The position numbers were made by a program, and so were the translations under genes. Of a DNA stretch of 64,000 bases, positions 1 through 64,000 are shown piece after piece (the first letter of the stretch is position 1; the number at the start of each line of letters is the position of its first letter). The notes under the pieces were generated by a model, which saw nothing but the letters and a program-made list of their open reading frames with translations, was not told the DNA's origin and did not search any database. The DNA lies in assembly GCF_900163835.1 (NCBI RefSeq), contig NZ_FUKR01000032.1:124001-188000 (forward strand), in the 5' to 3' direction. This DNA is from Mycetocola reblochoni REB411 (GTDB lineage: Bacteria; Actinomycetota; Actinomycetes; Actinomycetales; Microbacteriaceae).

Positions 1-293
1 ACACTCGCGGGCCCGCCGCTGAATCCGGCCAGAACGGGGGCGCCGGCAACCGCGAGGAGCATGTACGTCGTCATCGCGATGGCACCACGCTTGGCACCGA
101 GCGCCGCGCCGACGAGCACGACGCCGAGCGTCTGCCCGGTGATGGGCACGGGGAACATCGGGACCTCGACTTGCGCGAGCAGAGCGACCAGCGCGGCACC
201 CGCACCGACGAGCGCCACATCGCTGACGAGGCTGCGGTTGCGGACCAGGACGTCGGCGAGAACCGGACGGGTCAGGGCGGGGGCGTAGCTCAC
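1..293 (-). CDS. bioY: BioY biotin transporter S component, 3' part missing
   Basis: The reverse strand opens with GTG at 293 and stays open to the window edge, giving about 97 residues of the N-terminus. A membrane segment near residues 26-42 is followed by the conserved BioY stretch PVPITGQTLGV (about residues 49-59) and by GAALGAKRG and LLAVAGAPV, which are hallmarks of BioY, the substrate-binding membrane component of ECF-type biotin uptake. AGAAGGAGCT lies just upstream of GTG as a good ribosome binding site. The gene is divergent from the ABC-F gene over 125 bp. The rest, and any bioM/bioN energising genes, lie outside the window. Family assignment is confident; whether it works with BioMN cannot be seen. 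Confidence 0.9.
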   Translation of the reverse strand, partial: MSYAPALTRPVLADVLVRNRSLVSDVALVGAGAALVALLAQVEVPMFPVPITGQTLGVVLVGAALGAKRGAIAMTTYMLLAVAGAPVLAGFSGGPAS

Positions 294-354
294 AGGCAGC
301 TCCTTCTTCTGGGTGATCGGGGTGCAGCGGTCATCCGGGGGCCGGTGCAGCTTT

Positions 355-360
355 TATACT
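355..360 (+). promoter_or_regulatory. Candidate -10 box TATACT for the ABC-F gene
   Basis: TATACT sits in the only AT-rich patch (about 350-362) of the bioY/ABC-F intergenic region. It would start a transcript near 367 with a leader of about 50 nt. No convincing -35 is visible. The same patch reads TAGTAT on the other strand and could serve bioY. Confidence 0.45.
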
Positions 361-418
361 AGGAGGCTGACCCCCGGCACCCCGTTGTCGAAACGCCACA
401 AAGGAATGGAGCACGACT

Positions 419-2017
419 GTGCTTGCAGTGCAGGACCTCGAGATCCGCGTGGGCGCGCGAACGCTCATGGAGGGGGTCAACTTCCGCGTCGCCGCGGGCG
501 ACAAGGTCGGTCTCGTCGGCAGGAACGGTGCCGGAAAGACCACACTGACGAAGACCCTCGCCGGCGAGCTGCAGCCCAACGCGGGCACCATCACCACCTC
601 GGGGGAGATCGGCTACCTGCCGCAGGACCCCCGGTCGGGCAACCCGGAGGACACCGCGCGCAAGCGAATCCTCGACGCCAGGGGGCTCGGGCACCTGGTC
701 GAGACGATGCGTCAGGCGACCGAGCGCATGGGTGACCCGGATGCCGCCGTCGCGGACGAGGCGATGCGGCGCTACGCCCGGTCCGAGGACCGTTTCATGG
801 CGCTCGGCGGCTACGCTGCCGAGGCTGAGGCCGCATCGATCGCCTCCAACCTCAACCTGCCCGACCACATCCTCGACCAGGAGCTCAAGACCCTCTCCGG
901 CGGTCAGCGTCGCCGCATCGAACTGGCACGCATCCTGTTCTCCGGCGCGGACACGATGCTCCTCGACGAGCCGACCAACCACCTCGACGCCGACTCCGTC
1001 GTCTGGCTGCGCGAGTTCATCCAGGCGTACTCCGGCGGGGTCGTCATGATCAGCCACGACGTCGAGCTGGTGGGCGAGACCGTGAACCGGGTGTTCTACC
1101 TGGACGCGAACCGCACCGTCATCGACGTCTACAACATGAACTGGAAGAACTACCAGCGGCAGCGCGCCGCCGACGAGGAGCGCAGGCGCAAGGAGCGCAC
1201 CAACGTCGAGAAGAAGGCCACGGCCCTGCAGCAGCAGGCGGCGAAGTTCGGGGCGAAGGCCTCCAAGGCCGCGGCGGCGCACCAGATGGTCGCCAGGGCG
1301 GAGAAGATGCTCTCCGGCCTGGAGGAGGTGCGGGCCGCGGACCGCGTGGCCAAGCTGCGCTTCCCGAAGCCGGCGCCGAGCGGGAAGACGCCGCTGCTGG
1401 GCAGGGAGCTGTCGAAGAGCTACGGATCGCTCGAGATCTTCACGGCGGTCGACCTGGCCATCGACCGGGGCTCCCGCGTCGTGATCCTCGGTCTCAACGG
1501 TGCGGGCAAGACCACGATGCTGCGCATCCTCGCCGGAGTGGACACGCCGGACACGGGCGAGATCATCGCCGGTCACGGCCTGAAGGTCGGCTATTACGCC
1601 CAGGAGCACGAGACCATCGACACCGATCGCTCGGTCCTGTCGAACATGGTGTCCGCCTCGCCGAACCTGACCGAGACGGAGGCCCGCAAGGTGCTCGGCT
1701 CGTTCCTGTTCGTCGGCGACGACGTGCACAAGCCGGCCGGGGTCCTCTCCGGTGGGGAGAAGACCCGGCTCGCCCTGGCGATGCTCGTCGTCTCGGCGGC
1801 GAACGTGCTACTCCTCGACGAGCCGACGAACAACCTCGACCCCGCCAGCCGCGAGGAGATCCTCGACGCGCTCGCGCACTACGAGGGCTCCGTCGTCCTG
1901 GTCAGCCACGACGAGGGCGCCGTCGAGGCGCTCAACCCGGAGCGGGTGCTCATCATGCCCGACGGCGTCGAGGACCACTGGAACAAGGACTACGCGGACC
2001 TGATCTCACTCGCGTAG
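419..2017 (+). CDS. ABC-F family ATPase (ribosome-associated type)
   Basis: A 532-residue protein with two ABC ATPase domains and no membrane segment, the ABC-F layout. Domain 1 has Walker A GRNGAGKT (34-41), signature LSGGQ (159-163) and LLDEPTNHLD (181-190). Domain 2 has GLNGAGKT (358-365), LSGGE (443-447) and LLDEPTNNLD (465-474). The charged linker at about 240-320 (rich in R, K, E, A) corresponds to the P-site tRNA interaction motif region. Proteins of this family act on the ribosome as translation factors or as antibiotic-resistance factors rather than as transporters. The GTG start has GGAG about 8 nt upstream. It resembles the actinobacterial Rv1473-like branch; whether it protects against an antibiotic cannot be decided from sequence. 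Confidence 0.93.
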   Translation: MLAVQDLEIRVGARTLMEGVNFRVAAGDKVGLVGRNGAGKTTLTKTLAGELQPNAGTITTSGEIGYLPQDPRSGNPEDTARKRILDARGLGHLVETMRQATERMGDPDAAVADEAMRRYARSEDRFMALGGYAAEAEAASIASNLNLPDHILDQELKTLSGGQRRRIELARILFSGADTMLLDEPTNHLDADSVVWLREFIQAYSGGVVMISHDVELVGETVNRVFYLDANRTVIDVYNMNWKNYQRQRAADEERRRKERTNVEKKATALQQQAAKFGAKASKAAAAHQMVARAEKMLSGLEEVRAADRVAKLRFPKPAPSGKTPLLGRELSKSYGSLEIFTAVDLAIDRGSRVVILGLNGAGKTTMLRILAGVDTPDTGEIIAGHGLKVGYYAQEHETIDTDRSVLSNMVSASPNLTETEARKVLGSFLFVGDDVHKPAGVLSGGEKTRLALAMLVVSAANVLLLDEPTNNLDPASREEILDALAHYEGSVVLVSHDEGAVEALNPERVLIMPDGVEDHWNKDYADLISLA

Positions 2018-2063
2018 CACCCGCCCCGCCCATCGGTCGGCTCGCCCCCGCGGCGCCGTGGGA

Positions 2064-2069
2064 TAGCGT
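2064..2069 (+). promoter_or_regulatory. -10 box TAGCGT of a likely leaderless lysR transcript
   Basis: TAGCGT ends six bases before the ATG at 2076, and no Shine-Dalgarno sequence precedes that ATG. This is the spacing expected when transcription starts on the start codon, which is common in actinobacteria. Confidence 0.5.
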
Positions 2070-2075
2070 TGAGCT

Positions 2076-3041
2076 ATGGCGAAGGACAGATTGGGAACGG
2101 GGCGGGGGATCACGCTCCAGCAGCTCAGGTACTTCGTCGAGGTGGCCGCGGAGGGCTCGATCAGTGCCGCCGCCGACCTGCTCTACGTGTCACAGCCGAC
2201 GATGTCGGCGGCACTGAAGGACCTCGAGGCCCGGGTCGGCGCCGTGCTGTTCGTCCGCTCGGCCCGCGGGGTGACGCTCACGGAGGACGGGGCGGAGTTC
2301 CTTGGCTACGCCCGTCAGGTGGTCGAGCAGGCTGAGCTGCTGGAGCAGCGGTACCTCGGCCGACCCCCGTCGAAGCGGCTTCTCGCGGTCTCGACGCAGC
2401 ACTACTCCTTCGTCGTCGACGCCTTCGTTCGGATGGTGAAGGCCACCGACGCCCCCGAGTACGCCTTCAGCCTGCGAGAGACGCGCACCTGGGACATCAT
2501 CGAGGACGTCCGCACGCTGCGCAGCGAGCTGGGCGTGCTGTACCGCAACGACTTCAACCGCAACGTCATCGACAAGCTTCTGCGCGACTCCGGCCTGGTG
2601 TTCCGGCCGCTGTTCCTCGCGACGCCGCACATCTTCATCGCCAGGTCGAACCCGCTCTCCGGCCGCGATCAGGTCACGCTCGACGACCTCGAGCAGCTGC
2701 CGCGGCTCACCTTCGACCAGGGGGCCAACAACTCCTTCTACTTCGCGGAGGAGATCCTCTCCACCCGGTCGTCGCGGCAGGACATCCGGGTCAGCGATCG
2801 TGCGACGATCTTCAATCTGATGATCGGGCTGGGCGGGTACACCATCTCGACCGGCATCATCTCGGACGACCTGGACCCCTCGATCGTCGCCGTCCCGCTC
2901 GAGGTGGACGAGCGGATCGAGATCGGCTGGATCGGCCAGTCGGCGACCGCGCTGTCGGCGCAGGCGCAGCGTTTCGTCGAGGAGATGCGCGCGGTCGTCT
3001 CGGGGTTCGGCGTCCAGCTCCTCGGCGACGACACCCCATAG
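2076..3041 (+). CDS. LysR-family transcriptional regulator
   Basis: A 321-residue protein with an N-terminal winged helix-turn-helix (about residues 13-70, including SISAAADLLYVSQPTMSAAL) followed by a periplasmic-binding-protein-like effector domain (about 95-300), the standard LysR architecture and length. It lies directly upstream of, and parallel to, mesX-mesD. A dyad with a T-N11-A spacing lies in the 244-bp gap between it and mesX. I infer that it controls mesX-mesD, perhaps in the way MetR answers to homocysteine, but the ligand cannot be read from the sequence. The start is ATG without a ribosome binding site but with a -10 box six bases upstream, so the mRNA is probably leaderless. 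Confidence 0.9.
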   Translation: MAKDRLGTGRGITLQQLRYFVEVAAEGSISAAADLLYVSQPTMSAALKDLEARVGAVLFVRSARGVTLTEDGAEFLGYARQVVEQAELLEQRYLGRPPSKRLLAVSTQHYSFVVDAFVRMVKATDAPEYAFSLRETRTWDIIEDVRTLRSELGVLYRNDFNRNVIDKLLRDSGLVFRPLFLATPHIFIARSNPLSGRDQVTLDDLEQLPRLTFDQGANNSFYFAEEILSTRSSRQDIRVSDRATIFNLMIGLGGYTISTGIISDDLDPSIVAVPLEVDERIEIGWIGQSATALSAQAQRFVEEMRAVVSGFGVQLLGDDTP

Positions 3042-3059
3042 TCGTTCACTAGAGCTACG

Positions 3060-3076
3060 CATCGTTACTCCCGATG
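3060..3076. promoter_or_regulatory. Candidate LysR operator upstream of mesX
   Basis: CATCG at 3060-3064 and CGATG at 3072-3076 are exact inverted repeats, with T3062 and A3074 giving the T-N11-A core of LysR-type boxes. It lies 24 bp upstream of a possible mesX -10 (TACACT, 3100-3105), a plausible activation position. Sequence evidence only. Confidence 0.4.
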
Positions 3077-3285
3077 AGGCTATGGCTCGCGCCTGCCCAT
3101 ACACTGAAATCACGCCGCGGAACGCGGCAGATGACGGCGAAATCCCGGGCCGAGAGCCCTCAGTCACCCGGGGTGCGGACCCACGCGGCGCCGTCACCCA
3201 GACGTGCGCGGTGCGAGCGTGACGGCCGGATTCCCCGACCGCCGGATTCGCCGACCGCCCGAAGAGATTGAGGCAGCAGACCACC

Positions 3286-4293
3286 ATGACAAGCGACTGT
3301 ACGTTCAGCATCAGCACCACCCGCTTCGACGAGGACTACTCGCCGTCCGCCAGCTCGCGCAGCACCACCAACTTCGCCAACCTGGCGCGTGGCGAGCACC
3401 GGAAGCAGAACCTCCGCAACGCCGTCGCCATGATCGACAACCGCTTCAACGACCTCGCGAACTGGGACAACCCGACCCGCGACCGCTACCGGCTCGAACT
3501 GGACATCGTCTCGGTCGACCTGCACATCGACCAGGCGGGGGCCGAGACCGCCTTCCCGCTGATCGAGGTCCTGGACGTCACCGTCCTCGACACGACGACG
3601 GGGGAGCGGTCGCCCGGGATCGTCGGCAACAACTTCTCCTCCTACATCCGCGACTACGACTTCAGCGTCCTCCTGCCCGAGCACAGGGCCGGCGCGCCGG
3701 ATGCGGGGATCCCCGCCGACTTCGGCGAGCTGCACGGCCGGCTGTTCCAGCGCTTCCTCGACTCGGAGGCGTACCGCGCCCGGTTCCCGCAGTCGCCGGT
3801 CATCTGCATCAGCGTGTCGACCTCGCGCAGCTACCGCCGGCTCGCCAACGAGCACCCGGTCCTCGGCGTCGAGTACCAGCAGGACGACTACTCGCTGACC
3901 GACCAGTACTTCGGCCGGATGGGCCTCACGGTGCGCTACTTCATGCCGCGCGGAGCCGTCGCGCCGCTGGCGTTCTACCACCGGGGCGACCTGCTGAACG
4001 ACTACAGCAACCTCGCGCTGGCCGGCACCATCGCCACCATGGAGTCGTTCCAGCGGATCTACCGCCCGGAGATCTACAACGCGAACGCGGCCGCGCCCGC
4101 GATCTACCGTCCGAGCCTGAGCAACGACGACTTCTCGCCGACGCAGGTCGAGTACGACCGCGTGGAGCGCAGCCAGCTCGCCACGACGCAGGGCCGTTTC
4201 ACCGAGCTCAACCTGATGCAGCCGTACGGCACCGTGCTGGAGCAATGGGTCGCCGCGAGTGACGGCGCGAACGCCACCGCCGCCGCGGTCTGA
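3286..4293 (+). CDS. mesX: MesX (DUF1852), partner of methionine synthase MesD
   Basis: A 335-residue soluble protein with no signal peptide or membrane helix, recognised as DUF1852 by its overall sequence (N-terminal FSISTTRFDEDYSPS, central DRYRLELDIVSVDLHID, YFMPRGAVAPLAFYHRGDL). DUF1852 is the family that genetic work showed to be needed, together with oxygen, for MesD methionine synthases that use neither methylfolate nor cobalamin. It is therefore a putative oxygenase that helps supply the methyl group. The mesD gene follows after 75 bp on the same strand. ATG at 3286 is preferred; an upstream TTG at 3268 in the same frame is weaker. A GAGG lies 13 nt upstream. The chemistry of the family was unknown as far as I know. 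Confidence 0.9.
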   Translation: MTSDCTFSISTTRFDEDYSPSASSRSTTNFANLARGEHRKQNLRNAVAMIDNRFNDLANWDNPTRDRYRLELDIVSVDLHIDQAGAETAFPLIEVLDVTVLDTTTGERSPGIVGNNFSSYIRDYDFSVLLPEHRAGAPDAGIPADFGELHGRLFQRFLDSEAYRARFPQSPVICISVSTSRSYRRLANEHPVLGVEYQQDDYSLTDQYFGRMGLTVRYFMPRGAVAPLAFYHRGDLLNDYSNLALAGTIATMESFQRIYRPEIYNANAAAPAIYRPSLSNDDFSPTQVEYDRVERSQLATTQGRFTELNLMQPYGTVLEQWVAASDGANATAAAV

Positions 4294-4368
4294 GCGACCG
4301 CGCGCACCACCGCACCACCGCACCGCATCGCCCGCGCAGACGCGCACCACACACACGAGGACCCACAG

Positions 4369-5412
4369 ATGAACGCTCTCCTGCCCACCGCTCTCGTCGG
4401 CAGTCTCCCCAAGCCGTCCTGGCTGTCCGAGCCGGAGAAGCTCTGGTCGCCGTGGAAGCTCTCCGGTGACGAGCTCGCCGAGGGCCGCCTCGATGCGCTG
4501 GCTCTCGCCGCCGACGAGCAGCGCCGTGCGGGGCTCGACATCATCAGCGACGGCGAGCAGACCCGGCAGCACTTCGTCACCACCTTCATCGAGCACCTCA
4601 GCGGCGTCGACTTCGACCGGCGCGAGACGGTGCGGATCCGCAACCGCTACGACGCGAGCGTGCCCACGGTGGTCGGCGCGGTCAGCCGCGAGCACCCGGT
4701 CTTCGCCGAGGACGCCGCCCGGCTGAGGGCGCTCACCTCCCAGCCGATCAAGTGGGCCCTTCCCGGCCCGATGACGATGATCGACACCCTTTACGACGAC
4801 CACTACCGCAGCCGTGAGCAGCTGGCGTGGGAGTTCGCCACGATCCTCAACCAGGAGGCGAAGGAGCTCGAGGCCGCGGGCGTCGACATCATCCAGTTCG
4901 ACGAGCCGGCGTTCAACGTGTTCTTCGACGAGCTGAAGGACTGGGGCGTCGCGGCGCTGGAGCGGGCGACCGAGGGCCTGCGCTGCGAGACGGCCGTGCA
5001 CATCTGTTACGGCTACGGCATCAAGGCCAACACCGACTGGAAGGCGACCCTCGGGGCCGAGTGGCGCCAGTACGAGGAGTCGTTCCCCCTGCTGCAGCGT
5101 TCCACGCTCGACATCGTGTCGCTGGAGAGCCACAACTCGCGTGTCCCCGTGGAGGTCGTCGAGCTGCTGCGCGGGAAGAAGGTCATGCTCGGCGCGATCG
5201 ACGTCGCCAGCTCTGACATCGAGTCACCGGAGGACGTCGCCGCGACGCTGCGCAGTGCCCTGCCCTACGTCGACGCGGACAAGCTGATCCCGAGCACGAA
5301 CTGCGGCATGGCCCCGCTCTCCCGTGCTGTCGCCAGGGACAAGATGGTCGCGCTCGTGCAGGGCGCTCAGCTGCTCCGCGACGAGCTGTCCGCAGGATCG
5401 CCGGGCGCCTAG
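4369..5412 (+). CDS. mesD: MesD, folate- and cobalamin-independent core methionine synthase
   Basis: A 347-residue protein equivalent to only the catalytic C-terminal barrel of MetE; the N-terminal folate-binding half of about 400 residues is absent. The zinc and homocysteine site is intact: H211 and C213 (VHICYG), E253 (SLESHNS) and C312 (STNCGM). FDEPAF (177-182) is the usual substrate-contacting stretch. The function expected is methylation of homocysteine to methionine in the cytoplasm. A lone core MetE next to a DUF1852 gene matches the MesD family, which in aerobic bacteria works without methyltetrahydrofolate or B12 but needs DUF1852 and oxygen. GAGGA lies 8 nt before ATG. It would commonly be mis-annotated as MetE or a cobalamin-independent synthase. 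Confidence 0.9.
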   Translation: MNALLPTALVGSLPKPSWLSEPEKLWSPWKLSGDELAEGRLDALALAADEQRRAGLDIISDGEQTRQHFVTTFIEHLSGVDFDRRETVRIRNRYDASVPTVVGAVSREHPVFAEDAARLRALTSQPIKWALPGPMTMIDTLYDDHYRSREQLAWEFATILNQEAKELEAAGVDIIQFDEPAFNVFFDELKDWGVAALERATEGLRCETAVHICYGYGIKANTDWKATLGAEWRQYEESFPLLQRSTLDIVSLESHNSRVPVEVVELLRGKKVMLGAIDVASSDIESPEDVAATLRSALPYVDADKLIPSTNCGMAPLSRAVARDKMVALVQGAQLLRDELSAGSPGA

Positions 5413-5421
5413 CCGACGGGC

Positions 5422-6273
5422 TCAGCGTTCGCGGTCGCCGTCCAGCAGGGCGTCCTCGATGTCCGCGTCGCTGCGGGGGCCGCGCTCGCGCTTCTCCCTG
5501 CGCTGCCTGGCCCGCTCCTGCTCCGCGGGGTCGTCCTCGTTGAGCGTGCGGTACTCCTGCCTGGCGGCATAGGCGAGGCCGCCGAAGCCGAGCAGGGCGA
5601 AGATGTACCACTGCACGGCGTAGGACAGGTGCGGCCCCTCGTCGAGGACGGGCTCGAGGTTCAGCGCGGGCTGGACGCCGCCGGGGGCGGGTGTCTCGGA
5701 GACGAGGAGACCGTACGCGGCGGTGTAGCCGTCGTGGCCCAGCTCATCGAGGATCGCCGGGACCTCGATCGTCGCGACCTGGCCCTCCGGCGCCGTCCGC
5801 CCGGCGAGCGCCGGCTCGGCCGCCTTCAGCCGGGCGACCACGGTGATCTCACCGCCGGGGGCCTCCGGAACCACGTCGGGCGTGTCCTGAAGGTTGCCGA
5901 TGGTGAGCCATCCCCTGTCCACGAGGAACACCGCGCCGCCGGTCGTCTGGAACGGCACGAGCACCTCGAACCCCGGTGTTCCGCTGCGCGGCCGGTTGCG
6001 CACGAGCATCTGCTCGTCGACGAGATACTCGCCCGTCACCTCTACGGGCAGCCACTTGTCGTCGGGGGAGAAGCTGTCGGCGTCCGGCATGGCGTCGGCG
6101 AGCGGGACGGGGGTCGCGTCGTAATTGCCGAGGATGCGGTCGATCTCGATCCGCGCCTCCGCTCTGCGGGCGAACTGCCAGTTGCCGAGGAGGCAGCACA
6201 CGATGGCGAACACCATCGCGAGCGCCAGGTAGCCGCCCCAGCGCGCGGAGAGGAGGAACCTCCAACCGATCAT
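5422..6273 (-). CDS. SURF1 family cytochrome oxidase assembly protein
   Basis: A 283-residue protein with the SURF1 layout: one membrane helix near residues 12-32, a large extracytoplasmic domain, and a second helix near 218-240 (YAVQWYIFALLGFGGLAYA). The conserved LLGNWQFARRAE after helix 1 and VFLVDRGWL in the middle are family motifs. SURF1 assists heme a insertion into the aa3 oxidase, whose genes are 40 kb away in this window. The C-terminal tail (about 245-283) is very charged. The upstream frame stays open, but ATG at 6273 has AGAGGAA eight bases upstream and overlaps the preceding stop in an ATGA arrangement, so this start is chosen. It ends facing mesD with nine bases between. Confidence 0.9.
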   Translation of the reverse strand: MIGWRFLLSARWGGYLALAMVFAIVCCLLGNWQFARRAEARIEIDRILGNYDATPVPLADAMPDADSFSPDDKWLPVEVTGEYLVDEQMLVRNRPRSGTPGFEVLVPFQTTGGAVFLVDRGWLTIGNLQDTPDVVPEAPGGEITVVARLKAAEPALAGRTAPEGQVATIEVPAILDELGHDGYTAAYGLLVSETPAPGGVQPALNLEPVLDEGPHLSYAVQWYIFALLGFGGLAYAARQEYRTLNEDDPAEQERARQRREKRERGPRSDADIEDALLDGDRER

Positions 6274-6542
6274 CGCGATTCCTCTTCCGTCGTCGTTGCC
6301 CCGTCGTCGCCCGCGCGAACCCCGTCGGGGATGCGCTCGTGCCGCACAGGGAAGCCGCGGGAGCGCAGGAAGCCGTCCAGGTACTCCAGGTGCTCGTCGC
6401 AGGCCAGCCAGGCCTTCGTCCTGTCCTCGCTGTGGATCGCGGGGTTGCGCCAGAGGATCGTGGTCCGCGCCCGCGCGGTGCACCGCGCACGGGAGCAGGT
6501 GTACCGCTCGGGGGCCCCGCCGAGCGCGTTGAGCAGGCTCAC
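6270..6542 (-). CDS. Conserved small Cys-rich actinobacterial protein of unknown function
   Basis: A 90-residue protein. Cysteines at 16 and 21 (YTCSRARC) and a second pair, C48 and H51 (LACDEHLEYL), could together bind a metal. WRNP at 31-34 and the LACDEH motif recall a small family widespread in actinobacteria, sometimes mislabelled acetone carboxylase. The start overlaps the upstream DUF3099 stop by ATGA (6539-6542) and its stop overlaps the SURF1 start in the same way (6270-6273), so the three are translationally coupled. That places it as a possible helper of heme or oxidase assembly, but this is inference from position. I do not recognise a function. Confidence 0.75.
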   Translation of the reverse strand: MSLLNALGGAPERYTCSRARCTARARTTILWRNPAIHSEDRTKAWLACDEHLEYLDGFLRSRGFPVRHERIPDGVRAGDDGATTTEEESR

Positions 6543-6946
6543 GATCGACCCCGCTCGCCGGGGGTGCCGTGCGGACCGTCACCGGACGACGCGCCGTCGT
6601 CAGGGGAGGGAGCCTGGCCTGCGGGGTCGGCGGCAGCCCCGTCCGAGCCCGGCCCGTCATCGCCGAGCCCGGTTTCAGCGCCAGCGCCGGCGCCGGCACG
6701 GACGATGCTGCCCGGCGTGTCGACCTCGGAGCCGACGGGGGAGGCTGTCGCGTTGGCGAGCATCACGGCGATGTAGGGAAGGAAGACCGCACCGGCCACA
6801 CAGATCCACACCCACCATCCGCGCACGAAGAGCAGGGCGAACAGGCACACGAGCCTGATCGCCATCATGATGGAGTAGGTTCGCATCCTGGCCCTGCGGT
6901 CGTCGCTCGGCGACGCGGGCAGCGATGTGATCGATGGGCGTTTCAT
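6539..6946 (-). CDS. DUF3099 membrane protein
   Basis: A 135-residue protein. The N-terminal SITSLPASPSDDRRARMRTY stretch followed by two closely spaced membrane helices (about 28-47 and 49-67) is the DUF3099 pattern. The C-terminal half is a disordered tail rich in A, G, P, D and S. It is the first gene of a three-gene reverse string with the small Cys protein and SURF1, joined by ATGA overlaps. Its function is unknown; the coupling suggests, but does not prove, a link to envelope or oxidase assembly. It is divergent from fabG across 77 bp that hold a clear dyad. Confidence 0.8.
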   Translation of the reverse strand: MKRPSITSLPASPSDDRRARMRTYSIMMAIRLVCLFALLFVRGWWVWICVAGAVFLPYIAVMLANATASPVGSEVDTPGSIVRAGAGAGAETGLGDDGPGSDGAAADPAGQAPSPDDGASSGDGPHGTPGERGRS

Positions 6947-6961
6947 TCCATGACCAGCCTA

Positions 6962-6983
6962 CGTCCATCCGACACGATGGACG
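6962..6983. promoter_or_regulatory. Inverted repeat between DUF3099 and fabG, candidate operator
   Basis: CGTCCATC (6962-6969) and GATGGACG (6976-6983) are perfect 8-bp inverted repeats separated by six bases, lying in the short divergent intergenic region 16 bp from the DUF3099 start and 41 bp from the fabG start. The size fits a dimeric repressor site. No regulator gene is adjacent. Confidence 0.4.
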
Positions 6984-7023
6984 GGATGCGCGCCCGCCAT
7001 TGCCCACCCGAGAGAAGAGGACC

Positions 7024-7740
7024 ATGACCACCACGACGCCCCGAACCGTTCTCGTCACCGGCGGAAACCGCGGCATCGGCTACGCCATCGCCGAGGAGTT
7101 CATCCGCGAGGGGCACCGGGTCGCCGTGACGGCCAGGAGCGGGGAAGGCCCCGCCGGTTCGCTCACCGTCGCCGCCGACGTCACCGACAGCGCGAGCGTG
7201 GACGCGGCGTTCACCCGCATCGAGGCCGAACTCGGACCGGTCGAGGTCCTCGTCGCCAACGCGGGCATCACCAGGGACACCCTGCTCATGCGGATGAGCG
7301 ACGAGGACTTCACCGACGTCGTGGACACCAACCTCGGCGGCGCCTTCCGCGTCGTCAAGCGCGCCGCGACCGGGATGATCCGCAAGCGCTTCGGCCGCAT
7401 CGTGCTGATCTCCTCCGTCGTCGGCCTGTACGGCTCGCCCGGACAGGTCAACTACGCCGCCTCGAAGGCGGGCCTGGTCGGGATGGCGCGCTCGCTGACC
7501 CGTGAGCTCGGTGCACGGGGGATCACGGCGAACGTCGTCGCCCCCGGCTTCATCCAGACGGACATGACCGACGCGCTGCCCGAGGACACCCAGAAGCAGT
7601 ACCTCAGCACGATCCCCGCCGCGCGCTTCGCCACGCCGGACGAGGTCGCGCGCGTGGTCCGCTGGGTCGCAGGCGACGAGGCCGGCTACATCTCCGGCGC
7701 CGTGATCCCTGTCGACGGCGGTCTCGGCATGGGGCACTAA
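7024..7740 (+). CDS. fabG: 3-oxoacyl-[acyl-carrier-protein] reductase, FabG type (SDR)
   Basis: A 238-residue classical short-chain dehydrogenase: cofactor loop TGGNRGIG (12-19), NAG (79-81), catalytic S131, Y144 and K148 (YAASK). The high similarity in layout to mycobacterial FabG1, including ITRDTLLMRM after the NAG motif and the ending DGGLGMGH, supports NADPH-dependent reduction of 3-oxoacyl-ACP in fatty acid synthesis. The partner enoyl reductase gene found next to fabG1 in mycobacteria is absent here; serB follows convergently instead. The true start is the ATG at 7024, with GAGAAGAGG just upstream; the same frame is open to 6934. A related SDR of other substrate cannot be excluded. Confidence 0.88.
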   Translation: MTTTTPRTVLVTGGNRGIGYAIAEEFIREGHRVAVTARSGEGPAGSLTVAADVTDSASVDAAFTRIEAELGPVEVLVANAGITRDTLLMRMSDEDFTDVVDTNLGGAFRVVKRAATGMIRKRFGRIVLISSVVGLYGSPGQVNYAASKAGLVGMARSLTRELGARGITANVVAPGFIQTDMTDALPEDTQKQYLSTIPAARFATPDEVARVVRWVAGDEAGYISGAVIPVDGGLGMGH

Positions 7741-7776
7741 GGGATCCCCCGCGAGGGGCGCCCCGATGCGGGGCTA

Positions 7777-7803
7777 CCCGCCCCCGCTGAGGGCCGGGGC
7801 GGG
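7777..7803. terminator. Possible bidirectional terminator between fabG and serB
   Basis: CCCGCCCC and GGGGCGGG form an 8-bp GC stem around an 11-nt loop between two convergent genes. There is no U tract. A smaller hairpin (7760-7774) precedes it. Confidence 0.45.
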
Positions 7804-7834
7804 CGATGCCCGGCGACGGTGGTGACTCTCCGGC

Positions 7835-8488
7835 TCAGATCCCCAGCACGGAGATCAGCTGGGCCAGGTCGACGCGCCCCGCGACGATGCCCGCGCGCCG
7901 GCGCACGGCCGGCTTCGCGTTAAAGGCCACGGAGAGCCCGGCCACGGCCATCATCTCCAGGTCATTGGCGCCGTCGCCGACCGCCACAGCCCTCACCGGG
8001 GGCAGCCCGTATCGCGCAGTCCACTCGATCAGCGTCTCCGCCTTCGCCGCCGCATCGATGACCGGCCCGGTGACACGTCCGGTCAGCCGCCCGCCCTCGA
8101 CCTCGAGCCGGTTCGCCCTGACGACGTCGACCCCCAGGCCGTCAGCGATCGGGTCGAGCACCTCGTGGAAGCCCCCCGACACGACACCGACACGACCGCC
8201 GGCATCGTGCACCGCCGCAATGAGCTCATGCGCACCGGGGTTCGGCTCGACCCGAGCGATCGTGCGGGCGAAGACACCCTCGTCGAGTCCGGCGAGTGTC
8301 GCCACCCGCTCGCGGAGGCTCGCGGCGAAGTCCAGTTCCCCCCGCATCGCCCGCGTCGTCACCTCCGCGACCCTGTCCCTGGTCCCCGCCTCCTCCGCGA
8401 GCTCCTCGATCGCCTCCGAGGCCAACAGCGTCGAGTCGGCGTCGAGGACGACGAGGAAGCGGGCCGGGGCTGACGGGGGAGTGGTCAT
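7835..8488 (-). CDS. serB: Phosphoserine phosphatase
   Basis: A 217-residue HAD-superfamily enzyme with all four motifs: DADST (16-20, nucleophile D16), SGG (104-106), K149, and GDGANDLEM (171-179). FVARANRLEV-like and VVSGGFHEV stretches are typical of SerB, which performs the last step of serine synthesis by removing phosphate from L-phosphoserine. It is the short form without the N-terminal ACT domains found in many actinobacterial SerB2 proteins. The start is ATG at 8488 with AGAGGA upstream, rather than the longer open frame to 8572. It lies alone, convergent with fabG and divergent from an ABC ATPase. Confidence 0.92.
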   Translation of the reverse strand: MTTPPSAPARFLVVLDADSTLLASEAIEELAEEAGTRDRVAEVTTRAMRGELDFAASLRERVATLAGLDEGVFARTIARVEPNPGAHELIAAVHDAGGRVGVVSGGFHEVLDPIADGLGVDVVRANRLEVEGGRLTGRVTGPVIDAAAKAETLIEWTARYGLPPVRAVAVGDGANDLEMMAVAGLSVAFNAKPAVRRRAGIVAGRVDLAQLISVLGI

Positions 8489-8648
8489 CGGGGGAGTCCT
8501 CTCGATCGAATGGTCACGCGACCGCACGACGGGCAGCCGGGCGCACGCGACCAGCTCGACAATAGCGCGCACGGAAACCGTCCCGACCGATCGCGTCCGA
8601 TGGCGCCGACGCTCCGCACAGCAGCAGCGTCCGGCCGCCGGGGATCGC

Positions 8649-8654
8649 TAGGCT
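8649..8654 (+). promoter_or_regulatory. -10 box TAGGCT of a likely leaderless ABC ATPase transcript
   Basis: TAGGCT ends seven bases before the ATG at 8662 and no ribosome binding site is present, so transcription probably starts at the start codon. Confidence 0.45.
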
Positions 8655-8661
8655 AGAGACC

Positions 8662-9450
8662 ATGGCGAATGTTCTGCAGCTGCGTGACGTGTCCGTCGTC
8701 CGATCCGGGACGACCATCCTCGACGACGTGAGCTGGAGCGTGGCGGACGGGGAACGCTGGGTGATCCTCGGGCGAAACGGTGCGGGCAAGTCCACGCTGC
8801 TGCAGGTCGCCAGCACTCAGCTGCACGCCAGCTCCGGCCGAGTCGACGTGCTCGGCGAGACGATCGGCCAGTCCGACGTGTTCGAGCTGCGGCCCCGCAT
8901 CGGCTTCGCCACCTCCACGCTGGCCCGGCGGCTCCCGCAGAACGAGACGGTCCTCAACGCGGTCGTCACGGCGGCGTTCGCCGTCACCGGCCGCTGGAAC
9001 GAGGACTACGAGGAGCTCGACATCCGCCGCGCGCGTCGGGTCCTGGCCGAGTGGGGCCTGACCGATCTCGCCGACCGCAACTTCGGCACCCTCAGCGACG
9101 GCGAGCAGAAGCGCGTCCAGATCGCCCGCTCCGTGATGACCGACCCCGAGCTGTTGCTGCTCGACGAGCCGGCCGCGAGCCTCGACCTCGGCGCGAGGGA
9201 GGAGCTGATCGGCCTGCTCGGCGGCTACGCCAGCTCCGCCGCGGCGCCGGCGATCGTCATGGTCACGCACCACGTCGAGGAGATCCCCGTCGGCTTCACC
9301 CACGGCCTGCTCATCGCCGACGGCAGGATCGTCTCCGCCGGCCCCCTCGACGAGGCCATCACCGAGGCGAGCCTCGAGTCGACGTTCGGGCTCCCCGTCG
9401 AGCTGTCCGTCTCCGACGGCCGTTTCGCCGCGCGCGCCCGCCGAGCATGA
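8662..9450 (+). CDS. Stand-alone ABC transporter ATP-binding protein
   Basis: A 262-residue single ABC domain: Walker A GRNGAGKS (37-44), signature written LSDGE (144-148) instead of LSGGQ, Walker B LLLLDEP (164-170), and the H-loop THH near 207. No permease or binding protein gene is next to it; the flanks are serB and rpmE2. The sequence resembles the YlmA/iron-chelate-like branch of ATPases often found without a permease in actinobacteria. The substrate is unknown, and a non-transport role is possible. The start is supported by a -10 box seven bases upstream. Confidence 0.85.
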   Translation: MANVLQLRDVSVVRSGTTILDDVSWSVADGERWVILGRNGAGKSTLLQVASTQLHASSGRVDVLGETIGQSDVFELRPRIGFATSTLARRLPQNETVLNAVVTAAFAVTGRWNEDYEELDIRRARRVLAEWGLTDLADRNFGTLSDGEQKRVQIARSVMTDPELLLLDEPAASLDLGAREELIGLLGGYASSAAAPAIVMVTHHVEEIPVGFTHGLLIADGRIVSAGPLDEAITEASLESTFGLPVELSVSDGRFAARARRA

Positions 9451-9457
9451 CGCCCTC

Positions 9458-9522
9458 ACGTCTGCTAAAGTAGCTCAGTGGCCTGGTGCCGCGATTCTTT
9501 CTGGCCGTTCAGGTGCAGACGT
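9458..9522 (+). promoter_or_regulatory. Long-range inverted repeat in the rpmE2 leader
   Basis: ACGTCTGC (9458-9465) and GCAGACGT (9515-9522) are perfect inverted repeats 49 nt apart, ending 32 bp before the rpmE2 start. In RNA they would close a large stem-loop. A tRNA-like TAGCTCAGTGG lies inside. It could be a leader structure for ribosomal protein control, or chance. Confidence 0.3.
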
Positions 9523-9554
9523 CTCTATCCCCGATGATCAACAAGGAAGTCCCT

Positions 9555-9806
9555 ATGAAGACCGCCATCCACCCCGAGTACGCCCCGGTTGTGTTCCGTG
9601 ACCTCGCCTCGGGCTCGACGTTCCTGACCCGTTCGACCGTGTCAAGCGACAAGACGATCGAGTGGGAAGACGGCAACAGCTACCCCGTGATCGACGTCGA
9701 GATCTCCTCGGAGTCGCACCCGTTCTACACCGGCAAGCAGCGCATCCTCGACTCGGCCGGCCGCGTCGAGAAGTTCAACCAGCGCTTCAAGAACTTCGGC
9801 AAGTAG
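9555..9806 (+). CDS. rpmE2: Large-subunit ribosomal protein bL31, type B (zinc-free)
   Basis: An 83-residue protein starting [16 protein letters not shown], with the typical S[10 protein letters not shown] (about 56-65) and RFNQRF-like ending of type B L31. The CxxC zinc motifs of type A L31 are missing, so this is the C-minus form, which often replaces the zinc form under zinc shortage. AAGGAAG is placed correctly before ATG at 9555; the open frame to 9486 is not used. I looked for a zinc-uptake-regulator box upstream and saw none. A strong terminator follows. Confidence 0.95.
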
Positions 9807-9835
9807 CCACCATCGTCGCTCAGCGAGCGGCGGCA

Positions 9836-9875
9836 GACGGCGGGGCGGTCACCATCGGGTGACCGCCCCGCCGTC
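9836..9875 (+). terminator. Terminator after rpmE2
   Basis: A perfect 18-bp inverted repeat (9836-9853 and 9858-9875) around the four-base loop ATCG, followed by GTTGTG. It starts 29 bp past the rpmE2 stop. Confidence 0.85.
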
Positions 9876-9988
9876 GTTGTGCGATGGGATGTCGCCCACC
9901 GGGAACCGAGGGCCGGCGCCACCACCGGGACCTGCGTGCCGTTGGAGTCCGCGTGCACACCCGACAACGTGTCCGGGAAGGGACACCA

Positions 9989-10018
9989 CACACGGGTTCA
10001 CAACACACGGGGTCACAA
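9989..10018. repeat. Two tandem copies of a 15-bp unit
   Basis: CACACGGGTTCACAA at 9989-10003 is followed at once by CACACGGGGTCACAA at 10004-10018, differing by one base. It lies in the 210-bp stretch between the rpmE2 terminator and the exonuclease gene, in which I see no gene. Confidence 0.6.
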
Positions 10019-10069
10019 CCCGCGGATCCCGGATGGGCGCGGCGCGGCGGTGCGACGTCCTCGACGCCG

Positions 10070-10084
10070 GGCCCCGTCGGGGCC
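10070..10084 (-). terminator. Short GC hairpin after the exonuclease gene
   Basis: GGCCCCG and CGGGGCC form a compact hairpin abutting the stop codon of the reverse-strand exonuclease gene. It is short and has no U tract, so termination is only possible. Confidence 0.35.
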
Positions 10085-10085
10085 G

Positions 10086-10799
10086 TCAGCCGCGGACGGG
10101 CCAGCCGGTCGACGCGGTGAACGTGGGGTCGCGCGTGCGACGCACGAAGTCCTGGTAACGCTCCGACTGCTCACGGAACCACGTCTGCTGGGCGAGGTGA
10201 AGCTCCGGCGCCGGCAACTCGAGTGCGTCGTGATGCGCCCGAGCGATGGCCTGAGCGACCCTCCCCGCGGCGATCGCGTCGGCACCGGCGTCGTGAGCGT
10301 CGTGAAGCTCCACGCCGTAGCACTGCGCGGCGGCCTCGAGGGTGCGCTTGCCCTTGCGATAGCGGTCGACCTGCTTGTCGATCACGAGGGGGTCGACGAC
10401 GGGATGCGCGGTGACCGCCGGAACGCCGTACCTGTCGGTCTCCGCGGCGAGCAGGCTGAAATCGTAGGGCGCGTTGTACGCCACGACCGCCAGTCCGCGA
10501 GAGAAGAGCTCACCGAGCGCACCGGCGATCTCGGCGACGACCTCGGCGGCGGGACGCCCCTCCGCCCTGGCACGTTCCGTACTGATCCCGTGCACGGCGC
10601 TGGCCTGCTCGGGGATCTCGACCCCAGGGTCGGCGAGCCAGCTGCGGGACTCGACCGTCCGTCCGTCGGGACCGATGACGCCGACGAAGGCGCTGACGAT
10701 GCGGGAGCTTCGGACGTCGATGCCCGTGGTCTCGAGGTCGAAGACGCCCAGGGTGCTCGCCCAGGCCGGCAGGCTGTCGCTGTTGTTCACGGCATCCAC
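10086..10799 (-). CDS. DnaQ-like 3'-5' exonuclease (DEDDh)
   Basis: A 237-residue protein with an RNase T/DnaQ exonuclease fold. The DEDDh set is visible: D21 and E23 (FDLETTG), D113 (YNAPYDF), and H169 with D174 (HDAGADA). The domain fills about residues 15-190; the C-terminal 45 residues are probably helical and specific to the actinobacterial type (LAQQTWFREQSERYQDF). The family trims 3' ends of DNA or RNA; here it may be a proofreading epsilon-like subunit or a repair nuclease, which sequence cannot settle. The gene stands alone, divergent from a hydrolase gene. Confidence 0.88.
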   Translation of the reverse strand: MDAVNNSDSLPAWASTLGVFDLETTGIDVRSSRIVSAFVGVIGPDGRTVESRSWLADPGVEIPEQASAVHGISTERARAEGRPAAEVVAEIAGALGELFSRGLAVVAYNAPYDFSLLAAETDRYGVPAVTAHPVVDPLVIDKQVDRYRKGKRTLEAAAQCYGVELHDAHDAGADAIAAGRVAQAIARAHHDALELPAPELHLAQQTWFREQSERYQDFVRRTRDPTFTASTGWPVRG

Positions 10800-10912
10800 T
10801 CTACGGGCCGCGGCCGACAGCCGACATCGCGCTCCGTGACGCGCACCGCCGCACGCGCCGCGGGGAAGCGGCCGCCCCGTCGCGCCTCGGCGGGTCGCGC
10901 GGCGACGTCCCC

Positions 10913-10918
10913 TACGAT
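10913..10918 (+). promoter_or_regulatory. -10 box TACGAT of a likely leaderless hydrolase transcript
   Basis: TACGAT ends six bases before ATG at 10925, and no ribosome binding site is seen. Confidence 0.45.
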
Positions 10919-10924
10919 GAGCCG

Positions 10925-11791
10925 ATGAGCTCGTCCACGCCCCCAGCCCCCGTCCGTCGCCTCTGGGACGTCGACGGCGAGGCGTTCCCTGCGTGGCACT
11001 ACGGCGATCCGGAGGGCCGTGCGCTGATCCTCGTCCACGGCTTCCGCGGCGACCACCACGGTTTGGAGCTCATCGCCGAGCAGCTCGGCGGCAGGAACGT
11101 GATCGTGCCGGACCTTCCCGGATTCGGCGAGGCGCCGCCGCTGCACCGTGAGCACAGCGTCGAGGCCTACGCGGAGTGGCTGGTCGGCTTCCACGCCGCC
11201 GTCGATCCGGAGGGCGACTCCGACGTCCTCGGCCACTCCTTCGGATCGATCATCGTGTCGGCGGCCATCGCGAAAGGACTCGCCCCCCGGCGAACCGTGC
11301 TGGTGAACCCGATCGCCTCGCCGGCGCTGTCCGGGCCGCGATCCGTGCTCACGGCCCTCGCCGTCGCCTACTACCGCGTCGGCGCGGCCCTGCCCGCACG
11401 CGCAGGCAACGCCATCCTGAGCAGCCCGATCATCGTCCGCGTCATGAGCGAGGTCATGGCGAAGACCCCCGACCGGGAGCTGCGCCGCTGGATCAACGAG
11501 CAGCACGCCGCCCACTTCAGCGCCTTCGCCACCAGGGACGTCGTCCTCGAGGCGTTTAGGGCGAGCGTGTCGCGGACCTGCCTCGACGACGCCACGGCCA
11601 ACCACACGCCGACCCTGCTCATCGCCGCGGAAAAGGACGACATCTCCACCGTCGAGGACCAGCGGGTCCTGCAGCGGAGCATCCCCGACGCGCGGCTCGA
11701 GGTCATCCCCGGCGTCGGGCACCTCATCCACTACGAGGCCCCGACGACGGCCGCGGCGCTGATCGAGGCGTTCCTCTCCTCACCGCTCTGA
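10925..11791 (+). CDS. Alpha/beta hydrolase
   Basis: A 288-residue alpha/beta-hydrolase fold protein: oxyanion HGFRG (38-42), nucleophile elbow GHSFGS (S105), a likely acid in the EKDD stretch near residue 240, and catalytic His in GVGHLIHYE near the C-terminus. No signal peptide is evident, so it is probably cytoplasmic. The lid region (about 125-190) is rich in A and R. Substrates of this family range from esters to haloalkanes and cannot be told from sequence. It follows a -10 box at leaderless distance. A 142-bp gap separates it from the convergent histidine phosphatase gene, and I see nothing definite there. Confidence 0.85.
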   Translation: MSSSTPPAPVRRLWDVDGEAFPAWHYGDPEGRALILVHGFRGDHHGLELIAEQLGGRNVIVPDLPGFGEAPPLHREHSVEAYAEWLVGFHAAVDPEGDSDVLGHSFGSIIVSAAIAKGLAPRRTVLVNPIASPALSGPRSVLTALAVAYYRVGAALPARAGNAILSSPIIVRVMSEVMAKTPDRELRRWINEQHAAHFSAFATRDVVLEAFRASVSRTCLDDATANHTPTLLIAAEKDDISTVEDQRVLQRSIPDARLEVIPGVGHLIHYEAPTTAAALIEAFLSSPL

Positions 11792-11933
11792 ACCGGTCGG
11801 GACGCCGCGACACGGCGGGGGCGAGACGTCGCACGCGCGGGCAGGACGGGTGCACCGCGAGAAGGGCCGCGGCGACCGGTGCAGCGATCAACGGAACGCG
11901 TCCCGTGCGGCCAGAGAAACGGCGACCGGCCTG

Positions 11934-12542
11934 TCAGACCCTGGGCTCGGCCAGCGGAGCCCGGTCGGTCTCACGCCAGGGCGCACCGGCGGCCGAGACC
12001 AGCTGCGGTCCCCGCTCGTCCCAGGACAGCTCGTAGGCCGAACCGTTCGGGATGAGCCGGCCGTCCCAAACGGACTCGTCCCTGCTCAGATGACGCACGA
12101 GCGACCCGATGAGACCCCCGTGGGTGACGACGAGGACCCGGCTCGCGGGGAAGTCGGCCGCCAGCGCGCCGAGGGCGTCGAGGGTGCGCTCCACGACGGC
12201 CTCCCTGCTCTCCAGACCCGGCACCGCCTCATCGGCCTCGAAGCGCGCACGACGTTCCTCGACGGTGAGTCCCTCCAGCTCGCCGTGGGCGCGCTCACGG
12301 AGTCCCGGCACGGCCACCGGCCCGTCAATGCCGAGACGCTCGGCCATGATGCTCGCGGTCTCGTCCGCGCGGGACAGCCCGGACGACACCACGGCGTGCC
12401 ACTCCGAGCCGGCGAGCGCCTCCGCGGCGCGGACCGCCTGCGCGCGACCGGTGTCGTTGAGCGGGATGTCGGTCTGGCCCTGGATGCGCCCCTGCCTGTT
12501 CCACTCGGTCTCACCGTGACGGACGAGGGTGAAGCTGGTCAT
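11934..12542 (-). CDS. Histidine phosphatase family protein (phosphoglycerate mutase-like)
   Basis: A 202-residue protein of the phosphoglycerate-mutase-like branch: RHGE motif at 8-11 (catalytic H9) in LVRHGETEWN, the GRIQGQTDIPLN stretch, and the second catalytic His in VVTHGG in the last third. Family members are phosphatases of small phosphorylated metabolites or, less often, cofactor-dependent mutases; the short length and GxxGQTDxPL motif favour a broad phosphatase. It lies 36 bp downstream of the sirtuin gene on the same strand and is probably cotranscribed with it. Confidence 0.88.
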   Translation of the reverse strand: MTSFTLVRHGETEWNRQGRIQGQTDIPLNDTGRAQAVRAAEALAGSEWHAVVSSGLSRADETASIMAERLGIDGPVAVPGLRERAHGELEGLTVEERRARFEADEAVPGLESREAVVERTLDALGALAADFPASRVLVVTHGGLIGSLVRHLSRDESVWDGRLIPNGSAYELSWDERGPQLVSAAGAPWRETDRAPLAEPRV

Positions 12543-12578
12543 GCGGTGTCCTTCCCGGTCACCGCCGTGGTGCCGTGG

Positions 12579-13409
12579 TCATCGAGGATCGAGCGCCGCG
12601 AGGGTCTCCGCTGCGCCGCCCTCGATTCTAACGTCGGCCTTCGCGTCGCCCTTGGTCGCCCCGCGGTTGACGATGACGACGGGAACCCGCCGCCGCCTGG
12701 CGCGGTCGAGCAGTCGCACGGCGGAGTTCACGGCCAGGGAGCTGCCGACGATGAGGAGCGCGTCGGCCGCGTGCACGATGTCGCTGGCGAGCGCGAAACG
12801 GTCGACGGGGACGTACTCGCCGAAGAACACGACGTCGGGCTTGAGAATGCCCCCGCACACGGTGCAGGACGGCACGACCATCCCCGACACGTCGCCGACC
12901 TCCGCGTCGCCGTCGGGGTGGAGCTCGCCGTCGCCCCCCGGCAGCCACGGGTTGTCCTGGAGGAGACGACCGGCGATGTCCTCGCGCGCGAACATCTGCC
13001 CGCACGCCGTGCAGACGACCTGCGACATGGTGCCGTGCAGCTCGACGAGCCTGCTCGACCCGGCCGCCGCGTGCAGCCCGTCCACGTTCTGGGTGACGAC
13101 CCCGCTGAGCAGACCGTCCCGCTCCCAGTCGGCGAGCAGGGTGTGGGTCGGGTTCGGACGCGCCGCCCGGAATCGCCGCCAGCCCTGGTGGCTCCCCGCC
13201 CAGTACCGCCTCCTGGCGTCGGCCGAGGCCATGAACTGCTGGAACGTCATCGGGTTGCGCGGCTCGGACCCCTCGCCCCGGTAGTCGGGGATGCCGGAGT
13301 CGGTGCTGACCCCCGCCCCGGTGATCACGGCGATGCGCCGACCGTGCAGCAGGCCCCTCGCGGCGTCGACCGCGGTCGCCCCGTCCAGGAGTGACGTCGC
13401 ACGTCCCAT
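12579..13409 (-). CDS. Sir2-family NAD-dependent protein deacylase
   Basis: A 276-residue sirtuin. The NAD site GAGVSTDSGIPDYRG begins at residue 31, TQNVDGLH is at 106-113, catalytic H125 is in LVELHGT, and the zinc ribbon uses C133, C136, C182 and C185 (CTACG and CTVCGG). The class II/other long form has an acidic insert between the Cys pairs (about 155-175). It would remove acyl groups from lysines using NAD. The start chosen is ATG at 13409 with GGAGGGA upstream; a further ATG at 13439 would add ten residues. The histidine phosphatase gene follows on the same strand. Confidence 0.92.
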   Translation of the reverse strand: MGRATSLLDGATAVDAARGLLHGRRIAVITGAGVSTDSGIPDYRGEGSEPRNPMTFQQFMASADARRRYWAGSHQGWRRFRAARPNPTHTLLADWERDGLLSGVVTQNVDGLHAAAGSSRLVELHGTMSQVVCTACGQMFAREDIAGRLLQDNPWLPGGDGELHPDGDAEVGDVSGMVVPSCTVCGGILKPDVVFFGEYVPVDRFALASDIVHAADALLIVGSSLAVNSAVRLLDRARRRRVPVVIVNRGATKGDAKADVRIEGGAAETLAALDPR

Positions 13410-13507
13410 CGCTGTCCCTCCGCTTCCTGCCACGATCATAAACGCGGACGGTTTCTGATTTGTTTCCCATGCTGGGAGACTTGAGCGGCAGACCGGCAGG
13501 AGAACCC

Positions 13508-14341
13508 GTGAACATCATCCCCGCCGCGGAGGCGCCCCCCGAGGCCCTCCTCGACTACACCTCACTCACCGACGTGGCGTTGCGCAAGGCGCTCGAGCCG
13601 GAGGGAGGGCTCTACATCGCCGAGTCGGCGAAGGTCATCGACCGCGCCATCTCCGCCGGCCACCGGCCCCGCTCTGTCCTGGCCAGGGAGCGCTGGCTCC
13701 CGCAGATCGAGAGGGCGCTCGCGGCGAGCCCCGACGTCCCGGTCTACGTCGGCGACGACGACTTCCTCGAGTCGTTGACCGGCTTCCACCTGCACAGGGG
13801 CGCACTGGCCGCGATGCACCGCCCCGAGCTGGCCGACCCGGCCGACCTTCTCCGCGACGCCCGACGCGTCGTCGTCATCGAGGACGTCGTCGACCACACC
13901 AACGTCGGTGCGATCTTCCGCGCGGCGGCAGGGATCGGCGCGGATGCCGTCCTCGTGACGCCGCGCTGCGCCGACCCGCTCTACCGGCGCAGCGTCCGCG
14001 TCAGCATGGGGACCGTGCTCCAGGTGCCCTGGACGCGCCTGCCCGAGTGGCCGGAGGCGGAGGCGATCCTGCACGACGCGGGCTTCCACATCATGGCTCT
14101 CGCTCTCGACGAGCGGGCGGTCACACTGGACGAGGCCGCGGCGAACGCTCCGGAGCGGATCGCGCTCGTCCTCGGCTCGGAGGGCGACGGTCTGAGCAGG
14201 CGAGCCCTGGCCAGCGCCGACAGCACCGTGATGATCCCCATGCTGCACGGCGTCGACTCGCTCAACGTGGCCGCGGCGAGCGCTGTCGCGCTCTGGGCGC
14301 TGAGACCGCGCGACGGCGAGCAGGACGGGCGTGACCGATGA
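13508..14341 (+). CDS. TrmH (SpoU) family RNA 2'-O-methyltransferase
   Basis: A 277-residue SPOUT methyltransferase. The N-terminal substrate-binding part (about 1-105) includes GLYIAESAKVIDRAI. The knotted C-terminal domain has DVVDHTNVGAIFRAAAG, LGSEGDGLS and the signature IPMLHGVDSLNVAAASA near residue 250. It would methylate a ribose 2'-hydroxyl in rRNA or tRNA using S-adenosylmethionine; the exact site is unknown. GTG at 13508 with AGGAG eight bases upstream is preferred to the upstream ATG at 13460. Its stop overlaps the next gene in ATGA, so the two are coupled although they share no obvious function. Confidence 0.9.
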   Translation: MNIIPAAEAPPEALLDYTSLTDVALRKALEPEGGLYIAESAKVIDRAISAGHRPRSVLARERWLPQIERALAASPDVPVYVGDDDFLESLTGFHLHRGALAAMHRPELADPADLLRDARRVVVIEDVVDHTNVGAIFRAAAGIGADAVLVTPRCADPLYRRSVRVSMGTVLQVPWTRLPEWPEAEAILHDAGFHIMALALDERAVTLDEAAANAPERIALVLGSEGDGLSRRALASADSTVMIPMLHGVDSLNVAAASAVALWALRPRDGEQDGRDR

Positions 14342-15591
14342 GCGCCACCGACCGCCGCGCGACCGGGACACGCCGACGCCGGACGATCAGCGCCGTCGCC
14401 GGGGCGCTCGCGACCGTTCTGGTCCTCGGCGGGGCCGGCTACTACGGCTACACCGCGCTGACCGCACCCCTGCCCGCGGCGTCGGCGTCGATCGCCCTCC
14501 CCTCGACGACGACGTCCGCGGCCTCCGCGCTGCCGGACACCGACTGGCCGGACACCGGCGCCGGCGCCATCAGCATCCTGTCGCGCTCGGAGCCGCTGTC
14601 GGAGTTCGGTGACGCGTCCCCGCGTCCGATCGCGAGCATCACGAAGGTCATCACTGCCCTGGTCATCCTCGACAAGCACCCGCTGGCCGCGGACGAGGAC
14701 GGTCCGGACATCGCGATCACCGCCGACGACGCGGCGCTCTTCTGGGACGTGCTCGCGGCGGACGGCACCTCAGCGCCGGTGTATCCGGGCACGAGCCTGA
14801 CCCAGCGGCAGGTGCTCGAGGCGATCATGCTTCCCTCGGCCAACAACTACGCCATCTCCCTGTCGCGGTGGGCGTTCGGGTCTGACGACGCCTTCCTGGA
14901 GGCCGCCCGGAGCTGGCTGGAGGAGCACGGCATGGACGACACCGTCGTCACCGACGCGAGCGGGCTCGACGCGGGAAGCGTCTCGACCCCCCGTGACCTG
15001 CTCACCCTCGCCGGGCTGGCCATGCAGAACACCGCGTTGTCCGCGATCGCGTCCCAGACGAGCGCGGAGCTGCCGATGATCGGCACGATCGAGAACTCGA
15101 ACGAGCTGCTCGGCGTCTCCGGCGTCACCGGGATCAAGACCGGCACCTCGAACGCCGCGGGCGCCGGGCTGCTGTTCTCGGCGGAGGTCGACGTCGACGG
15201 TCGGGACGTCACGCTTGTCGGTGCCGTCCTCGGCCAGGACACCCCCTCCGCGCGGTCGGAGGCCGTCAGGACGGCGATCGAGTCGACCACCGGCTCGCTG
15301 CATGCGGAGACGCTCATCCCCGCGGGCACCGCGGTGGGCGAGTACCGCAGCGCGTGGGGCGACAGGGCGAGCCTGTACATCACGGCGGACCTCGTCGAGG
15401 TGCTCTGGCGCGACGAGCAGCCGACGATCACGGTCGACGCGGAGCCGGTCAGCACGGCCGATAGCGGCGACGAGGTCGGCACGCTCGTCTCCACCGTGCC
15501 CGGGCATCGCACCTCCGTGCCCGTCGCGGTCAGGGGTGGGCTGAACGAGCCGTCCCCGTGGTGGCGGCTGGCGAACCCGAACCTCGGCTAG
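14338..15591 (+). CDS. D-alanyl-D-alanine carboxypeptidase (peptidase S11, low-molecular-weight PBP)
   Basis: A 417-residue exported enzyme. A positively charged N-terminus and a membrane anchor (about 19-40) precede an S11 domain with SITK (100-103, nucleophile S100), SAN (167-169) and KTGT (267-270), the three active-site motifs of penicillin-binding carboxypeptidases. It would trim the terminal D-Ala of peptidoglycan stem peptides outside the membrane. The C-terminal 100 residues have no second anchor. The gene begins inside the stop of the TrmH gene (ATGA) and is convergent with the SGNH gene, 15 bp away. Confidence 0.9.
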   Translation: MSATDRRATGTRRRRTISAVAGALATVLVLGGAGYYGYTALTAPLPAASASIALPSTTTSAASALPDTDWPDTGAGAISILSRSEPLSEFGDASPRPIASITKVITALVILDKHPLAADEDGPDIAITADDAALFWDVLAADGTSAPVYPGTSLTQRQVLEAIMLPSANNYAISLSRWAFGSDDAFLEAARSWLEEHGMDDTVVTDASGLDAGSVSTPRDLLTLAGLAMQNTALSAIASQTSAELPMIGTIENSNELLGVSGVTGIKTGTSNAAGAGLLFSAEVDVDGRDVTLVGAVLGQDTPSARSEAVRTAIESTTGSLHAETLIPAGTAVGEYRSAWGDRASLYITADLVEVLWRDEQPTITVDAEPVSTADSGDEVGTLVSTVPGHRTSVPVAVRGGLNEPSPWWRLANPNLG

Positions 15592-15606
15592 GCGGCCCTG
15601 CCCGCA

Positions 15607-16419
15607 TCACTCGGTCGGCGGCGCCGACTCGTCCCGCGCCCTGGCCGCGAAGGCGGAGGGGTTCGGGCGCTTCGCGGTGATGTGGTCCCCGGAGGACTGG
15701 TGCCTGATCCGCCGCACGACCCACGGCACGAGGTACTCGCGCGCCCAGCTCAGGTCGTCGCTCCTCGCCTGCCGCCAGCTGGAGGCGGGCAGCGGCTCCG
15801 GTTCGAGCGGGGTGAGGTCGTGGGGCACGTTCAGCGCCTCCAGGACCATCATGGCCACGGTGTGGTGGCCGAGGAGATTCATGTGCAGCCGGTCGATCGA
15901 CCAGTACCGCTGGTCCTGGAGTTCACGCAGGGCCCACATGTCGGCGACGATGCAGTCGTACTTCTGGGCGATGGCGCGGACGTTCTCGTTGTAGATGGCG
16001 ACCTTGCCGCGGATGGCCCTGAACACCGGGGAGAACCCGACGTCCACGCCGGTGAAGACGACGAGCGTGGCGCCCTCGCTCCGCAGCCGGCGGACGCTCG
16101 CCTCGAACAGCTCGGCGATGGCGTCCGGGTCCGAGCCCGGCCGGAGGACGTCGTTCCCTCCGGCGCTGAAGGTGATCAGGTCGGGGCGGAGCTCGAGGGC
16201 CGGCTCGATCTGCGCGCTCGCGATCTGGGCGATGAGCTTGCCCCTGACCGCGAGGTTGGCGTAGGCGAAGTCGTCGCCGCCGCGGCTCAGCTGCTCGGCG
16301 ACACGGTCGGCCCAGCCCCGGTTGCCCCCGGGGGCGTCGGGCTCGGGGTCGCCGATCCCCTCCGTGAACGAGTCGCCGATGGCGACGTACCGGGACCAGG
16401 GATGCTGCGTCTGGCTCAT
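15607..16419 (-). CDS. SGNH/GDSL hydrolase
   Basis: A 270-residue protein with the SGNH signature blocks: GDSFTEG (15-21, nucleophile S17), N-containing ANLAVRG (block II), GGND (87-90) and DRLHMN (D166 and H169). It is a lipase or esterase of the GDSL superfamily; no signal peptide is present, so a cytoplasmic carbohydrate or acyl esterase is likely. The open frame continues far upstream through the helicase gene, but ATG at 16419 with GGAGG close by and alignment of the GDS block near the N-terminus set the start. It is divergent from the helicase gene. Confidence 0.9.
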   Translation of the reverse strand: MSQTQHPWSRYVAIGDSFTEGIGDPEPDAPGGNRGWADRVAEQLSRGGDDFAYANLAVRGKLIAQIASAQIEPALELRPDLITFSAGGNDVLRPGSDPDAIAELFEASVRRLRSEGATLVVFTGVDVGFSPVFRAIRGKVAIYNENVRAIAQKYDCIVADMWALRELQDQRYWSIDRLHMNLLGHHTVAMMVLEALNVPHDLTPLEPEPLPASSWRQARSDDLSWAREYLVPWVVRRIRHQSSGDHITAKRPNPSAFAARARDESAPPTE

Positions 16420-16552
16420 GTGCTCCTCCGCGATCGTGCTGCTGCGCGGCCGCAGGATCCGTGCGGCCGGGCACCACGACACTACCCGCTCCGACACGCG
16501 GGGGACACTCCGCGGACGCGCGGCCGGCGGGGGTGACGTCGGCGGCGGCGGG

Positions 16553-16558
16553 TAAACT
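16553..16558 (+). promoter_or_regulatory. -10 box TAAACT of a likely leaderless helicase transcript
   Basis: TAAACT ends eight bases before GTG at 16567. No Shine-Dalgarno sequence is present, so the mRNA probably begins at or within a base or two of the GTG. Confidence 0.55.
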
Positions 16559-16566
16559 CTCGCCAA

Positions 16567-18402
16567 GTGAACGACGATCATGCTGACGGACGACTCGACG
16601 CGGTGACCGACGCGCCGACGGGCGGTGAGTACCGCTCGGGGCTGGGGACCTCTGCCGCGGAGCACCTGTCTCCCGCGTTCCCCGAGCGCGCCGCCTGGGG
16701 CACCGCGCAGAAGCTCCGCGCCTGGCAGGCGGAGGCCATCGAGCAGTACCTCCGCGACGAGCCGCGCGACTTCCTTGCCGCCGCCACGCCCGGCGCGGGC
16801 AAGACGACCTTCGCCCTCCGTCTGGCCGCCGAACTCATGTCCCGCCGGGTCGTCGACCGGATCACCGTCGTCGCCCCGACCGAGCACCTCAAACGCCAGT
16901 GGGCGGAGGCGGCACACCGCGCCGGCATCCGGCTCGACCCCAACTTCAGCAACCGCGACCGCCGCTACGGATCGCACTACCACGGCGTCGCGGTGACCTA
17001 CGCCCAGGTCGCTGTGAAGGCCGAGCTGCATCGGGACATCACCGAGTCCGGCCGGTCGCTGGTCATCCTCGACGAGGTCCACCACGGCGGGGACGCGCTC
17101 AGTTGGGGCGACGCCATCCGTGAGGCCTTCGACAGGGCGACCCGCCGACTGCTGCTGTCGGGGACGCCGTTCCGCTCGGACACCGCGCCGATCCCCTTCG
17201 TCAGCTACGCCCCGGACGCCGAGGGCATCAGGACGAGCATCACGGACTACAACTACGGGTATGGTCGCGCGCTCGTGGACGGCGTCGTCCGCCCGGTCCT
17301 CTTCATGGTGTACGCCGGGCACATGCGCTGGCGCACGACGACCGGCGACGAGATGGAGGCCCGGCTCGGCGAGGGCAACACGAAGGACATCACTTCTCAG
17401 GCCTGGCGCACGGCGCTCGACCCGAACGGTGACTGGATCCCCCAGGTCCTCGGCTCCGCCGACCGGCGCTTGTCCGAGGTGAGGCAGCAGATCCCCGACG
17501 CCGGGGGCCTGGTCATCGCCACGGACCAGACCACGGCGAGGGCGTACGCGGCGATCCTCGAGGGGATCACGGGGGAGAAGGCGACCGTGGTGCTCTCCGA
17601 CGAGAAGGAGTCCTCGAACCGGATCGAGGAGTTCTCCCGGAGCTCCGCGCGGTGGATGGTCGCCGTCCGCATGGTGTCGGAGGGCGTGGACGTGCCCCGT
17701 CTCGCTGTCGGCGTGTACGCGACGAACTCGTCGACACCGCTGTTCTTCGCGCAGGCGATCGGCCGCTTCGTGCGTGCCAGGCGCCGGGGCGAGACGGCGA
17801 GCGTGTTCCTGCCCGACGTCCCCATCCTCCAGGCGCTGGCCTCGCAGATGGACAAGGAGCGCGAGCACGCCCTCGACAGGATCTCGCAGGGCGACGGCGA
17901 CCTGTTCACCCCCGAGGACGCGATGATGGCGGAGGCGAACGCCTCCGACCGCGCCTCCGACGCGCTGACGAGTGAGTTCACCTTCGAGGCGATGGGGTCG
18001 GACGCGACCTTCGACCGGGTCATCTACGACGGTCAGGAGTTCGGCTCGCTCGCCGAGCCGGAGACCGAGGAGGAGCACGACTTCATCGGGCTGCCGGGGA
18101 TCCTCGAGCCCGAGCAGGTGCACGAGCTGCTGGTGCAACGGCAGGCCAGGCAGAACCGCAGGATCGAGTCCCGTCCGGCACCGAGCCAGGAGCAGCCCGC
18201 CCCGCTGTACCGCACGCTGAAGGAGCAGCGCTCACTGCTGAACTCCCTCGTCGGCCTGTACGCGGCGAACACCAACCAGCAGCACGGGCTCGTCCATGCG
18301 GAGCTGCGGCGCGTCTGCGGGGGGCCGGCCGTCGCCCAGGCGAGCGTCACCCAGTTGCAGCAGCGCATCGAGTTCCTGCGGAAGAAGCTCAACGGGCGCT
18401 AA
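16567..18402 (+). CDS. DEAD/DEAH-box superfamily 2 helicase
   Basis: A 611-residue SF2 ATPase: Q-like region before LRAWQAEAI, Walker A ATPGAGKT (73-80), Walker B DEVHH (169-173), SGTPF (198-202) and, in the second RecA-like domain, a motif VI AIGRFVRARR near residue 400. The C-terminal 200 residues are charged and end in a predicted coiled segment (QLQQRIEFLRKKL). This type is present as a single chromosomal gene in many actinobacteria, and its nucleic-acid target is not known to me. Nothing around it suggests a restriction or defence system. The start is GTG at leaderless distance from a -10 box. Its stop codon lies in the first unit of a 19-bp tandem repeat. Confidence 0.88.
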   Translation: MNDDHADGRLDAVTDAPTGGEYRSGLGTSAAEHLSPAFPERAAWGTAQKLRAWQAEAIEQYLRDEPRDFLAAATPGAGKTTFALRLAAELMSRRVVDRITVVAPTEHLKRQWAEAAHRAGIRLDPNFSNRDRRYGSHYHGVAVTYAQVAVKAELHRDITESGRSLVILDEVHHGGDALSWGDAIREAFDRATRRLLLSGTPFRSDTAPIPFVSYAPDAEGIRTSITDYNYGYGRALVDGVVRPVLFMVYAGHMRWRTTTGDEMEARLGEGNTKDITSQAWRTALDPNGDWIPQVLGSADRRLSEVRQQIPDAGGLVIATDQTTARAYAAILEGITGEKATVVLSDEKESSNRIEEFSRSSARWMVAVRMVSEGVDVPRLAVGVYATNSSTPLFFAQAIGRFVRARRRGETASVFLPDVPILQALASQMDKEREHALDRISQGDGDLFTPEDAMMAEANASDRASDALTSEFTFEAMGSDATFDRVIYDGQEFGSLAEPETEEEHDFIGLPGILEPEQVHELLVQRQARQNRRIESRPAPSQEQPAPLYRTLKEQRSLLNSLVGLYAANTNQQHGLVHAELRRVCGGPAVAQASVTQLQQRIEFLRKKLNGR

Positions 18403-18451
18403 CCCCGGTCGGCGGCGCTAACCCTGGTCCACGGCGCTAACCCTGGTCCAC
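18395..18451. repeat. Three tandem 19-bp units spanning the helicase stop codon
   Basis: Units at 18395-18413, 18414-18432 and 18433-18451 begin GGCGCTAACCC. Units 2 and 3 are identical, unit 1 differs at a few positions and contains the last codons and TAA stop of the helicase gene. The repeat looks like a local duplication of the gene end. Confidence 0.8.
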
Positions 18452-18522
18452 GGCGCAGGCCGAGGACGTCGCCCACGGACGCAGCACACGCGCGGCCGCG
18501 CGACACCACCCCCACACGCAGA

Positions 18523-18559
18523 AGACCCCCGGCCGGAACGGTGTTCCTGCCGGGGGTCT
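18523..18559 (-). terminator. Terminator after tRNA-Leu
   Basis: AGACCCCCGGC (18523-18533) pairs with GCCGGGGGTCT (18549-18559); an inner GGAAC/GTTCC pair extends the stem. It sits 13 bp past the 3' end of the reverse-strand tRNA and can also end helicase transcripts. Confidence 0.8.
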
Positions 18560-18571
18560 CGATCATTCGCG

Positions 18572-18657
18572 TGCGCGAGGGGGGACTTGAACCCCCACGC
18601 CCTAATACGGGCACTAGCACCTCAAGCTAGCGCGTCTACCTATTCCGCCACCCGCGC
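18572..18657 (-). tRNA. tRNA-Leu (anticodon GAG)
   Basis: On the reverse strand an 86-nt class II tRNA folds cleanly. The acceptor stem is GCGCGGG/CTCGCGC with one G-U pair, and the D-arm starts TGGCGGAATAGGTAGACGC. The anticodon loop TTGAGGT gives GAG, the variable arm TGCCCGTATTAGGGCG is long, and the T-arm is GGGGGTTCAAGTCCCCC. The discriminator is A, as for leucine, and CCA is not encoded. It reads CUC and CUU. A possible -10 (TAGTGT on this strand) lies at 18700-18705. Confidence 0.95.
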
Positions 18658-18756
18658 GAGATGATCCTGCTGCTCCCGGTGTCCCGCGAGCCAAGGAAGA
18701 CACTAGCACGGTTTCGAGGGCCTTCAGAATCGGGCGCGCCCCGGGAGAGTCGGGGT

Positions 18757-18762
18757 TACGGT
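18757..18762 (+). promoter_or_regulatory. -10 box TACGGT of a likely leaderless M20 peptidase transcript
   Basis: TACGGT ends six bases before ATG at 18769; no ribosome binding site is visible. Confidence 0.45.
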
Positions 18763-18768
18763 GGTGTC

Positions 18769-20091
18769 ATGCTCGAGCACGCCGACGCCCCCGAACCGCT
18801 GACCGACGAGCCGGTGGTCCGGCTCGCCAGGGACCTGATCCGCATCGACACGAGCAACTACGGCCAGGATCGGTCGGCGGGGGAGACGGAGGCCGCCGAG
18901 CTGCTCGCCGGCCGTCTGCGCGGCATCGGCGCCGCCCCCGAGCTCATCGATGCGGCCCCCGGACGCACGAGCGTCGTCGGCCGGATCGCGGGCGCCGACC
19001 GCTCGCTGCCGGCGCTCGTGCTGCATGGGCACACCGACGTCGTCCCCGCGGAGGCGGGGGCATGGAGCGTCGACCCGTTCGGCGGCGTCGTGTCGGACGG
19101 GATGCTCTGGGGCAGGGGAGCGGTCGACATGAAGAACGTCGACGCCATGATCGTGACCGCGCTCGAGGAGATCGTCCATTCCGGCGCCCGTCCCGCGAGG
19201 GACGTGATCGTCGCCTTCTTCGCCGACGAGGAGAACGGCGGCGTCTACGGCTCCCACCACCTCGTCACCGAACGCCCCGAGCTCTTCGACGGCGCGGGCG
19301 AGGCGGTCAGCGAGGTGGGCGGATACTCCATCACGGTCGGCGGCCGCCGCGCGTACCTCATGCAGACGGGCGAGAAGGCCCTGCTCTGGCTGCGCCTGGT
19401 CGCCCACGGACCGGCCGGGCACGGCTCGCGCGTCGTGCACGAGAACGCCGTCGTGCGCCTGGCCGAGGCGATCGCCGCGATCGGGCGACAGTCCTGGCCG
19501 CTTCGCCTCACCGGGACGACGACGGCGCTGCTCGAGCAGCTCGCGGAGCTGCTCGGGGTCGACCCGCAGCAGGCCGGGCCGGACGAGATCGCCCTCGCCA
19601 CCGGCAGCGCCTCGGCGTTCATCCAGGCGTCCCTGCGGACGACGGCGAACCCCACCGTGCTGACGGCCGGCTACAAGTCGAACGTGATCCCTGACAGGGC
19701 GGAGGCGCTCGTGGACGTGAGGACCCTGCCGGGCGAGGAGGACGCCGTGCTCGCCCTGATCGACGAGCTGGTGGGCGAGCACGTCGACGTCGAGATCCTG
19801 CACCGCGACGTCGGGCTGGAGAATCCGCTCGCCGGTCCGCTCGTCGACGCGGTCGACACGGTCATCGCCGCCCACGACCCCGGCGCACGGGTCCTGCCGT
19901 ACCTGCTCCCCGCGGGGACCGACAACAAGGCGCTCAGCCGGCTCGGCATCGCCGGCTACGGCTTCGCCCCGCTGCGCCTGCCGGCCGAGCTGGATTTCCC
20001 CTCCCTCTTCCACGGGGTCGACGAGCGCGTGCCCCTGGACGCACTAGTCTTTGGCAGGCAGGTCCTGAGGGACCTGCTGCTCTCCTACTGA
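18769..20091 (+). CDS. M20/M25/M40 family metallo-hydrolase
   Basis: A 440-residue M20 peptidase-like enzyme. Metal ligands are H88 (HGHTD), D120 (GAVDMK) and E155, with catalytic D90 and E154 (ADEENGG), and a late His in the PAGTDNKALSR/FHGVDE region. The dimerisation domain covers about residues 210-330. The family removes acyl groups or cleaves small peptides with two zinc ions; related actinobacterial proteins are annotated as succinyl-diaminopimelate desuccinylase-like or N-acyl-amino-acid hydrolases, and I cannot choose. ATG at 18769 follows a -10 box by six bases. uppP follows 39 bp downstream. Confidence 0.88.
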   Translation: MLEHADAPEPLTDEPVVRLARDLIRIDTSNYGQDRSAGETEAAELLAGRLRGIGAAPELIDAAPGRTSVVGRIAGADRSLPALVLHGHTDVVPAEAGAWSVDPFGGVVSDGMLWGRGAVDMKNVDAMIVTALEEIVHSGARPARDVIVAFFADEENGGVYGSHHLVTERPELFDGAGEAVSEVGGYSITVGGRRAYLMQTGEKALLWLRLVAHGPAGHGSRVVHENAVVRLAEAIAAIGRQSWPLRLTGTTTALLEQLAELLGVDPQQAGPDEIALATGSASAFIQASLRTTANPTVLTAGYKSNVIPDRAEALVDVRTLPGEEDAVLALIDELVGEHVDVEILHRDVGLENPLAGPLVDAVDTVIAAHDPGARVLPYLLPAGTDNKALSRLGIAGYGFAPLRLPAELDFPSLFHGVDERVPLDALVFGRQVLRDLLLSY

Positions 20092-20130
20092 CAGCCGCAC
20101 CGTCAGAAGCACGCCAAGAAAGCGAGTCGC

Positions 20131-20985
20131 GTGGACGTCATCAACGCCATCATCCTGGGCATCGTCCAGGGCCTGACCGAATTCCTCCCCGTGTCGTCGA
20201 GCGCGCACCTGCGCATCGTCGGCGAGATGCTCGGAACGGGGGAGGACCCCGGTGCCCGCTTCACCGCGATCACGCAGATCGGCACGGAGCTGGCGGTGGT
20301 GGTTTATTTCTGGAAGGACATCACCGGCATCATCGGCAACTGGGCGAAGTCGCTGGTCGGAGCGGTGCCGCGCACCGACCCCCAGGCACGGCTCGGCTGG
20401 CTGATCATCCTCGGCTCGCTGCCGATCGGCGTCCTCGGCCTGGTCTTCCAGGACCAGATCGAGACCACCTTCCGCTCGCTGTGGTGGGTCGCGATCATGC
20501 TCATCGTGTTCGGGGTGCTGCTGGGCGTCGCCGACCGGATCGGCGCGAAGAACCGAAAACTCGAGTCGCTGGGGCTCGGGCACGGCATCGGCTACGGCTT
20601 CGCCCAGGCTCTCGCGCTCATCCCCGGGGTGTCGCGCTCCGGCGGAACGATCACCGCCGGCCTGCTCATGGGCTATGAGCGCGCCGCCGCCGCGCGCTAC
20701 GCGTTCCTCCTGGCGATCCCCGCCGTGTTCGCCAGCGGGCTGTACCAGGTGTACAAGTCGATCAGCTCGCCGTGCGTGGCCGGGGCGACCGGCTGTCTGC
20801 CCGAGGTGTACGGTCCGCTCGAGACCCTGATCGCGACGGTGGTGGCGTTCGTCATCGGACTGGTCGTCATCGTGTTCTTCATGAGCTACATCTCGAAGAA
20901 GAGCTTCATGCCCTTCGTCGTGTACCGCATCCTGCTCGGCGGGACGCTCGTCGTCCTGCTCTCCACTGGCGTCATCGCCGCCTGA
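20131..20985 (+). CDS. uppP: Undecaprenyl-diphosphatase (BacA/UppP)
   Basis: A 284-residue polytopic membrane protein of the BacA family: [14 protein letters not shown] (13-26) and PGVSRSG (about 169-175) are the two catalytic motifs. It dephosphorylates undecaprenyl diphosphate so that the lipid carrier can be reused in cell-wall synthesis, and it confers bacitracin tolerance when abundant. An extracytoplasmic loop near 215-230 carries two Cys ([11 protein letters not shown]), which might form a disulfide. The start is GTG at 20131 with AAGAAAGCGAG upstream. It is followed at 26 bp by mshC and may form an operon with it and the M20 gene. Confidence 0.95.
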
Positions 20986-21010
20986 TCGCCGAAGGAATCC
21001 GACCGTTCCC

Positions 21011-22267
21011 GTGCCCAGCTGGACCAGCCCCCACATCCCCGTCCTCCCCGGCGTCGGCCTCCGCCCGCGCCTGCACGACACCGCACGCGACGCGCTCGTC
21101 GACCCGGTGGAGGGCGACACCGCCACCCTCTACGTCTGCGGGATCACCCCCTACGACGCGACGCACCTCGGGCACGCGGCGACCTACCTGGCCTTCGACG
21201 TGCTCCGCCGTGTCTGGCAGGACGCGGGCGTCGACGTGACGGCTGCGCAGAACGTCACCGACGTCGACGACCCACTGCTGGAACGCGCCGAGCAGAGGGG
21301 ACTGGACTGGCGCGAGCTGGCCGAGTCGCAGACCCGGCTCTACCGCGAGGACATGACCGCGCTAGGCGTCATCCCTCCCGAGCACTTTGTCCGGGTGACG
21401 GATGCCGTGCAGCGCATCGCGGACGCCGCGGCCGAGCTCGAACGGGCCGGGATCGGCTACCGGGTCGCGACCGACGACGCCGACGGGGACGACCTGTACC
21501 TCTCGGTCGACGCCGCCCGCAACGCCTACTGGCATCTCGGGGCGACCAGCCGGCTCGATCTGGGGGAGATGATCCGGCTATCCGCCGAGCGAGGGGGCGA
21601 CCCCCAGCGGGAGGGCAAGCGGCACGTGCTCGACCCGCTGCTCTGGCGGGCCGCCCGCGAGGGCGAGCCGAGCTGGACCACAGCCGCGGGGCACGGCCGC
21701 CCCGGATGGCACGTCGAGTGCGCGGTGATCGCGACCGAGGCGCTCGGCGCCCCCGTGACGGTCCAGGGCGGCGGAAGCGATCTGGTGTTCCCGCACCACG
21801 AGCTCAGCGCAGCGCACGCCAGCAACCTGACACCGGCCCCGTTCGCCGCCGCCTACCTGCACACCGGCATGGTCGGCCTCGACGGCGAGAAGATGTCGAA
21901 GTCCCTCGGCAACCTCGTGCTCGTGTCCGAGCTTCGTGCGGCAGGGGTCGCGCCCGCGCTGATCCGGCTCGCGCTGCTGGAGCGCCACTACCGCGCCGAC
22001 CAGGACTGGTCGGACGCGCGGCTGGACAGTGCTCGCGACCGCAGTGCCCGCTGGTCCGTGGCGTTCCGCACCGCCGAACGCGCGTCCCCGACGCTGCCGG
22101 CCGCGGTCGAGACGACGCTCCGCTCGGTTCGCGAGGCACTCGCCGACGACCTGGACACGCCGCGGGCGCTGGCGATCCTCGATGAGGCGGCCGAGCGCGG
22201 CACCGACGACACCGGAGTGCTCCGTCACGCCGTGCTCGCGCTGCTCGGGGTGGCCCTTCCCAGCTGA
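21011..22267 (+). CDS. mshC: L-cysteine:1D-myo-inositol 2-amino-2-deoxy-alpha-D-glucopyranoside ligase
   Basis: A 418-residue class I aminoacyl-tRNA-synthetase-like enzyme. C43 in YVCGITPYDATHLGH, the HLGH motif (52-55), the zinc ligand C237 (WHVEC) and KMSKS (294-298) match MshC. It joins cysteine to glucosaminyl-inositol in mycothiol synthesis. It differs from CysS by its shorter C-terminus and by the TPYDATHLGHA stretch. Mycothiol is restricted to actinobacteria, so the gene supports the taxonomic call. GTG at 21011 is used; AAGGAA lies 14 nt upstream. The PAC2 gene is convergent; in actinobacteria mshC is commonly adjacent to PAC2 and HAD genes as here. Confidence 0.93.
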   Translation: MPSWTSPHIPVLPGVGLRPRLHDTARDALVDPVEGDTATLYVCGITPYDATHLGHAATYLAFDVLRRVWQDAGVDVTAAQNVTDVDDPLLERAEQRGLDWRELAESQTRLYREDMTALGVIPPEHFVRVTDAVQRIADAAAELERAGIGYRVATDDADGDDLYLSVDAARNAYWHLGATSRLDLGEMIRLSAERGGDPQREGKRHVLDPLLWRAAREGEPSWTTAAGHGRPGWHVECAVIATEALGAPVTVQGGGSDLVFPHHELSAAHASNLTPAPFAAAYLHTGMVGLDGEKMSKSLGNLVLVSELRAAGVAPALIRLALLERHYRADQDWSDARLDSARDRSARWSVAFRTAERASPTLPAAVETTLRSVREALADDLDTPRALAILDEAAERGTDDTGVLRHAVLALLGVALPS

Positions 22268-22295
22268 GTGATCGGTGCCGGTGACGGGCTGACGG

Positions 22296-23141
22296 TCAGG
22301 ACCCGAGCGGCCCCTCGCCCCTGTCGCCCTTGCCCCTGTCGTCGTCGCGGCGCAGGTAGCGTTCGAACTCCTCGGCGATGGCCTCACCGCTCGCCTCTGG
22401 CGACTCCACCGTGTCCCTGGTGTGCTCGAGCTGCTGGATGTACTCGGCCATCTCCTCGTCGTCGTCGGCGATGGTGTCCACCCCCTGCTGCCACTGCTCG
22501 GCCTCGCGCGCCAGCGCCTCCGGCTCGACGGCCACGCCGACCAGGGAGGCCACCTTGCGCACGAGGGCGAGCGCGGCCTTCGGGTTGGGCGTGCTGTGCA
22601 CGTAGTGCGGGACCTGGGCCCACATCATCAGCGTCGGGATGCCCGCCGTCTCCGCGCTGTCTGCCAGCACGGAGGACAGCCCGACCGGTCCCTCGTACTG
22701 ACTGCGCTCCAGCTGCAGCCGGTCCCTGACCTCCTCGTTGTCGGAGCTCAGCGTGATGGGGGTCTCCCTGGTGTGCGGGGCGTCGGCCAGCAGGCTGCCG
22801 AGCAGGATCATGTGCTCCACGTCATGGGCGAGCGCGATGTCGAGGATCTCGGCGACGAAGGCCTGCCAGCTGCGCGCCGGCTCCTGCGCGAGCAGGACGA
22901 GGAGCCGTCCGTCGTCCGCCGGCGTGTAGAGCTGAGCCCCCGGCCAGACGATCTCTCTGGTGCCGTCGCCGCGGATGCTGATCCGGGGCCGGGAGAACTG
23001 GTAGTCGTAGTACGGCTCGGGGTCGATCGAGCGGGCCAGACGGAGGCCGGCCCTGTCCCTCAGCTCCGTGGCGGCGCGCGTGGACGCCTCGCCGGCGTCG
23101 GTCCAGCCGTCGAAGGCCACGATGAGTACCCGGCCGTTCAC
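22296..23141 (-). CDS. PAC2 family protein
   Basis: A 281-residue protein with the PAC2 (proteasome assembly chaperone 2-like) domain: VLIVAFDGWTDAGEAST near the N-terminus, the central ILLGSLLADAPHTR and GPVGLSSVLADSAETAGIPTLMMWAQVPHYV, followed by an acidic C-terminal tail (about 230-281, rich in D and E). The bacterial family is widespread in actinobacteria next to mshC; a biochemical role is not established. The frame is open far upstream; GTG at 23141 is chosen because the domain begins there and upstream sequence overlaps the divergent HAD promoter. No good ribosome binding site is visible, so the start is moderately certain. Confidence 0.83.
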   Translation of the reverse strand: MNGRVLIVAFDGWTDAGEASTRAATELRDRAGLRLARSIDPEPYYDYQFSRPRISIRGDGTREIVWPGAQLYTPADDGRLLVLLAQEPARSWQAFVAEILDIALAHDVEHMILLGSLLADAPHTRETPITLSSDNEEVRDRLQLERSQYEGPVGLSSVLADSAETAGIPTLMMWAQVPHYVHSTPNPKAALALVRKVASLVGVAVEPEALAREAEQWQQGVDTIADDDEEMAEYIQQLEHTRDTVESPEASGEAIAEEFERYLRRDDDRGKGDRGEGPLGS

Positions 23142-23199
23142 GCAGCCGTCCGCCGAATCCGTTCCCGCATCTGACCAGGATAGGCCCCGCGGGACCAGA

Positions 23200-23205
23200 T
23201 AGCAT
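23200..23205 (+). promoter_or_regulatory. -10 box TAGCAT of a likely leaderless HAD-trmI transcript
   Basis: TAGCAT ends eight bases before GTG at 23214. GACCAG followed by ATAG occurs twice in the intergenic region (near 23173 and 23193). Confidence 0.4.
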
Positions 23206-23213
23206 GGTGCCCC

Positions 23214-24923
23214 GTGAGCATTCCCGCACCCGCCGCAGTCCTCTGGGACATGGACGGCACCATCGTCGACACCGAGCCGTTCTGGATCGAGTGCGAGACC
23301 GCGCTCGTTCAGGAGCACGGCGGCACCTGGAGCCACGAGCAGGCCATGCGAATGGTCGGATCGGGGCTGTGGGAGAGCGCGGAGGTCCTCCGCGCCGCCG
23401 GCGTCGACCTGGAGCCGGACGACCTCGTCACCACACTGACCGGACGTGTCATGGGCCTCATCGCCGAGAGGGGACTTCCGTTCCGTCCCGGCGCACGGGA
23501 GCTCATCGCCGAGTTCGCGGAGCGCCGCGTGCCCCAGGCGATCGTCACCATGTCGATCCTGCCGATGGCGCGCGCCGTCGCGGCGCTGCTGCCGGAGGGC
23601 ACCTTCGACACGCTCGTCACCGGCGATGCCGTCCCGCTGCCGAAACCCCACCCCGATCCCTATCTGCTCGCGGCGGAGCGCCTCGGCGTCGACATCGCGG
23701 ACTGCATCGCGCTCGAGGACTCGCCGACGGGCCTGCGTGCCGCCGTCGCGTCCGGGGCAACGGCCGTCGCCGTGCCGCACGCCGTGCCGATCCCCTCCGG
23801 CCCCGACCACCACACACTTCCCACGCTCGCCGGCGTGGATGCCGACCGTCTGATCGCCCTGCACACGGGCCGCACGAACGAAGGAACCCCCCCGAGCATG
23901 ACCACCGCTTCACCGGCCAACAGCGGGCCGTTCCGCTACGGCGACCGGGTCCAGCTCACCGGACCCAAGAACAAACTGCACACCATCGCCCTCAAGCCGG
24001 GCGCGTCGTTCCACACCCATCGCGGGTTCATCAACCACGACGACCTCGTCGGGCTGCCGGACGGCTCCGTGGTCAGCAACTCGGTCGGCGTCGAGCACCT
24101 CGCGTTGCGTCCGCTGCTGTCGGACTTCGTCATGTCGATGCCGCGCGGCGCCGCGATCATCTACCCGAAGGACGCCGCGCAGATCATCGCGCAGGCAGAC
24201 ATCTTCCCCGGCGCGCGCGTCGTCGAGGCGGGGGTCGGCTCCGGCGCGCTGTCGATGTGGCTCCTGCGCGCCCTCGGACCGCAGGGGCGGCTGTTCTCGT
24301 TCGAGCGCCGTGAGGAGTTCGCCGATGTCGCCGTCGACAACGTCACCACGTTCTTCGGGCACGCCCAGGACAACTGGACCGTCACGGTCGGCGACCTGGC
24401 CGAGGCGTTGCCGGGCACCGTGCCCGACGGCGAGGCCGATCGGGTCGTGCTGGACATGCTCGCGCCCTGGGACTGCATCGAGGCCGCGGCCGACGCGCTG
24501 ACGCCCGGAGGGGTGCTGCTGTGCTACATCGCGACCGTCACCCAGCTCTCGAGGGTCGCGGAGGCCATCCGGGCGTCCGGCAGGTTCACGAACCCGCAGT
24601 CGACCGAGACCATGGTGCGGGGGTGGCACGTCGAGGGTCTCGCCGTGCGCCCGGAGCACCGCATGATCGGTCATACCGGGTTCCTCCTCACGGCCAGGCG
24701 CCTCGCCGACGGTGCCGTGCTGCCCGAGCTCAAGCGCAGGGCGAGCAAGTCGTCCTACAGCGACGCGGACGTCGAGATCTGGACGCCCGGGGCGCTGGGG
24801 GAGCGCACCATGAGCGACAAGAGCATCCGGAAGCGTCAGAGGGAGGCCGCGAAGGCAGCCGCCCTGTCGCTGTCGAAGGAACAGCAGGGCCCCGATGCGG
24901 GCTCTGTCCCCTCCGGCGACTAA
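23214..24923 (+). CDS. HAD phosphatase and TrmI read as one 569-residue frame (possible split gene pair)
   Basis: Residues 1-228 form a HAD-superfamily hydrolase of the beta-phosphoglucomutase/phosphatase type: DMDGT (12-16), TMSILPMA, KPHPDPYL and EDSPTGLRA. Residues 229-569 form a complete tRNA m1A58 methyltransferase (TrmI). There is no stop between them as written. In actinobacteria these are normally separate adjacent genes. The junction contains seven consecutive C residues (23887-23893); with six, the HAD frame would end in TGA overlapping the trmI ATG (ATGA), the coupling arrangement used several times in this window. A one-base assembly error or strain-level slippage is therefore as likely as a true fusion. 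GTG at 23214 is leaderless. Confidence 0.8.
   Translation: MSIPAPAAVLWDMDGTIVDTEPFWIECETALVQEHGGTWSHEQAMRMVGSGLWESAEVLRAAGVDLEPDDLVTTLTGRVMGLIAERGLPFRPGARELIAEFAERRVPQAIVTMSILPMARAVAALLPEGTFDTLVTGDAVPLPKPHPDPYLLAAERLGVDIADCIALEDSPTGLRAAVASGATAVAVPHAVPIPSGPDHHTLPTLAGVDADRLIALHTGRTNEGTPPSMTTASPANSGPFRYGDRVQLTGPKNKLHTIALKPGASFHTHRGFINHDDLVGLPDGSVVSNSVGVEHLALRPLLSDFVMSMPRGAAIIYPKDAAQIIAQADIFPGARVVEAGVGSGALSMWLLRALGPQGRLFSFERREEFADVAVDNVTTFFGHAQDNWTVTVGDLAEALPGTVPDGEADRVVLDMLAPWDCIEAAADALTPGGVLLCYIATVTQLSRVAEAIRASGRFTNPQSTETMVRGWHVEGLAVRPEHRMIGHTGFLLTARRLADGAVLPELKRRASKSSYSDADVEIWTPGALGERTMSDKSIRKRQREAAKAAALSLSKEQQGPDAGSVPSGD
23887..23893. repeat. Seven-C homopolymer at the HAD-trmI junction
   Basis: CCCCCCC between GAAGGAA and GAGCATGA. 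Its length decides whether the HAD gene ends here or continues into trmI. Confidence 0.85.
23898..24923 (+). CDS. trmI: tRNA (adenine-N1)-methyltransferase TrmI, own start inside the fused frame
   Basis: ATG at 23898 has GAAGGAA upstream and begins exactly at the N-terminus expected for TrmI (341 residues). The protein has an N-terminal small domain (FRYGDRVQLTGPKNK) and a Rossmann methyltransferase domain with the S-adenosylmethionine motif VEAGVGSGAL (337-346 of the fused numbering), FERREEFADVA and the DMLAPW catalytic-loop stretch. It methylates A58 in the tRNA T-loop as a tetramer. A charged tail (about 525-569) ends the protein. In mycobacteria trmI sits beside the proteasome-related genes; here pafB-pafC lie 1 kb downstream, which fits that neighbourhood. 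Confidence 0.85.
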   Translation: MTTASPANSGPFRYGDRVQLTGPKNKLHTIALKPGASFHTHRGFINHDDLVGLPDGSVVSNSVGVEHLALRPLLSDFVMSMPRGAAIIYPKDAAQIIAQADIFPGARVVEAGVGSGALSMWLLRALGPQGRLFSFERREEFADVAVDNVTTFFGHAQDNWTVTVGDLAEALPGTVPDGEADRVVLDMLAPWDCIEAAADALTPGGVLLCYIATVTQLSRVAEAIRASGRFTNPQSTETMVRGWHVEGLAVRPEHRMIGHTGFLLTARRLADGAVLPELKRRASKSSYSDADVEIWTPGALGERTMSDKSIRKRQREAAKAAALSLSKEQQGPDAGSVPSGD

Positions 24924-24926
24924 ACT
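24921..24926 (+). promoter_or_regulatory. Candidate -10 box TAAACT for the FKBP lipoprotein gene
   Basis: TAAACT overlaps the trmI stop codon and would start a leader of about 36 nt before GTG at 24969. Confidence 0.4.
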
Positions 24927-24968
24927 CGTGTCGTCGGTGATCGCCGACCGCCGTCGAAGTGAGGTTAC

Positions 24969-25946
24969 GTGTCCAAGGTTCCCGCCGTCCTGCTGTCCTC
25001 CGTCCTCGTGCTCGCCGGCCTGACCGCGTGCTCGACGGCGCCCGCGACGTCGGCGTCGGACTGCGAGCCCGTCGTCCAGGGCGGCTCGACCTCGACGGCC
25101 GTCCGGGTGTCGTCCGACCTCGCCGAGGAGCCGGACGCGCACTTCAGCGCACCGCTGGACGGCACGGTCACCGAGCGCACCGTCGCCGTCGCCGGTGACG
25201 GCCCGGTCGTCACCGAGGACACGCTTCCGTCGGTGACGTTCAGCATCTACGACGGGACGACCGGCGACGAGGTCGTCTCCACCGGCATCGACGCGCCCAC
25301 GCTGGCGACGGCCCTCGCGGCGCAGGCGCCGGTCATCGACGACGCCCTCCAGTGCGCCACCGGCGGGTCCCGCCTCGTCGTCACCCTCGGCGGCGAGGAC
25401 GCGGCACCGTTGGCCCAGGCGTTCGCCGGCTACGGTGTCGCCGCCGACTCGACCATCGTCGTCGCGATCGACGTGCACGATGTGCTGCCGCGCGTGGCCT
25501 CCGGGTCGCCGCAGGCCGTGTTCGCTTCCGGTCTGCCCGCCGTCGTGCAGGACGCCGAGGGCACACCCGGCATCAACATCCCCTCAACCCCCGCCCCGTC
25601 CACGCTCCGGGTGGCGGAGCTCATCGCCGGCGACGGCGCACCGGTGGACACCGACCGCCCCGTCCTGGTCAACGCGATGATCGTGCTGTGGGACGACGGC
25701 CAGATCGTCAGCTCCAGCTGGCAGGACAACACGCCGAGCCTGCTCGACGTCAGCAGCATCGCCGCGGACGATGCCATGGGCCAGACCTTCACCACCATGC
25801 TCAGCGACCGCACCGCGGGCTCCCGCGTCGTCGCGGTCGTCCCGCCGGAGAACGGCTACGGTGCGGAGGGCGCCGGGCAGATCCCCGGCGGAGCGACCCA
25901 GATCATCGTCCTCGACGTCCTGGGCAACCTCGGCGACGGACAGTAG
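24969..25946 (+). CDS. FKBP-type peptidyl-prolyl isomerase lipoprotein
   Basis: A 325-residue lipoprotein. A signal sequence with lipobox LTAC places the lipidated Cys at residue 21. The C-terminal 110 residues carry an FKBP fold: DTDRPVLVNAMIVLWDDG, PENGYG and GGATQIIVLDVL, which resemble the FKBP core though several aromatic pocket residues are not obvious. The middle part (about 70-200) repeats the same kind of sequence (DTLPSVTFSIYDG, GEDAAPLAQAFAGYGV), suggesting a second, degenerate FKBP domain. It would assist folding of secreted proteins at the outer face of the membrane. Start GTG at 24969; GTGAGG lies six bases upstream. pafB follows 18 bp later. Confidence 0.85.
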   Translation: MSKVPAVLLSSVLVLAGLTACSTAPATSASDCEPVVQGGSTSTAVRVSSDLAEEPDAHFSAPLDGTVTERTVAVAGDGPVVTEDTLPSVTFSIYDGTTGDEVVSTGIDAPTLATALAAQAPVIDDALQCATGGSRLVVTLGGEDAAPLAQAFAGYGVAADSTIVVAIDVHDVLPRVASGSPQAVFASGLPAVVQDAEGTPGINIPSTPAPSTLRVAELIAGDGAPVDTDRPVLVNAMIVLWDDGQIVSSSWQDNTPSLLDVSSIAADDAMGQTFTTMLSDRTAGSRVVAVVPPENGYGAEGAGQIPGGATQIIVLDVLGNLGDGQ

Positions 25947-25964
25947 CAGGGGAGCGGCGACCAG

Positions 25965-27011
25965 ATGGCGGCACGGAGTCCCGGCATTCCGGCGCAGGAG
26001 CGCCTGTTCTCGCTGGTGCTGGCATTGCTGGCCAGTGAGCACGGCCTGAGCAAGTCGGACATCCTGTCGACGGTGCAGGGATACCGTCAGCGTTATGACT
26101 CCTCCGGAGGCAACCAGAGCCTGGAGCGGCAGTTCGAGCGGGACAAGGACGACCTCAGGGAGCTCGGCATCCCCATCGAGACGACCGAGCCCCCGGGGGA
26201 GCAGGGCAACAACCAGTTGTTGCGCTACCGCATTCCACGCGGGGAGTACGAGCTGCCGACCGAGCTCACCTTCACCCCGGAGGAGATGGCCGTGCTCAGC
26301 CTGGCCGGCACCGTCTGGCGCGAGGGGGCGCTGTCATCGCAGTCGCAGCGGGCGCTGCTCAAGCTGCGCTCCCTCGGCGCCCACACCGCGCAGACGCCGA
26401 TCAGCTACGCCCCGCGCGTCTCGATCGCCGAGGACTCCTTCGCCCCGCTCTCCAGTGCGCTCGACCGCAAGCGTCTGGCGGAGTTCCGGTACCTCAAGCC
26501 CGGCCGTCTCGACGCCGAGGTGCGCCGGGTCGCTCCGTTGGCACTCGTGCAGCACCACGGCCGCTGGCACCTGTACGCGCACGACGCGTCCGCGGACGCG
26601 CCGCGGACCTTCCTTCTGTCCCGGATCGTCGGTCCGGTTCGCGAGCTCACCACCGCCCACACCTGGCCGCTCGACGGGGCGGCGGCCGCGGCGCTCGAGG
26701 GCCTTGACCGGCTCTGGGAGCGCCAGGAGGCCGTGATCGTCGCGAGCGAGGGAAGCGACGCCCGGCTGCGGCTCGGCGCGAGGGCCCATGCCGACGACGA
26801 CGGCACGCTCCGGGTCCATTACACGGACGGTGAGCTTCTCGCCGATGAACTGGCCGGGTACGGGCCCGACATCGTCGTGCACTCGCCGGCGTCGCTCGTC
26901 GACGCGGTGCGGCTGCGCCTCGGACGTGTCCGCGCCCTTCACTCCGCGGGCGCCGGGTCGACGCAGCGCCCTGGTGCTCCGGCTGCGTCCGAGCAGAGGG
27001 GGGACCGCTGA
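25965..27011 (+). CDS. pafB: WYL-domain regulator PafB
   Basis: A 348-residue protein with an N-terminal winged helix (about 10-75, AQERLFSLVLALLASEHGLSKSDIL), a linker, a central WYL domain (about 165-240, LAEFRYLKPG and VAPLALVQHHGRWHLYAHD) and a C-terminal WCX extension. It pairs with PafC, whose gene starts inside its stop (shared base at 27011). In mycobacteria PafBC is a heterodimeric activator of the LexA-independent DNA damage response. I see no proteasome genes in the window. ATG at 25965 is preceded by CAGGGGAGCG. Upstream lies the FKBP gene. Confidence 0.93.
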   Translation: MAARSPGIPAQERLFSLVLALLASEHGLSKSDILSTVQGYRQRYDSSGGNQSLERQFERDKDDLRELGIPIETTEPPGEQGNNQLLRYRIPRGEYELPTELTFTPEEMAVLSLAGTVWREGALSSQSQRALLKLRSLGAHTAQTPISYAPRVSIAEDSFAPLSSALDRKRLAEFRYLKPGRLDAEVRRVAPLALVQHHGRWHLYAHDASADAPRTFLLSRIVGPVRELTTAHTWPLDGAAAAALEGLDRLWERQEAVIVASEGSDARLRLGARAHADDDGTLRVHYTDGELLADELAGYGPDIVVHSPASLVDAVRLRLGRVRALHSAGAGSTQRPGAPAASEQRGDR

Positions 27012-28015
27012 TGGCCGCGCGCGCACCGCAGGGTGCCAGGGACAAGCTCGCCTTCCTGCTCGCTCTCGTTCCGTACCTTCTCGACAGGGAGCGGGCCGAC
27101 GTCGCGGAGGTGGCGGAGCACTTCAGCGTGAGCGAGGCCGAGGTCCGCCAGGCGGTCCGGCTCATCGCGGTGTCGGGCGTGCCGGGGGAGACCGACGCGT
27201 ACCTGCCCGGCGATCTCTTCGACATCGACTGGGGAGCGTTCGAGGACGACGACGAGATCGTCATCACGCACCGGGTCGTCATCAACGAGCCACCGCGTTT
27301 CTCCTCGCGGGAGGCCGCGGCGCTGCTGGCCGGGCTCCAGTACCTGTCGGCGCTTCCCTCGGCCGGAGGACACGAGGTCCTCGACTCCGTGATGACGAAG
27401 CTCTCGCGCAGTGCCTCGGCCGAGCCCAGCCAGCTCGCCGTGCAGAGCGCGGGCGATGCCGATCGCATCCTCGCGACCGTCGCAGCGGCGGTGGACGCCG
27501 GCCTCAGCGTCGAGTTCGACTACCGCACCGCACGGGGCACGAGCGAGCGCCGCGTCGTCGACCCGCTCCGCGTCGACTCGGTCGACTCGGACTGGTACCT
27601 GCGCGCGTGGGACAGGCGCCGCGAGGCCGTGCGGACCTTCCGCGTCGACCGGATGTCGGCGGTGACGCAGGGCAGTCAGGCGATCAGCACGCGCCCCGGC
27701 GACGTCGCGGTGCCCGACGCGCTGTTCTCCCCGTCCGATCAGGACACCTGCGTGACGGTCCTCGTCGACGTCCAGATCCTGCCGTTCCTCGGCGAGTACG
27801 TCGACTCCGTGCCTGATGAGGTGCCCGCGGCCGGCCGCGTCGAGATCGGCCTCCGCCTGGCGCACCCGGACGTGGTCTCGCGGATCGCGGCGCGCTTCGC
27901 CGGCCTGATGGAGGTCGTCGACCCGGTCGAGCTTCGCGATGAGGTGCGTTCCTGGGCGCAGTCCGCTCTGGACGCCTACGAGACGGTGCCGCCGTCCAGC
28001 GACCGGGCGGACTGA
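27011..28015 (+). CDS. pafC: WYL-domain regulator PafC
   Basis: A 334-residue partner of PafB with the same layout: N-terminal helix-turn-helix (about 10-70, YLLDRERADVAEVAEHFSVSEAEV), WYL domain around 160-215 (VEFDYRTARG, PLRVDSVDSDWYLRAWD) and the WCX part. The ATG overlaps the final base of pafB (TGATG), so the two subunits are made together, as expected for an obligate pair. It would bind DNA with PafB upstream of repair genes such as recA; no target site was evident to me within this window. Confidence 0.93.
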   Translation: MAARAPQGARDKLAFLLALVPYLLDRERADVAEVAEHFSVSEAEVRQAVRLIAVSGVPGETDAYLPGDLFDIDWGAFEDDDEIVITHRVVINEPPRFSSREAAALLAGLQYLSALPSAGGHEVLDSVMTKLSRSASAEPSQLAVQSAGDADRILATVAAAVDAGLSVEFDYRTARGTSERRVVDPLRVDSVDSDWYLRAWDRRREAVRTFRVDRMSAVTQGSQAISTRPGDVAVPDALFSPSDQDTCVTVLVDVQILPFLGEYVDSVPDEVPAAGRVEIGLRLAHPDVVSRIAARFAGLMEVVDPVELRDEVRSWAQSALDAYETVPPSSDRAD

Positions 28016-28020
28016 GCGGG

Positions 28021-28026
28021 TAGACT
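28021..28026 (+). promoter_or_regulatory. -10 box TAGACT for tatA
   Basis: TAGACT lies five bases past the pafC stop. A start near 28033 gives a short leader carrying GGAGGA before ATG at 28051, so tatA-tatC can be transcribed separately from pafBC. Confidence 0.5.
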
Positions 28027-28050
28027 GCACTGACGACCCGGAGGACTCTC

Positions 28051-28323
28051 ATGTTTAGCAACCTCGGTGGACCCCACCTGATCATCATCCTGTTCATCAT
28101 CATCCTGCTGTTCGGCGCGCCCAAGCTGCCGGCGCTGGCGCGCAGCCTCGGCCAGTCGATGAAGATCTTCCGCAGCGAGGTGAGCACCAAGAACGGTGCC
28201 GCATCCGGCACGGACGCCGCTGACGGGACGACGAGCACGCCGGCGGCTCCGACGGAGAACACCGCCCCCGGACCGACCGCGACGAGCGACACGACCGGCG
28301 GCGACACCCGACCCAGCGCCTAG
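28051..28323 (+). CDS. tatA: Twin-arginine translocase subunit TatA
   Basis: A 90-residue protein with a single N-terminal membrane helix (about 8-24), the conserved FGAPKLPALARSLGQSMKIFR hinge and amphipathic helix, and a hydrophilic tail rich in T, A and D. It forms the pore-like part of the Tat pathway that exports folded proteins. GGAGGA is well placed before ATG. tatC follows 9 bp later. No tatB is seen, as is usual when it is encoded elsewhere in actinobacteria. Confidence 0.95.
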   Translation: MFSNLGGPHLIIILFIIILLFGAPKLPALARSLGQSMKIFRSEVSTKNGAASGTDAADGTTSTPAAPTENTAPGPTATSDTTGGDTRPSA

Positions 28324-28332
28324 CGAGCGTCG

Positions 28333-29121
28333 GTGAGTCCCCGCGCCACCCGCAACCGCGAGGGCCGGATGTCCCTCGGAGCCCACCTGGTCGAGCTCCG
28401 CAAACGTCTGGTGCTGGCCGCCATCGGCGTCGGCCTGGGAATGGTCCTCGGTTTCGTCGTCTCCGGCTGGGTGATCGAGCAGATCACCATCCCGATCGAG
28501 ACGATCGCCGAGTCCCGCAACGCCTCCCTCAACTTCGACACCGTCACTTCGAGCTTCGACCTCCGGCTCAAGGTGGCGCTGACGGTCGGGGTCGTGGCGT
28601 CCTCACCCGTGTGGCTCTACCAGATCTGGGCGTTCCTCGTCCCCGGTCTGACGCGCAAGGAGGTGCTCTACGCGCTCGGCTTCCTCGGCAGCGCGGTCCC
28701 GCTCTTCCTCATCGGCTGCTCGGCCGGCTGGCTGGTCATGCCGCACATCGTGGAACTCATGGCGGGGTTCACCCCGTCCGAGAACGCGACCAACCTGTAC
28801 CAGGCGTCCTACTACTACGACTTCGTCCTGAAGCTCATGCTCGCGGTCGGCATCGCCTTCGTCCTGCCGGTGTTCCTCGTCCTGCTCAACTTCGTCGGTG
28901 TGCTCTCCGCAGCTGCGATCATCGGCGGCTGGCGGATCGCCATCCTCGTGATCGTGCTGTTCTGCGCGCTGGCGACGCCCGCGGCCGACGTGATCTCGAT
29001 GTTCCTGCTGGCGATCCCGATGATCGTGCTCTACTTCGCCGCGTACGGCGTCGCCTGGCTGCATGACCGGCGGGCGCGTCGGCGCTCCGATGCCCTCGCG
29101 GCGGAAACGGCCCCCCTGTGA
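28333..29121 (+). CDS. tatC: Twin-arginine translocase subunit TatC
   Basis: A 262-residue membrane protein with six predicted helices. The N-terminal MSLGAHLVELRKRL is the TatC signature for twin-arginine signal binding, and the FVPGLTRKE and PVFLVLLNFVGVL regions are conserved. GTG at 28333 is the furthest start; ATG at 28369 (residue 13), exactly at the signature, is a good alternative because the GTG lacks a clear ribosome binding site. The last four bases overlap the helY start (GTGA), so the genes are coupled. Confidence 0.94.
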   Translation: MSPRATRNREGRMSLGAHLVELRKRLVLAAIGVGLGMVLGFVVSGWVIEQITIPIETIAESRNASLNFDTVTSSFDLRLKVALTVGVVASSPVWLYQIWAFLVPGLTRKEVLYALGFLGSAVPLFLIGCSAGWLVMPHIVELMAGFTPSENATNLYQASYYYDFVLKLMLAVGIAFVLPVFLVLLNFVGVLSAAAIIGGWRIAILVIVLFCALATPAADVISMFLLAIPMIVLYFAAYGVAWLHDRRARRRSDALAAETAPL

Positions 29122-31541
29122 CCCCTGACGCCACCCCCAGCCCCGCCGAGCGCTACGCCCGTTCGAGGCTGACGACCCGGCCGGGCCTCCAGGCGTTCCA
29201 GGCCTCGCTCACCGTCGACCTCGACCCCTTCCAGCTCGAGGCGTGTGCACGGCTGGAGGACGGTGACGGCGTCCTCGTCGCGGCACCGACGGGGGCGGGG
29301 AAGACGATCGTCGCCGAGTTCGCGATCTTCCTTGCCCTGCGCACCACGCACGACAAGGTCTTCTACACCGCGCCGATGAAGGCGATCAGCAACCAGAAGT
29401 ACCAGGAGTTCGCCGAACGCTTCGGCGCGGCGGAGGTCGGGCTGCTCACGGGGGACACCTCGATCAACCCGCGCGCCCGCATCGTGGTCATGACGACCGA
29501 GGTGCTCCGCAACATGATCTACGCCGACTCCGATCTGCTTGACGACCTGGGATTCGTCGTCATGGACGAGGTGCACTACCTCGCCGACCGCTTCCGGGGC
29601 GCCGTCTGGGAGGAGATCATCATCCACCTCTCCCCGCAGACCCGCCTCGTCGCCCTCAGCGCCACGGTCTCCAACGCCGAGGAGTTCGGCGACTGGATCC
29701 AAACCGTCCGGGGGGACACGGCGGTCATCGTCTCCGAGCACCGGCCCGTTCCGCTGGAACAGCACGCGCTGTTTGGCACCCAGCTCATCGACCTCTTCGA
29801 CGGCGACCCCGAGGACCGACGGGTGAACCCCGAGCTCGTCCAGCTCAACCGCGGTGCCGCCTCGGCACGCAGCGGCAGGGGACGGGGCCGCCGGTCCCGC
29901 CAGGACACCCGCGAGCGTCGCGGTCCACGCATCGCGCGTGCCCCGCGGTGGCGGGTGGTCGACATCCTCGAGCAGCACGATCTCCTGCCCGCGATCTTCT
30001 TCGTGTTCAGCCGGGCCGGGTGCGACGACGCCGTGGAGCAGGTGCTTCGCTCCGGCATCGAGCTGACGACGCCGGCCGAGCGGGAGCGCACCAGGGCGAT
30101 CGTCAACCGGGTCCGGCTCACGCTGACGGAGTCGGAACTGTCCACTCTGGGGTTCTGGGGGTGGAGGGACGCGCTCGAACGGGGTGTCGCGGCACATCAC
30201 GCCGGCATGCTCCCTCAGTTCAAGTCGGTCGTCGAGGAACTGTTCCAGGAGCGCCTGCTGAAGGTGGTCTTCGCCACGGAGACGCTGGCGCTCGGCGTCA
30301 ACATGCCGGCCAGGACGGTCGTGCTCGAACGACTCGACAAGTTCAACGGCGAGTCGCGCGTGCCGATCACGCCGGGGGAGTACACCCAGCTGACCGGGCG
30401 CGCGGGCAGGAGGGGCATCGACGCCGAGGGACACGCCGTCGTGCAGTGGAGGGACTCACTCGCGCCCGAGGCCGTCGCCCAGCTGGCCTCGCGGCGAAGC
30501 TACCCGCTCACCTCCAGTTTCCGCCCCAGCTACAACATGGCGATCAACCTCATCGAGAGGTTCGGCAGGGACCGCTCCCGCGAGATCCTCGAGTCGTCCT
30601 TCGCCCAGTTCCAGGCCGACCGTCAGGTCGTCGGCGTTGCCCGCAAGGTCAGGGAGCAGGAGCGCACGCTCGACGGCTATCGCGAGGCGATGCAGTGCCA
30701 CCTCGGCGACTTCACCGAGTACATCGCTATCCGTTCCCGGCTCTCCGACGCGGAGAAGCGGCTCGGCAGAACGCGCAACCGCGGCCAGGCGCAGGAGCTG
30801 CAGGCGGAGATCGACCGCGACAGGCGGCGCCTGAAGACCCATCCGTGCCACGCCTGCTCCGAGCGGGAGGACCACGCGCGCTGGGCCAACCGCTGGAACA
30901 CGCTGTCCGCGAGCACGGCGCAGCTGCGGCGCGACATCGCCGCACGGACGGGCGCGGTCGCCGCCGTGTTCGACCGGGTGACCGAGGTGCTTCACGAGGC
31001 CGAGTACCTCATCACGACACCGGACGGCGAGGTGGAGGCCAGTCACACCGGTCGCATGCTCGCCCGCATCTACGGCGAGCGTGACCTCCTCGTCGCCGAG
31101 GCACTGCGGCGGCACACCTGGCGCGACCTGGACCCGGCGTCCCTGGCCGCGATGGCGGCGTGCATGGTGTACGAGCCCCGGCGCGACGACGACGAGGTGC
31201 CGGAGCAGTTCCTTCCGAAGGGGGCGTTCCGGGAGGCGCTGGCGACGACCGTGGCCCTCTGGGAGCGGCTCGACGGCATCGAGCGAGCCCACAGGCTGCC
31301 GGGAACGGCGCCGGTCAACGCCTCGCTCGCCCCGGCGATGCACCGCTGGTCGCGTGGCGGAGACCTCGACGACGTGCTGCGGCGCGCGAACCTCGCCGCG
31401 GGCGACTTCGTGCGGATGACCAAGCAGACCATCGACCTTCTCGACCAGATCGCCCAGGTCGCGCCCGGAGGCGTCGGACGCAACGCCCGCACAGCCGTCG
31501 ACTCCCTGCGGCGAGGCATCGTCGCGTCGAGCTCGCTGTGA
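29118..31541 (+). CDS. helY: Ski2/Mtr4-like RNA helicase HelY
   Basis: An 807-residue SF2 helicase: APTGAGKT (56-63), DEVHYL (150-155), SAT (181-183), an arginine-rich insert near 250-275 (SGRGRGRRSRQDTRERRG), and motif VI TGRAGRRGID. The C-terminal DSHCT-like region (about 620-807) and the Cys pair HPCHACSE near 576-581 match the HelY group of actinobacteria, relatives of Ski2 and Mtr4 in RNA decay. GTG overlaps the tatC stop, and its own stop overlaps the lnt start, both as GTGA. Its RNA target is not known. The tat-helY-lnt order is common in this group. Confidence 0.92.
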   Translation: MTPDATPSPAERYARSRLTTRPGLQAFQASLTVDLDPFQLEACARLEDGDGVLVAAPTGAGKTIVAEFAIFLALRTTHDKVFYTAPMKAISNQKYQEFAERFGAAEVGLLTGDTSINPRARIVVMTTEVLRNMIYADSDLLDDLGFVVMDEVHYLADRFRGAVWEEIIIHLSPQTRLVALSATVSNAEEFGDWIQTVRGDTAVIVSEHRPVPLEQHALFGTQLIDLFDGDPEDRRVNPELVQLNRGAASARSGRGRGRRSRQDTRERRGPRIARAPRWRVVDILEQHDLLPAIFFVFSRAGCDDAVEQVLRSGIELTTPAERERTRAIVNRVRLTLTESELSTLGFWGWRDALERGVAAHHAGMLPQFKSVVEELFQERLLKVVFATETLALGVNMPARTVVLERLDKFNGESRVPITPGEYTQLTGRAGRRGIDAEGHAVVQWRDSLAPEAVAQLASRRSYPLTSSFRPSYNMAINLIERFGRDRSREILESSFAQFQADRQVVGVARKVREQERTLDGYREAMQCHLGDFTEYIAIRSRLSDAEKRLGRTRNRGQAQELQAEIDRDRRRLKTHPCHACSEREDHARWANRWNTLSASTAQLRRDIAARTGAVAAVFDRVTEVLHEAEYLITTPDGEVEASHTGRMLARIYGERDLLVAEALRRHTWRDLDPASLAAMAACMVYEPRRDDDEVPEQFLPKGAFREALATTVALWERLDGIERAHRLPGTAPVNASLAPAMHRWSRGGDLDDVLRRANLAAGDFVRMTKQTIDLLDQIAQVAPGGVGRNARTAVDSLRRGIVASSSL

Positions 31542-33274
31542 GCGGCTCCCCGCGCGCGACCGCGCGCCGTTCCGGCCGTGCCCCGCTCGATGTCCCCGCC
31601 GCCGAGGGCGGGCCGATCGTGCCGGTGTGGGCGGCCGTCGTCCTCGCCGTCGGATACGGCCCCCTCACGGACCTCGCCTTCCCTGACGCGGACCTGTGGC
31701 CGCTCATCGTCCCCGGCATCGCCGTCCTGCTGGTCGCGTTGCGCGGTCGGGGATTCTGGGGCGGCATGGGCCTGGGGACGCTCGCGGGGGCATCGTTCTA
31801 CCTCATCCACATCCAGTGGGCGACGCTGTTCCTCGGCGTGGTCCCGTGGGCGGCGCTCAGCATCCTCGAGGCTCTCTTCGTCGGCGTGGGCTCCGGCCTG
31901 ATCGCGCTCGCCTACCGCGTGGTCCCGCGCCACTGGCCGGGCAGTGCCGGACGGATGCTGCTTCTGCCTGCCATCGTGGCCGGGCTCTGGATCGCCAGGG
32001 AGTCGGTCAGCGGCGCATGGCCCTACGGCGGGTTCGCCTGGGGTCGGGTAGCGCTGAGTCAGTCGGAGAGCCCGCTCGCCCCGCTCGTGGCCTGGGTCGG
32101 CCTCGACGGACTCGGCTTCCTGCTCGTCTTCCTCACCGCCGCGCTGGTCGAGGCGGCCGTCGGCGGGGCCAGACTGACGGTCGGCGCGCCGTTCCCCGCG
32201 ACACGCGTGCCCCGGGTCCCTTTCCCCGACCGCCCCGCCGACGCGGTCGAGCCGGTCCGCTCCCGGAGCACGCCGGGTCGACTCTGGCGCGTGCTGGTCC
32301 CGGCGATCACCGTGGTCGCACTGACCGCCTGGCCCGCCTGGAATGTGGCCGAGGCCGGCTCGCTCCGGGTCGGTGCCGTCCAGGGCAACGGGCCCGCAGG
32401 ATACTTCGACCGGGCGGAGCAGGGCGAGGTCAGGGACGCGCAGTTCGAAGCGACGCTCCCTCTGATCGGCGAGGACCTGGACCTGGTGGTGTGGCCGGAG
32501 GCGTCAGCCGAGCTGGACCCGCGACGCGACGCGACGACGGAGGCCATGCTCGGCTACCTCTCCTCGAGCATCGGCGCACCGCTGCTCGTCGGCGCCATCA
32601 CTGAGCGCGACGGCGAGCTGTTCAACTCCTCGCTGCTCGTCGAGAGCGACGACGAGGGCACCGGCGTCAGCGCCCAGTACGACAAGCACCGCCCCGTCCC
32701 GTTCGGCGAGTACGTTCCGGATCGCGCGTTCTGGGAGCCCTTCGCCCCCGAGCTGATCGGGCTGATCCAGCGTGAGTACACGCCGGGCACCGGTTCGGCG
32801 GCGCTGCGGATCGGCCAGCTCACCGCCGCGGTGTCGATCTGCTTCGACATCGTCGACGACGCGCTCACCAGGGACGCGGTCCGCGACGGCGCATCGGTGA
32901 TCATCGCCCAGACCAACAACGCGGACTTCGGCGAGACCGACGAGAACCAGCAACAGCTCGCGATCGCACGGATGCGGGCGATCGAGACGGGCAGGAGCCT
33001 GCTCAACCTCTCGACGGTGGGGACGTCGCAGGCGATCGGCCCGGACGGAACGACGATCGCCGCGCTTCCCGCGTACACGGCCACGCAGATGGCGGTCGAT
33101 CTCCCGCTGTCACGCAGCACCACCCCCGCGATCGTGATCGGGCCGGCGGTGAGCACGCTCGTCACGGTCGGCGGCCTGTCCGCCCTCGCCGCGGCAGTGG
33201 TCGTCGCCGCACGCCGACGCGGCGACGTGCTGCGAGGCGACCGTCCCCCCGCCGTCGGCGGGGGAGCGGCCTGA
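31538..33274 (+). CDS. lnt: Apolipoprotein N-acyltransferase
   Basis: A 578-residue protein. Six to eight membrane helices occupy about residues 26-210 and 250-270, followed by a nitrilase-type catalytic domain with the triad E321 (VVWPEAS), K383 (YDKHRPVPFGEYVP) and C435 (VSICFDI). It adds the third acyl chain to lipoproteins at the membrane. A loop of about 35 residues rich in P, R and T sits before the last helix of the first set (about 215-250). GTG at 31538 is coupled to the helY stop; the open frame extends far upstream but overlaps helY. It ends convergently with rbpA. Confidence 0.93.
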   Translation: MSGSPRATARRSGRAPLDVPAAEGGPIVPVWAAVVLAVGYGPLTDLAFPDADLWPLIVPGIAVLLVALRGRGFWGGMGLGTLAGASFYLIHIQWATLFLGVVPWAALSILEALFVGVGSGLIALAYRVVPRHWPGSAGRMLLLPAIVAGLWIARESVSGAWPYGGFAWGRVALSQSESPLAPLVAWVGLDGLGFLLVFLTAALVEAAVGGARLTVGAPFPATRVPRVPFPDRPADAVEPVRSRSTPGRLWRVLVPAITVVALTAWPAWNVAEAGSLRVGAVQGNGPAGYFDRAEQGEVRDAQFEATLPLIGEDLDLVVWPEASAELDPRRDATTEAMLGYLSSSIGAPLLVGAITERDGELFNSSLLVESDDEGTGVSAQYDKHRPVPFGEYVPDRAFWEPFAPELIGLIQREYTPGTGSAALRIGQLTAAVSICFDIVDDALTRDAVRDGASVIIAQTNNADFGETDENQQQLAIARMRAIETGRSLLNLSTVGTSQAIGPDGTTIAALPAYTATQMAVDLPLSRSTTPAIVIGPAVSTLVTVGGLSALAAAVVVAARRRGDVLRGDRPPAVGGGAA

Positions 33275-33280
33275 GGAATG

Positions 33281-33317
33281 ACGATGCCGCCGACCGCGAG
33301 ACGGTCGACGGCATCGT
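33281..33317. terminator. Bidirectional terminator between lnt and rbpA
   Basis: A 16-bp inverted repeat with one mismatch (33281-33296 and 33302-33317) around CGAGA, followed by TTTCGG, between two convergent genes. Confidence 0.8.
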
Positions 33318-33362
33318 TTCGGCCCCCTCGACGCGGGGCCGGGAATCAGCGGATGACCGCGC

Positions 33363-33722
33363 TCAGGCGCTGGCCTGTCCGCGACGTTCTCTGAGGTACT
33401 GCAACCGCTCCTCGAGCAGCTCCTCGAGCTCCTCGCGGCTTCGGCGCTCCAGGAGCATGTCCCAGTGCGTCCTCGCATGCTTGCCGTCCTCGTGCGTGAC
33501 GTCGACCGGCTTCGAATCGACGAGGAGGACGGATTCGGCACCGCAGAATCGGCACGTCCAGGTCTCCGGCGGTTCGGCGTCGGCCGCGAACATCAGGATC
33601 ATTTCCCTGGAGCACTCGGGGCACCGGTAGTGCTGTTCCGTCCGCTCAGAGAAGATGACGCCGTCCTCGCTCTGCAGGCTCTGTGAGCCCAGCCTCATCC
33701 CACGCAAACTGCGATCTGCCAT
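33363..33722 (-). CDS. rbpA: RNA polymerase-binding protein RbpA
   Basis: A 119-residue protein with four Cys at 34, 37, 57 and 60 (RCPECS and CRFCG), the RbpA zinc core. It is followed by the basic linker and the C-terminal sigma-interaction domain (THWDMLLERRSREELEELLEER, about 85-106). RbpA is an actinobacterial transcription factor that holds the group 1 sigma factor on the polymerase and stabilises the open complex. ATG at 33722 with GAGAGGAG upstream is chosen over the longer frame to 33842. The 230 bp upstream contain no other gene, only the SPFH terminator. Confidence 0.96.
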   Translation of the reverse strand: MADRSLRGMRLGSQSLQSEDGVIFSERTEQHYRCPECSREMILMFAADAEPPETWTCRFCGAESVLLVDSKPVDVTHEDGKHARTHWDMLLERRSREELEELLEERLQYLRERRGQASA

Positions 33723-33884
33723 TGTGTGACTCCTCTCGCCTCGCCTCTTAACAATGACGCGACGGACGCGAAAACGTCGGTTCGACCAGCGGTTCTCACA
33801 GTCAAGTACCAGGACGGCGCGCGTCAGCCCCTCATCTGTCACAACGAGCGGACCGGACGAAAGATTCCGTGGCCGTCCGGAACG

Positions 33885-33918
33885 GTCGCCGCCCCGTCCG
33901 GACGGACGGGGCGGCGAC
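33885..33918 (-). terminator. Terminator after the SPFH gene
   Basis: GTCGCCGCCCCGTCC (33885-33899) and its exact complement (33904-33918) form a 15-bp stem with a four-base loop, 37 bp past the reverse-strand SPFH stop. Confidence 0.8.
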
Positions 33919-33955
33919 GGAACCCGCTCATGGGCTCACGGCGGGGGAGCGGAGG

Positions 33956-35116
33956 TCAGTCCGTCGGACGATCCTCCGCAGGGGCGTCCGTCGTGGGACC
34001 GGCCGCGCCGGGAGTGGGCTCGGCCGCGTCGCGTGCCGCCGCGTCGTTCCGCGCGGAACGGCGACCCGAGATCAGCTGTCGCGCGATCTCCTGCAGCCGG
34101 TCGGCGTTCAGCCCCGGACCGGCGTCGTCGGCGGCGGGCCCGGCCGAACCGGTGTCGTGATCCGTGGCACCGGCCGGGGAGGGGGACCTGTGCGGTCCGG
34201 CGTCGGGTCCGGCGGCCGGCCCTCCGGGCAGGAAGCCCTTGCCGATGCCCTTGAGCGCCTCGGTCAGCTCCGAGGGGATGATCCACAGCTTGTTCGCGCT
34301 GCCGTCGGCCAGCTGCGGCAGGGTCTGCAGGTACTGGTAGGCGAGGAGCTTCTCGTCCGGCTTGCCCTCGTGGATCGAGGCGAACACGGTCGTGATGGCC
34401 TCCGCCTCACCGTTCGCACGGAGCACCTGCGCCTTGGCGTCTCCCTCGGCCCGGAGGATGGCCGACTCGCGGGCTCCCTCTGCCTCCAGGATCGCGGACT
34501 GCTTGGTCCCCTCCGCGATGAGGATGGCCGCGCGGCGGTCCCGCTCGGCGCGCATCTGCTTCTCCATCGAGTCCTGGATGGACACGGGCGGCTCGATCGC
34601 CTTCAGCTCGACGCGTCCCACACGGATGCCCCACTTGCCGGTCGCCTCGTCGAGCACCACCCGCAGCTGACCGTTGATGTTGTCCCGGCTGGTCAGCGCC
34701 TCTTCGAGGTTTAGGCCACCGACGACGTTGCGCAGTGTCGTCGTGGTCAGCTGCTCGACGGCGCCGAGGTAGCTCGCGATCTCGTAGGTGGCGTCCTTGG
34801 CGTTGGTCACCTGGAAGTACACAACGGTGTCGATCGACACGACGAGGTTGTCCTCCGTGATCACCGGCTGGGGCGGGAAGGACACCACCTGCTCGCGCAT
34901 GTCGATGAGGGGACGCAGCCGGTCGATGAACGGCACGACGATGTTCAGCCCCGGCTGCAGCGTCTTGTGGTACTTGCCGAGCCGCTCGACGATCCCTGCG
35001 TTCGCCTGCGGGATGATCCTGACCGACTTGAACAGGGCGACGATCACCAGCACGACGACGATCGCGACGACGATCCAGCCGACGACGGCCGCGATGTTGA
35101 CGGGTTGCTCGACCAT
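33956..35116 (-). CDS. SPFH/Band 7 (stomatin-like) membrane protein
   Basis: A 386-residue protein: N-terminal membrane helix (about 8-29), a Band 7/SPFH domain (about 30-200, with VRIIPQANAGIVERLGKYHKTLQPGLN), a coiled region rich in A, E and R (about 200-265), then a low-complexity tail rich in A, P, D and G. Such proteins form ring-like scaffolds in membrane microdomains and usually work with a NfeD protein, whose gene is the upstream neighbour on the same strand (six bases apart). Its client proteins cannot be predicted. The tail of about 90 residues is probably disordered. Confidence 0.92.
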   Translation of the reverse strand: MVEQPVNIAAVVGWIVVAIVVVLVIVALFKSVRIIPQANAGIVERLGKYHKTLQPGLNIVVPFIDRLRPLIDMREQVVSFPPQPVITEDNLVVSIDTVVYFQVTNAKDATYEIASYLGAVEQLTTTTLRNVVGGLNLEEALTSRDNINGQLRVVLDEATGKWGIRVGRVELKAIEPPVSIQDSMEKQMRAERDRRAAILIAEGTKQSAILEAEGARESAILRAEGDAKAQVLRANGEAEAITTVFASIHEGKPDEKLLAYQYLQTLPQLADGSANKLWIIPSELTEALKGIGKGFLPGGPAAGPDAGPHRSPSPAGATDHDTGSAGPAADDAGPGLNADRLQEIARQLISGRRSARNDAAARDAAEPTPGAAGPTTDAPAEDRPTD

Positions 35117-35122
35117 GTACTC

Positions 35123-35584
35123 CTACTTTCCTTGCGGGCGGGCTCGAACGATGACGTGGGCGCCGGAGACGGACTCCACGACGACGACGCCACCGGCGGC
35201 GATGTCGTCGCCTGCACTGCGCGCCGTCCAGGTCTCGCCGTTGCCGAGCCTGGCCTGGCCCGACAGTGACGTGATGGGGGAGACGGCGACCCCGACGGAA
35301 CCGACGAGAGCATCGACGTTGGACGTCGGATCGTCTCCGTTCCGATGCAGCGCGCGGCGCAGCGGTCGGCGCAGGAAGAGGATGAGCAGCAGGGCGGTGA
35401 CCGCAGCGATCGTGATCGCCAGCCACCAGGGCGCGCCGAGGATGTCGGCGAGCAGGCCGACGGCGGAGCCGGTCGCCATCATGACGAAGATGAAGTCGAG
35501 CGTCAGCATCTCGACGATGAGCAGGATGAGGATCAGGCCGACCCAGACGATCCAGCTGTGCTCGGTAAGGAATTCGATCAACAC
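35123..35584 (-). CDS. NfeD family membrane protein
   Basis: A 153-residue protein with two membrane segments (about 10-45 and 50-72, the latter ILGAPWWLAITIAAVTALLLILF) and a C-terminal OB-fold domain (about 90-150, LVGSVGVAVSPI and GETWTARSAG). It is the short NfeD form without the ClpP-like protease domain. Its gene precedes the SPFH gene by six bases, the classical partnership in which NfeD anchors or regulates the stomatin assembly. Confidence 0.9.
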   Translation of the reverse strand: MLIEFLTEHSWIVWVGLILILLIVEMLTLDFIFVMMATGSAVGLLADILGAPWWLAITIAAVTALLLILFLRRPLRRALHRNGDDPTSNVDALVGSVGVAVSPITSLSGQARLGNGETWTARSAGDDIAAGGVVVVESVSGAHVIVRARPQGK

Positions 35585-35721
35585 AGCCTCCGTCGCCCCA
35601 CGTCTCGCCCTATGCGTCTGCCTCGACGCTAGCAGTTCGGCGGGGGCATGGGGGAGTTGTTAGGCTCGTACGGCGCTCGAATCCGGGCCGCAGCACCCCT
35701 ACACAGACCCCAGGAGATCAC

Positions 35722-36483
35722 GTGACGTCACCTCTGCCCGTCGGATCCTTGACCGGCAAGACCGCCCTTGTCACCGGCTCGTCACGCGGCATCGGCGCCG
35801 ACACCGTGAGCAACCTCGCCGCGGCGGGCGCACGCGTGGCCATCAACTACCGCAACAAGGAGGCCAGGGCGAGGAAGCTCGCCGACAGTATCGTCGCGGA
35901 CGGCGGCGAGGCGATCATCGTCGGGGGAGACCTCACCGACCCGGCCTCCGTCGCCGACATCTTCGGCACCGTCGCCGACGCGTTCGGCTCGCTCGACATC
36001 CTCGTCCTCAATGCCTCGGGCGGTATGGAGTCGGGCATGGCGGAGGACTACGCCATGGTGCTGAACAGGGACGCACAGCTGAACGTCCTCGATGCCGCGC
36101 TGCCCTTGCTGCACGAGGGCTCGCGTGTCGTGTTCGTCACCAGCCACCAGGCCCACTTCATCCGCGAGGTCGAGACGATGCCGGAGTACCTCCCGGTCGC
36201 CCTGTCCAAGCGGGCGGGCGAGGATGCCCTGCGCGAGCGCATTCCTGCGCTGGCCGAGCGGGGTATCGGGTTCGTCGTCGTGTCCGGTGACATGATCGAG
36301 GGCACCATCACGGCGACGCTGCTGGAGCGGGCGAACCCCGGCGCCATCGGCGCCCGCAAGGAGTCGGCCGGCCGCCTCTACAACGTGAACGAGTTCGCTG
36401 CAGAGGTGTCCCTCGCCGCGGTCGAGCCCGTCCCCGCGGACAACACACGCTACGTCGGTGACGTCACGGACTTCCGCGGCTGA
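35722..36483 (+). CDS. SDR family protein with altered active site
   Basis: A 253-residue Rossmann protein. The cofactor loop TGSSRGIG (18-25) is intact, but the usual NAG motif reads LNASGG. The usual YxxxK active site is PVALSK: the lysine is present, while the position four residues before it is Val and the nearest Tyr lies seven before it. Ser in VTSHQ is conserved. This is a divergent actinobacterial SDR whose redox ability is uncertain. GTG at 35722 has CAGGAG upstream. It stands alone, divergent from NfeD and closed by a strong terminator. Confidence 0.82.
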   Translation: MTSPLPVGSLTGKTALVTGSSRGIGADTVSNLAAAGARVAINYRNKEARARKLADSIVADGGEAIIVGGDLTDPASVADIFGTVADAFGSLDILVLNASGGMESGMAEDYAMVLNRDAQLNVLDAALPLLHEGSRVVFVTSHQAHFIREVETMPEYLPVALSKRAGEDALRERIPALAERGIGFVVVSGDMIEGTITATLLERANPGAIGARKESAGRLYNVNEFAAEVSLAAVEPVPADNTRYVGDVTDFRG

Positions 36484-36494
36484 CCACCACACCG

Positions 36495-36546
36495 GACGCC
36501 ACGCGGGCGGGAACCTCGTCGGCGAGGTTCCCGCCCGCGTGGCGTC
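36495..36546. terminator. Long bidirectional terminator between the SDR and HdeD genes
   Basis: A perfect 24-bp stem (36495-36518 and 36523-36546) with the loop TCGG lies between convergent genes, 12 bp after each stop. It is unusually long. Confidence 0.88.
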
Positions 36547-36558
36547 TGTTGCTGTGCG

Positions 36559-37143
36559 TCAGGCACCACGCCCGAGGGTGATGGCGCGCACCAGCTGGGC
36601 GATTCCGATCACGATGAGGGAGATGCCGCCGACGAGCGCGAGGGTGAGCAGGGACAGCCCCGGCGTGAACAGGACGACGAGGCCGGCGATCACGCTGACG
36701 ACACCGAAGGCGACGGACCATCCCCACGACGCGCTGCGTCCGGCGACCGTGATGGCGAGCACGCCCTCGACGATCCAGCCGATGCCGACCATCAGGACGA
36801 TCGCCAGCAGGGTGGCCTCGATGTTCTTGATCGCGATCACGCCGACGATCACGAGGAGGATGCCGAGGATCACGTTAAGCGCTCGCGTCCCGCCGCTCGT
36901 GCCCGTCACGAACGCTCCGATGGCGACGTAGACCACGCCGGTCACGACGAAGTACAGGCCGAACAGGATTGCGACCGCGGTCAGACTCGCCCCGGGCCAG
37001 AACGTCAGCAACACTCCGATGACCAGAGCGGCGATTCCCGATAGTGCGAGGCCGAGTCGAATTCCTTGCCGGACGCCGCCGACCAGATTGCCGAGGCCGA
37101 GGTCATCGGCGATCGTCTGACGTTCGTGCTGTGTGTCACTCAT
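36559..37143 (-). CDS. HdeD/DUF308 family membrane protein
   Basis: A 194-residue protein of six predicted helices in three pairs (about 28-55, 60-85, 90-110, 112-135, 143-160, 165-190) with the repeat-like sequence of the DUF308/HdeD family. The relative in E. coli is linked to acid resistance; the function here is unknown. A hydrophilic N-terminus of about 25 residues precedes the first helix. ATG at 37143 has AGGAGGGT upstream. The 257-bp upstream region contains a palindrome (37296-37309) and the dha terminator but no further gene. Confidence 0.85.
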   Translation of the reverse strand: MSDTQHERQTIADDLGLGNLVGGVRQGIRLGLALSGIAALVIGVLLTFWPGASLTAVAILFGLYFVVTGVVYVAIGAFVTGTSGGTRALNVILGILLVIVGVIAIKNIEATLLAIVLMVGIGWIVEGVLAITVAGRSASWGWSVAFGVVSVIAGLVVLFTPGLSLLTLALVGGISLIVIGIAQLVRAITLGRGA

Positions 37144-37295
37144 GTCTGAACCCTCCTGATTTCTGGGACGGCGATCGGCCGTCCTCTGCCAACCGTAGCG
37201 AGTCACAGGCTCGGGAGTTGCTCCGTGCGACGCACGACGACGGATACGCCGGGATCGGTCCGCCGTCGGCGGCGCTCCATCGTGCGCGTTGTCCG

Positions 37296-37309
37296 ATAAT
37301 GCACATTAT
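37296..37309. promoter_or_regulatory. Palindrome ATAATG-CA-CATTAT
   Basis: ATAATG (37296-37301) and CATTAT (37304-37309) are perfect inverted repeats two bases apart, with GTTG to the left and CAAC to the right extending the symmetry with gaps. It is the most AT-rich dyad in the window and sits about 150 bp upstream of the HdeD start. TTGACA, a consensus -35, overlaps it on the reverse strand, but I see no -10 at the right distance. Likely a repressor operator; regulator unknown. Confidence 0.4.
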
Positions 37310-37359
37310 GTCAACTACGCGATCGGGAAACGGGTCCTTCCCCTCCCCGAGCTCCGCAG

Positions 37360-37397
37360 ATCCGTGGTCCGCGACGCGGCCGTCGCGGACCACGGAT
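37360..37397 (-). terminator. Terminator after the dha operon
   Basis: A perfect 17-bp stem (37360-37376 and 37381-37397) around CGGC, immediately past the dhaM stop. Confidence 0.85.
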
Positions 37398-37400
37398 GCG

Positions 37401-38147
37401 TCACGCCTCGCCGAAACCGGAGGAGATCAGCTCGCACAACGCGTCGACCGCGTCGGCGGCCTGCGGGCCGGTGGCCTCGATCGACGCCGTCGCCCCGGAG
37501 ACGAGCCCCAGGCCCATGATGCCGAGCAGACTCCTGGCGTTGACCCCGTTGATCGTCACATCGGCGTCGAAGGTGCTCGCCAGGCGCACGAAATCCGCGG
37601 CAGGGCGCGCGTGCAATCCCTCGGAGTTGACCAGGGTCGCCTCACCGTGCACGGCCCCAGACGAATCCGACGCCGAACCAGTCGATGCCGCGCCCGTCGG
37701 AGTCGGTTGCGGCCCAACCGCCGCCGATTCAACAGCCGATGCCGTCGGCTTCCCCTGCGCGTCGTCCCCTGCGGTGCGCCGCAGGGAGCTCTCCGCCGCC
37801 GCGACGACCTCGGCCAAGCCCTGCCCCGTCTGCGCGGCGACGGCCGCCGCCACGGCACCCTCGACGAAGGCGGCGTCCGCGATCACGAACCTCTCGGGAC
37901 GGTCGATGAGCTCCAGCACCGACTCCGCGGTCATCACGGCGGAGCCGAGGTCGGCGATGATCACCGCTTCGCCGTCGCCGATGCTCTCGCAGGCGGCCTC
38001 GATCAGTGCGTAGTCCGTGCCGATCCCCCCGTCGGCTCTGCCTCCGGCCGGGATCAGGCGGACATCGGCCGCCATCTGCGCGGCGATGTCCCGCGTCCCC
38101 TCGGCCACCAGAGCCGAATGCGAGACCAGGATGACGGAGACGCTCAC
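37401..38147 (-). CDS. dhaM: DhaM-HPr fusion, phosphoryl donor for dihydroxyacetone kinase
   Basis: A 248-residue protein. Residues 1-125 are an EIIA-mannose-like DhaM domain with phosphorylated H10 (LVSHS). A linker rich in A, T, S and P (about 126-163) leads to an HPr domain (166-248) with H179 in GLHARPAADF. Unlike the E. coli protein there is no enzyme I-like third domain, so general enzyme I must phosphorylate it. It passes phosphate to ADP bound on DhaL. The four-base overlap with dhaL (38144-38147) shows coupling. A dedicated terminator follows. Confidence 0.93.
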   Translation of the reverse strand: MSVSVILVSHSALVAEGTRDIAAQMAADVRLIPAGGRADGGIGTDYALIEAACESIGDGEAVIIADLGSAVMTAESVLELIDRPERFVIADAAFVEGAVAAAVAAQTGQGLAEVVAAAESSLRRTAGDDAQGKPTASAVESAAVGPQPTPTGAASTGSASDSSGAVHGEATLVNSEGLHARPAADFVRLASTFDADVTINGVNARSLLGIMGLGLVSGATASIEATGPQAADAVDALCELISSGFGEA

Positions 38148-38776
38148 GACACAGCCGTCACGGCGGCAGCCAGAAGCAGAGCGGTGGACTCGGCACCCGG
38201 ATCCCTGTGGCCGGCCGAGCGGTCACCGAGATAGCTGGCCCTCCCCTTCGTCGCGACGAGGGGCTCGGTCGCCTCTGCGCCGGCGCGCGCTGCGTCCGCG
38301 GCGGCGACGAGCGCCTTCTCCGCGGACTCCCCCGCCCCCGACGCAGCCGATGCCGCATCGGCTGCCGGACCCCAGGCGTCATTCATGGTCTTCTCCCCCC
38401 GCGTGGATTTTCCACGCTCGGCGACACCCTCGGCTGCAGCGGTGAGTGCGGTCGCGAGGGTCTCGGCACTCCACTCCGGCTCCCCCGCCGTCGCCCGGGA
38501 GGCCCGCGCGAAGGCCGTGCCGTACAGCGGGCCGGCGGCGCCCCCGACCGTCGAGATCAAGGCCGAGGCGACGACCTTGAGAACCTCGGCGGGAGTCGTC
38601 GCGTCGGCCAGTCCGGAGACACGGTCCGCCGCCGCCTGGAAGCCTCGGTCCAGGTTCTCCCCGTGGTCCCCGTCACCGATCGCGCGGTCGAGACCGTTCA
38701 GGCGATCCCTCTCCCCCACCAGTGTCGCTGCCGCCTCCGCGATCCAGCGTCGAGCCCATGCCGTGTCAAGTGTCAT
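38144..38776 (-). CDS. dhaL: Dihydroxyacetone kinase ADP-binding subunit DhaL
   Basis: A 210-residue all-helical protein with the Mg-ADP-binding aspartates D30, D35 and D37 in LDRAIGDGDHGEN and the STVGGAAGPLYGTAF stretch typical of DhaL. It holds ADP as a cofactor that DhaM rephosphorylates and transfers phosphate to the substrate covalently bound on DhaK. The start at 38776 is ATG with CAGGGAACG upstream; the open frame continues to 38872 inside dhaK and is rejected. The dhaK gene precedes it by 38 bp. Confidence 0.93.
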   Translation of the reverse strand: MTLDTAWARRWIAEAAATLVGERDRLNGLDRAIGDGDHGENLDRGFQAAADRVSGLADATTPAEVLKVVASALISTVGGAAGPLYGTAFARASRATAGEPEWSAETLATALTAAAEGVAERGKSTRGEKTMNDAWGPAADAASAASGAGESAEKALVAAADAARAGAEATEPLVATKGRASYLGDRSAGHRDPGAESTALLLAAAVTAVS

Positions 38777-38814
38777 CGTTCCCTGCCTCTTCTCTGTCCC
38801 TGATCGGTGATCGG

Positions 38815-39828
38815 TCATTCCCCGTGCGGGCCGCGCCGGACCAGAGCGGGCGTATCGACGGGTGCATCCCACAGCTCGGTGAGCTCCGGGTCAAGGTGGA
38901 GGATCGTCACGGACGCGCCCTGCATCTCCAGGGCCGTCACGTAGTTGCCGACGAGCGAGCGGTCGATGATGATGCCGCGCTCGTCGAGGAGCGCGGCGAC
39001 CGAGCCGAACAACAGGTGCAACTCGGACAACGGCGTCCCGCCCATGCCGTTCACCAGCACCAGGACACGCTCACCCTTCGCGACCTCGAGGTCCTCCAGG
39101 ATCGGGGCGAGCAGTCGCGCCGCGATGTGGTCGGCGTCCTCAGCGGGGATGCGAGCCCGTCCGGGCTCGCCATGAATGCCGATGCCGATCTCGATCTCGT
39201 CGTCGGCGAGGTCGAAGCTCGGCACCCCGGCGTGCGGCACCGTGCAGGCACTGAGCGCCACCCCCATGCTTCGCACCCTGGACACGACCGTGCGCGCGAC
39301 CGAGGCGACGGCCTCGAGGTCGTCTCCCCGTTCCGCCGCCGCACCGGCGATCTTCTCGACGAGAAGCGTCCCGGCGACGCCGCGCCTGCCCGCCGTGTAC
39401 AGCGAGTCGCGGACGGCCACGTCGTCGTCGACGAGCACGCTCTCCACCGTGACGCCTTCGAGCTCGGCGAGCTCGGCCGCGGTCTCGAAGTTCAGCACAT
39501 CACCCGTGTAGTTCTTGACGATGAACAGGACACCGCGCCCGGAGTCGACGCTCTGCGCCGCGGCGACGATCGGGTCGGGCGTCGGCGAGGTGAACACCGG
39601 ACCGGGGACAGCGGCGTCGAGCATCCCGCGCCCGACGAAGCCGGCATGGAGCGGCTCATGTCCACTCCCTCCCCCGCTGAGGAGCGCGACCTTGCCCTGG
39701 ACGGGGGCGTCGACGCGCCGGACCGCCAGGGTGTCCCCCACCCGTGCGACCCGGCCGGACTCGGCCCGCAGGAACCCCGCGATCGACTCCGCGACAACGT
39801 TGTGAGGATCGTTGATCAGCTTCTTCAT
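38815..39828 (-). CDS. dhaK: Dihydroxyacetone kinase substrate-binding subunit DhaK
   Basis: A 337-residue protein with GGGSGHEP (52-59), KNYTGD (105-110) and H219 in GIGIHGEPG, the residue that binds dihydroxyacetone covalently as a hemiaminal. It is the first gene of dhaK-dhaL-dhaM, which converts dihydroxyacetone to its phosphate using PTS phosphate from phosphoenolpyruvate. GGGAG precedes ATG. No DhaR-type regulator or glycerol dehydrogenase gene is in the window; trpD lies upstream, 58 bp away, on the same strand. Confidence 0.95.
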   Translation of the reverse strand: MKKLINDPHNVVAESIAGFLRAESGRVARVGDTLAVRRVDAPVQGKVALLSGGGSGHEPLHAGFVGRGMLDAAVPGPVFTSPTPDPIVAAAQSVDSGRGVLFIVKNYTGDVLNFETAAELAELEGVTVESVLVDDDVAVRDSLYTAGRRGVAGTLLVEKIAGAAAERGDDLEAVASVARTVVSRVRSMGVALSACTVPHAGVPSFDLADDEIEIGIGIHGEPGRARIPAEDADHIAARLLAPILEDLEVAKGERVLVLVNGMGGTPLSELHLLFGSVAALLDERGIIIDRSLVGNYVTALEMQGASVTILHLDPELTELWDAPVDTPALVRRGPHGE

Positions 39829-39886
39829 GCTCCACTCCCTGGGTCAGGTCCCACCGGAGGGCGCCACTGCCCGTCCGGGCGGGCCG

Positions 39887-40939
39887 TCAGCTCTGGACCG
39901 AACGCACCCACGAGTCCAGTTTGGCCTGCGCCGCGCCACTGTCAATCGACCCGGCCGCCGTCGCCATCGCCGCGACGAAGCGATCACGCATGGGCTCCTG
40001 CGCGAGCGTCGCGTCGAGCGACAGCTCGTACGCGATGATCCCGGCGGCCGCGTTGAGTAGGACGATGTCCCTGACCGGCCCCTTCTCCCCGTCCAGCACC
40101 CGCCGGACCACGGCGGCGTTCTCGTCCGGAGTCCCCCCGATCAGCGCGGAGATGTCGACCAGCGGGATGCCGAGATCCCTCGGGTCAAGGTCGTGCTCGG
40201 TGACCGAGCCGCGGTTGACCTCCCAGATGTGGCTGTGCCCCGTTGTGGTCAGTTCGTCGAGGCCGTCGTCGCCGCGGAACACCAGAGCGGTCGCCCCCCT
40301 GGTCTGGAACACGCCGACCATGAGCGGCACGACCGAGAGCTTGGCGACGCCGATCGCCGAGGCCTCCGGACGCGCCGGGTTGCACAGCGGACCAAGGAAG
40401 TTGAAGACGGTCGGTACGCCAAGCTCCGCCCTGACCGCTGCCGCGTGCCGGAATCCCGGGTGGAAGGCCGAGGCGTTGACGAAGGTGATCCCGATGTCCT
40501 CGAGAACGGCTGCGACCCTCTCCGCCGGTAGCTGCGCGGGGATGCCCAGCGCCCCGAGGACGTCCGACGATCCCGACAGCGAACTCGCCGCACGGTTGCC
40601 GTGCTTGATCACCGGCACGCCGGACCCCGCAACGACCAGAGCGGCCATGGTCGAGACGTTCACCGTTCCGAACCGGTCTCCCCCGGTTCCGACGATGTCG
40701 ACGCCCCACGGTGAGACGGGAAGCGGCACCGCGTGGTCGAGCGCCGCGTCGCGGAACCCCACGATCTCGTCGACGGTCTCGCCCTTCGCGCTCAGGGCGA
40801 CGAGGAACGCGGCGAGCTGAGCCGGCGTGACCTCGCCCCTCATGACCTGCTCCATGGCCCAGCTCGCTTCGGAGACAGTGAGATCAGTGCCGTCGAGAAG
40901 CGCGAGAAGAACAGAGGACCACGTGGGAGCAGCAATCAT
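39887..40939 (-). CDS. trpD: Anthranilate phosphoribosyltransferase
   Basis: A 350-residue enzyme with the PRPP-binding GTGGDRFGTVNVST beginning at residue 84, KHGNRAASSLSGSSD (112-126) and the anthranilate-contact HPGFR region. It attaches phosphoribose to anthranilate in tryptophan synthesis. As in other actinobacteria it stands apart from the rest of the trp genes and is divergent from ctaE. A -10 box lies six bases before ATG, so the mRNA is probably leaderless and has no attenuator. Confidence 0.95.
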   Translation of the reverse strand: MIAAPTWSSVLLALLDGTDLTVSEASWAMEQVMRGEVTPAQLAAFLVALSAKGETVDEIVGFRDAALDHAVPLPVSPWGVDIVGTGGDRFGTVNVSTMAALVVAGSGVPVIKHGNRAASSLSGSSDVLGALGIPAQLPAERVAAVLEDIGITFVNASAFHPGFRHAAAVRAELGVPTVFNFLGPLCNPARPEASAIGVAKLSVVPLMVGVFQTRGATALVFRGDDGLDELTTTGHSHIWEVNRGSVTEHDLDPRDLGIPLVDISALIGGTPDENAAVVRRVLDGEKGPVRDIVLLNAAAGIIAYELSLDATLAQEPMRDRFVAAMATAAGSIDSGAAQAKLDSWVRSVQS

Positions 40940-40945
40940 GTGCCC

Positions 40946-40951
40946 AGTCTA
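40946..40951 (-). promoter_or_regulatory. -10 box TAGACT of a likely leaderless trpD transcript
   Basis: Read on the reverse strand, TAGACT ends six bases before the trpD ATG, and there is no ribosome binding site. Confidence 0.5.
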
Positions 40952-41004
40952 TCGAGCCACTCCCCCGGTCCTCGCGCACCACGACGGGCGGAAACGGCCC
41001 AAAC

Positions 41005-41023
41005 TTAGGTGAGCCTAATCCAG
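41005..41023. promoter_or_regulatory. DtxR/IdeR-type iron box between trpD and ctaE
   Basis: TTAGGTGAGCCTAATCCAG matches the 19-bp DtxR/IdeR consensus TTAGGTTAGSCTAACCTAA at 15 positions, including all of TTAGGT and CTAA. Its centre (41014) is about 74 bp from both predicted start sites, so it lies midway between trpD and ctaE-qcrCAB. Confidence 0.6.
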
Positions 41024-41074
41024 AGAACAGCGAAACGCGAGAGCCAGGTGCAAAAACCACGTCGAACTATCAGC

Positions 41075-41080
41075 CATAAT
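41075..41080 (+). promoter_or_regulatory. -10 box CATAAT for ctaE-qcrCAB
   Basis: CATAAT ends seven bases before GTG at 41088, the spacing of a leaderless mRNA. This favours GTG over the ATG at 41079 as the ctaE start. Confidence 0.5.
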
Positions 41081-41087
41081 GGAGCAT

Positions 41088-41717
41088 GTGACGAGCACTT
41101 CAGTGAACTATGCGACAAGAGCGCCCAAGATCAACAGGCCCAACACCGTTGCGGTCGGGACGATCGTGTGGCTCGGCAGCGAGGTTATGTTCTTCGCCGG
41201 GCTGTTCGCGATCTACTTCACCCTCAGGTCGGTCGCCCCCGAGCTCTGGGAGCACAACACCGCGTTGCTGAACGTGCCGTTCGCTCTCGTGAACACCACG
41301 ATCCTCGTGCTGTCCTCCGTCACCTGCCAGTTCGGCGTCTTCGCCGCCGAGCGCCTGCAGGCGCGTTCGACGGGCCCGAAGCCCTCGCAGTGGGGCATGG
41401 TCGAGTGGTTCTTCCTCACCTACACGCTCGGCGCGATGTTCGTCGCCGGTCAGATCTGGGAGTACGCCACCCTGGTCTCGGAGGGCGTCACGATCGCCTC
41501 CGACGCGTACGGCTCCGCCTTCTACCTGACGACCGGGTTCCACGGCCTCCACGTCGCCGGTGGCCTCATCGCCTTCCTCCTCGTCATCGGTCGCGCCTTC
41601 GCGGTGAAGAACTTCGGTCACAAGGAGGCCACGAGCGCGATCGTCGTGTCGTACTACTGGCACTTCGTCGACGTGGTCTGGATCGGCCTCTTCCTCGTCA
41701 TCTACTTCCTGCAATAA
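41088..41717 (+). CDS. ctaE: Cytochrome c oxidase subunit III
   Basis: A 209-residue protein (from GTG) with five predicted helices, containing [36 protein letters not shown] and the ending [17 protein letters not shown] typical of CtaE. It is a core subunit of the aa3 oxidase that ends the respiratory chain. An ATG at 41079 would add three residues, but a -10 box overlaps that ATG and sits at leaderless distance from the GTG, so I prefer 41088. It heads the ctaE-qcrC-qcrA-qcrB operon; qcrC starts 18 bp downstream. Confidence 0.93.
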
Positions 41718-41735
41718 CACCGGAGCACATCAACC

Positions 41736-42545
41736 ATGTTTACGAAGAAGAAGCGCCAGGACTCCGCTGCCAAGAGGGGCCGACGTCACCCCCTGGCCAA
41801 CGTCGCTCTGATCGCCATCGGGCTCATCGCCACCGGAGGCGCCTACGCCGGCATCTCCTCGGCCACCGCGCAGACCGAGTCGACCGTCGTCAGCCAGGCC
41901 AGCGTCGAGGACGGCGAGAAGCTGTTCCAGGCCAACTGCGCGACGTGCCACGGCTTCAACCTCGAGGGCTCGGACGAGGCGCCCAGCCTGATCGGCGTCG
42001 GCGCCGCCGCCGTCGACTTCCAGGTCGGGACGGGACGCATGCCGATGCAGGCGCACAACGTACAGGCACCGGAGAAGCCGGTGCAGTTCACCGACGACCA
42101 GATCTCGTCGCTGGCCGAGTACGTGGCCTCGGTGGCCCCCGGCCCCGCGATCCCGGAGGAGCAGTACCTCGACGCCGACGGCGACGCCGCGAACGGTGCC
42201 GAGCTGTTCCGCATCAACTGCGCGATGTGCCACAACGTGGCCGGCGCCGGTGGCGCACTGACCGAGGGCAAGTACGCCCCCTCGCTCATGGGCGTGTCCG
42301 AGGCACACATCTACGAGGCCATGATCACCGCCCCGCAGAACATGCCCGTCTTCAACGACATGAACCTCTCCCCCGAAGACAAGCGCGACATCATCACCGC
42401 GCTCAAGTTCATGGAGAACGAGGTCTCGGTCGGTGGGCACCCCCTCAGCTCTCTCGGCCCCGTCGCCGAGGGTCTGTTCATCTGGATCTTCGGTCTGGGC
42501 TCGATCATCGCCGTCACGGTGTGGATCACCGCGAAGTCGAACTAG
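41736..42545 (+). CDS. qcrC: Diheme cytochrome c subunit of the bc1 complex
   Basis: A 269-residue protein: N-terminal membrane or signal segment (about 22-42), two cytochrome c domains with heme motifs CATCH (68-72) and CAMCH (162-166), axial Met candidates in GRMPM and QNMPVF, and a C-terminal membrane anchor (about 243-264). This tandem heme form, specific to actinobacteria, replaces soluble cytochrome c by passing electrons directly from bc1 to the aa3 oxidase within a supercomplex. The heme-binding domains face outward. Confidence 0.95.
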   Translation: MFTKKKRQDSAAKRGRRHPLANVALIAIGLIATGGAYAGISSATAQTESTVVSQASVEDGEKLFQANCATCHGFNLEGSDEAPSLIGVGAAAVDFQVGTGRMPMQAHNVQAPEKPVQFTDDQISSLAEYVASVAPGPAIPEEQYLDADGDAANGAELFRINCAMCHNVAGAGGALTEGKYAPSLMGVSEAHIYEAMITAPQNMPVFNDMNLSPEDKRDIITALKFMENEVSVGGHPLSSLGPVAEGLFIWIFGLGSIIAVTVWITAKSN

Positions 42546-42590
42546 ATCCCCCAGACACCCACACACAGCACAGCAGGAGTAAGGAGCACA

Positions 42591-43664
42591 ATGGCACACG
42601 ACGACAACAGCGGCGCGGAGCTCGCCGCTGCCGCCTCGTCAGACCACGGCCCCGAGAACAACGTTTCCACGGGCACGGCGGTCGTCGCCAACGATGCAGT
42701 CGAGAACCCCGGGTTCCCCCCGCACCGTCAGCGGGTCACGGACCTCAACCCGAAGAAGGAGCGGACCGCCGAGCGGACCGTCTACACCCTCTTCTACCTC
42801 TCGATCATCGGCAGCGTCTGGGCCATCGCGGCGTACATGCTGTTCCCGATCGAGCCGGAGAACCTGCTCTCCGTCCGGTTGAACAACCTCTTCATCGGTG
42901 TCGGCGTCGCGCTGGCCCTTCTCGGCATCGGCATCGGTGCCGTGCACTGGGCGAAGGCGCTCATGGCCGATCACGAGACGATCGACGAGCGCCACCCCGT
43001 GCGCGGCACCGATGAGACCCGCGCGCGCGCCGTCGAGATCTTCGAGACCGCGAACGAGGAGTCCGGCTTCGGCCGTCGCACCCTGATCCGCAACAGCCTG
43101 CTCGGCGCGCTCGTGGCGTTCCCGCTCCCCGCCGTCGTGCTCTTCCGCGGCCTTGCGCCCGAGGGCCAGGACCCGGTCGCACTGCTCAACGAGACCGCTT
43201 GGGAGGCCGGCACCCGGCTGGCGCGCGACCCCTCCGGTGTGCCCATCAAGGCATCGGACGTGACGCTCGGCTCCGCGTTCCACGTCATCCCCGAGGGCCT
43301 CAGCGAGATGGACCACATGCTCGAGGAGAAGGCCAAGGCGATCGTCCTCCTCATGCGGCTCAAGCCGGAGGACCTCAACGAGCGCGAGGACCGCAAGGGC
43401 TGGTCGTACGACGGCATCGTCGCCTACTCGAAGGTCTGCACGCACGTCGGATGCCCCGTCGCCCTGTACGAGCAGCAGACGCACCACCTGCTGTGCCCGT
43501 GCCACCAGTCACAGTTCGATGTCACCAACCACTGCGCCGTCATCTTCGGACCGGCCGCCCGTCCCCTTCCGCAGCTTCCGATCGCCGTCGACGATGAGGG
43601 CTACCTCATCGCGCAGAGCGACTTCCAGGAGGCCGTCGGACCGAGCTTCTGGGAGCGTCATTGA
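42591..43664 (+). CDS. qcrA: Rieske iron-sulfur protein of the bc1 complex
   Basis: A 357-residue protein with a long hydrophilic N-terminus, three membrane helices (about 64-84, 99-119 and 167-186; most bacteria have one), and a C-terminal Rieske domain. The 2Fe-2S ligands are C283 and H285 (CTHVGC) and C302 and H305 (CPCH), with C288 and C304 as the disulfide pair. It carries electrons from menaquinol to QcrC. AAGGAG is ideally placed before ATG. The stop overlaps the TTG start of qcrB. Confidence 0.95.
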   Translation: MAHDDNSGAELAAAASSDHGPENNVSTGTAVVANDAVENPGFPPHRQRVTDLNPKKERTAERTVYTLFYLSIIGSVWAIAAYMLFPIEPENLLSVRLNNLFIGVGVALALLGIGIGAVHWAKALMADHETIDERHPVRGTDETRARAVEIFETANEESGFGRRTLIRNSLLGALVAFPLPAVVLFRGLAPEGQDPVALLNETAWEAGTRLARDPSGVPIKASDVTLGSAFHVIPEGLSEMDHMLEEKAKAIVLLMRLKPEDLNEREDRKGWSYDGIVAYSKVCTHVGCPVALYEQQTHHLLCPCHQSQFDVTNHCAVIFGPAARPLPQLPIAVDDEGYLIAQSDFQEAVGPSFWERH

Positions 43665-45280
43665 GTACCGCCACAGCATCACAGGCGTCAGCCTCGACCG
43701 CGAAGAAGTCGGGTGGCTTCACCGGCAAGGCCGCGAACTACCTCGACGAGCGGACGAGCATCTCCGGTGCGGTCAAGGAGTTCGGCCGTAAGGTCTTCCC
43801 CGACCACTGGTCCTTCCTCCTCGGCGAGGTCGCGCTGTTCAGCTTCGTCGTCATCCTCCTGACCGGCTCGTTCCTGACGTTCTTCTTCCAGGCGTCCATG
43901 GCCGAGGTGCACTACGACGGGTCGTACGTGCCGCTCAAGGGCGTCGAGATGTCGATCGCCATGGCCTCGACCCTCGACATCTCCTTCGACATCCGCGGCG
44001 GGCTCCTCGTGCGCCAGATGCACCACTGGGCGGCCCTGCTGTTCGTCGCGTCGATCGGCCTGCACATGCTGCGGGTGTTCTTCACGGGTGCGTTCCGCAA
44101 GCCGCGCGAGCTCAACTGGGTGATCGGCTTCGTCCTGTTCATCCTGGCCATGGCTGAGGGCTTCACCGGGTACTCGCTCCCCGACGACGTGCTCTCCGGA
44201 AACGGCCTGCGCATCATCGACGGCATCATCAAGGGCATCCCCCTCGTCGGTACCTGGATCTCGTTCCTGCTCTTCGGCGGCGAGTTCCCCGGGACGGCGA
44301 TCGTCGGACGCCTCTACACCCTGCACATCCTGTTGCTACCGGCGATCCTCGTCCTGTTCCTCGCCCTGCACCTCGTGTTCGTGATCGTGCACAAGCACAC
44401 GCAGTACGCCGGGCCGGGCCGCACCGAGAAGAACGTCGTCGGTTTCCCGATCCTCCCGGTGTACGCGGCGAAGGCCGGCGGCTTCTTCTTCATCGTCTTC
44501 GGTGTGATCGCGCTCATCGCGTCGTTCTTCACCATCAACCCGATTTGGAACTACGGCCCGTACGACCCCTCCCCCGTGTCAGCCGGTACGCAGCCGGACT
44601 GGTACATCGGGTTCGCGGATGGCGCGCTCCGACTCGTACCGCCGCACTGGGAGTTCGTGCTGTTCGACCGGACCTGGTCGTTCAACATCCTCGCCCCGCT
44701 GATCATCATCGGCATCTTCATCGTGCTTGTGCTGATCTACCCGTTCATCGAGGCCTGGATCACCGGTGACAAGCGCGAGCACCACATCCTCGATCGTCCC
44801 CGCAACGCCCCGACCCGTACGGCCATCGGTGCAGCCGGTGTCACGTTCTACGCGGCCATGTGGGCGGCGGCCAGCTCCGACCTGATCGCGACACACTTCC
44901 ATCTGACGATGGAGGGCGTGATCCATGCGCTGCAGGCGATGCTGATCCTCGGACCGTTCGTGGCGTACTTCATCACGAAGCGCGTCTGCCTCGCACTGCA
45001 GAAGAAGGACCGCGAGATCGCTCTGCACGGCTTCGAGTCGGGCCGCATCGTTCGCCTGCCCGGAGGCGAATTCATCGAGGTGCACGAGCCCCTCGACGAG
45101 TACGAGAGGTGGCGCCTGGTCAGCTTCGAGTCGCACGCACCCGTGATCCTCCGGCCCAACGCCGAGGGCAAGATCACGAACAAGGCGCGGCTGCGTTCGG
45201 CCCTGTCCCGCTGGTTCTTCGAGGACCGGATCGCGCCGGCCACCAAGAAGGAGCTCGAGAGCGGCCACGACGGCCACTGA
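43661..45280 (+). CDS. qcrB: Cytochrome b subunit of the bc1 complex
   Basis: A 539-residue membrane protein with eight or more helices. Heme-ligating His pairs are visible in VRQMHHWAALLFVASIGLHMLR and LHILLLPAILVLFLALHLVF, and PDDVLSGNGLRI and PIWNYGPYDP are conserved quinone-site regions (PxWY-like). The C-terminal extension (about 420-539) is the actinobacterial feature. The start is TTG at 43661, overlapping the qcrA stop by four bases (TTGA), with GGGAG six bases upstream; no ATG or GTG nearby fits. A terminator follows at 45301. Confidence 0.95.
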   Translation: MSTATASQASASTAKKSGGFTGKAANYLDERTSISGAVKEFGRKVFPDHWSFLLGEVALFSFVVILLTGSFLTFFFQASMAEVHYDGSYVPLKGVEMSIAMASTLDISFDIRGGLLVRQMHHWAALLFVASIGLHMLRVFFTGAFRKPRELNWVIGFVLFILAMAEGFTGYSLPDDVLSGNGLRIIDGIIKGIPLVGTWISFLLFGGEFPGTAIVGRLYTLHILLLPAILVLFLALHLVFVIVHKHTQYAGPGRTEKNVVGFPILPVYAAKAGGFFFIVFGVIALIASFFTINPIWNYGPYDPSPVSAGTQPDWYIGFADGALRLVPPHWEFVLFDRTWSFNILAPLIIIGIFIVLVLIYPFIEAWITGDKREHHILDRPRNAPTRTAIGAAGVTFYAAMWAAASSDLIATHFHLTMEGVIHALQAMLILGPFVAYFITKRVCLALQKKDREIALHGFESGRIVRLPGGEFIEVHEPLDEYERWRLVSFESHAPVILRPNAEGKITNKARLRSALSRWFFEDRIAPATKKELESGHDGH

Positions 45281-45300
45281 TCGCCACCGCAGGAGCACCG

Positions 45301-45337
45301 CTGGGCCCCGACCGTCTGTGAGACGGCCGGGGCCCAG
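45301..45337 (+). terminator. Terminator after qcrB
   Basis: A 17-bp stem with one mismatch (45301-45317 and 45321-45337) around GTG, 20 bp past the qcrB stop. Confidence 0.8.
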
Positions 45338-45870
45338 CCGGGTTTGTGGGTGCGAGCACATCGATGTAACTGGAGCGAGCTCCTGTGCCACGGATGCGAG
45401 CACGGGGTCGGAGCCGTCTGACGACGAGCGCGAGGCCCTGTCCCTGCGACGACGGTGAACGTGACATCGTGGCGTCCGACCCTGGCGAGCTGCACCAGTG
45501 CGAGCCTCCCGACGATGCAGGGTTCCACCGCACGGCGGCTTCATCGTCGCTGCTGACACCGCATCACACCACGGGCACCGTCGCGGTCTCCGTCATGAGG
45601 GTGAAAGCCCGCGCGGGCACTCCCCGTCCGAGGCGCGGACGGTCGTGAGCCCTGACGGTCGAGAGCCCGGTCCGTCGGCCGAACGGTCCCTGTCTGCACT
45701 CCCGGTGCGAGCCACGCACACCCGTCTGCCGCGAGGAGCCTGGTTCTTGGCGCTCGTCGCTTGGCGCGGCATGCCCGACGCCAGACGTCAGAACGCTGAG
45801 CTCACGGCTCCGCGCGTCGACGACGCCAGGAAGAACCCGGCAGATCCCGCCCGGAGAACTCGGGCCGGCA

Positions 45871-45904
45871 CGAGGACGAGGACGAGGACGAGCACGACGA
45901 GGAC
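45871..45904. repeat. GACGAG-type simple repeat
   Basis: Repeats of CGAGGA and CGAGCA in a run of about 34 bases. On the reverse strand it would encode only V-L alternations, a composition artefact. Confidence 0.65.
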
Positions 45905-46037
45905 AGGATCACAGACATGGCCACAGGCACGACCACGAGCACGCCCATGACCGCGGGCGCCGCCAGACTCGCTTCGAGAGTTGGGCCCGCCCGGACCGTG
46001 ATGCATCCCGGCCGGTGTCGCTGCGAAGATGCTCTCG

Positions 46038-46076
46038 CACCGGGCACCCGGCACCGGGCACCGGGCGCCGGGCTCC
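46038..46076. repeat. CACCGGGCACC-type GC simple repeat
   Basis: Four imperfect copies of a CACCGGG/CGCCGGG unit in about 39 bases. Confidence 0.6.
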
Positions 46077-46166
46077 GAGATGCCCCCTGCCTGCGGCGCC
46101 TGCCGGCAGACGCCGCCGCCGTCTGGGCTCGCGTTGGTCCGTGGTCAACACCGTCGCACCGGTCAT

Positions 46167-46207
46167 ACACGCAGGGACCCGCTCGTTTCGAGCGGGTCCC
46201 TGCGTGT
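46167..46207 (-). terminator. Terminator after the ctaC-ctaD-ctaF-GNAT operon
   Basis: A perfect 19-bp stem (46167-46185 and 46189-46207) with a TTT loop, 24 bp past the GNAT stop. Confidence 0.85.
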
Positions 46208-46230
46208 GGCTCCGGCGATCGGGCGAGGTA

Positions 46231-46677
46231 TCAGCCGATGGGCAGTTGTTTGCTGTAGAACTCGGCCGTCACCTGGTATCCGAGCCGGCGGTAGAATCCA
46301 CCGAGCCGTGCAGTCCCCATGGTGATCCGACGGATCCCGCGCTGCTGCGCATAGCTTTCGTTGGTTCGAACCAGTGCGGAACCGACACCGCGGCCGCGGG
46401 CGGACTCGTCGACCACGAGCTCCTGGATCTGCGCCGTGAGACCGGGTGTGTGCAGGAGCCGCGACACCGTCATCAGGGTGTAGCCGATGACCACCTCGTC
46501 CTCCTCGGCGACGTACAGCACGTTGGTCTCGTTCTCACGCCACCGGACGACGTTGTTGAACACCGTCACGAAGTCGTCTAGCTGGGGACCCTGCGGACCG
46601 GTGACCAGCTGGGTGCTCAAGCCGAACACGGCCTCCAGATCGCTCTGGAGACCGCGTCGGACCACGATGTCGGCCAC
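46231..46677 (-). CDS. GNAT family N-acetyltransferase in the cytochrome oxidase operon
   Basis: A 148-residue GNAT protein: VADIVVRRGLQSDLEAVF start, the acetyl-CoA loop ARGRGVGSALVR near residue 100 (RxxGxG/A) and FYRRLGY near the end, the usual beta-strand 5 and helix 4 region. It acetylates an unknown amine or protein. The start is GTG two bases after the ctaF stop on the same strand; a weak upstream signal suggests translational coupling. The position at the end of an oxidase operon is not explained by known GNAT roles. Confidence 0.8.
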   Translation of the reverse strand: MADIVVRRGLQSDLEAVFGLSTQLVTGPQGPQLDDFVTVFNNVVRWRENETNVLYVAEEDEVVIGYTLMTVSRLLHTPGLTAQIQELVVDESARGRGVGSALVRTNESYAQQRGIRRITMGTARLGGFYRRLGYQVTAEFYSKQLPIG

Positions 46678-46679
46678 GC

Positions 46680-47102
46680 TCAGCGCCCGAAGTTCCCGCG
46701 GTAGTACTCGTAGGTCCAGCCCACAACGGAGACGACCAGGAAGACCACTCCGATGATCGACAGCCAGAAGTTTCCGGCGAGACCGAGGAAGACCACGGCC
46801 GCGGACCCACCGAGCATGAGCGGCCACCAGCTCCACGGGCTGAAGTGCCCGATCTCGGGGTCGCCGTCATCGATGTCCGCGGTGAGCGAATCCTCGGGAA
46901 GCGTCCCGCCCTGCTTGCGCTGCACCAACTCCAGGTAGAACGCGAGGAACGCCGCGAGGACGGCCGTCAGCGTCAGCGTGACCGTCCCGGCCCACTCCAC
47001 GCGACCGTACTCCGGGTCGATCAGGTTCCAGACCGTGTAGATCGCACCGACGACCAGGCAGAAGACAGCCAGGACCCAGAGGATCACCGTGTTCGAACGC
47101 AT
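46680..47102 (-). CDS. ctaF: Cytochrome c oxidase subunit IV, actinobacterial CtaF
   Basis: A 140-residue protein with four predicted helices (about 7-27, 40-60, 95-112 and 115-133) and a conserved WTYEYYRGNF ending. It is the small CtaF subunit found in the actinobacterial aa3 oxidase. Its start codon overlaps the ctaD stop by one base (TAATG). Confidence 0.92.
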   Translation of the reverse strand: MRSNTVILWVLAVFCLVVGAIYTVWNLIDPEYGRVEWAGTVTLTLTAVLAAFLAFYLELVQRKQGGTLPEDSLTADIDDGDPEIGHFSPWSWWPLMLGGSAAVVFLGLAGNFWLSIIGVVFLVVSVVGWTYEYYRGNFGR

Positions 47103-48835
47103 TACTTGACCTCTCCGGTTTCCTTGTCGGTGACGGGCGCATCGGGGGCGTCCTTCGCCGGGCCGATCCCGTGTGTCGCCGCGGCGGCCTCCGGGTGGTT
47201 CAGATCGAACGCGGGACGCTCAGAACGGATACGCGGGATAGAGGTGAAGTTGTGTCGCGGCGGCGGGCAGCTGGTCGCCCACTCGAGCGACGCGCCGTAA
47301 CCCCACGGGTCGTCGACGGTCACCTTCGGTGCCTTGCGCGCCGTGATGTACACGTTCAGGAAGAACGGGATCATCGACGCGGCCAGGACCATGGATCCCA
47401 CCGTGGAGAGCTGGTTCATCCAGGTGAAGCCGTCCTCGGGAGCGTAGGACTCGTAGCGGCGCGGCATGCCCATCACACCGAGCCAGTGCTGGATGAGGAA
47501 GGTCATGTGGAAGCCGATGAACAGGATCCAGAAGTGCCAGTATCCCAAGCGCTCGTTGAGCATCTTGCCGGTCCACTTCGGCCACCAGAAGTAGAAGCCG
47601 GCGAACATCGCGAACACGACGGTTCCGAAGACCACGTAGTGGAAGTGGGCGACGACGAAGTAGGTGTCGGACACGTGGAAGTCGAGCGGCGGCGACGCCA
47701 GGATGACTCCGGTCAGACCGCCGAAGACGAACGTGATGAGGAAGCCGATGGTCCAGAGCATCGGCGTCTCGAACGTCACCGATCCCCGCCACATCGTTCC
47801 GATCCAGTTGAAGATCTTCACACCCGTCGGCACGGCGATCAGCATCGTCATCAACGAGAAGAACGGCAACAGCACCGATCCGGTCACGTACATGTGGTGA
47901 GCCCACACCGTCACGGACAGCGCCGCGATGGCGATGGTCGCGTAGATCAGGGTCTTGTAACCGAAGATCGGCTTGCGGCTGAACACCGGAAGGATCTCGG
48001 AGACGATTCCGAAGAACGGCAGCGCGATGATGTACACCTCGGGGTGGCCGAAGAACCAGAACAGATGCTGCCAGAGGATCGCTCCCCCGTTCTCGGCGTC
48101 GTAGATATGCGCGCCGAAGATGCGGTCGGCGCCGAGGCCGAACATCGCCGCCGCGAGGACGGGGAAGGCCATGAGGATGAGCAGCGAGGTGACGAGGGCG
48201 TTCCACGTGAAGATCGGCATGCGGAACATCGTCATTCCGGGCGCACGCATAGTGATGATCGTGGTGATGAAGTTCACACCACCGAGGATCGTGCCGAATC
48301 CGCTGAGGCCGAGACCGAGGACCCAGAGGTTCCCTCCCATGCCGGGCGAGAACGTCTGACTCGACAGTGGCGCGTAGGCGAACCAGCCGAAGGACGCCGC
48401 ACCGGACGGCGTCAGGAACCCGCCGATGGCGATCAGCGATCCGAACATGAACAGCCAGTACGCGAAGGCGTTCAGTCGCGGGAACGCCACGTCGGGCGCA
48501 CCGATCTGCAGCGGAACGAGGATGTTGGCGAAGCCGGCGAACAGCGGCGTCGCGAACATCAGCAGCATGATCGTGCCGTGCATCGTGAACATCTGGTTGT
48601 ACTGCTCACGCGAGGCCAGCAGGTGCAGGCCGGGCTCGAACAGCTGGGCGCGGATGATGAGGGCCATCACGCCGCCGATGCAGAAGAACGTGAACGAGCC
48701 GATCAGGTACATGTACCCGATCGTCTTGTGGTCGGTCGAGGTGATCCAGTTGACGAAGACGTTGCCCTTGCGGGCGACCTTCGATCGGTTGAGCACCGAC
48801 TTCTGGCCCTCGGGGATATCAGTGATTACAGACAT
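47102..48835 (-). CDS. ctaD: Cytochrome c oxidase subunit I
   Basis: A 577-residue heme-copper oxidase core subunit with about 12 helices. Visible metal-site motifs: heme a ligand region [12 protein letters not shown], copper-B and Tyr-His crosslink region [19 protein letters not shown], the HHMYVTG pair, and the high-spin and low-spin heme ligands in [12 protein letters not shown]. It reduces oxygen to water and pumps protons. ATG at 48835 is chosen; the frame continues upstream through ctaC. ctaC lies 14 bp upstream in the same direction. Confidence 0.96.
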
Positions 48836-48849
48836 GAACTGAGGTGTCC

Positions 48850-49746
48850 TTAGCCTTCGTGGCTCTCGCCGGCCGGAGCGGTCACGCCCGGCAGGTTCTG
48901 GTTGCGGTTGTAGTCGGAGCCGAAGTCGCCCTTGTTGCCCTCGGCAGCGAGCGACTCGAGGTAGTCCTCGTACTCGCCCTCGGAAACGACCTTGACGTTG
49001 AACAGCATGAGGGAGTGGTACTCGCCGCAGAGCTCGGCGCACTTGCCCGCAAACGTCCCCTCCCTGGTCGGGATGAACGACATGTAGTTGGTCTTGCCGG
49101 GGATCATGTCCTTCTTGTAGAGGAAGTCGATCACCCAGAACGAGTGCGCCACGTCGCGCGACTCCAGCTGGATCTTGACGGTCTGGTCCACGGGGAGGAC
49201 GAGTGTCGGCAGGGAGTCCTGGTCGACGGAGCCGTCCTCGGCCGGCTCCGCCTGCTTGCCGGCGTACCAGACGTCGTCGCCGTCGACCGAGTCGTTGTAG
49301 ACGAAGTCCCACGCCCACTGCTTGCCGTACGCGGTGATGCTGACGTCAGGGTCCTCGTACTGCGTCTCGATCGCCTGCTGGTCCCTGGCGGTGAAGGCGA
49401 AGAAGCCGACGACGAGGATGAGCGGCACGACCGTGTAGAAGATCTCGATCGGCATGTTGTAACGCATCTGTGGCGGCAGGCCCGTCTGGCCCTTACGGCG
49501 GCGGTACGCGACCATGGCCCAGATCGTCAGCCCCCAGGTGAGGATGCCGACACCGAGCAGGACGACCCAGGCGCCGACCCAGAGCGAGCGCACAGTCTCG
49601 GTGTGATTGGTCACCGGCGAGGCGTTCACATCCTCGAAACCGGGGAGGAAGCCACTGAGCTCCGTTTGTGTACAACCGGCCAGGAACACGGTGAGCGTTG
49701 CTGCTACCGGGATCGCTGCCCATCGAAGTCGACGATTCGTACGCAC
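48850..49746 (-). CDS. ctaC: Cytochrome c oxidase subunit II (lipoprotein)
   Basis: A 298-residue protein: signal peptide with lipobox FLAGC (lipidated C25), two helices (about 55-80 and 100-119), and the CuA domain with ligands H201, C236, C240, H244 and M247 ([12 protein letters not shown]). It accepts electrons from QcrC. GTG at 49746 has AAAGG upstream. It starts the ctaC-ctaD-ctaF-GNAT operon; a TAGACT -10 box lies 36 bp upstream. Confidence 0.96.
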
Positions 49747-49781
49747 CTGGGACCTTTCGAAAACGCTGTTCGTTCCCTAGC

Positions 49782-49787
49782 AGTCTA
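49782..49787 (-). promoter_or_regulatory. -10 box TAGACT for ctaC
   Basis: On the reverse strand TAGACT precedes the ctaC start by 35 bp; a leader of about 28 nt carrying AAAGG would follow. Confidence 0.45.
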
Positions 49788-49880
49788 GCCGGAAGCGAAC
49801 ACCCCGTCGTGACCACCCGCTAGGCGGGTCGCCGCATTGGGCCCGGGTGCGGCGATCCGAACGTGGGTCCCCACGACGAC

Positions 49881-49915
49881 GGCGGGCCCAGGGGCCATCA
49901 GCCCCCGGACCCGCC
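49881..49915 (-). terminator. Terminator after erpA
   Basis: A 15-bp imperfect GC stem (49881-49895 and 49901-49915, two non-Watson-Crick positions) just past the erpA stop. Confidence 0.6.
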
Positions 49916-49930
49916 GCTTCTGCGCGTTCC

Positions 49931-50284
49931 CTAGTGGAAACTGTCCCCGCACGCACAGCTGCCCTGCGCGTTCGGGTTGTCGATCGTGAAGCCCTGCTTC
50001 TGGATGGTATCCTCGAAGTCGATGGAGGCCCCGTCCAGGTACGGGACGCTCATCTTGTCGACGACGACCTCGACCCCGTCGAAGTCGACGGCCACGTCGC
50101 CGTCGAGGAAACGCTCGTCGAAGTAGAGCTGGTAGATGAGCCCAGAGCACCCGCCGGGCTGGACGGCGACGCGCAGGCGCAGGTCGTCACGTCCCTCCTG
50201 GGTGAGAAGCGAGCGGACCTTGTCCGCGGCTGCGTCGCTCAGGAGCACGCCGTGCGCACGCTCCTCGATCACGGTGTCGGTCAT
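49931..50284 (-). CDS. erpA: A-type iron-sulfur cluster insertion protein ErpA
   Basis: A 117-residue protein with the three cluster-binding Cys: C46 (GGCSGL), C110 and C112 (SCACGDSF), plus the conserved VDKMSVPYLDGASIDF core. It transfers iron-sulfur clusters to targets such as the Rieske protein and isoprenoid enzymes. GAGGAGG precedes ATG. The position upstream of the oxidase operon is conserved in actinobacteria and sensible for cluster supply. Confidence 0.94.
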   Translation of the reverse strand: MTDTVIEERAHGVLLSDAAADKVRSLLTQEGRDDLRLRVAVQPGGCSGLIYQLYFDERFLDGDVAVDFDGVEVVVDKMSVPYLDGASIDFEDTIQKQGFTIDNPNAQGSCACGDSFH

Positions 50285-50331
50285 GCTGCCTCCTCTGTCA
50301 CGGTGCGGATGTCCCGCGCCCCTGTGGATCG

Positions 50332-50337
50332 ATCCTA
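50332..50337 (-). promoter_or_regulatory. -10 box TAGGAT for erpA
   Basis: TAGGAT on the reverse strand overlaps the stop codon of the upstream dipeptidase gene and lies 47 bp before the erpA start. Confidence 0.4.
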
Positions 50338-51765
50338 CGCGTCCGCGGCCGACGCGTCAGCACCCCGTGCACGCAACGCGGCCAGGAACAGCGCCTCGGC
50401 CGTGACCGACTTGCGGAAACCCTCGACGTGCAACGACTCGTTCGGCGAATGGGCCCTGGAGTTGGGGTCCTCCACACCCGTGACCAGGATCTCCGCCGAC
50501 GGGAACGTCTGAACCAGGTCGGCGATGAACGGAATCGAACCGCCGATGCCGAGCTCGACGGGCTCGACGCCCCAGGCGCTCGTCATCGCCGTCGTGATGG
50601 CGGCGACGGCTGGCCCCGTCGTGTCAACGAGGAAGGGGTCGCCGAGATCGACGTCGGCGAACTCCAGCTGCGCTCCGAACGCGGCGTTCGCCTCGAGGTG
50701 CCGTCGGATGTGCGCGTACGCCTCGGCCGCCGGCTGGCCCGGTGCGACGCGTACGCTCACCCTGACCGTCACGGCGGGGAGCAGAGTGTTGGACGCCTGG
50801 TCGACGCTCGGCGCATTGATTCCCGTGACGGTGACGCTCGGCTGGAACCACAGGCGCGACGCCACCGATCCCCGACCAATCTCGCTGACGCCCTCCGGAA
50901 GACCCGCCTCGTCCCGCAGCCGCTCAGATGCGTAGTCGGGCGTGTCGGCCTCGTGCCGGGTGAGGCCGTCGATCGCCACCGCCCCCTCGGCGTCCCACAT
51001 CGTGTCGAGGGTGCGGACCGCGGCGAGCATCGCGTCCGGCACCGCGCCGCCGAACATCCCCGAGTGCGAGGCGTGCGCGAGCGTGCGGACGGTGAGGGCG
51101 AAGGTCACGTTGCCCCGCAGCGCCACGGTGAGCCCTGGAGTCTGCTCGTCCCAGTTGCCCGAGTCGGCGACGACGATCGCATCTGCCTCGAGGTCGTCCG
51201 CGTTCTGCTCGAGGAACGCCGCGAAGGAGCGCGATCCGAACTCCTCCTCCCCCTCGATGAAGAGTCGGATGCCGACGCGCAGATCGTCACCGAACACGCT
51301 CACGAGCGACCGGATCGCGCCGATGTGCGCCATGACGCCCGCCTTGTCGTCGGCGGCGCCCCTGCCGTAGATCCGGCCGTCGATCAGCGTCGGCTCGTAG
51401 ACCTCCGTGTCCCAGTGGTCTCTGTCGCCCGGCGGCTGAACGTCGTGGTGCGCGTACAGCAGCACCGTCGGGTAACCGGGTGCGGCGTCACGGCGGGCGA
51501 CCACAGCCGGCTGCCCCAGCTCGTCACCGTCCCCGACAGGGGCACGCCTGATGTCGACCATCGAGAAGGCGCCGGTGTCGCGGGCGAGACGGGCCACCGC
51601 CTCGGCGCTTCGCTGCACCTCGGCGGGGTCGAAGGCGCTCCATGCGACGCTGGGGATCCGCACGAGGTCGCCGAGGTCGTTCACGATGCGGGGGAACTCG
51701 TCCCTGACCGCCGCGCCCAGCACAGAGGAGTCGAACGGTTCGGGGTTCGAAGCTACGTCGTTCAT
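50335..51765 (-). CDS. M20 family dipeptidase
   Basis: A 476-residue M20 enzyme of the carnosinase-like (M20F) group: YAHHDVQPPGD (metal His and catalytic Asp), GRGAADDKAGV, the catalytic Glu pair in IEGEEEFGS, and the GIGGSIPFIADL region near the C-terminus. The dimerisation domain covers about 225-360. It would cut dipeptides or related amides using two metal ions. ATG at 51765 is used. It is divergent from the DUF3043 gene across 40 bp. Confidence 0.9.
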   Translation of the reverse strand: MNDVASNPEPFDSSVLGAAVRDEFPRIVNDLGDLVRIPSVAWSAFDPAEVQRSAEAVARLARDTGAFSMVDIRRAPVGDGDELGQPAVVARRDAAPGYPTVLLYAHHDVQPPGDRDHWDTEVYEPTLIDGRIYGRGAADDKAGVMAHIGAIRSLVSVFGDDLRVGIRLFIEGEEEFGSRSFAAFLEQNADDLEADAIVVADSGNWDEQTPGLTVALRGNVTFALTVRTLAHASHSGMFGGAVPDAMLAAVRTLDTMWDAEGAVAIDGLTRHEADTPDYASERLRDEAGLPEGVSEIGRGSVASRLWFQPSVTVTGINAPSVDQASNTLLPAVTVRVSVRVAPGQPAAEAYAHIRRHLEANAAFGAQLEFADVDLGDPFLVDTTGPAVAAITTAMTSAWGVEPVELGIGGSIPFIADLVQTFPSAEILVTGVEDPNSRAHSPNESLHVEGFRKSVTAEALFLAALRARGADASAADA

Positions 51766-51805
51766 GCGAGTAATCTTAGAAGGACCGCGAAAACGAGGAC
51801 CACAC

Positions 51806-52411
51806 GTGAGCAGACGAAGCACCGACGACAGCGCCCCCGAGACCGTCCAGCCGGACGGCATCGCCAGCACGGGTCACGAGGCCCAGGGCAAGGGCAAGGC
51901 GACGCCCACCCGCAAGGAGAGGGAGGCGGCGAACAGGCGCCCGCTCGTCCCCTCCGACCGCAAGGAGGCGAGCAAGCAGGCGAAGGCCCAGCTCGCCGAG
52001 GAGCGCGAGCGTGCGCGGGTCGGTCTCGCGGCGGGTGACGAGCGCTACCTTCCGGCACGGGACAAGGGGCCGCAGAAGAAGTGGATCAGGGACTACGTCG
52101 ACTCGAGGTTCAACGTCGGCGAGTACCTCATCCCCGTGATGTTCGTCGTGATTCTGGCGACAGTGATCCCCTCCCCCCAGTTCCAGTCGATCGTCATGCT
52201 CGTACTGTGGGCGTACTTCCTGCTCTCCGTGCTCGACGCGGTGTTCCTCGGTCGACGCGTCAAGCGGAGGATCGCCCAGGCGGTGGGCGTTGATCGCGTG
52301 GAGAAGGGCGTGCGCTGGTACGCGGCGATGCGCGCGTTCCAGCTGCGCCTGCTCCGGCTGCCCAAGCCCCGCGTGAAGCGTTTCAAGCCCATCGAGGACC
52401 TCAAGGCCTGA
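51806..52411 (+). CDS. DUF3043 membrane protein
   Basis: A 201-residue protein. A hydrophilic charged N-terminal half (about 1-95, rich in K, R, E and A, containing RDKGPQKKWIRDYVDSRFNVGEY), two membrane helices (about 108-130 and 134-152), and a basic C-terminus ending KRFKPIEDLKA. This is the DUF3043 pattern of actinobacteria; function unknown. GTG at 51806 has GAGGA upstream, and TAATCT near 51771 is a possible -10. Confidence 0.85.
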   Translation: MSRRSTDDSAPETVQPDGIASTGHEAQGKGKATPTRKEREAANRRPLVPSDRKEASKQAKAQLAEERERARVGLAAGDERYLPARDKGPQKKWIRDYVDSRFNVGEYLIPVMFVVILATVIPSPQFQSIVMLVLWAYFLLSVLDAVFLGRRVKRRIAQAVGVDRVEKGVRWYAAMRAFQLRLLRLPKPRVKRFKPIEDLKA

Positions 52412-52434
52412 TCGGGCCGGCCCGAGAGAACCAC

Positions 52435-52468
52435 ACGGCGGGACAGACCACTCGGTCTGTCCCGCCGT
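52435..52468. terminator. Bidirectional terminator between DUF3043 and pyrD
   Basis: A perfect 15-bp stem (52435-52449 and 52454-52468) around ACTC, 23 bp after the DUF3043 stop. Confidence 0.85.
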
Positions 52469-52550
52469 ATCGTTTGCCCCGCGGAGTCGTGTGACGCGTC
52501 AAATCCCCTGCCCCGCGGCGGTGCACCCCGCTGTCGATCGTCCGCCGAGG

Positions 52551-53600
52551 TCAGGCGCTCCCGGCGGCGGTGCCGGATGCCCGGACGGCGAGCCCCCTGT
52601 TGATGCGGCGAGCCCAGAACGGCCCGCGGTACAGGAACGCGGTGTAGCCCTGGACCAGCGTCGCCCCGGCGTCAAGCCGCTCGGCGACGTCCGCCGCGGA
52701 GTCGACACCGCCGACCGAGATCACGCAGAGCTCGGCGGGAACGCGAGCCCTGACACGACGGAGGACCTGCAGGGACCGGTCAGCGAGAGGCGCGCCGGAC
52801 AGCCCCCCGTCGCCCGCCGCCTCGACAACCGACTCGTCCGTCTCGAGTCCCTCGCGGGAGATCGTGGTGTTCGTCGCGATGATGCCGTCGAGTCCGATCC
52901 GGACGACGAGCTCGGCGATCCGATCGATCTGCTCGTCGAGCACGTCGGGGGCGATCTTCACCAGCAGCGGCGTGGCCCCGGAGGCCTCGGCGACGGCCCT
53001 GAGCAGCGGCTCGAGCCGATCGAGTTCCTGGAGGCCGCGGAGGCCGGGAGTGTTGGGCGAGCTGACGTTCACCACCAGATAGTCCGCGTGGGGCGCAAGC
53101 AGCCGCGCACTGGCGACGTAGTCGCCGAGCGCATCCTCGACATCGGTGACCCTGCTCTTGCCGATGTTGACCCCAAGCACGGTCCGCGGACGACGCCGCC
53201 TGAGCGCCGCGAGACGGTCGGCGACCGCAGGTGCGCCGTCGTTGTTGAAGCCCATCCGGTTGATGACCGCACGATCGGGCACCAGCCGGAACAGCCGCGG
53301 CTTCGGGTTGCCCGGCTGAGCATGGGCGGTGATCGTACCCACCTCGACGTGCCCGAAGCCGAGCGCGGCGAGCCCCTCCACTCCCCTGCCCTCCTTGTCG
53401 AAGCCCGCCGCCATGCCGAAGGGCGTCTCGAAGCGCAGACCGAGCGCGTCGACGTGCAGATCTGCGCGGGGCACCGTCAGCCGGCGCACCAGCGAGCCAG
53501 CGCCGACGCGCGGAATCGCGCGGATCACGGAGAACGCCAGGTGGTGTGCACGCTCCGGATCGATACGCGTGAGGACGTGGCGGAAGAAGAACTCGTACAT
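52551..53600 (-). CDS. pyrD: Dihydroorotate dehydrogenase, quinone-dependent (class 2)
   Basis: A 349-residue FMN barrel with an N-terminal membrane-association helix (YEFFFRHVLTRIDPERAHHLAF), characteristic of class 2. FGMAAGFDKEGR, NRMGFNNDG, NVSSPNTPGLR (catalytic Ser) and the FMN-binding SVGGVDSAADV are all present. It oxidises dihydroorotate in pyrimidine synthesis and reduces menaquinone. ATG at 53600 has AAGGAT upstream. It is the last gene of the hisD-nrdR-pyrD string. Confidence 0.95.
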   Translation of the reverse strand: MYEFFFRHVLTRIDPERAHHLAFSVIRAIPRVGAGSLVRRLTVPRADLHVDALGLRFETPFGMAAGFDKEGRGVEGLAALGFGHVEVGTITAHAQPGNPKPRLFRLVPDRAVINRMGFNNDGAPAVADRLAALRRRRPRTVLGVNIGKSRVTDVEDALGDYVASARLLAPHADYLVVNVSSPNTPGLRGLQELDRLEPLLRAVAEASGATPLLVKIAPDVLDEQIDRIAELVVRIGLDGIIATNTTISREGLETDESVVEAAGDGGLSGAPLADRSLQVLRRVRARVPAELCVISVGGVDSAADVAERLDAGATLVQGYTAFLYRGPFWARRINRGLAVRASGTAAGSA

Positions 53601-53620
53601 GCCAGCGGGATCCTTAGGGG

Positions 53621-54094
53621 TCAGGCGTCGGACACGGCATCGGACGCGGTGTGCGACGCTCGGAGTGCTCCGATCGCCGCCTCGAAGTCGTCGAGCGAGT
53701 CGAATGCCTGGTAGACGCTCGCGAAGCGGAGGTAGGCGACCTCGTCCAGCTCGCGCAGCGGGGTGAGGATCGCAAGACCGATCTCGTTCGCATCGATCTG
53801 CGAGGCACCGGTCTGACGGATGCTCTCCTCGACCCGTTGAGCGAGGATGGCCAGGTCCGAGTCCGTGACCGGGCGACCCTGACAGGCCTTTCGCACACCG
53901 GCGACGACCTTGTCCCTGCTGAAGAGCTCGCCGACGCCGCTGCGCTTGATGACACTGAGGCTCGCGGTCTCGGTCGTGCTGAACCGCCGCCCGCACTCGG
54001 GGCACTGACGCCGTCGTCGGATGGAGAGGCCGTCGTCGCTCGTCCGCGAGTCGATGACGCGGGAGTCGGGATGGCGGCAGAAGGGGCAATGCAC
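53621..54094 (-). CDS. nrdR: Ribonucleotide reductase transcriptional repressor NrdR
   Basis: A 157-residue protein with a zinc ribbon using C3, C6, C31 and C34 (CPFC and CPEC) and an ATP-cone domain (about 46-136). It senses ATP and dATP and represses ribonucleotide reductase genes; no nrd gene is in the window. GTG at 54094; its GGAG ribosome binding site is part of the last codons of hisD. pyrD follows at 20 bp. Confidence 0.95.
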
Positions 54095-54098
54095 GGTG

Positions 54099-55424
54099 CT
54101 ACTCCGTTCGCTGTTCTCGTCCGGCTCCGCCGAAACGTTCGGTGACGGCCTCGCCGTGAGCGGGAAGGCCCTCCGCGTCGGCCAGCGCCGTGATGAGCCC
54201 CGCGCTGGAGCGCAGGCCGTCGCGCGAGTACTCGATCACCTGCTGGGAGCGGAGGAAGCTCATGGCTCCGAGCCCGGCGGAGAAGCGCGCCTGTCCCCCC
54301 GTCGGCAGGACGTGGTTCGATCCAGCCATGTAGTCGCCGAGGCTGACCGGCGAGTAGGCACCGAGGAAGATCGCGCCGGCGTTGGTGATGCGCTCGAGCA
54401 CCGCCGCATCGTCCCTGGTCTGGATCTCGAGGTGCTCAGGAGCGTAGTGGTTGCTGACCGTCGCCGCGGTGTCGAGGTCGTCGACGAGCACGATCGCGGA
54501 CTGGGGACCCGACAGGGCGGCAGCGACACGGTCCGCGTGGGCGGTACGGCGCTGACGGGGCGCCAGCTCGGCGCGGACCCGCTCGGCGAACTCGGCCGAG
54601 TCGGTGACGAGAACCGACGCGGCGGCCTCGTCGTGCTCGGCCTGGGAGACGAGGTCGGCCGCGACAAAGCCCGCATCGGCGCTGTCGTCGGCGATCACGA
54701 GAATCTCCGTGGTCCCCGCCTCGGAGTCGATGCCCACCGTTCCCCTGACCAGGCGCTTGGCGGCCGCGACGAAGATGTTGCCCGGGCCCGTGACGACGTC
54801 CACAGGGGCGAGCCCGAGCTCGGGCACGCCGTGGGCGAAGGCGCCGATCGCGCTGGCCCCCCCGATGGCGTACACCTCGTCGACGCCGAGGATCCCCGCG
54901 ACCGCGAGGATGGTCGGGTGGACGGAGCCGCCGTACTCCGACTGCGCCGGTGACGCCAGAGCGATCGACGAGACGCCGGCCACCTGTGCGGGAACGACGT
55001 TCATGACGACGCTCGAGGGGTAGACCGCCTTCCCGCCGGGGACGTAGAGACCGACCCGGCCGACCGGCTGCCAGCGCTGACGCACCACCTGGCCGTCCCC
55101 GATCACGGTCGTGCTGGCCGGCGGGACCTGGGCAGCGCTGACCGCGCGGACGCGCTCGACGGCGACGCGCACGGCGTCGGCGACCTCGGGGTCGAGGGAC
55201 GCGACCGCCTCGGCGATCTCGCTCGTCGGCACCCTGAGGTGCTCGGGGGCGCCGCCGTCGAAACGGGCCGCATGCCGCCGGAGCGCGGTAACGCCCTCCG
55301 AGCTGACCTCGTCGATCAACTCGGCCGCCGCGGCGGAGGCGGCGGCGACGTCGAGCTCTGGTCGAGGAAGGGACAACGCGAGCGTGTGGGCCGGCGCGGA
55401 ACGCAGATCGATGAGATTCATCAT
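54099..55424 (-). CDS. hisD: Histidinol dehydrogenase
   Basis: A 441-residue enzyme with [34 protein letters not shown], the zinc- and catalysis-related [15 protein letters not shown] and the APEHLEI and [10 protein letters not shown] blocks, all typical of HisD. It performs the last two oxidation steps of histidine synthesis. No other his gene is adjacent; it leads hisD-nrdR-pyrD, an arrangement I have no functional explanation for beyond shared nucleotide metabolism. A -10-like TAAGAT (reverse strand, 55434-55439) lies nine bases before ATG. Confidence 0.95.
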
Positions 55425-55502
55425 GACCGGCCCATCTTATCGTGCCGCGTGCGCGCGACCGGGCCTCGCCCGCGCTGGAGGGCGGCCCGGTCCGTCCTTC
55501 AC

Positions 55503-55543
55503 ACGGCTGTCCGGCGACACGGTTCGCGCCGCCGGACAGCCGT
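55503..55543 (-). terminator. Terminator after the unknown membrane protein gene
   Basis: ACGGCTGTCCGGCG (55503-55516) and its exact complement (55530-55543) form a 14-bp stem with a 13-base loop, 16 bp past the stop. Confidence 0.7.
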
Positions 55544-55559
55544 CCGCGCCGCGACGGGG

Positions 55560-56555
55560 TCAGGCGCGGACGAACCCGTCCAGCTCGTCGACGACACCGA
55601 CCTGACCGTCCTCGCTCCGGATGACGAACTCGTTCCCCCGCTCGGCGACGACGAGCGCCCACGCGGCGGGAGTGATCATGAACAACGGCCGCCCCGTCGC
55701 CTCGTCGACCACCTGCCGGGGAACGGGGGGAAGCACCCAGAACGGCTCCGGCGGCAGCACCGACGGGGCCGCCGACTCGGAGACGTCCGCGAGTCCGGTC
55801 GTGCCCGACTCGGCCGAGACGTGACCGCCCGCGGGCATCGGCGCCGGACCGTCGACCTCGCCGTCGAAGATCTCGCCGTCGTCGCCCGCACCGCTGTGGG
55901 CCGCCGCGTCTGCCGCCATGCGGGCGTCGGCCTCGGCGAGGACACGCACCGACTCCTCCGCCGTCAAGCCGTCGCTCGCGCGGCGCCGATAGCGCGGCGC
56001 CGGCTGACGCCAGCGCCCGCCGGGAACGAGCCCCGCACCACGGACGATCGACCCCGACGCGGCGCGCCTGGCCACCGGGTGCGCCTGCGAGGCGGGACGG
56101 GACGCGAACTCCGCCCGGAACGCCGGGAGCACCGGCGCGACGACGGTGACCGTCAGGAGCACGACCGCGAGAACCGCTCGCGCCGTGAGCAGTCCCCCCG
56201 CAGACCGCCCGTCGCCCGCGTCGAGGGCGACGGCGACCGTGGCGACGGACGCCGCGACCGACATCATCTGGTCGGGAGAGAACGACCCCCACCGCCAGCT
56301 CCTGTTCGGTCTGATCCGACGGAGCACCAGCATCGACGCCGCCAGCGCCAGCAGGACGACGGAGACGATCGCGGCACCGGCATCCGTGCCGTGCGCATCG
56401 ACGACCGTGAACACCCCGAGACCGATCAGCACCGCGGAGGCGAACACGGCCACCGTCTCACGCGGGGTGAGCCCATCACCACGCCGTGTGCCCTGCCCGA
56501 CTCCGCCCGCGACGACGGCCGCCACGGGCGCCTCCGACGTCGATACGTCCGCCAT
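55560..56555 (-). CDS. Membrane protein of unknown function
   Basis: A 331-residue protein. Four hydrophobic segments occupy about 30-48, 55-73, 90-108 and 118-135. The rest is hydrophilic and faces the cytoplasm by the positive-inside trend: an Arg-rich segment (about 150-195, RWRQPAPRYRRRAS), an acidic stretch with GDDGEIFDGEVDG, and an ordered C-terminal end (about 265-331, LFMITPAAWALVVAERGNEFV). I do not recognise the family. ATG at 56555 has a GGGGGGA upstream. It lies between hisD and dnaE, both on the same strand, with its own terminator. Confidence 0.7.
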   Translation of the reverse strand: MADVSTSEAPVAAVVAGGVGQGTRRGDGLTPRETVAVFASAVLIGLGVFTVVDAHGTDAGAAIVSVVLLALAASMLVLRRIRPNRSWRWGSFSPDQMMSVAASVATVAVALDAGDGRSAGGLLTARAVLAVVLLTVTVVAPVLPAFRAEFASRPASQAHPVARRAASGSIVRGAGLVPGGRWRQPAPRYRRRASDGLTAEESVRVLAEADARMAADAAAHSGAGDDGEIFDGEVDGPAPMPAGGHVSAESGTTGLADVSESAAPSVLPPEPFWVLPPVPRQVVDEATGRPLFMITPAAWALVVAERGNEFVIRSEDGQVGVVDELDGFVRA

Positions 56556-56645
56556 CACCACGATTGTCCCCCCGAAAAACCCTGACGTTCCGCAGCCCCG
56601 GGAACACCGCACGGTGACACGCTGCACACCCCGACACACTGCGAC

Positions 56646-56663
56646 GGCGACCCCCCGGTCGCC
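56646..56663 (-). terminator. Hairpin after dnaE
   Basis: GGCGACC and GGTCGCC form a 7-bp GC stem around CCCC, 16 bp past the dnaE stop; no U tract. Confidence 0.5.
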
Positions 56664-56678
56664 CACCCAGATCCTAGC

Positions 56679-59600
56679 TCAGCCCAGGCAGTTCGGGCCG
56701 AGCAGAGACTTCAGCTCCCCGAACAAATCGGCACTGACCTTGACCGGATGCGGGATCTCGAACACGCGGGCCGTCTCGCCCTTCACCAGCTTGAGCCTGA
56801 CCTCGGTCGGGCCGCTGTGCCGATCGAGGATCTCTGCCAACGCCGACACGGTCGCGTGGGTGGCGCGGGTCTCGGACACGTAGAAACTGACCTGCGCGAC
56901 GTCGCCCTGCTGCTCGATGACCGGGGTGGAGATGCTGTTCGCGTGCAGGTTCATCCCGTCGTCACGTCGGCTCACCCGTCCGCGCACGACGACGATGTTG
57001 TCCGCGACGAGCGCGTGCTGGAACTCCTGGTACGCCTTGCCCATGAACATCACGGTGATCTCGCCGCCGAAGTCCTCGACCTGGATCATGCCGTACTGGT
57101 TGCCCGAGGTCTTCGCCGTCCGGTGCTGCACGGAGGTGACGAGCCCCGCGATCGTGACCTGCTCGCCGTCCGCCACGGTCTCCGAGGCGAGCAGCTCCGC
57201 CAGGCCCGTCGAGGCCGCCTTCGCCAGCTGCACCTCCAGACCCGCCAGGGGGTGATCGGAGACGTAGAGCCCGAGCATGTCCCGCTCGAAGGCGAGCTTG
57301 TCGCGCTTGCTCCACTCGGGACGGACGGGGATGGCGGACATCGCCTCGTCCTTCTCGCCCTCGTCGAAGAGGCTGTCGAAGTCGAAGCCGACCTGCCCCT
57401 TCGCCTCGTTGCGCTTCTCCGACACGGCCGACTCCACCATGCCCTCGTGCACCTCGACCAGCGCCCGACGCGATGAGCCCATGTCGTCGAAGGCTCCCGC
57501 CTTGATCAGCGATTCGACCGTGCGCTTGTTGGCCGCCTGGAGCGGCACCTTCTTGAGGAAGTCGGAGAAGGAGTCGAACCGCCCCTTCTCCGTCCGCGCC
57601 TGGACGATGCCGTCGACGACGTTGTAGCCGACGTTGCGGACGGCGCCCATTCCGAAACGGATGTCCTCACCGACGGCGCGGAAGAAGCCGATGGACTCGT
57701 TGACGTCCGGCGGCAGCACCTGGATTCCCATCCGGCGGCACTCGTTCAGGTAGAGCGCCATCTTGTCCTTGGAATCGGCGACGCTGGTCAGCAGTGCGGC
57801 CATGTACTCGGCGGGGAAGTGCGCCTTCAGGTACGCGGTCCAGTAGGAGACCAGGCCATAGGCCGCGGAGTGCGCCTTGTTGAACGCGTAATCCGAGAAC
57901 GGGAGCAGGATGTCCCAGAGCATCTTCACGGCCTCGTCGGAGTAGCCGTTGCTCTTCATCCCACCCTCGAAGCCGGCGAACTGCTTGTCCAGCTCCGACT
58001 TCTTCTTCTTTCCCATGGCACGACGCAGGATGTCGGCCTGGCCGAGCGAGAAGCCGGCGACCTTCTGCGCGATCGCCATCACCTGCTCCTGGTAGATGAT
58101 GAGGCCGTAGCTGGTCGACAGGATGTCCTTGAGCGGCTCGGCCAGCTGCGGATGGATCGGCGTGATGTCCTGCTGGCCGTTCTTGCGCAGCGCGTAGTTG
58201 ATGTGCGAGTTCGCCCCCATCGGGCCCGGACGGTACAGCGCGATGACGGCGGAGATGTCCTCGAAGTTGTCCGGTTTCATCAGTCGGAGCAGCGACCGCA
58301 TCGGCCCGCCGTCGAGCTGGAACACGCCGAGCGTGTCACCGCGGGACAGCAGCTCGTACGCCGGGCGGTCGTCGAGCTCGAGCTCCTCGAGCACGGGGCG
58401 GAAGCCGCGGTTGGACTCGATGTTGTTCAGCGCGTCCTCGATGATCGTCAGGTTGCGCAGCCCGAGGAAGTCCATCTTGATCAGCCCGAGCGACTCGCAG
58501 GCCGGGTAGTCGAACTGGGTGACGATCTGGCCGTCCTGCTCCCGCTTCATGATCGGGATGATGTCGATGAGCGGATCGGAGGACATGATGACGCCCGCCG
58601 CGTGGACGCCCCACTGCCTCTTGAGGTTCTCGATGCCCAGAGCCGTGTCGAAGACGGTCTTCGCCTCGGGGTCCGTCTCGACGACGGTCCGGATGTCGAC
58701 CGCCTCCTTGTACCTCGGGTGGGAGGGGTCGAAGATCCCTGTCAGCGGGATGTCCTTGCCCATGACGGGCGGCGGCATCGCCTTCGTCAGCTTCTCCCCC
58801 ATGCCGAAGGGGAACCCGAGAACGCGGGAGGAGTCCTTCAGTGCCTGCTTGGCCTTGATCGTGCCGTAGGTGACGATCTGGGCGACGCGGGCGTCGCCGT
58901 ACTTGTCGGTGACGTAGCGGATGACCTCGCCGCGCCGCCGGTCATCGAAGTCGACGTCGAAGTCGGGCATGGAGACACGGTCGGGGTTGAGGAAGCGCTC
59001 GAAGATCAGACCGTGCTCGAGCGGGTCGAGGTCGGTGATGCGCATCGCGTACGCCGCCATCGAGCCCGCACCCGAACCACGACCGGGTCCGACGCGGATG
59101 CCGTTGTCCTTGGACCAGTTGATGAAGTCGGCGACGACGAGGAAGTAGCCGGGGAACCCCATCTGCACGATCACGCCAACCTCGTAGTCGGCCTGCCGCC
59201 TCACCGCGTCGGGGATGCCGTTGGGGTAGCGGAAGTGCAGCCCCTTCTCGACCTCCTTGACGAACCAGCTCTCCTCGTTCTCGCCCTCGGGGACGGGGAA
59301 GCGGGGCATGAAGTTCGCCTTGGTGTTGAAGCTGACGTTGCAGCGCTCGGCGATCGCGAGGGTGTTGTCGCAGGCGTCGGGGAAGTCCCTGAACAGGTGC
59401 CGCATCTGCTCGGCCGACTTGAGGTAGAACTCGTCCGCGTCGAACTTGAAGCGGTTGGGGTCGTCGAGGGTGCTCCCCGACTGGACGCACAGCAGTGCCG
59501 CGTGGCTCTTCGCGTCCTCCGCGTGCGTGTAGTGCAGGTCGTTCGTGGCGACGAGCGGGAGCCGCAGGTCCTTCGCCAACGTCAGCAGGTCCGCCCTGAC

Positions 59601-60206
59601 GCGCTTCTCGATGCCGATCCCGTGGTCCATGAGCTCGCAGAAGAAGTTCTCCCGCCCGAAGATGTCCCGGAAGTCGGCGGCCGCCTGACGCGCCTCCGCG
59701 TACTGTCCCAGACGCAGCCGGGTCTGGATCTCGCCACCAGGACACCCCGTCGTAGCGATGAGCCCGTTGGAGTACGTGCTGAGCAGGTCACGATCCATGC
59801 GGGGCTTGAAGTAGTACCCCTCGATCGACGCGAGCGACGACATCCGGAACAGGTTGTGCATGCCCTCGTTCGTCGAGGACAGCAGCGTCATGTGCGTGTA
59901 GGCGCCGCTGCCGGAGACGTCGTCTCCCCCGCCGTCTCCCCAGCGCACCCGGGTCCTGTCGCCGCGCGCGGTTCCGGGTGTGAGGTAGGCCTCCGTCCCG
60001 ATGATCGGTTTGAGGCCCGCGTTCGTCGCCGTGCGCCAGAAGTCGAAGGCGCCGAACATGTTGCCGTGGTCGGTCACGGCGACGGCGGGCATCCCCTGGG
60101 CGACGGCGGCGTCGACGAGCGGCGAGATCCGCGCCGCCCCATCGAGCATCGAGTACTCACTGTGGACGTGCAGATGCACGAAAGACTGGGAAGACGTGGC
60201 CACCAC
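56679..60206 (-). CDS. dnaE: DNA polymerase III alpha subunit DnaE
   Basis: A 1175-residue replicative polymerase: N-terminal PHP domain starting VHLHVHSEYSMLDG, with VTDHGNMFG, NDLHYTH and other metal-like motifs intact; polymerase palm with the catalytic PDFDVDF near residue 417; fingers with the GVFQLDGGPM region; a helix-hairpin-helix; and a C-terminal OB fold (about 1000-1090, VTIAGLVTSVQHR). The intact PHP domain suggests it proofreads by itself, as in mycobacterial DnaE1. Two adjacent GTG codons begin the frame; GGAG is better spaced for the second (60203). Confidence 0.97.
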   Translation of the reverse strand: MVATSSQSFVHLHVHSEYSMLDGAARISPLVDAAVAQGMPAVAVTDHGNMFGAFDFWRTATNAGLKPIIGTEAYLTPGTARGDRTRVRWGDGGGDDVSGSGAYTHMTLLSSTNEGMHNLFRMSSLASIEGYYFKPRMDRDLLSTYSNGLIATTGCPGGEIQTRLRLGQYAEARQAAADFRDIFGRENFFCELMDHGIGIEKRVRADLLTLAKDLRLPLVATNDLHYTHAEDAKSHAALLCVQSGSTLDDPNRFKFDADEFYLKSAEQMRHLFRDFPDACDNTLAIAERCNVSFNTKANFMPRFPVPEGENEESWFVKEVEKGLHFRYPNGIPDAVRRQADYEVGVIVQMGFPGYFLVVADFINWSKDNGIRVGPGRGSGAGSMAAYAMRITDLDPLEHGLIFERFLNPDRVSMPDFDVDFDDRRRGEVIRYVTDKYGDARVAQIVTYGTIKAKQALKDSSRVLGFPFGMGEKLTKAMPPPVMGKDIPLTGIFDPSHPRYKEAVDIRTVVETDPEAKTVFDTALGIENLKRQWGVHAAGVIMSSDPLIDIIPIMKREQDGQIVTQFDYPACESLGLIKMDFLGLRNLTIIEDALNNIESNRGFRPVLEELELDDRPAYELLSRGDTLGVFQLDGGPMRSLLRLMKPDNFEDISAVIALYRPGPMGANSHINYALRKNGQQDITPIHPQLAEPLKDILSTSYGLIIYQEQVMAIAQKVAGFSLGQADILRRAMGKKKKSELDKQFAGFEGGMKSNGYSDEAVKMLWDILLPFSDYAFNKAHSAAYGLVSYWTAYLKAHFPAEYMAALLTSVADSKDKMALYLNECRRMGIQVLPPDVNESIGFFRAVGEDIRFGMGAVRNVGYNVVDGIVQARTEKGRFDSFSDFLKKVPLQAANKRTVESLIKAGAFDDMGSSRRALVEVHEGMVESAVSEKRNEAKGQVGFDFDSLFDEGEKDEAMSAIPVRPEWSKRDKLAFERDMLGLYVSDHPLAGLEVQLAKAASTGLAELLASETVADGEQVTIAGLVTSVQHRTAKTSGNQYGMIQVEDFGGEITVMFMGKAYQEFQHALVADNIVVVRGRVSRRDDGMNLHANSISTPVIEQQGDVAQVSFYVSETRATHATVSALAEILDRHSGPTEVRLKLVKGETARVFEIPHPVKVSADLFGELKSLLGPNCLG

Positions 60207-60327
60207 ACTCCGAATTCAGCTCGCGGTAAGTGTCAATCCTAACCGCTCGCCCCGGTCGTCGGCGAGGCGAGCACACCGGTCCGCGCGCCGGATGCCGTGC
60301 CCCGTCGACGCGATCGGGCCGGAGGGC

Positions 60328-61248
60328 TCAGTCGCGTTCGAGAATCGTCAGGGCGTCCCTGAGATCCACGGGGTAGGGCGACTCGAAGACGACGTCCTCG
60401 CCCGTGCCCGGGTGCACGAAGCCGAGCCGGTGGGCGTGCAGCCATTGCCGGTGTAGCCCGAGACGCTCCGCCAGGCTCGGGTCGGAACCGTAGAGAGGAT
60501 CGCCGACGCAGGGATGCCGCTGCGCTGCCATGTGCACCCTGATCTGGTGGGTACGGCCGGTCTCCAGGTGGACCTCGAGGAGGGTGGCGTACGGGAACGC
60601 CTCCAGCGTCTCGTAGTGCGTCACCGAGGGCTTGCCCTGTGCCGTGACCGCGAACTTCCAGTCGTGGCGCGGATGACGCCCGATCGGCGCGTCGATCGTC
60701 CCGCTGAACGGGTCGGGGTGCCCCTGGACGACCGCGTGGTAGATCTTGTCGACCTCGCGGTCGTGAAACGCCCGCTTGAGCCCGATGAAGGCACGCTCGC
60801 TCTTAGCGACGACCATCAGCCCGCTCGTGCCCGCGTCGAGCCGATGCACGATTCCCGCGCGCTCGGACGGCCCCAGCTGAGCCACCTGATACCCGCCGGC
60901 CGCGAGGGCACCGAGGACGGTCGGGCCCGACCAGCCGACGCTGGGGTGGGCAGCCACGCCGGCCGGCTTGTCGACGACGACGATGTCGTCGTCGTCGTAC
61001 ACGACGCCGAACCCGGCGACCGACTCCGCGACGACCTCCGGCTCTCGTCGCGGCTCCCACGCGACGTCGAGGGTGTCGCCGCTGTGAACCCTGTCCGACT
61101 TGACGGCCAGCCTGCCGGCAATCGCCGCGCCGTCCGATACCAGGATCTCCGCGGCGAAACTGCGCGACAGACCGGTCAGGTGGGCGATCGCCTGGTCGGC
61201 ACGCGCGCCGTCCAGCTCGTCGGGCACGACGAAGGATCTGCTCTCCAT
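60328..61248 (-). CDS. RluA/RluD-family pseudouridine synthase
   Basis: A 306-residue enzyme with an N-terminal S4 RNA-binding domain (about 18-75) and an RluA-type catalytic domain; D138 in [11 protein letters not shown] is the catalytic Asp. [13 protein letters not shown] and [11 protein letters not shown] are conserved. It isomerises uridines in 23S rRNA (RluD-like, inferred from the S4 domain and context next to lspA). ATG at 61248 overlaps the lspA stop (TGATG). dnaE follows 121 bp downstream. Confidence 0.93.
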
Positions 61249-61832
61249 CAGGAGGACACGTCCGTCCCCGTGCCGGGACGCTCGTCGTCTCCGGCGGCAG
61301 GAGATGCAGTCTGTCGCGACGTCTCGCGACTGCCGTCCAGATTGACGCCGCGCAGCGTGAGCAGCACGAGCAGGATCATGCTCGACACGATGCAGATGTC
61401 GGCCACGTTGTAGATCGCCGGCATCATCCACGGTGTCGAGATGAAGTCGATGACGTGTCCGAGACCGAACGACGGCTCGCGGACGAGCCGGTCGGTGAGG
61501 TTGCCCAGCACTCCCCCGAGCAAGAGACCGAAAACGACCGCCCACGCCGGCGAGGCGATCCTGCGGGCGAAGACGATGATGAACACGACCACGGCCGACG
61601 CCAGGATCGAGAAGATCCAGGTGGAGCCCGACGCCATCGAGAACGCTGCTCCGGGATTGCGGACGAAGTGGAGGACGAGCGCCTCACCGAGAACAGGGAT
61701 CCTCTCCCCCTCGGTCATCGACGTGACGACGGCCTGCTTGGTCAGCTGGTCGACGAGGTACGCGACGACGGCGACAACGCCGAGGAGGGCGAGGGCTACA
61801 CGCCCCGCCCTCCTCTGTGAAGCTTCGGTCAC
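61248..61832 (-). CDS. lspA: Lipoprotein signal peptidase (signal peptidase II)
   Basis: A 194-residue protein with four membrane helices and the catalytic aspartates D114 (GNLTDRL) and D145 (YNVADICI). RNPGAAFS is the conserved family stretch. It cleaves signal peptides ahead of the lipidated Cys and would process CtaC and the FKBP lipoprotein of this window. A charged tail of about 30 residues follows the last helix. The start overlaps the divIVA stop as ATGA. Confidence 0.95.
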
Positions 61833-62431
61833 GCCGAGGCGGAGTCGCTGCCCGCGAAGGCGGACGGCGACTGCTTGTCCTCGTCGAGCTCGCTCAGCTG
61901 CGACTCGATGTAGGAGCGCAGCTTCTGACGGTACTCCCGCTCGAACTGACGCAGCTGATCGATCTTCTTCTCGAGAACACCACGCTGCTCGTTGAGCTTG
62001 GCCATCTGCTCGCGCTGCGTGGCCTCGGCCTCCGCGATCACGCGTGCGGCGGTCGCGTGCCCCTCGGCCACGAGCTGGTCGCGCTTCTCGGCGCCCTCGC
62101 GGACGTGCTCGTCGTGCAGACGGCGGGCCAGCTGCAGCAGGCTGGCGGAGCTCTCGGAGTCGTCCTCGCCCGAGGAAGCGGCGACCGGAGCCGCGGCCAC
62201 GGGGGCGGGCGTGGCGGGAACGGCGGAGACCGGCGCGGGGGTCTCGGCGGTGCCCGTCGACTGCTCGGCCTGCGCGAGGCGCTCGGTCAGCTCCTGGTTC
62301 TCCTGGTTGAGTCGACGGAGTTCGACGACCACCTCGTCGAGGAAGTCGTCCACCTCGTCCTGGTCGTATCCCTCACGGAACTTGGTCTGCTGGAACTGCC
62401 TGTTAACGACATCTTCCGGAGTCAGCGCCAT
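61829..62431 (-). CDS. divIVA: DivIVA/Wag31 polar growth protein
   Basis: A 200-residue coiled-coil protein. The N-terminal MALTPEDVVNRQFQQTKFREGYDQDEVDDFLDEV region is the DivIVA membrane-binding domain. It is followed by a first coiled coil (about 30-58), a linker rich in A, P and S (about 59-90), and a long coiled coil (about 95-185). It marks curved membranes and the cell poles and directs peptidoglycan growth in actinobacteria. AGGGTGG precedes ATG. TAGCGT on the reverse strand about 60 bp upstream is a possible -10. Confidence 0.95.
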   Translation of the reverse strand: MALTPEDVVNRQFQQTKFREGYDQDEVDDFLDEVVVELRRLNQENQELTERLAQAEQSTGTAETPAPVSAVPATPAPVAAAPVAASSGEDDSESSASLLQLARRLHDEHVREGAEKRDQLVAEGHATAARVIAEAEATQREQMAKLNEQRGVLEKKIDQLRQFEREYRQKLRSYIESQLSELDEDKQSPSAFAGSDSASA

Positions 62432-62505
62432 GGCTTTGCCACCCTTTACTTCGATTGACTTGTTGCAAACGCGTTCACGCTAGCAAACGGTACGCATGAC
62501 CGGCT

Positions 62506-62519
62506 GAACCCGGGTTCAA
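62506..62519. promoter_or_regulatory. Perfect palindrome TGAACCCGGGTTCA upstream of divIVA
   Basis: A 14-bp perfect palindrome in the 115-bp gap between yggT and divIVA, about 25 bp upstream of a putative divIVA -10. It may be an operator or a chance sequence. Confidence 0.3.
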
Positions 62520-62546
62520 CCAGCCACCTCTTACATTACTACCCGG

Positions 62547-62855
62547 TCACACACCGCTTCTGATCACGTTGGCGATGGTCATCGCGACGATAACACCGAG
62601 CATTGTGATACTCCAACCGAAGTCCAACGCCACCTGGCCGAAGCGCATCGGCGGGAGGAGCTTGCGGAAGAACCTGATCGGAGGATCGGTCACCGTGAAG
62701 ACGATCTCGGCTGCCACGACGCCGGCGCCCTTGGGCCGCCAGCCGGGGTTCACCGAACGCATCAGCTCGAGGATGAACCTCGCCCACATGATGAAGAAGT
62801 ACAGGAGCAACGCGAAATACAGGACGTTGCCCAGAAGGACCCGCACGAGTGTCAC
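62547..62855 (-). CDS. YggT family membrane protein
   Basis: A 102-residue protein with two membrane helices (about 5-25 and 73-95) and the conserved PPIRFFRKLLPPMRFGQVALDFGW between them, the YggT/Ycf19 signature. It is regularly placed between sepF and divIVA and linked to division or shape, without a known biochemical role. GTG start, 12 bp after the sepF stop. Confidence 0.93.
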   Translation of the reverse strand: MTLVRVLLGNVLYFALLLYFFIMWARFILELMRSVNPGWRPKGAGVVAAEIVFTVTDPPIRFFRKLLPPMRFGQVALDFGWSITMLGVIVAMTIANVIRSGV

Positions 62856-62867
62856 AGCGGCGCGGCG

Positions 62868-63365
62868 CTACTGCGCGAAGAAGGTGCTGGGGTCCTGCGC
62901 GTCGGCCGGAGCGGCCTCGTCGCCGAGCACGGAGATGTGCTCGGGAGACAGCAGGAAGACCTTACCCGTGACGCGCTCGATCTTGCCGTTGAGCCCCTGC
63001 GACAGTCCGCTGGCGAAGTCGATCAGGCGACGCGCATCGCCCTCGCTCATCTGCGACAGGTTGATGATGACGGGAATGCCGTCGCGGAAGGTCGCGGCGA
63101 TGCCCTGCGCGTCCTTGTACTGCTTGGGGTGCACCGTGAGGATCTCGTTGAGACCGGCCGGGGCCGCCTGACGGGTGACCGTCGTCTTACGCAGCGGCGT
63201 GACGGACGCGCGCGGCGCAGGCGCGGGCACCGCGGCGGGCGCAGCCGCCGGCTGCTCGGCGACGGGCTGCTTCGCCGCGGGGCGTTCGGCAGCCTCCTGC
63301 TGCTCGACCAGCTCCTCCTCGGCAAGTCCCAGGTACACCATCGTCTTCTTCAGCGGGTTGCTCAT
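62868..63365 (-). CDS. sepF: Cell division protein SepF
   Basis: A 165-residue protein with an N-terminal amphipathic membrane anchor ([18 protein letters not shown]), a linker rich in A, P and Q (about 20-65) and a C-terminal SepF domain (about 75-155, with [23 protein letters not shown]). It tethers FtsZ filaments to the membrane in actinobacteria, which lack FtsA and ZipA. GGAGG lies seven bases before ATG. Confidence 0.95.
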
Positions 63366-63400
63366 CGCGTCCTCCGTGTTTGCAGGTCTTCGTTTCGAGG

Positions 63401-64000
63401 CTATCGGCGCTCGGGCCGGTTGCCGGTAATGGCGCTCCCGATCCGCAGGTGTGTCGCGCCCTCCGCGATGGCGTCTTCGAAGTCAGCCGACATGCCGGCC
63501 GAGATCGAGGCCGCACCGGGATGACTCCGCACGAGCGCGTCGGAGAGTGCTTTGAGCCGGGCGAAGGCTCGACGCGGCTCCTCGTCGAGCGGCGCGACGC
63601 CCATGACGCCGACGAGGTCGAGCCCGGGGGTGCCCGCGACGCGATCGGCGAACGCCGACAGCTCGCCGGACGACAGTCCGCCCCGACCGGGGTCGCTCGT
63701 CAGGTTCACCTGGATGAACACGCTCGTCGACGGCCCGTCATCATGCGCGAGCGCGGTTCGCAGGCTCTCGCGGTCGAGGGAGTGGATCCACCGGCTGAAC
63801 CTCTGGACGCGCCGCGCTTTCTTGGACTGCAGCTGGCCGATGAAGTGCCAGCGCAGATCCAGATCCTCGAGCTCCTGCGACTTCGCGGTCGCCTCCTGCT
63901 CCCTGTTCTCGCCGACGTCGAGGAGCCCGGCCTCGGCGAGTTCACGGACCAGTGATGCGGGATGGAACTTGGTGACCGCGATGGTCGTCAGCTCGGATGG
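63401..64000 (-). CDS. YggS/PLPBP pyridoxal-phosphate-binding protein, 5' end cut by the window
   Basis: The frame runs from the stop at 63401 to beyond the window edge; 199 residues are visible of an expected 230. The PLP-binding lysine is visible in AVTKFHP about 10 residues into the visible part. [23 protein letters not shown] and the phosphate-binding [12 protein letters not shown] and GSAITG stretches are family hallmarks. It controls pyridoxal phosphate homeostasis. The position upstream of sepF, in the yggS-sepF-yggT-divIVA order, is conserved; ftsZ is expected just outside the window. Confidence 0.93.

Follow-up and report, generated by a model that had tools for sequence, protein, structure and literature searches.

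Junction of the HAD phosphatase and trmI genes

The tRNA methyltransferase TrmI is described as modifying A58, as active in the form of a tetramer and as carrying a mobile N-terminal domain (PMC3281791). Four-base overlaps have been reported as the commonest close gene layout in prokaryotes, enriched for subunits of complexes (PMC10666635), and frame transitions between adjacent genes have been catalogued, with a caveat concerning fusion and fission (PMC3711429). Our literature search found no report of a HAD-TrmI fusion among the matches listed, although the search was weak, since 'had' also matches the verb; among the TrmI papers in the matches listed, no title dealt with such a fusion.

In the window (the whole stretch of 64,000 nucleotides of Mycetocola reblochoni REB411 analyzed here), a HAD phosphatase gene and trmI are joined, in the sequence as written, on the forward strand in a single uninterrupted frame over both domains, as in a genuine fusion. 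The open reading frame begins with GTG at 23214 and ends with a stop codon at 24923 (23214-24923), encoding a HAD phosphatase-linker-TrmI protein of 569 residues with a calculated mass of 60.4 kDa. The shared frame is decided by a C7 run located at exactly 23887-23893, across which the HAD frame reads ACC CCC CCG AGC ATG ACC and the protein EGTPPSMTT. With six C, the frame would read ACC CCC CGA GCA TGA, and the HAD protein would end in EGTPRA at a TGA (23899-23901) that overlaps the trmI ATG at 23898. The two parts would then be a 24.0-kDa HAD protein (23214-23901, the end being the TGA reached with one C fewer) and a 341-residue TrmI of 36.4 kDa (23898-24923). A Shine-Dalgarno-like GAAGGAA (23880-23886) and the trmI ATG are both present at the junction. 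The position of the run, the read-through, the effect of one C fewer, the retained start signals and the approximate product sizes (60 versus 24 and 36 kDa) had all been proposed in an earlier note on this DNA, and each agrees with the sequence.

The gene order and, with six C, the exact layout are those of an ATGA/GTGA-coupled pair, in which the upstream stop overlaps the downstream start. In contrast to such pairs, the window as written has the upstream stop out of frame and both genes in one ORF; the ATGA at 23898-23901 combines the trmI ATG with the out-of-frame TGA of the ancestral overlap. The earlier note was also right that this coupling is used elsewhere in the window, where the filter applied here retained five NTGA overlaps (two ATGA and three GTGA). 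A consensus scan of 23000-25100 found no promoter or terminator.

Both halves of the protein belong to recognizable families. The N-terminal half contains a HAD_2 domain (PF13419, residues 9-187, 86.1 bits, cutoff 23.8) and exceeds the cutoff of the HAD-IA profile TIGR01509 (52.6 versus 29.4). Residues D12, D14, T112, K144 and D169, which we take to be the HAD catalytic residues (DxD, T, K, D), are invariant in 20 of 20 aligned fused proteins. This half resembles HAD-IA phosphatases of the beta-phosphoglucomutase/YqaB type, with a PGMB-YQAB-SF match below its cutoff, but it reaches no listed equivalog cutoff, so its substrate was left unassigned. The C-terminal half has both the TrmI N-terminal domain (PF14801, residues 238-287, 92.1 bits, cutoff 24) and the GCD14-type methyltransferase core (PF08704, residues 307-474, 92.6 bits, cutoff 26). 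Its best match among solved structures is M. tuberculosis Rv2118c (PDB 1i9g), which aligns with residues 237-506 (E 7e-98); that structure shows 280 residues of TrmI as a chain of its own, whereas TrmI of the window is preceded in frame by the HAD domain. The predicted structure of the fused protein has two domains (mean pLDDT 80.3, pTM 0.49) connected by a linker of residues 224-235 (23883-23918), which is predicted to be disordered. This linker is one of six stretches with pLDDT < 50, the other five being located in the second half of TrmI.

The junction in other Microbacteriaceae

We read 142 distinct HAD-trmI junctions, all from Microbacteriaceae, of which 118 are separate and 24, including the window, are in one frame. 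Exact duplicates (600 identical bases) were counted once and loci without a trmI match were left out. Because the loci are mostly top-scoring matches (the best 80 of 185 in one listing), the proportion of 24 in 142 does not estimate a population frequency; the first 35 other genera (G001-G035) form a less biased sample, and two of the 29 read there are fused. An NTGA overlap is present in 95 of the 118 separate junctions (67 ATGA, 26 GTGA and 2 TTGA). Outside these counts, 14 loci were taken from 12 further families of the order; no HAD match was found beside trmI in any of them, although a far-diverged HAD could escape such a search and one locus, L181, is truncated and offered no fair test.

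The closest junctions are those of the Okibacterium/Mycetocola group (g3), in which seven loci were read; two of them, L055 and L210, look like one genome, leaving six distinct genomes. All six have AAGGA, a spacing of 8 nt and ATGA. In five of the six, the HAD C-terminus is EGLSR, EGIPR or KGIPR and its last codon, next to the TGA, is CGA; in the remaining one (L053) the C-terminus is EGPSS. The window fits this register (CGA, plus one extra codon) only with six C; relative to the register of these relatives, the C7 run is therefore a one-base gain. Judged from these sequences, the six-C register is the ancestral one, and its match to g3 is the best evidence for the seventh C as a gain. Over 8 kb, the best DNA match to the window is G033, which has the same junction as Labedella phragmitis. 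A tree was built from 106 of the 142 junctions, with a maximum of four each from Agromyces, Microbacterium and Frigoribacterium. The window is located among separate rows, nearest by path to Mycetocola zhadangensis and Okibacterium, but its position is not supported by any starred branch. The tree requires at least ten changes between the fused and separate states, six of them forced by starred branches, although individual placements are uncertain because several branches are long; a quicker preliminary tree with 155 rows required 11 changes.

Leucobacter (g15), G008 and G135 also have these two domains fused in one frame, ordered as in the window. Among 54 Leucobacter genomes, 19 are fused and 11 read as separate; the other 24 gave split or partial matches and were outside the junction reading. 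None of these fusions has a homopolymer at the junction, and in five fused loci (L011, L038, L039, L040 and L047) the region spanning -90 to +36 around the expected trmI start contains no ATG, GTG or TTG. The window differs from these five in retaining AAGGA and ATG. Fused orthologs free of a homopolymer, which the earlier note had named as the mark of a true fusion, therefore exist, but they belong to other lineages, and the nearest tree rows are separate. Another six fused loci (L012, L015, L019, L044, L045 and L046) have retained an ATG in frame at this point, in several cases with GGAG or AAGGAG just upstream, and are candidate sources of TrmI in both forms, as part of the fusion and on its own.

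The window could also share an old fusion with G008, in which case the C7 run would be real and not recent. G008 is fused and is the best full-length match (66% over the whole query), and holding the window and G008 together was not rejected (p-AU 0.314). G008, however, groups on a starred branch with its congener G090, which is separate, its linker has neither an ATG nor a C run, and the window keeps a coupled-type junction, so we regard a shared origin as very improbable.

Homopolymer runs and assembly quality

Within the region from 100 bases before to 30 bases after the expected trmI start, a run of seven or more was found in the window only, among the 142 junctions. C6 is present in nine others: eight times inside trmI at +13, away from the overlap (L090, L104, L105, L107, L110, L111, L113 and L151), and once in HAD at -69 (L141). 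Just upstream of the trmI start, no run of six or more is found in the other 141 junctions. These counts bear on the proposal that the run is a functional slippage switch, acting at the level of replication, transcription or the ribosome, which controls how much of the fused and of the separate proteins is made. The C7 is present, both outcomes would be productive, and the fused frame contains CCC-C, a sequence context in which +1 slips at proline codons have been described. A conserved switch was nevertheless rejected: the run is absent from the 141 other junctions, the RNA predicted for 23840-23960 folds no more stably than shuffled sequences do (z +1.11), and housekeeping enzymes would not be usual phase-variable genes. 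We regard a functional switch as very unlikely. The earlier note had posed error, switch and recent fusion as the three explanations; the trio was well chosen, the switch found no support, and an error and a real fusion both still stand.

Long C/G runs are rare in coding DNA of this genome and its relatives. In 201 coding ORFs (the window and 326 kb more of the same genome, L187-L206), three runs of seven or more were observed, the C7 included, and 61.1 were expected (mean of 100 codon-order shuffles, sd 7.3, lowest 45). In 515 coding ORFs from 80 named related loci (L034-L113; 50 shuffles), two were observed and 163.4 expected. Runs are thus rarer than in shuffles by about 20-fold in this genome and about 80-fold in the related loci. 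Six-base C/G runs are depleted as well (73 versus 152.7 expected in this genome, 91 versus 404.8 in the 80 loci). Coding C/G runs of seven or more are strongly counter-selected, and because of this depletion the C7 is odd in itself, real or not. The window contains one further C7 (54857-54863), located inside a coding-like minus-strand ORF (54099-55436), whose frame is apparently unharmed. A C8 and a C9 on contig C30 of this genome (L200, 15133-15140 and 16224-16232) exceed all other C/G runs of the 390-kb sample in length.

Assembly quality was screened in 390 kb of this genome (the window and 20 other stretches, 13%). We found 117 C/G runs of six or more with room on both sides, 69 of them with a confident frame on both sides. 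Among these 69, the frame is unchanged in 61, the strand changes in two and the frame changes in six. All six frame changes are two-gene junctions (four ATGA, one GTGA and one TGATG), and in each the run sits just before the stop-start overlap (window 29111-29116; L188 10291-10296; L190 12832-12837; L199 12298-12303; L200 9250-9255; L206 17142-17147). In five of the six, the coding strand carries the run as G6, possibly acting as a Shine-Dalgarno sequence. One added base would fuse any of the four ATGA pairs or the GTGA pair. No mid-gene frameshift was seen at the confidently scored runs in this 13% of the genome, and none was convincing among 98 close frame transitions on the same strand that were collected with looser criteria. 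In seven of the 98, the 40 nt around the upstream stop lack a start codon; on visual inspection, as a rough judgement, six of these seven are gaps of 25-55 nt separating coding stretches, and the seventh (L189, minus strand) resembles antisense noise. Nothing marks the assembly as indel-prone, although a low error rate would escape a 13% sample.

A sequencing or assembly error is a serious rival to a recent real fusion, and we consider it quite possible. The true sequence would then have C6, and HAD and TrmI would be two ATGA-coupled proteins, as in most of the relatives read. The window is one base away from the ancestral layout, the site is a homopolymer in a draft assembly of 80 contigs, and C7 in coding DNA is rare. 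The retention of frame at 61 of the 69 scored runs, with all six frame changes at gene junctions, argues against an error, as does the coincidence that a random error would have had to strike a pair that fuses repeatedly in Microbacteriaceae.

Proposed origin and meaning of the fused frame

On balance, we favor the explanation that the C7 run is a real and recent fusion of the two genes in this strain, with a probability of roughly 0.57. It is supported by the repeated fusion of the same pair elsewhere in the family, by the position of the extra C in the predicted disordered linker, by the HAD residues kept in fused proteins, by the lack of mid-gene frameshifts at scored C/G runs of six or more in the sampled genome, and by the register of the nearest junctions, which is matched only with six C. 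Against it stand the intact trmI ATG, AAGGA and HAD C-terminus, all of which a true six-C sequence would predict, together with the separate tree neighbors, the counter-selection of such runs in coding DNA and the representation of the genus by a single genome in our set.

As a recent fusion, the locus would derive from the coupled HAD phosphatase-trmI pair of Microbacteriaceae, in which a C6 just before the ATGA overlap would have gained one C by a recent mutation of this strain. Ribosomes would then read through to produce the 60-kDa HAD-linker-TrmI protein, in which each of the two domains would fold on its own. Some separate TrmI may still be initiated at the ATG at 23898 with the help of the surviving AAGGA, but this internal start is perhaps weak, because GAAGGA is located 12 nt from the ATG (8 nt in g3). 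A rare +1 slip on CCC-C could lead back to the old HAD TGA, probably without regulatory meaning.

Taken together, these steps would yield three proteins from one locus: the 60-kDa HAD-TrmI, TrmI from the internal AAGGA-ATG and a 24-kDa HAD protein by the +1 slip. We regard this combined outcome as unlikely. If true, it would mean a fusion caught half-way, at a stage already passed by some Leucobacter fusions, which keep an internal ATG, and by others, which have lost all starts.

A real fusion would tether the HAD domain to the TrmI tetramer. The locus also calls for caution, as automated annotation would report a two-domain protein of 569 residues on the strength of one C. For the family, a single base can turn a coupled gene pair into a fusion protein, and this pair has been fused several times in Microbacteriaceae. 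Such recurrent fusion is a hint of a possible joint role for the phosphatase and the tRNA methyltransferase.
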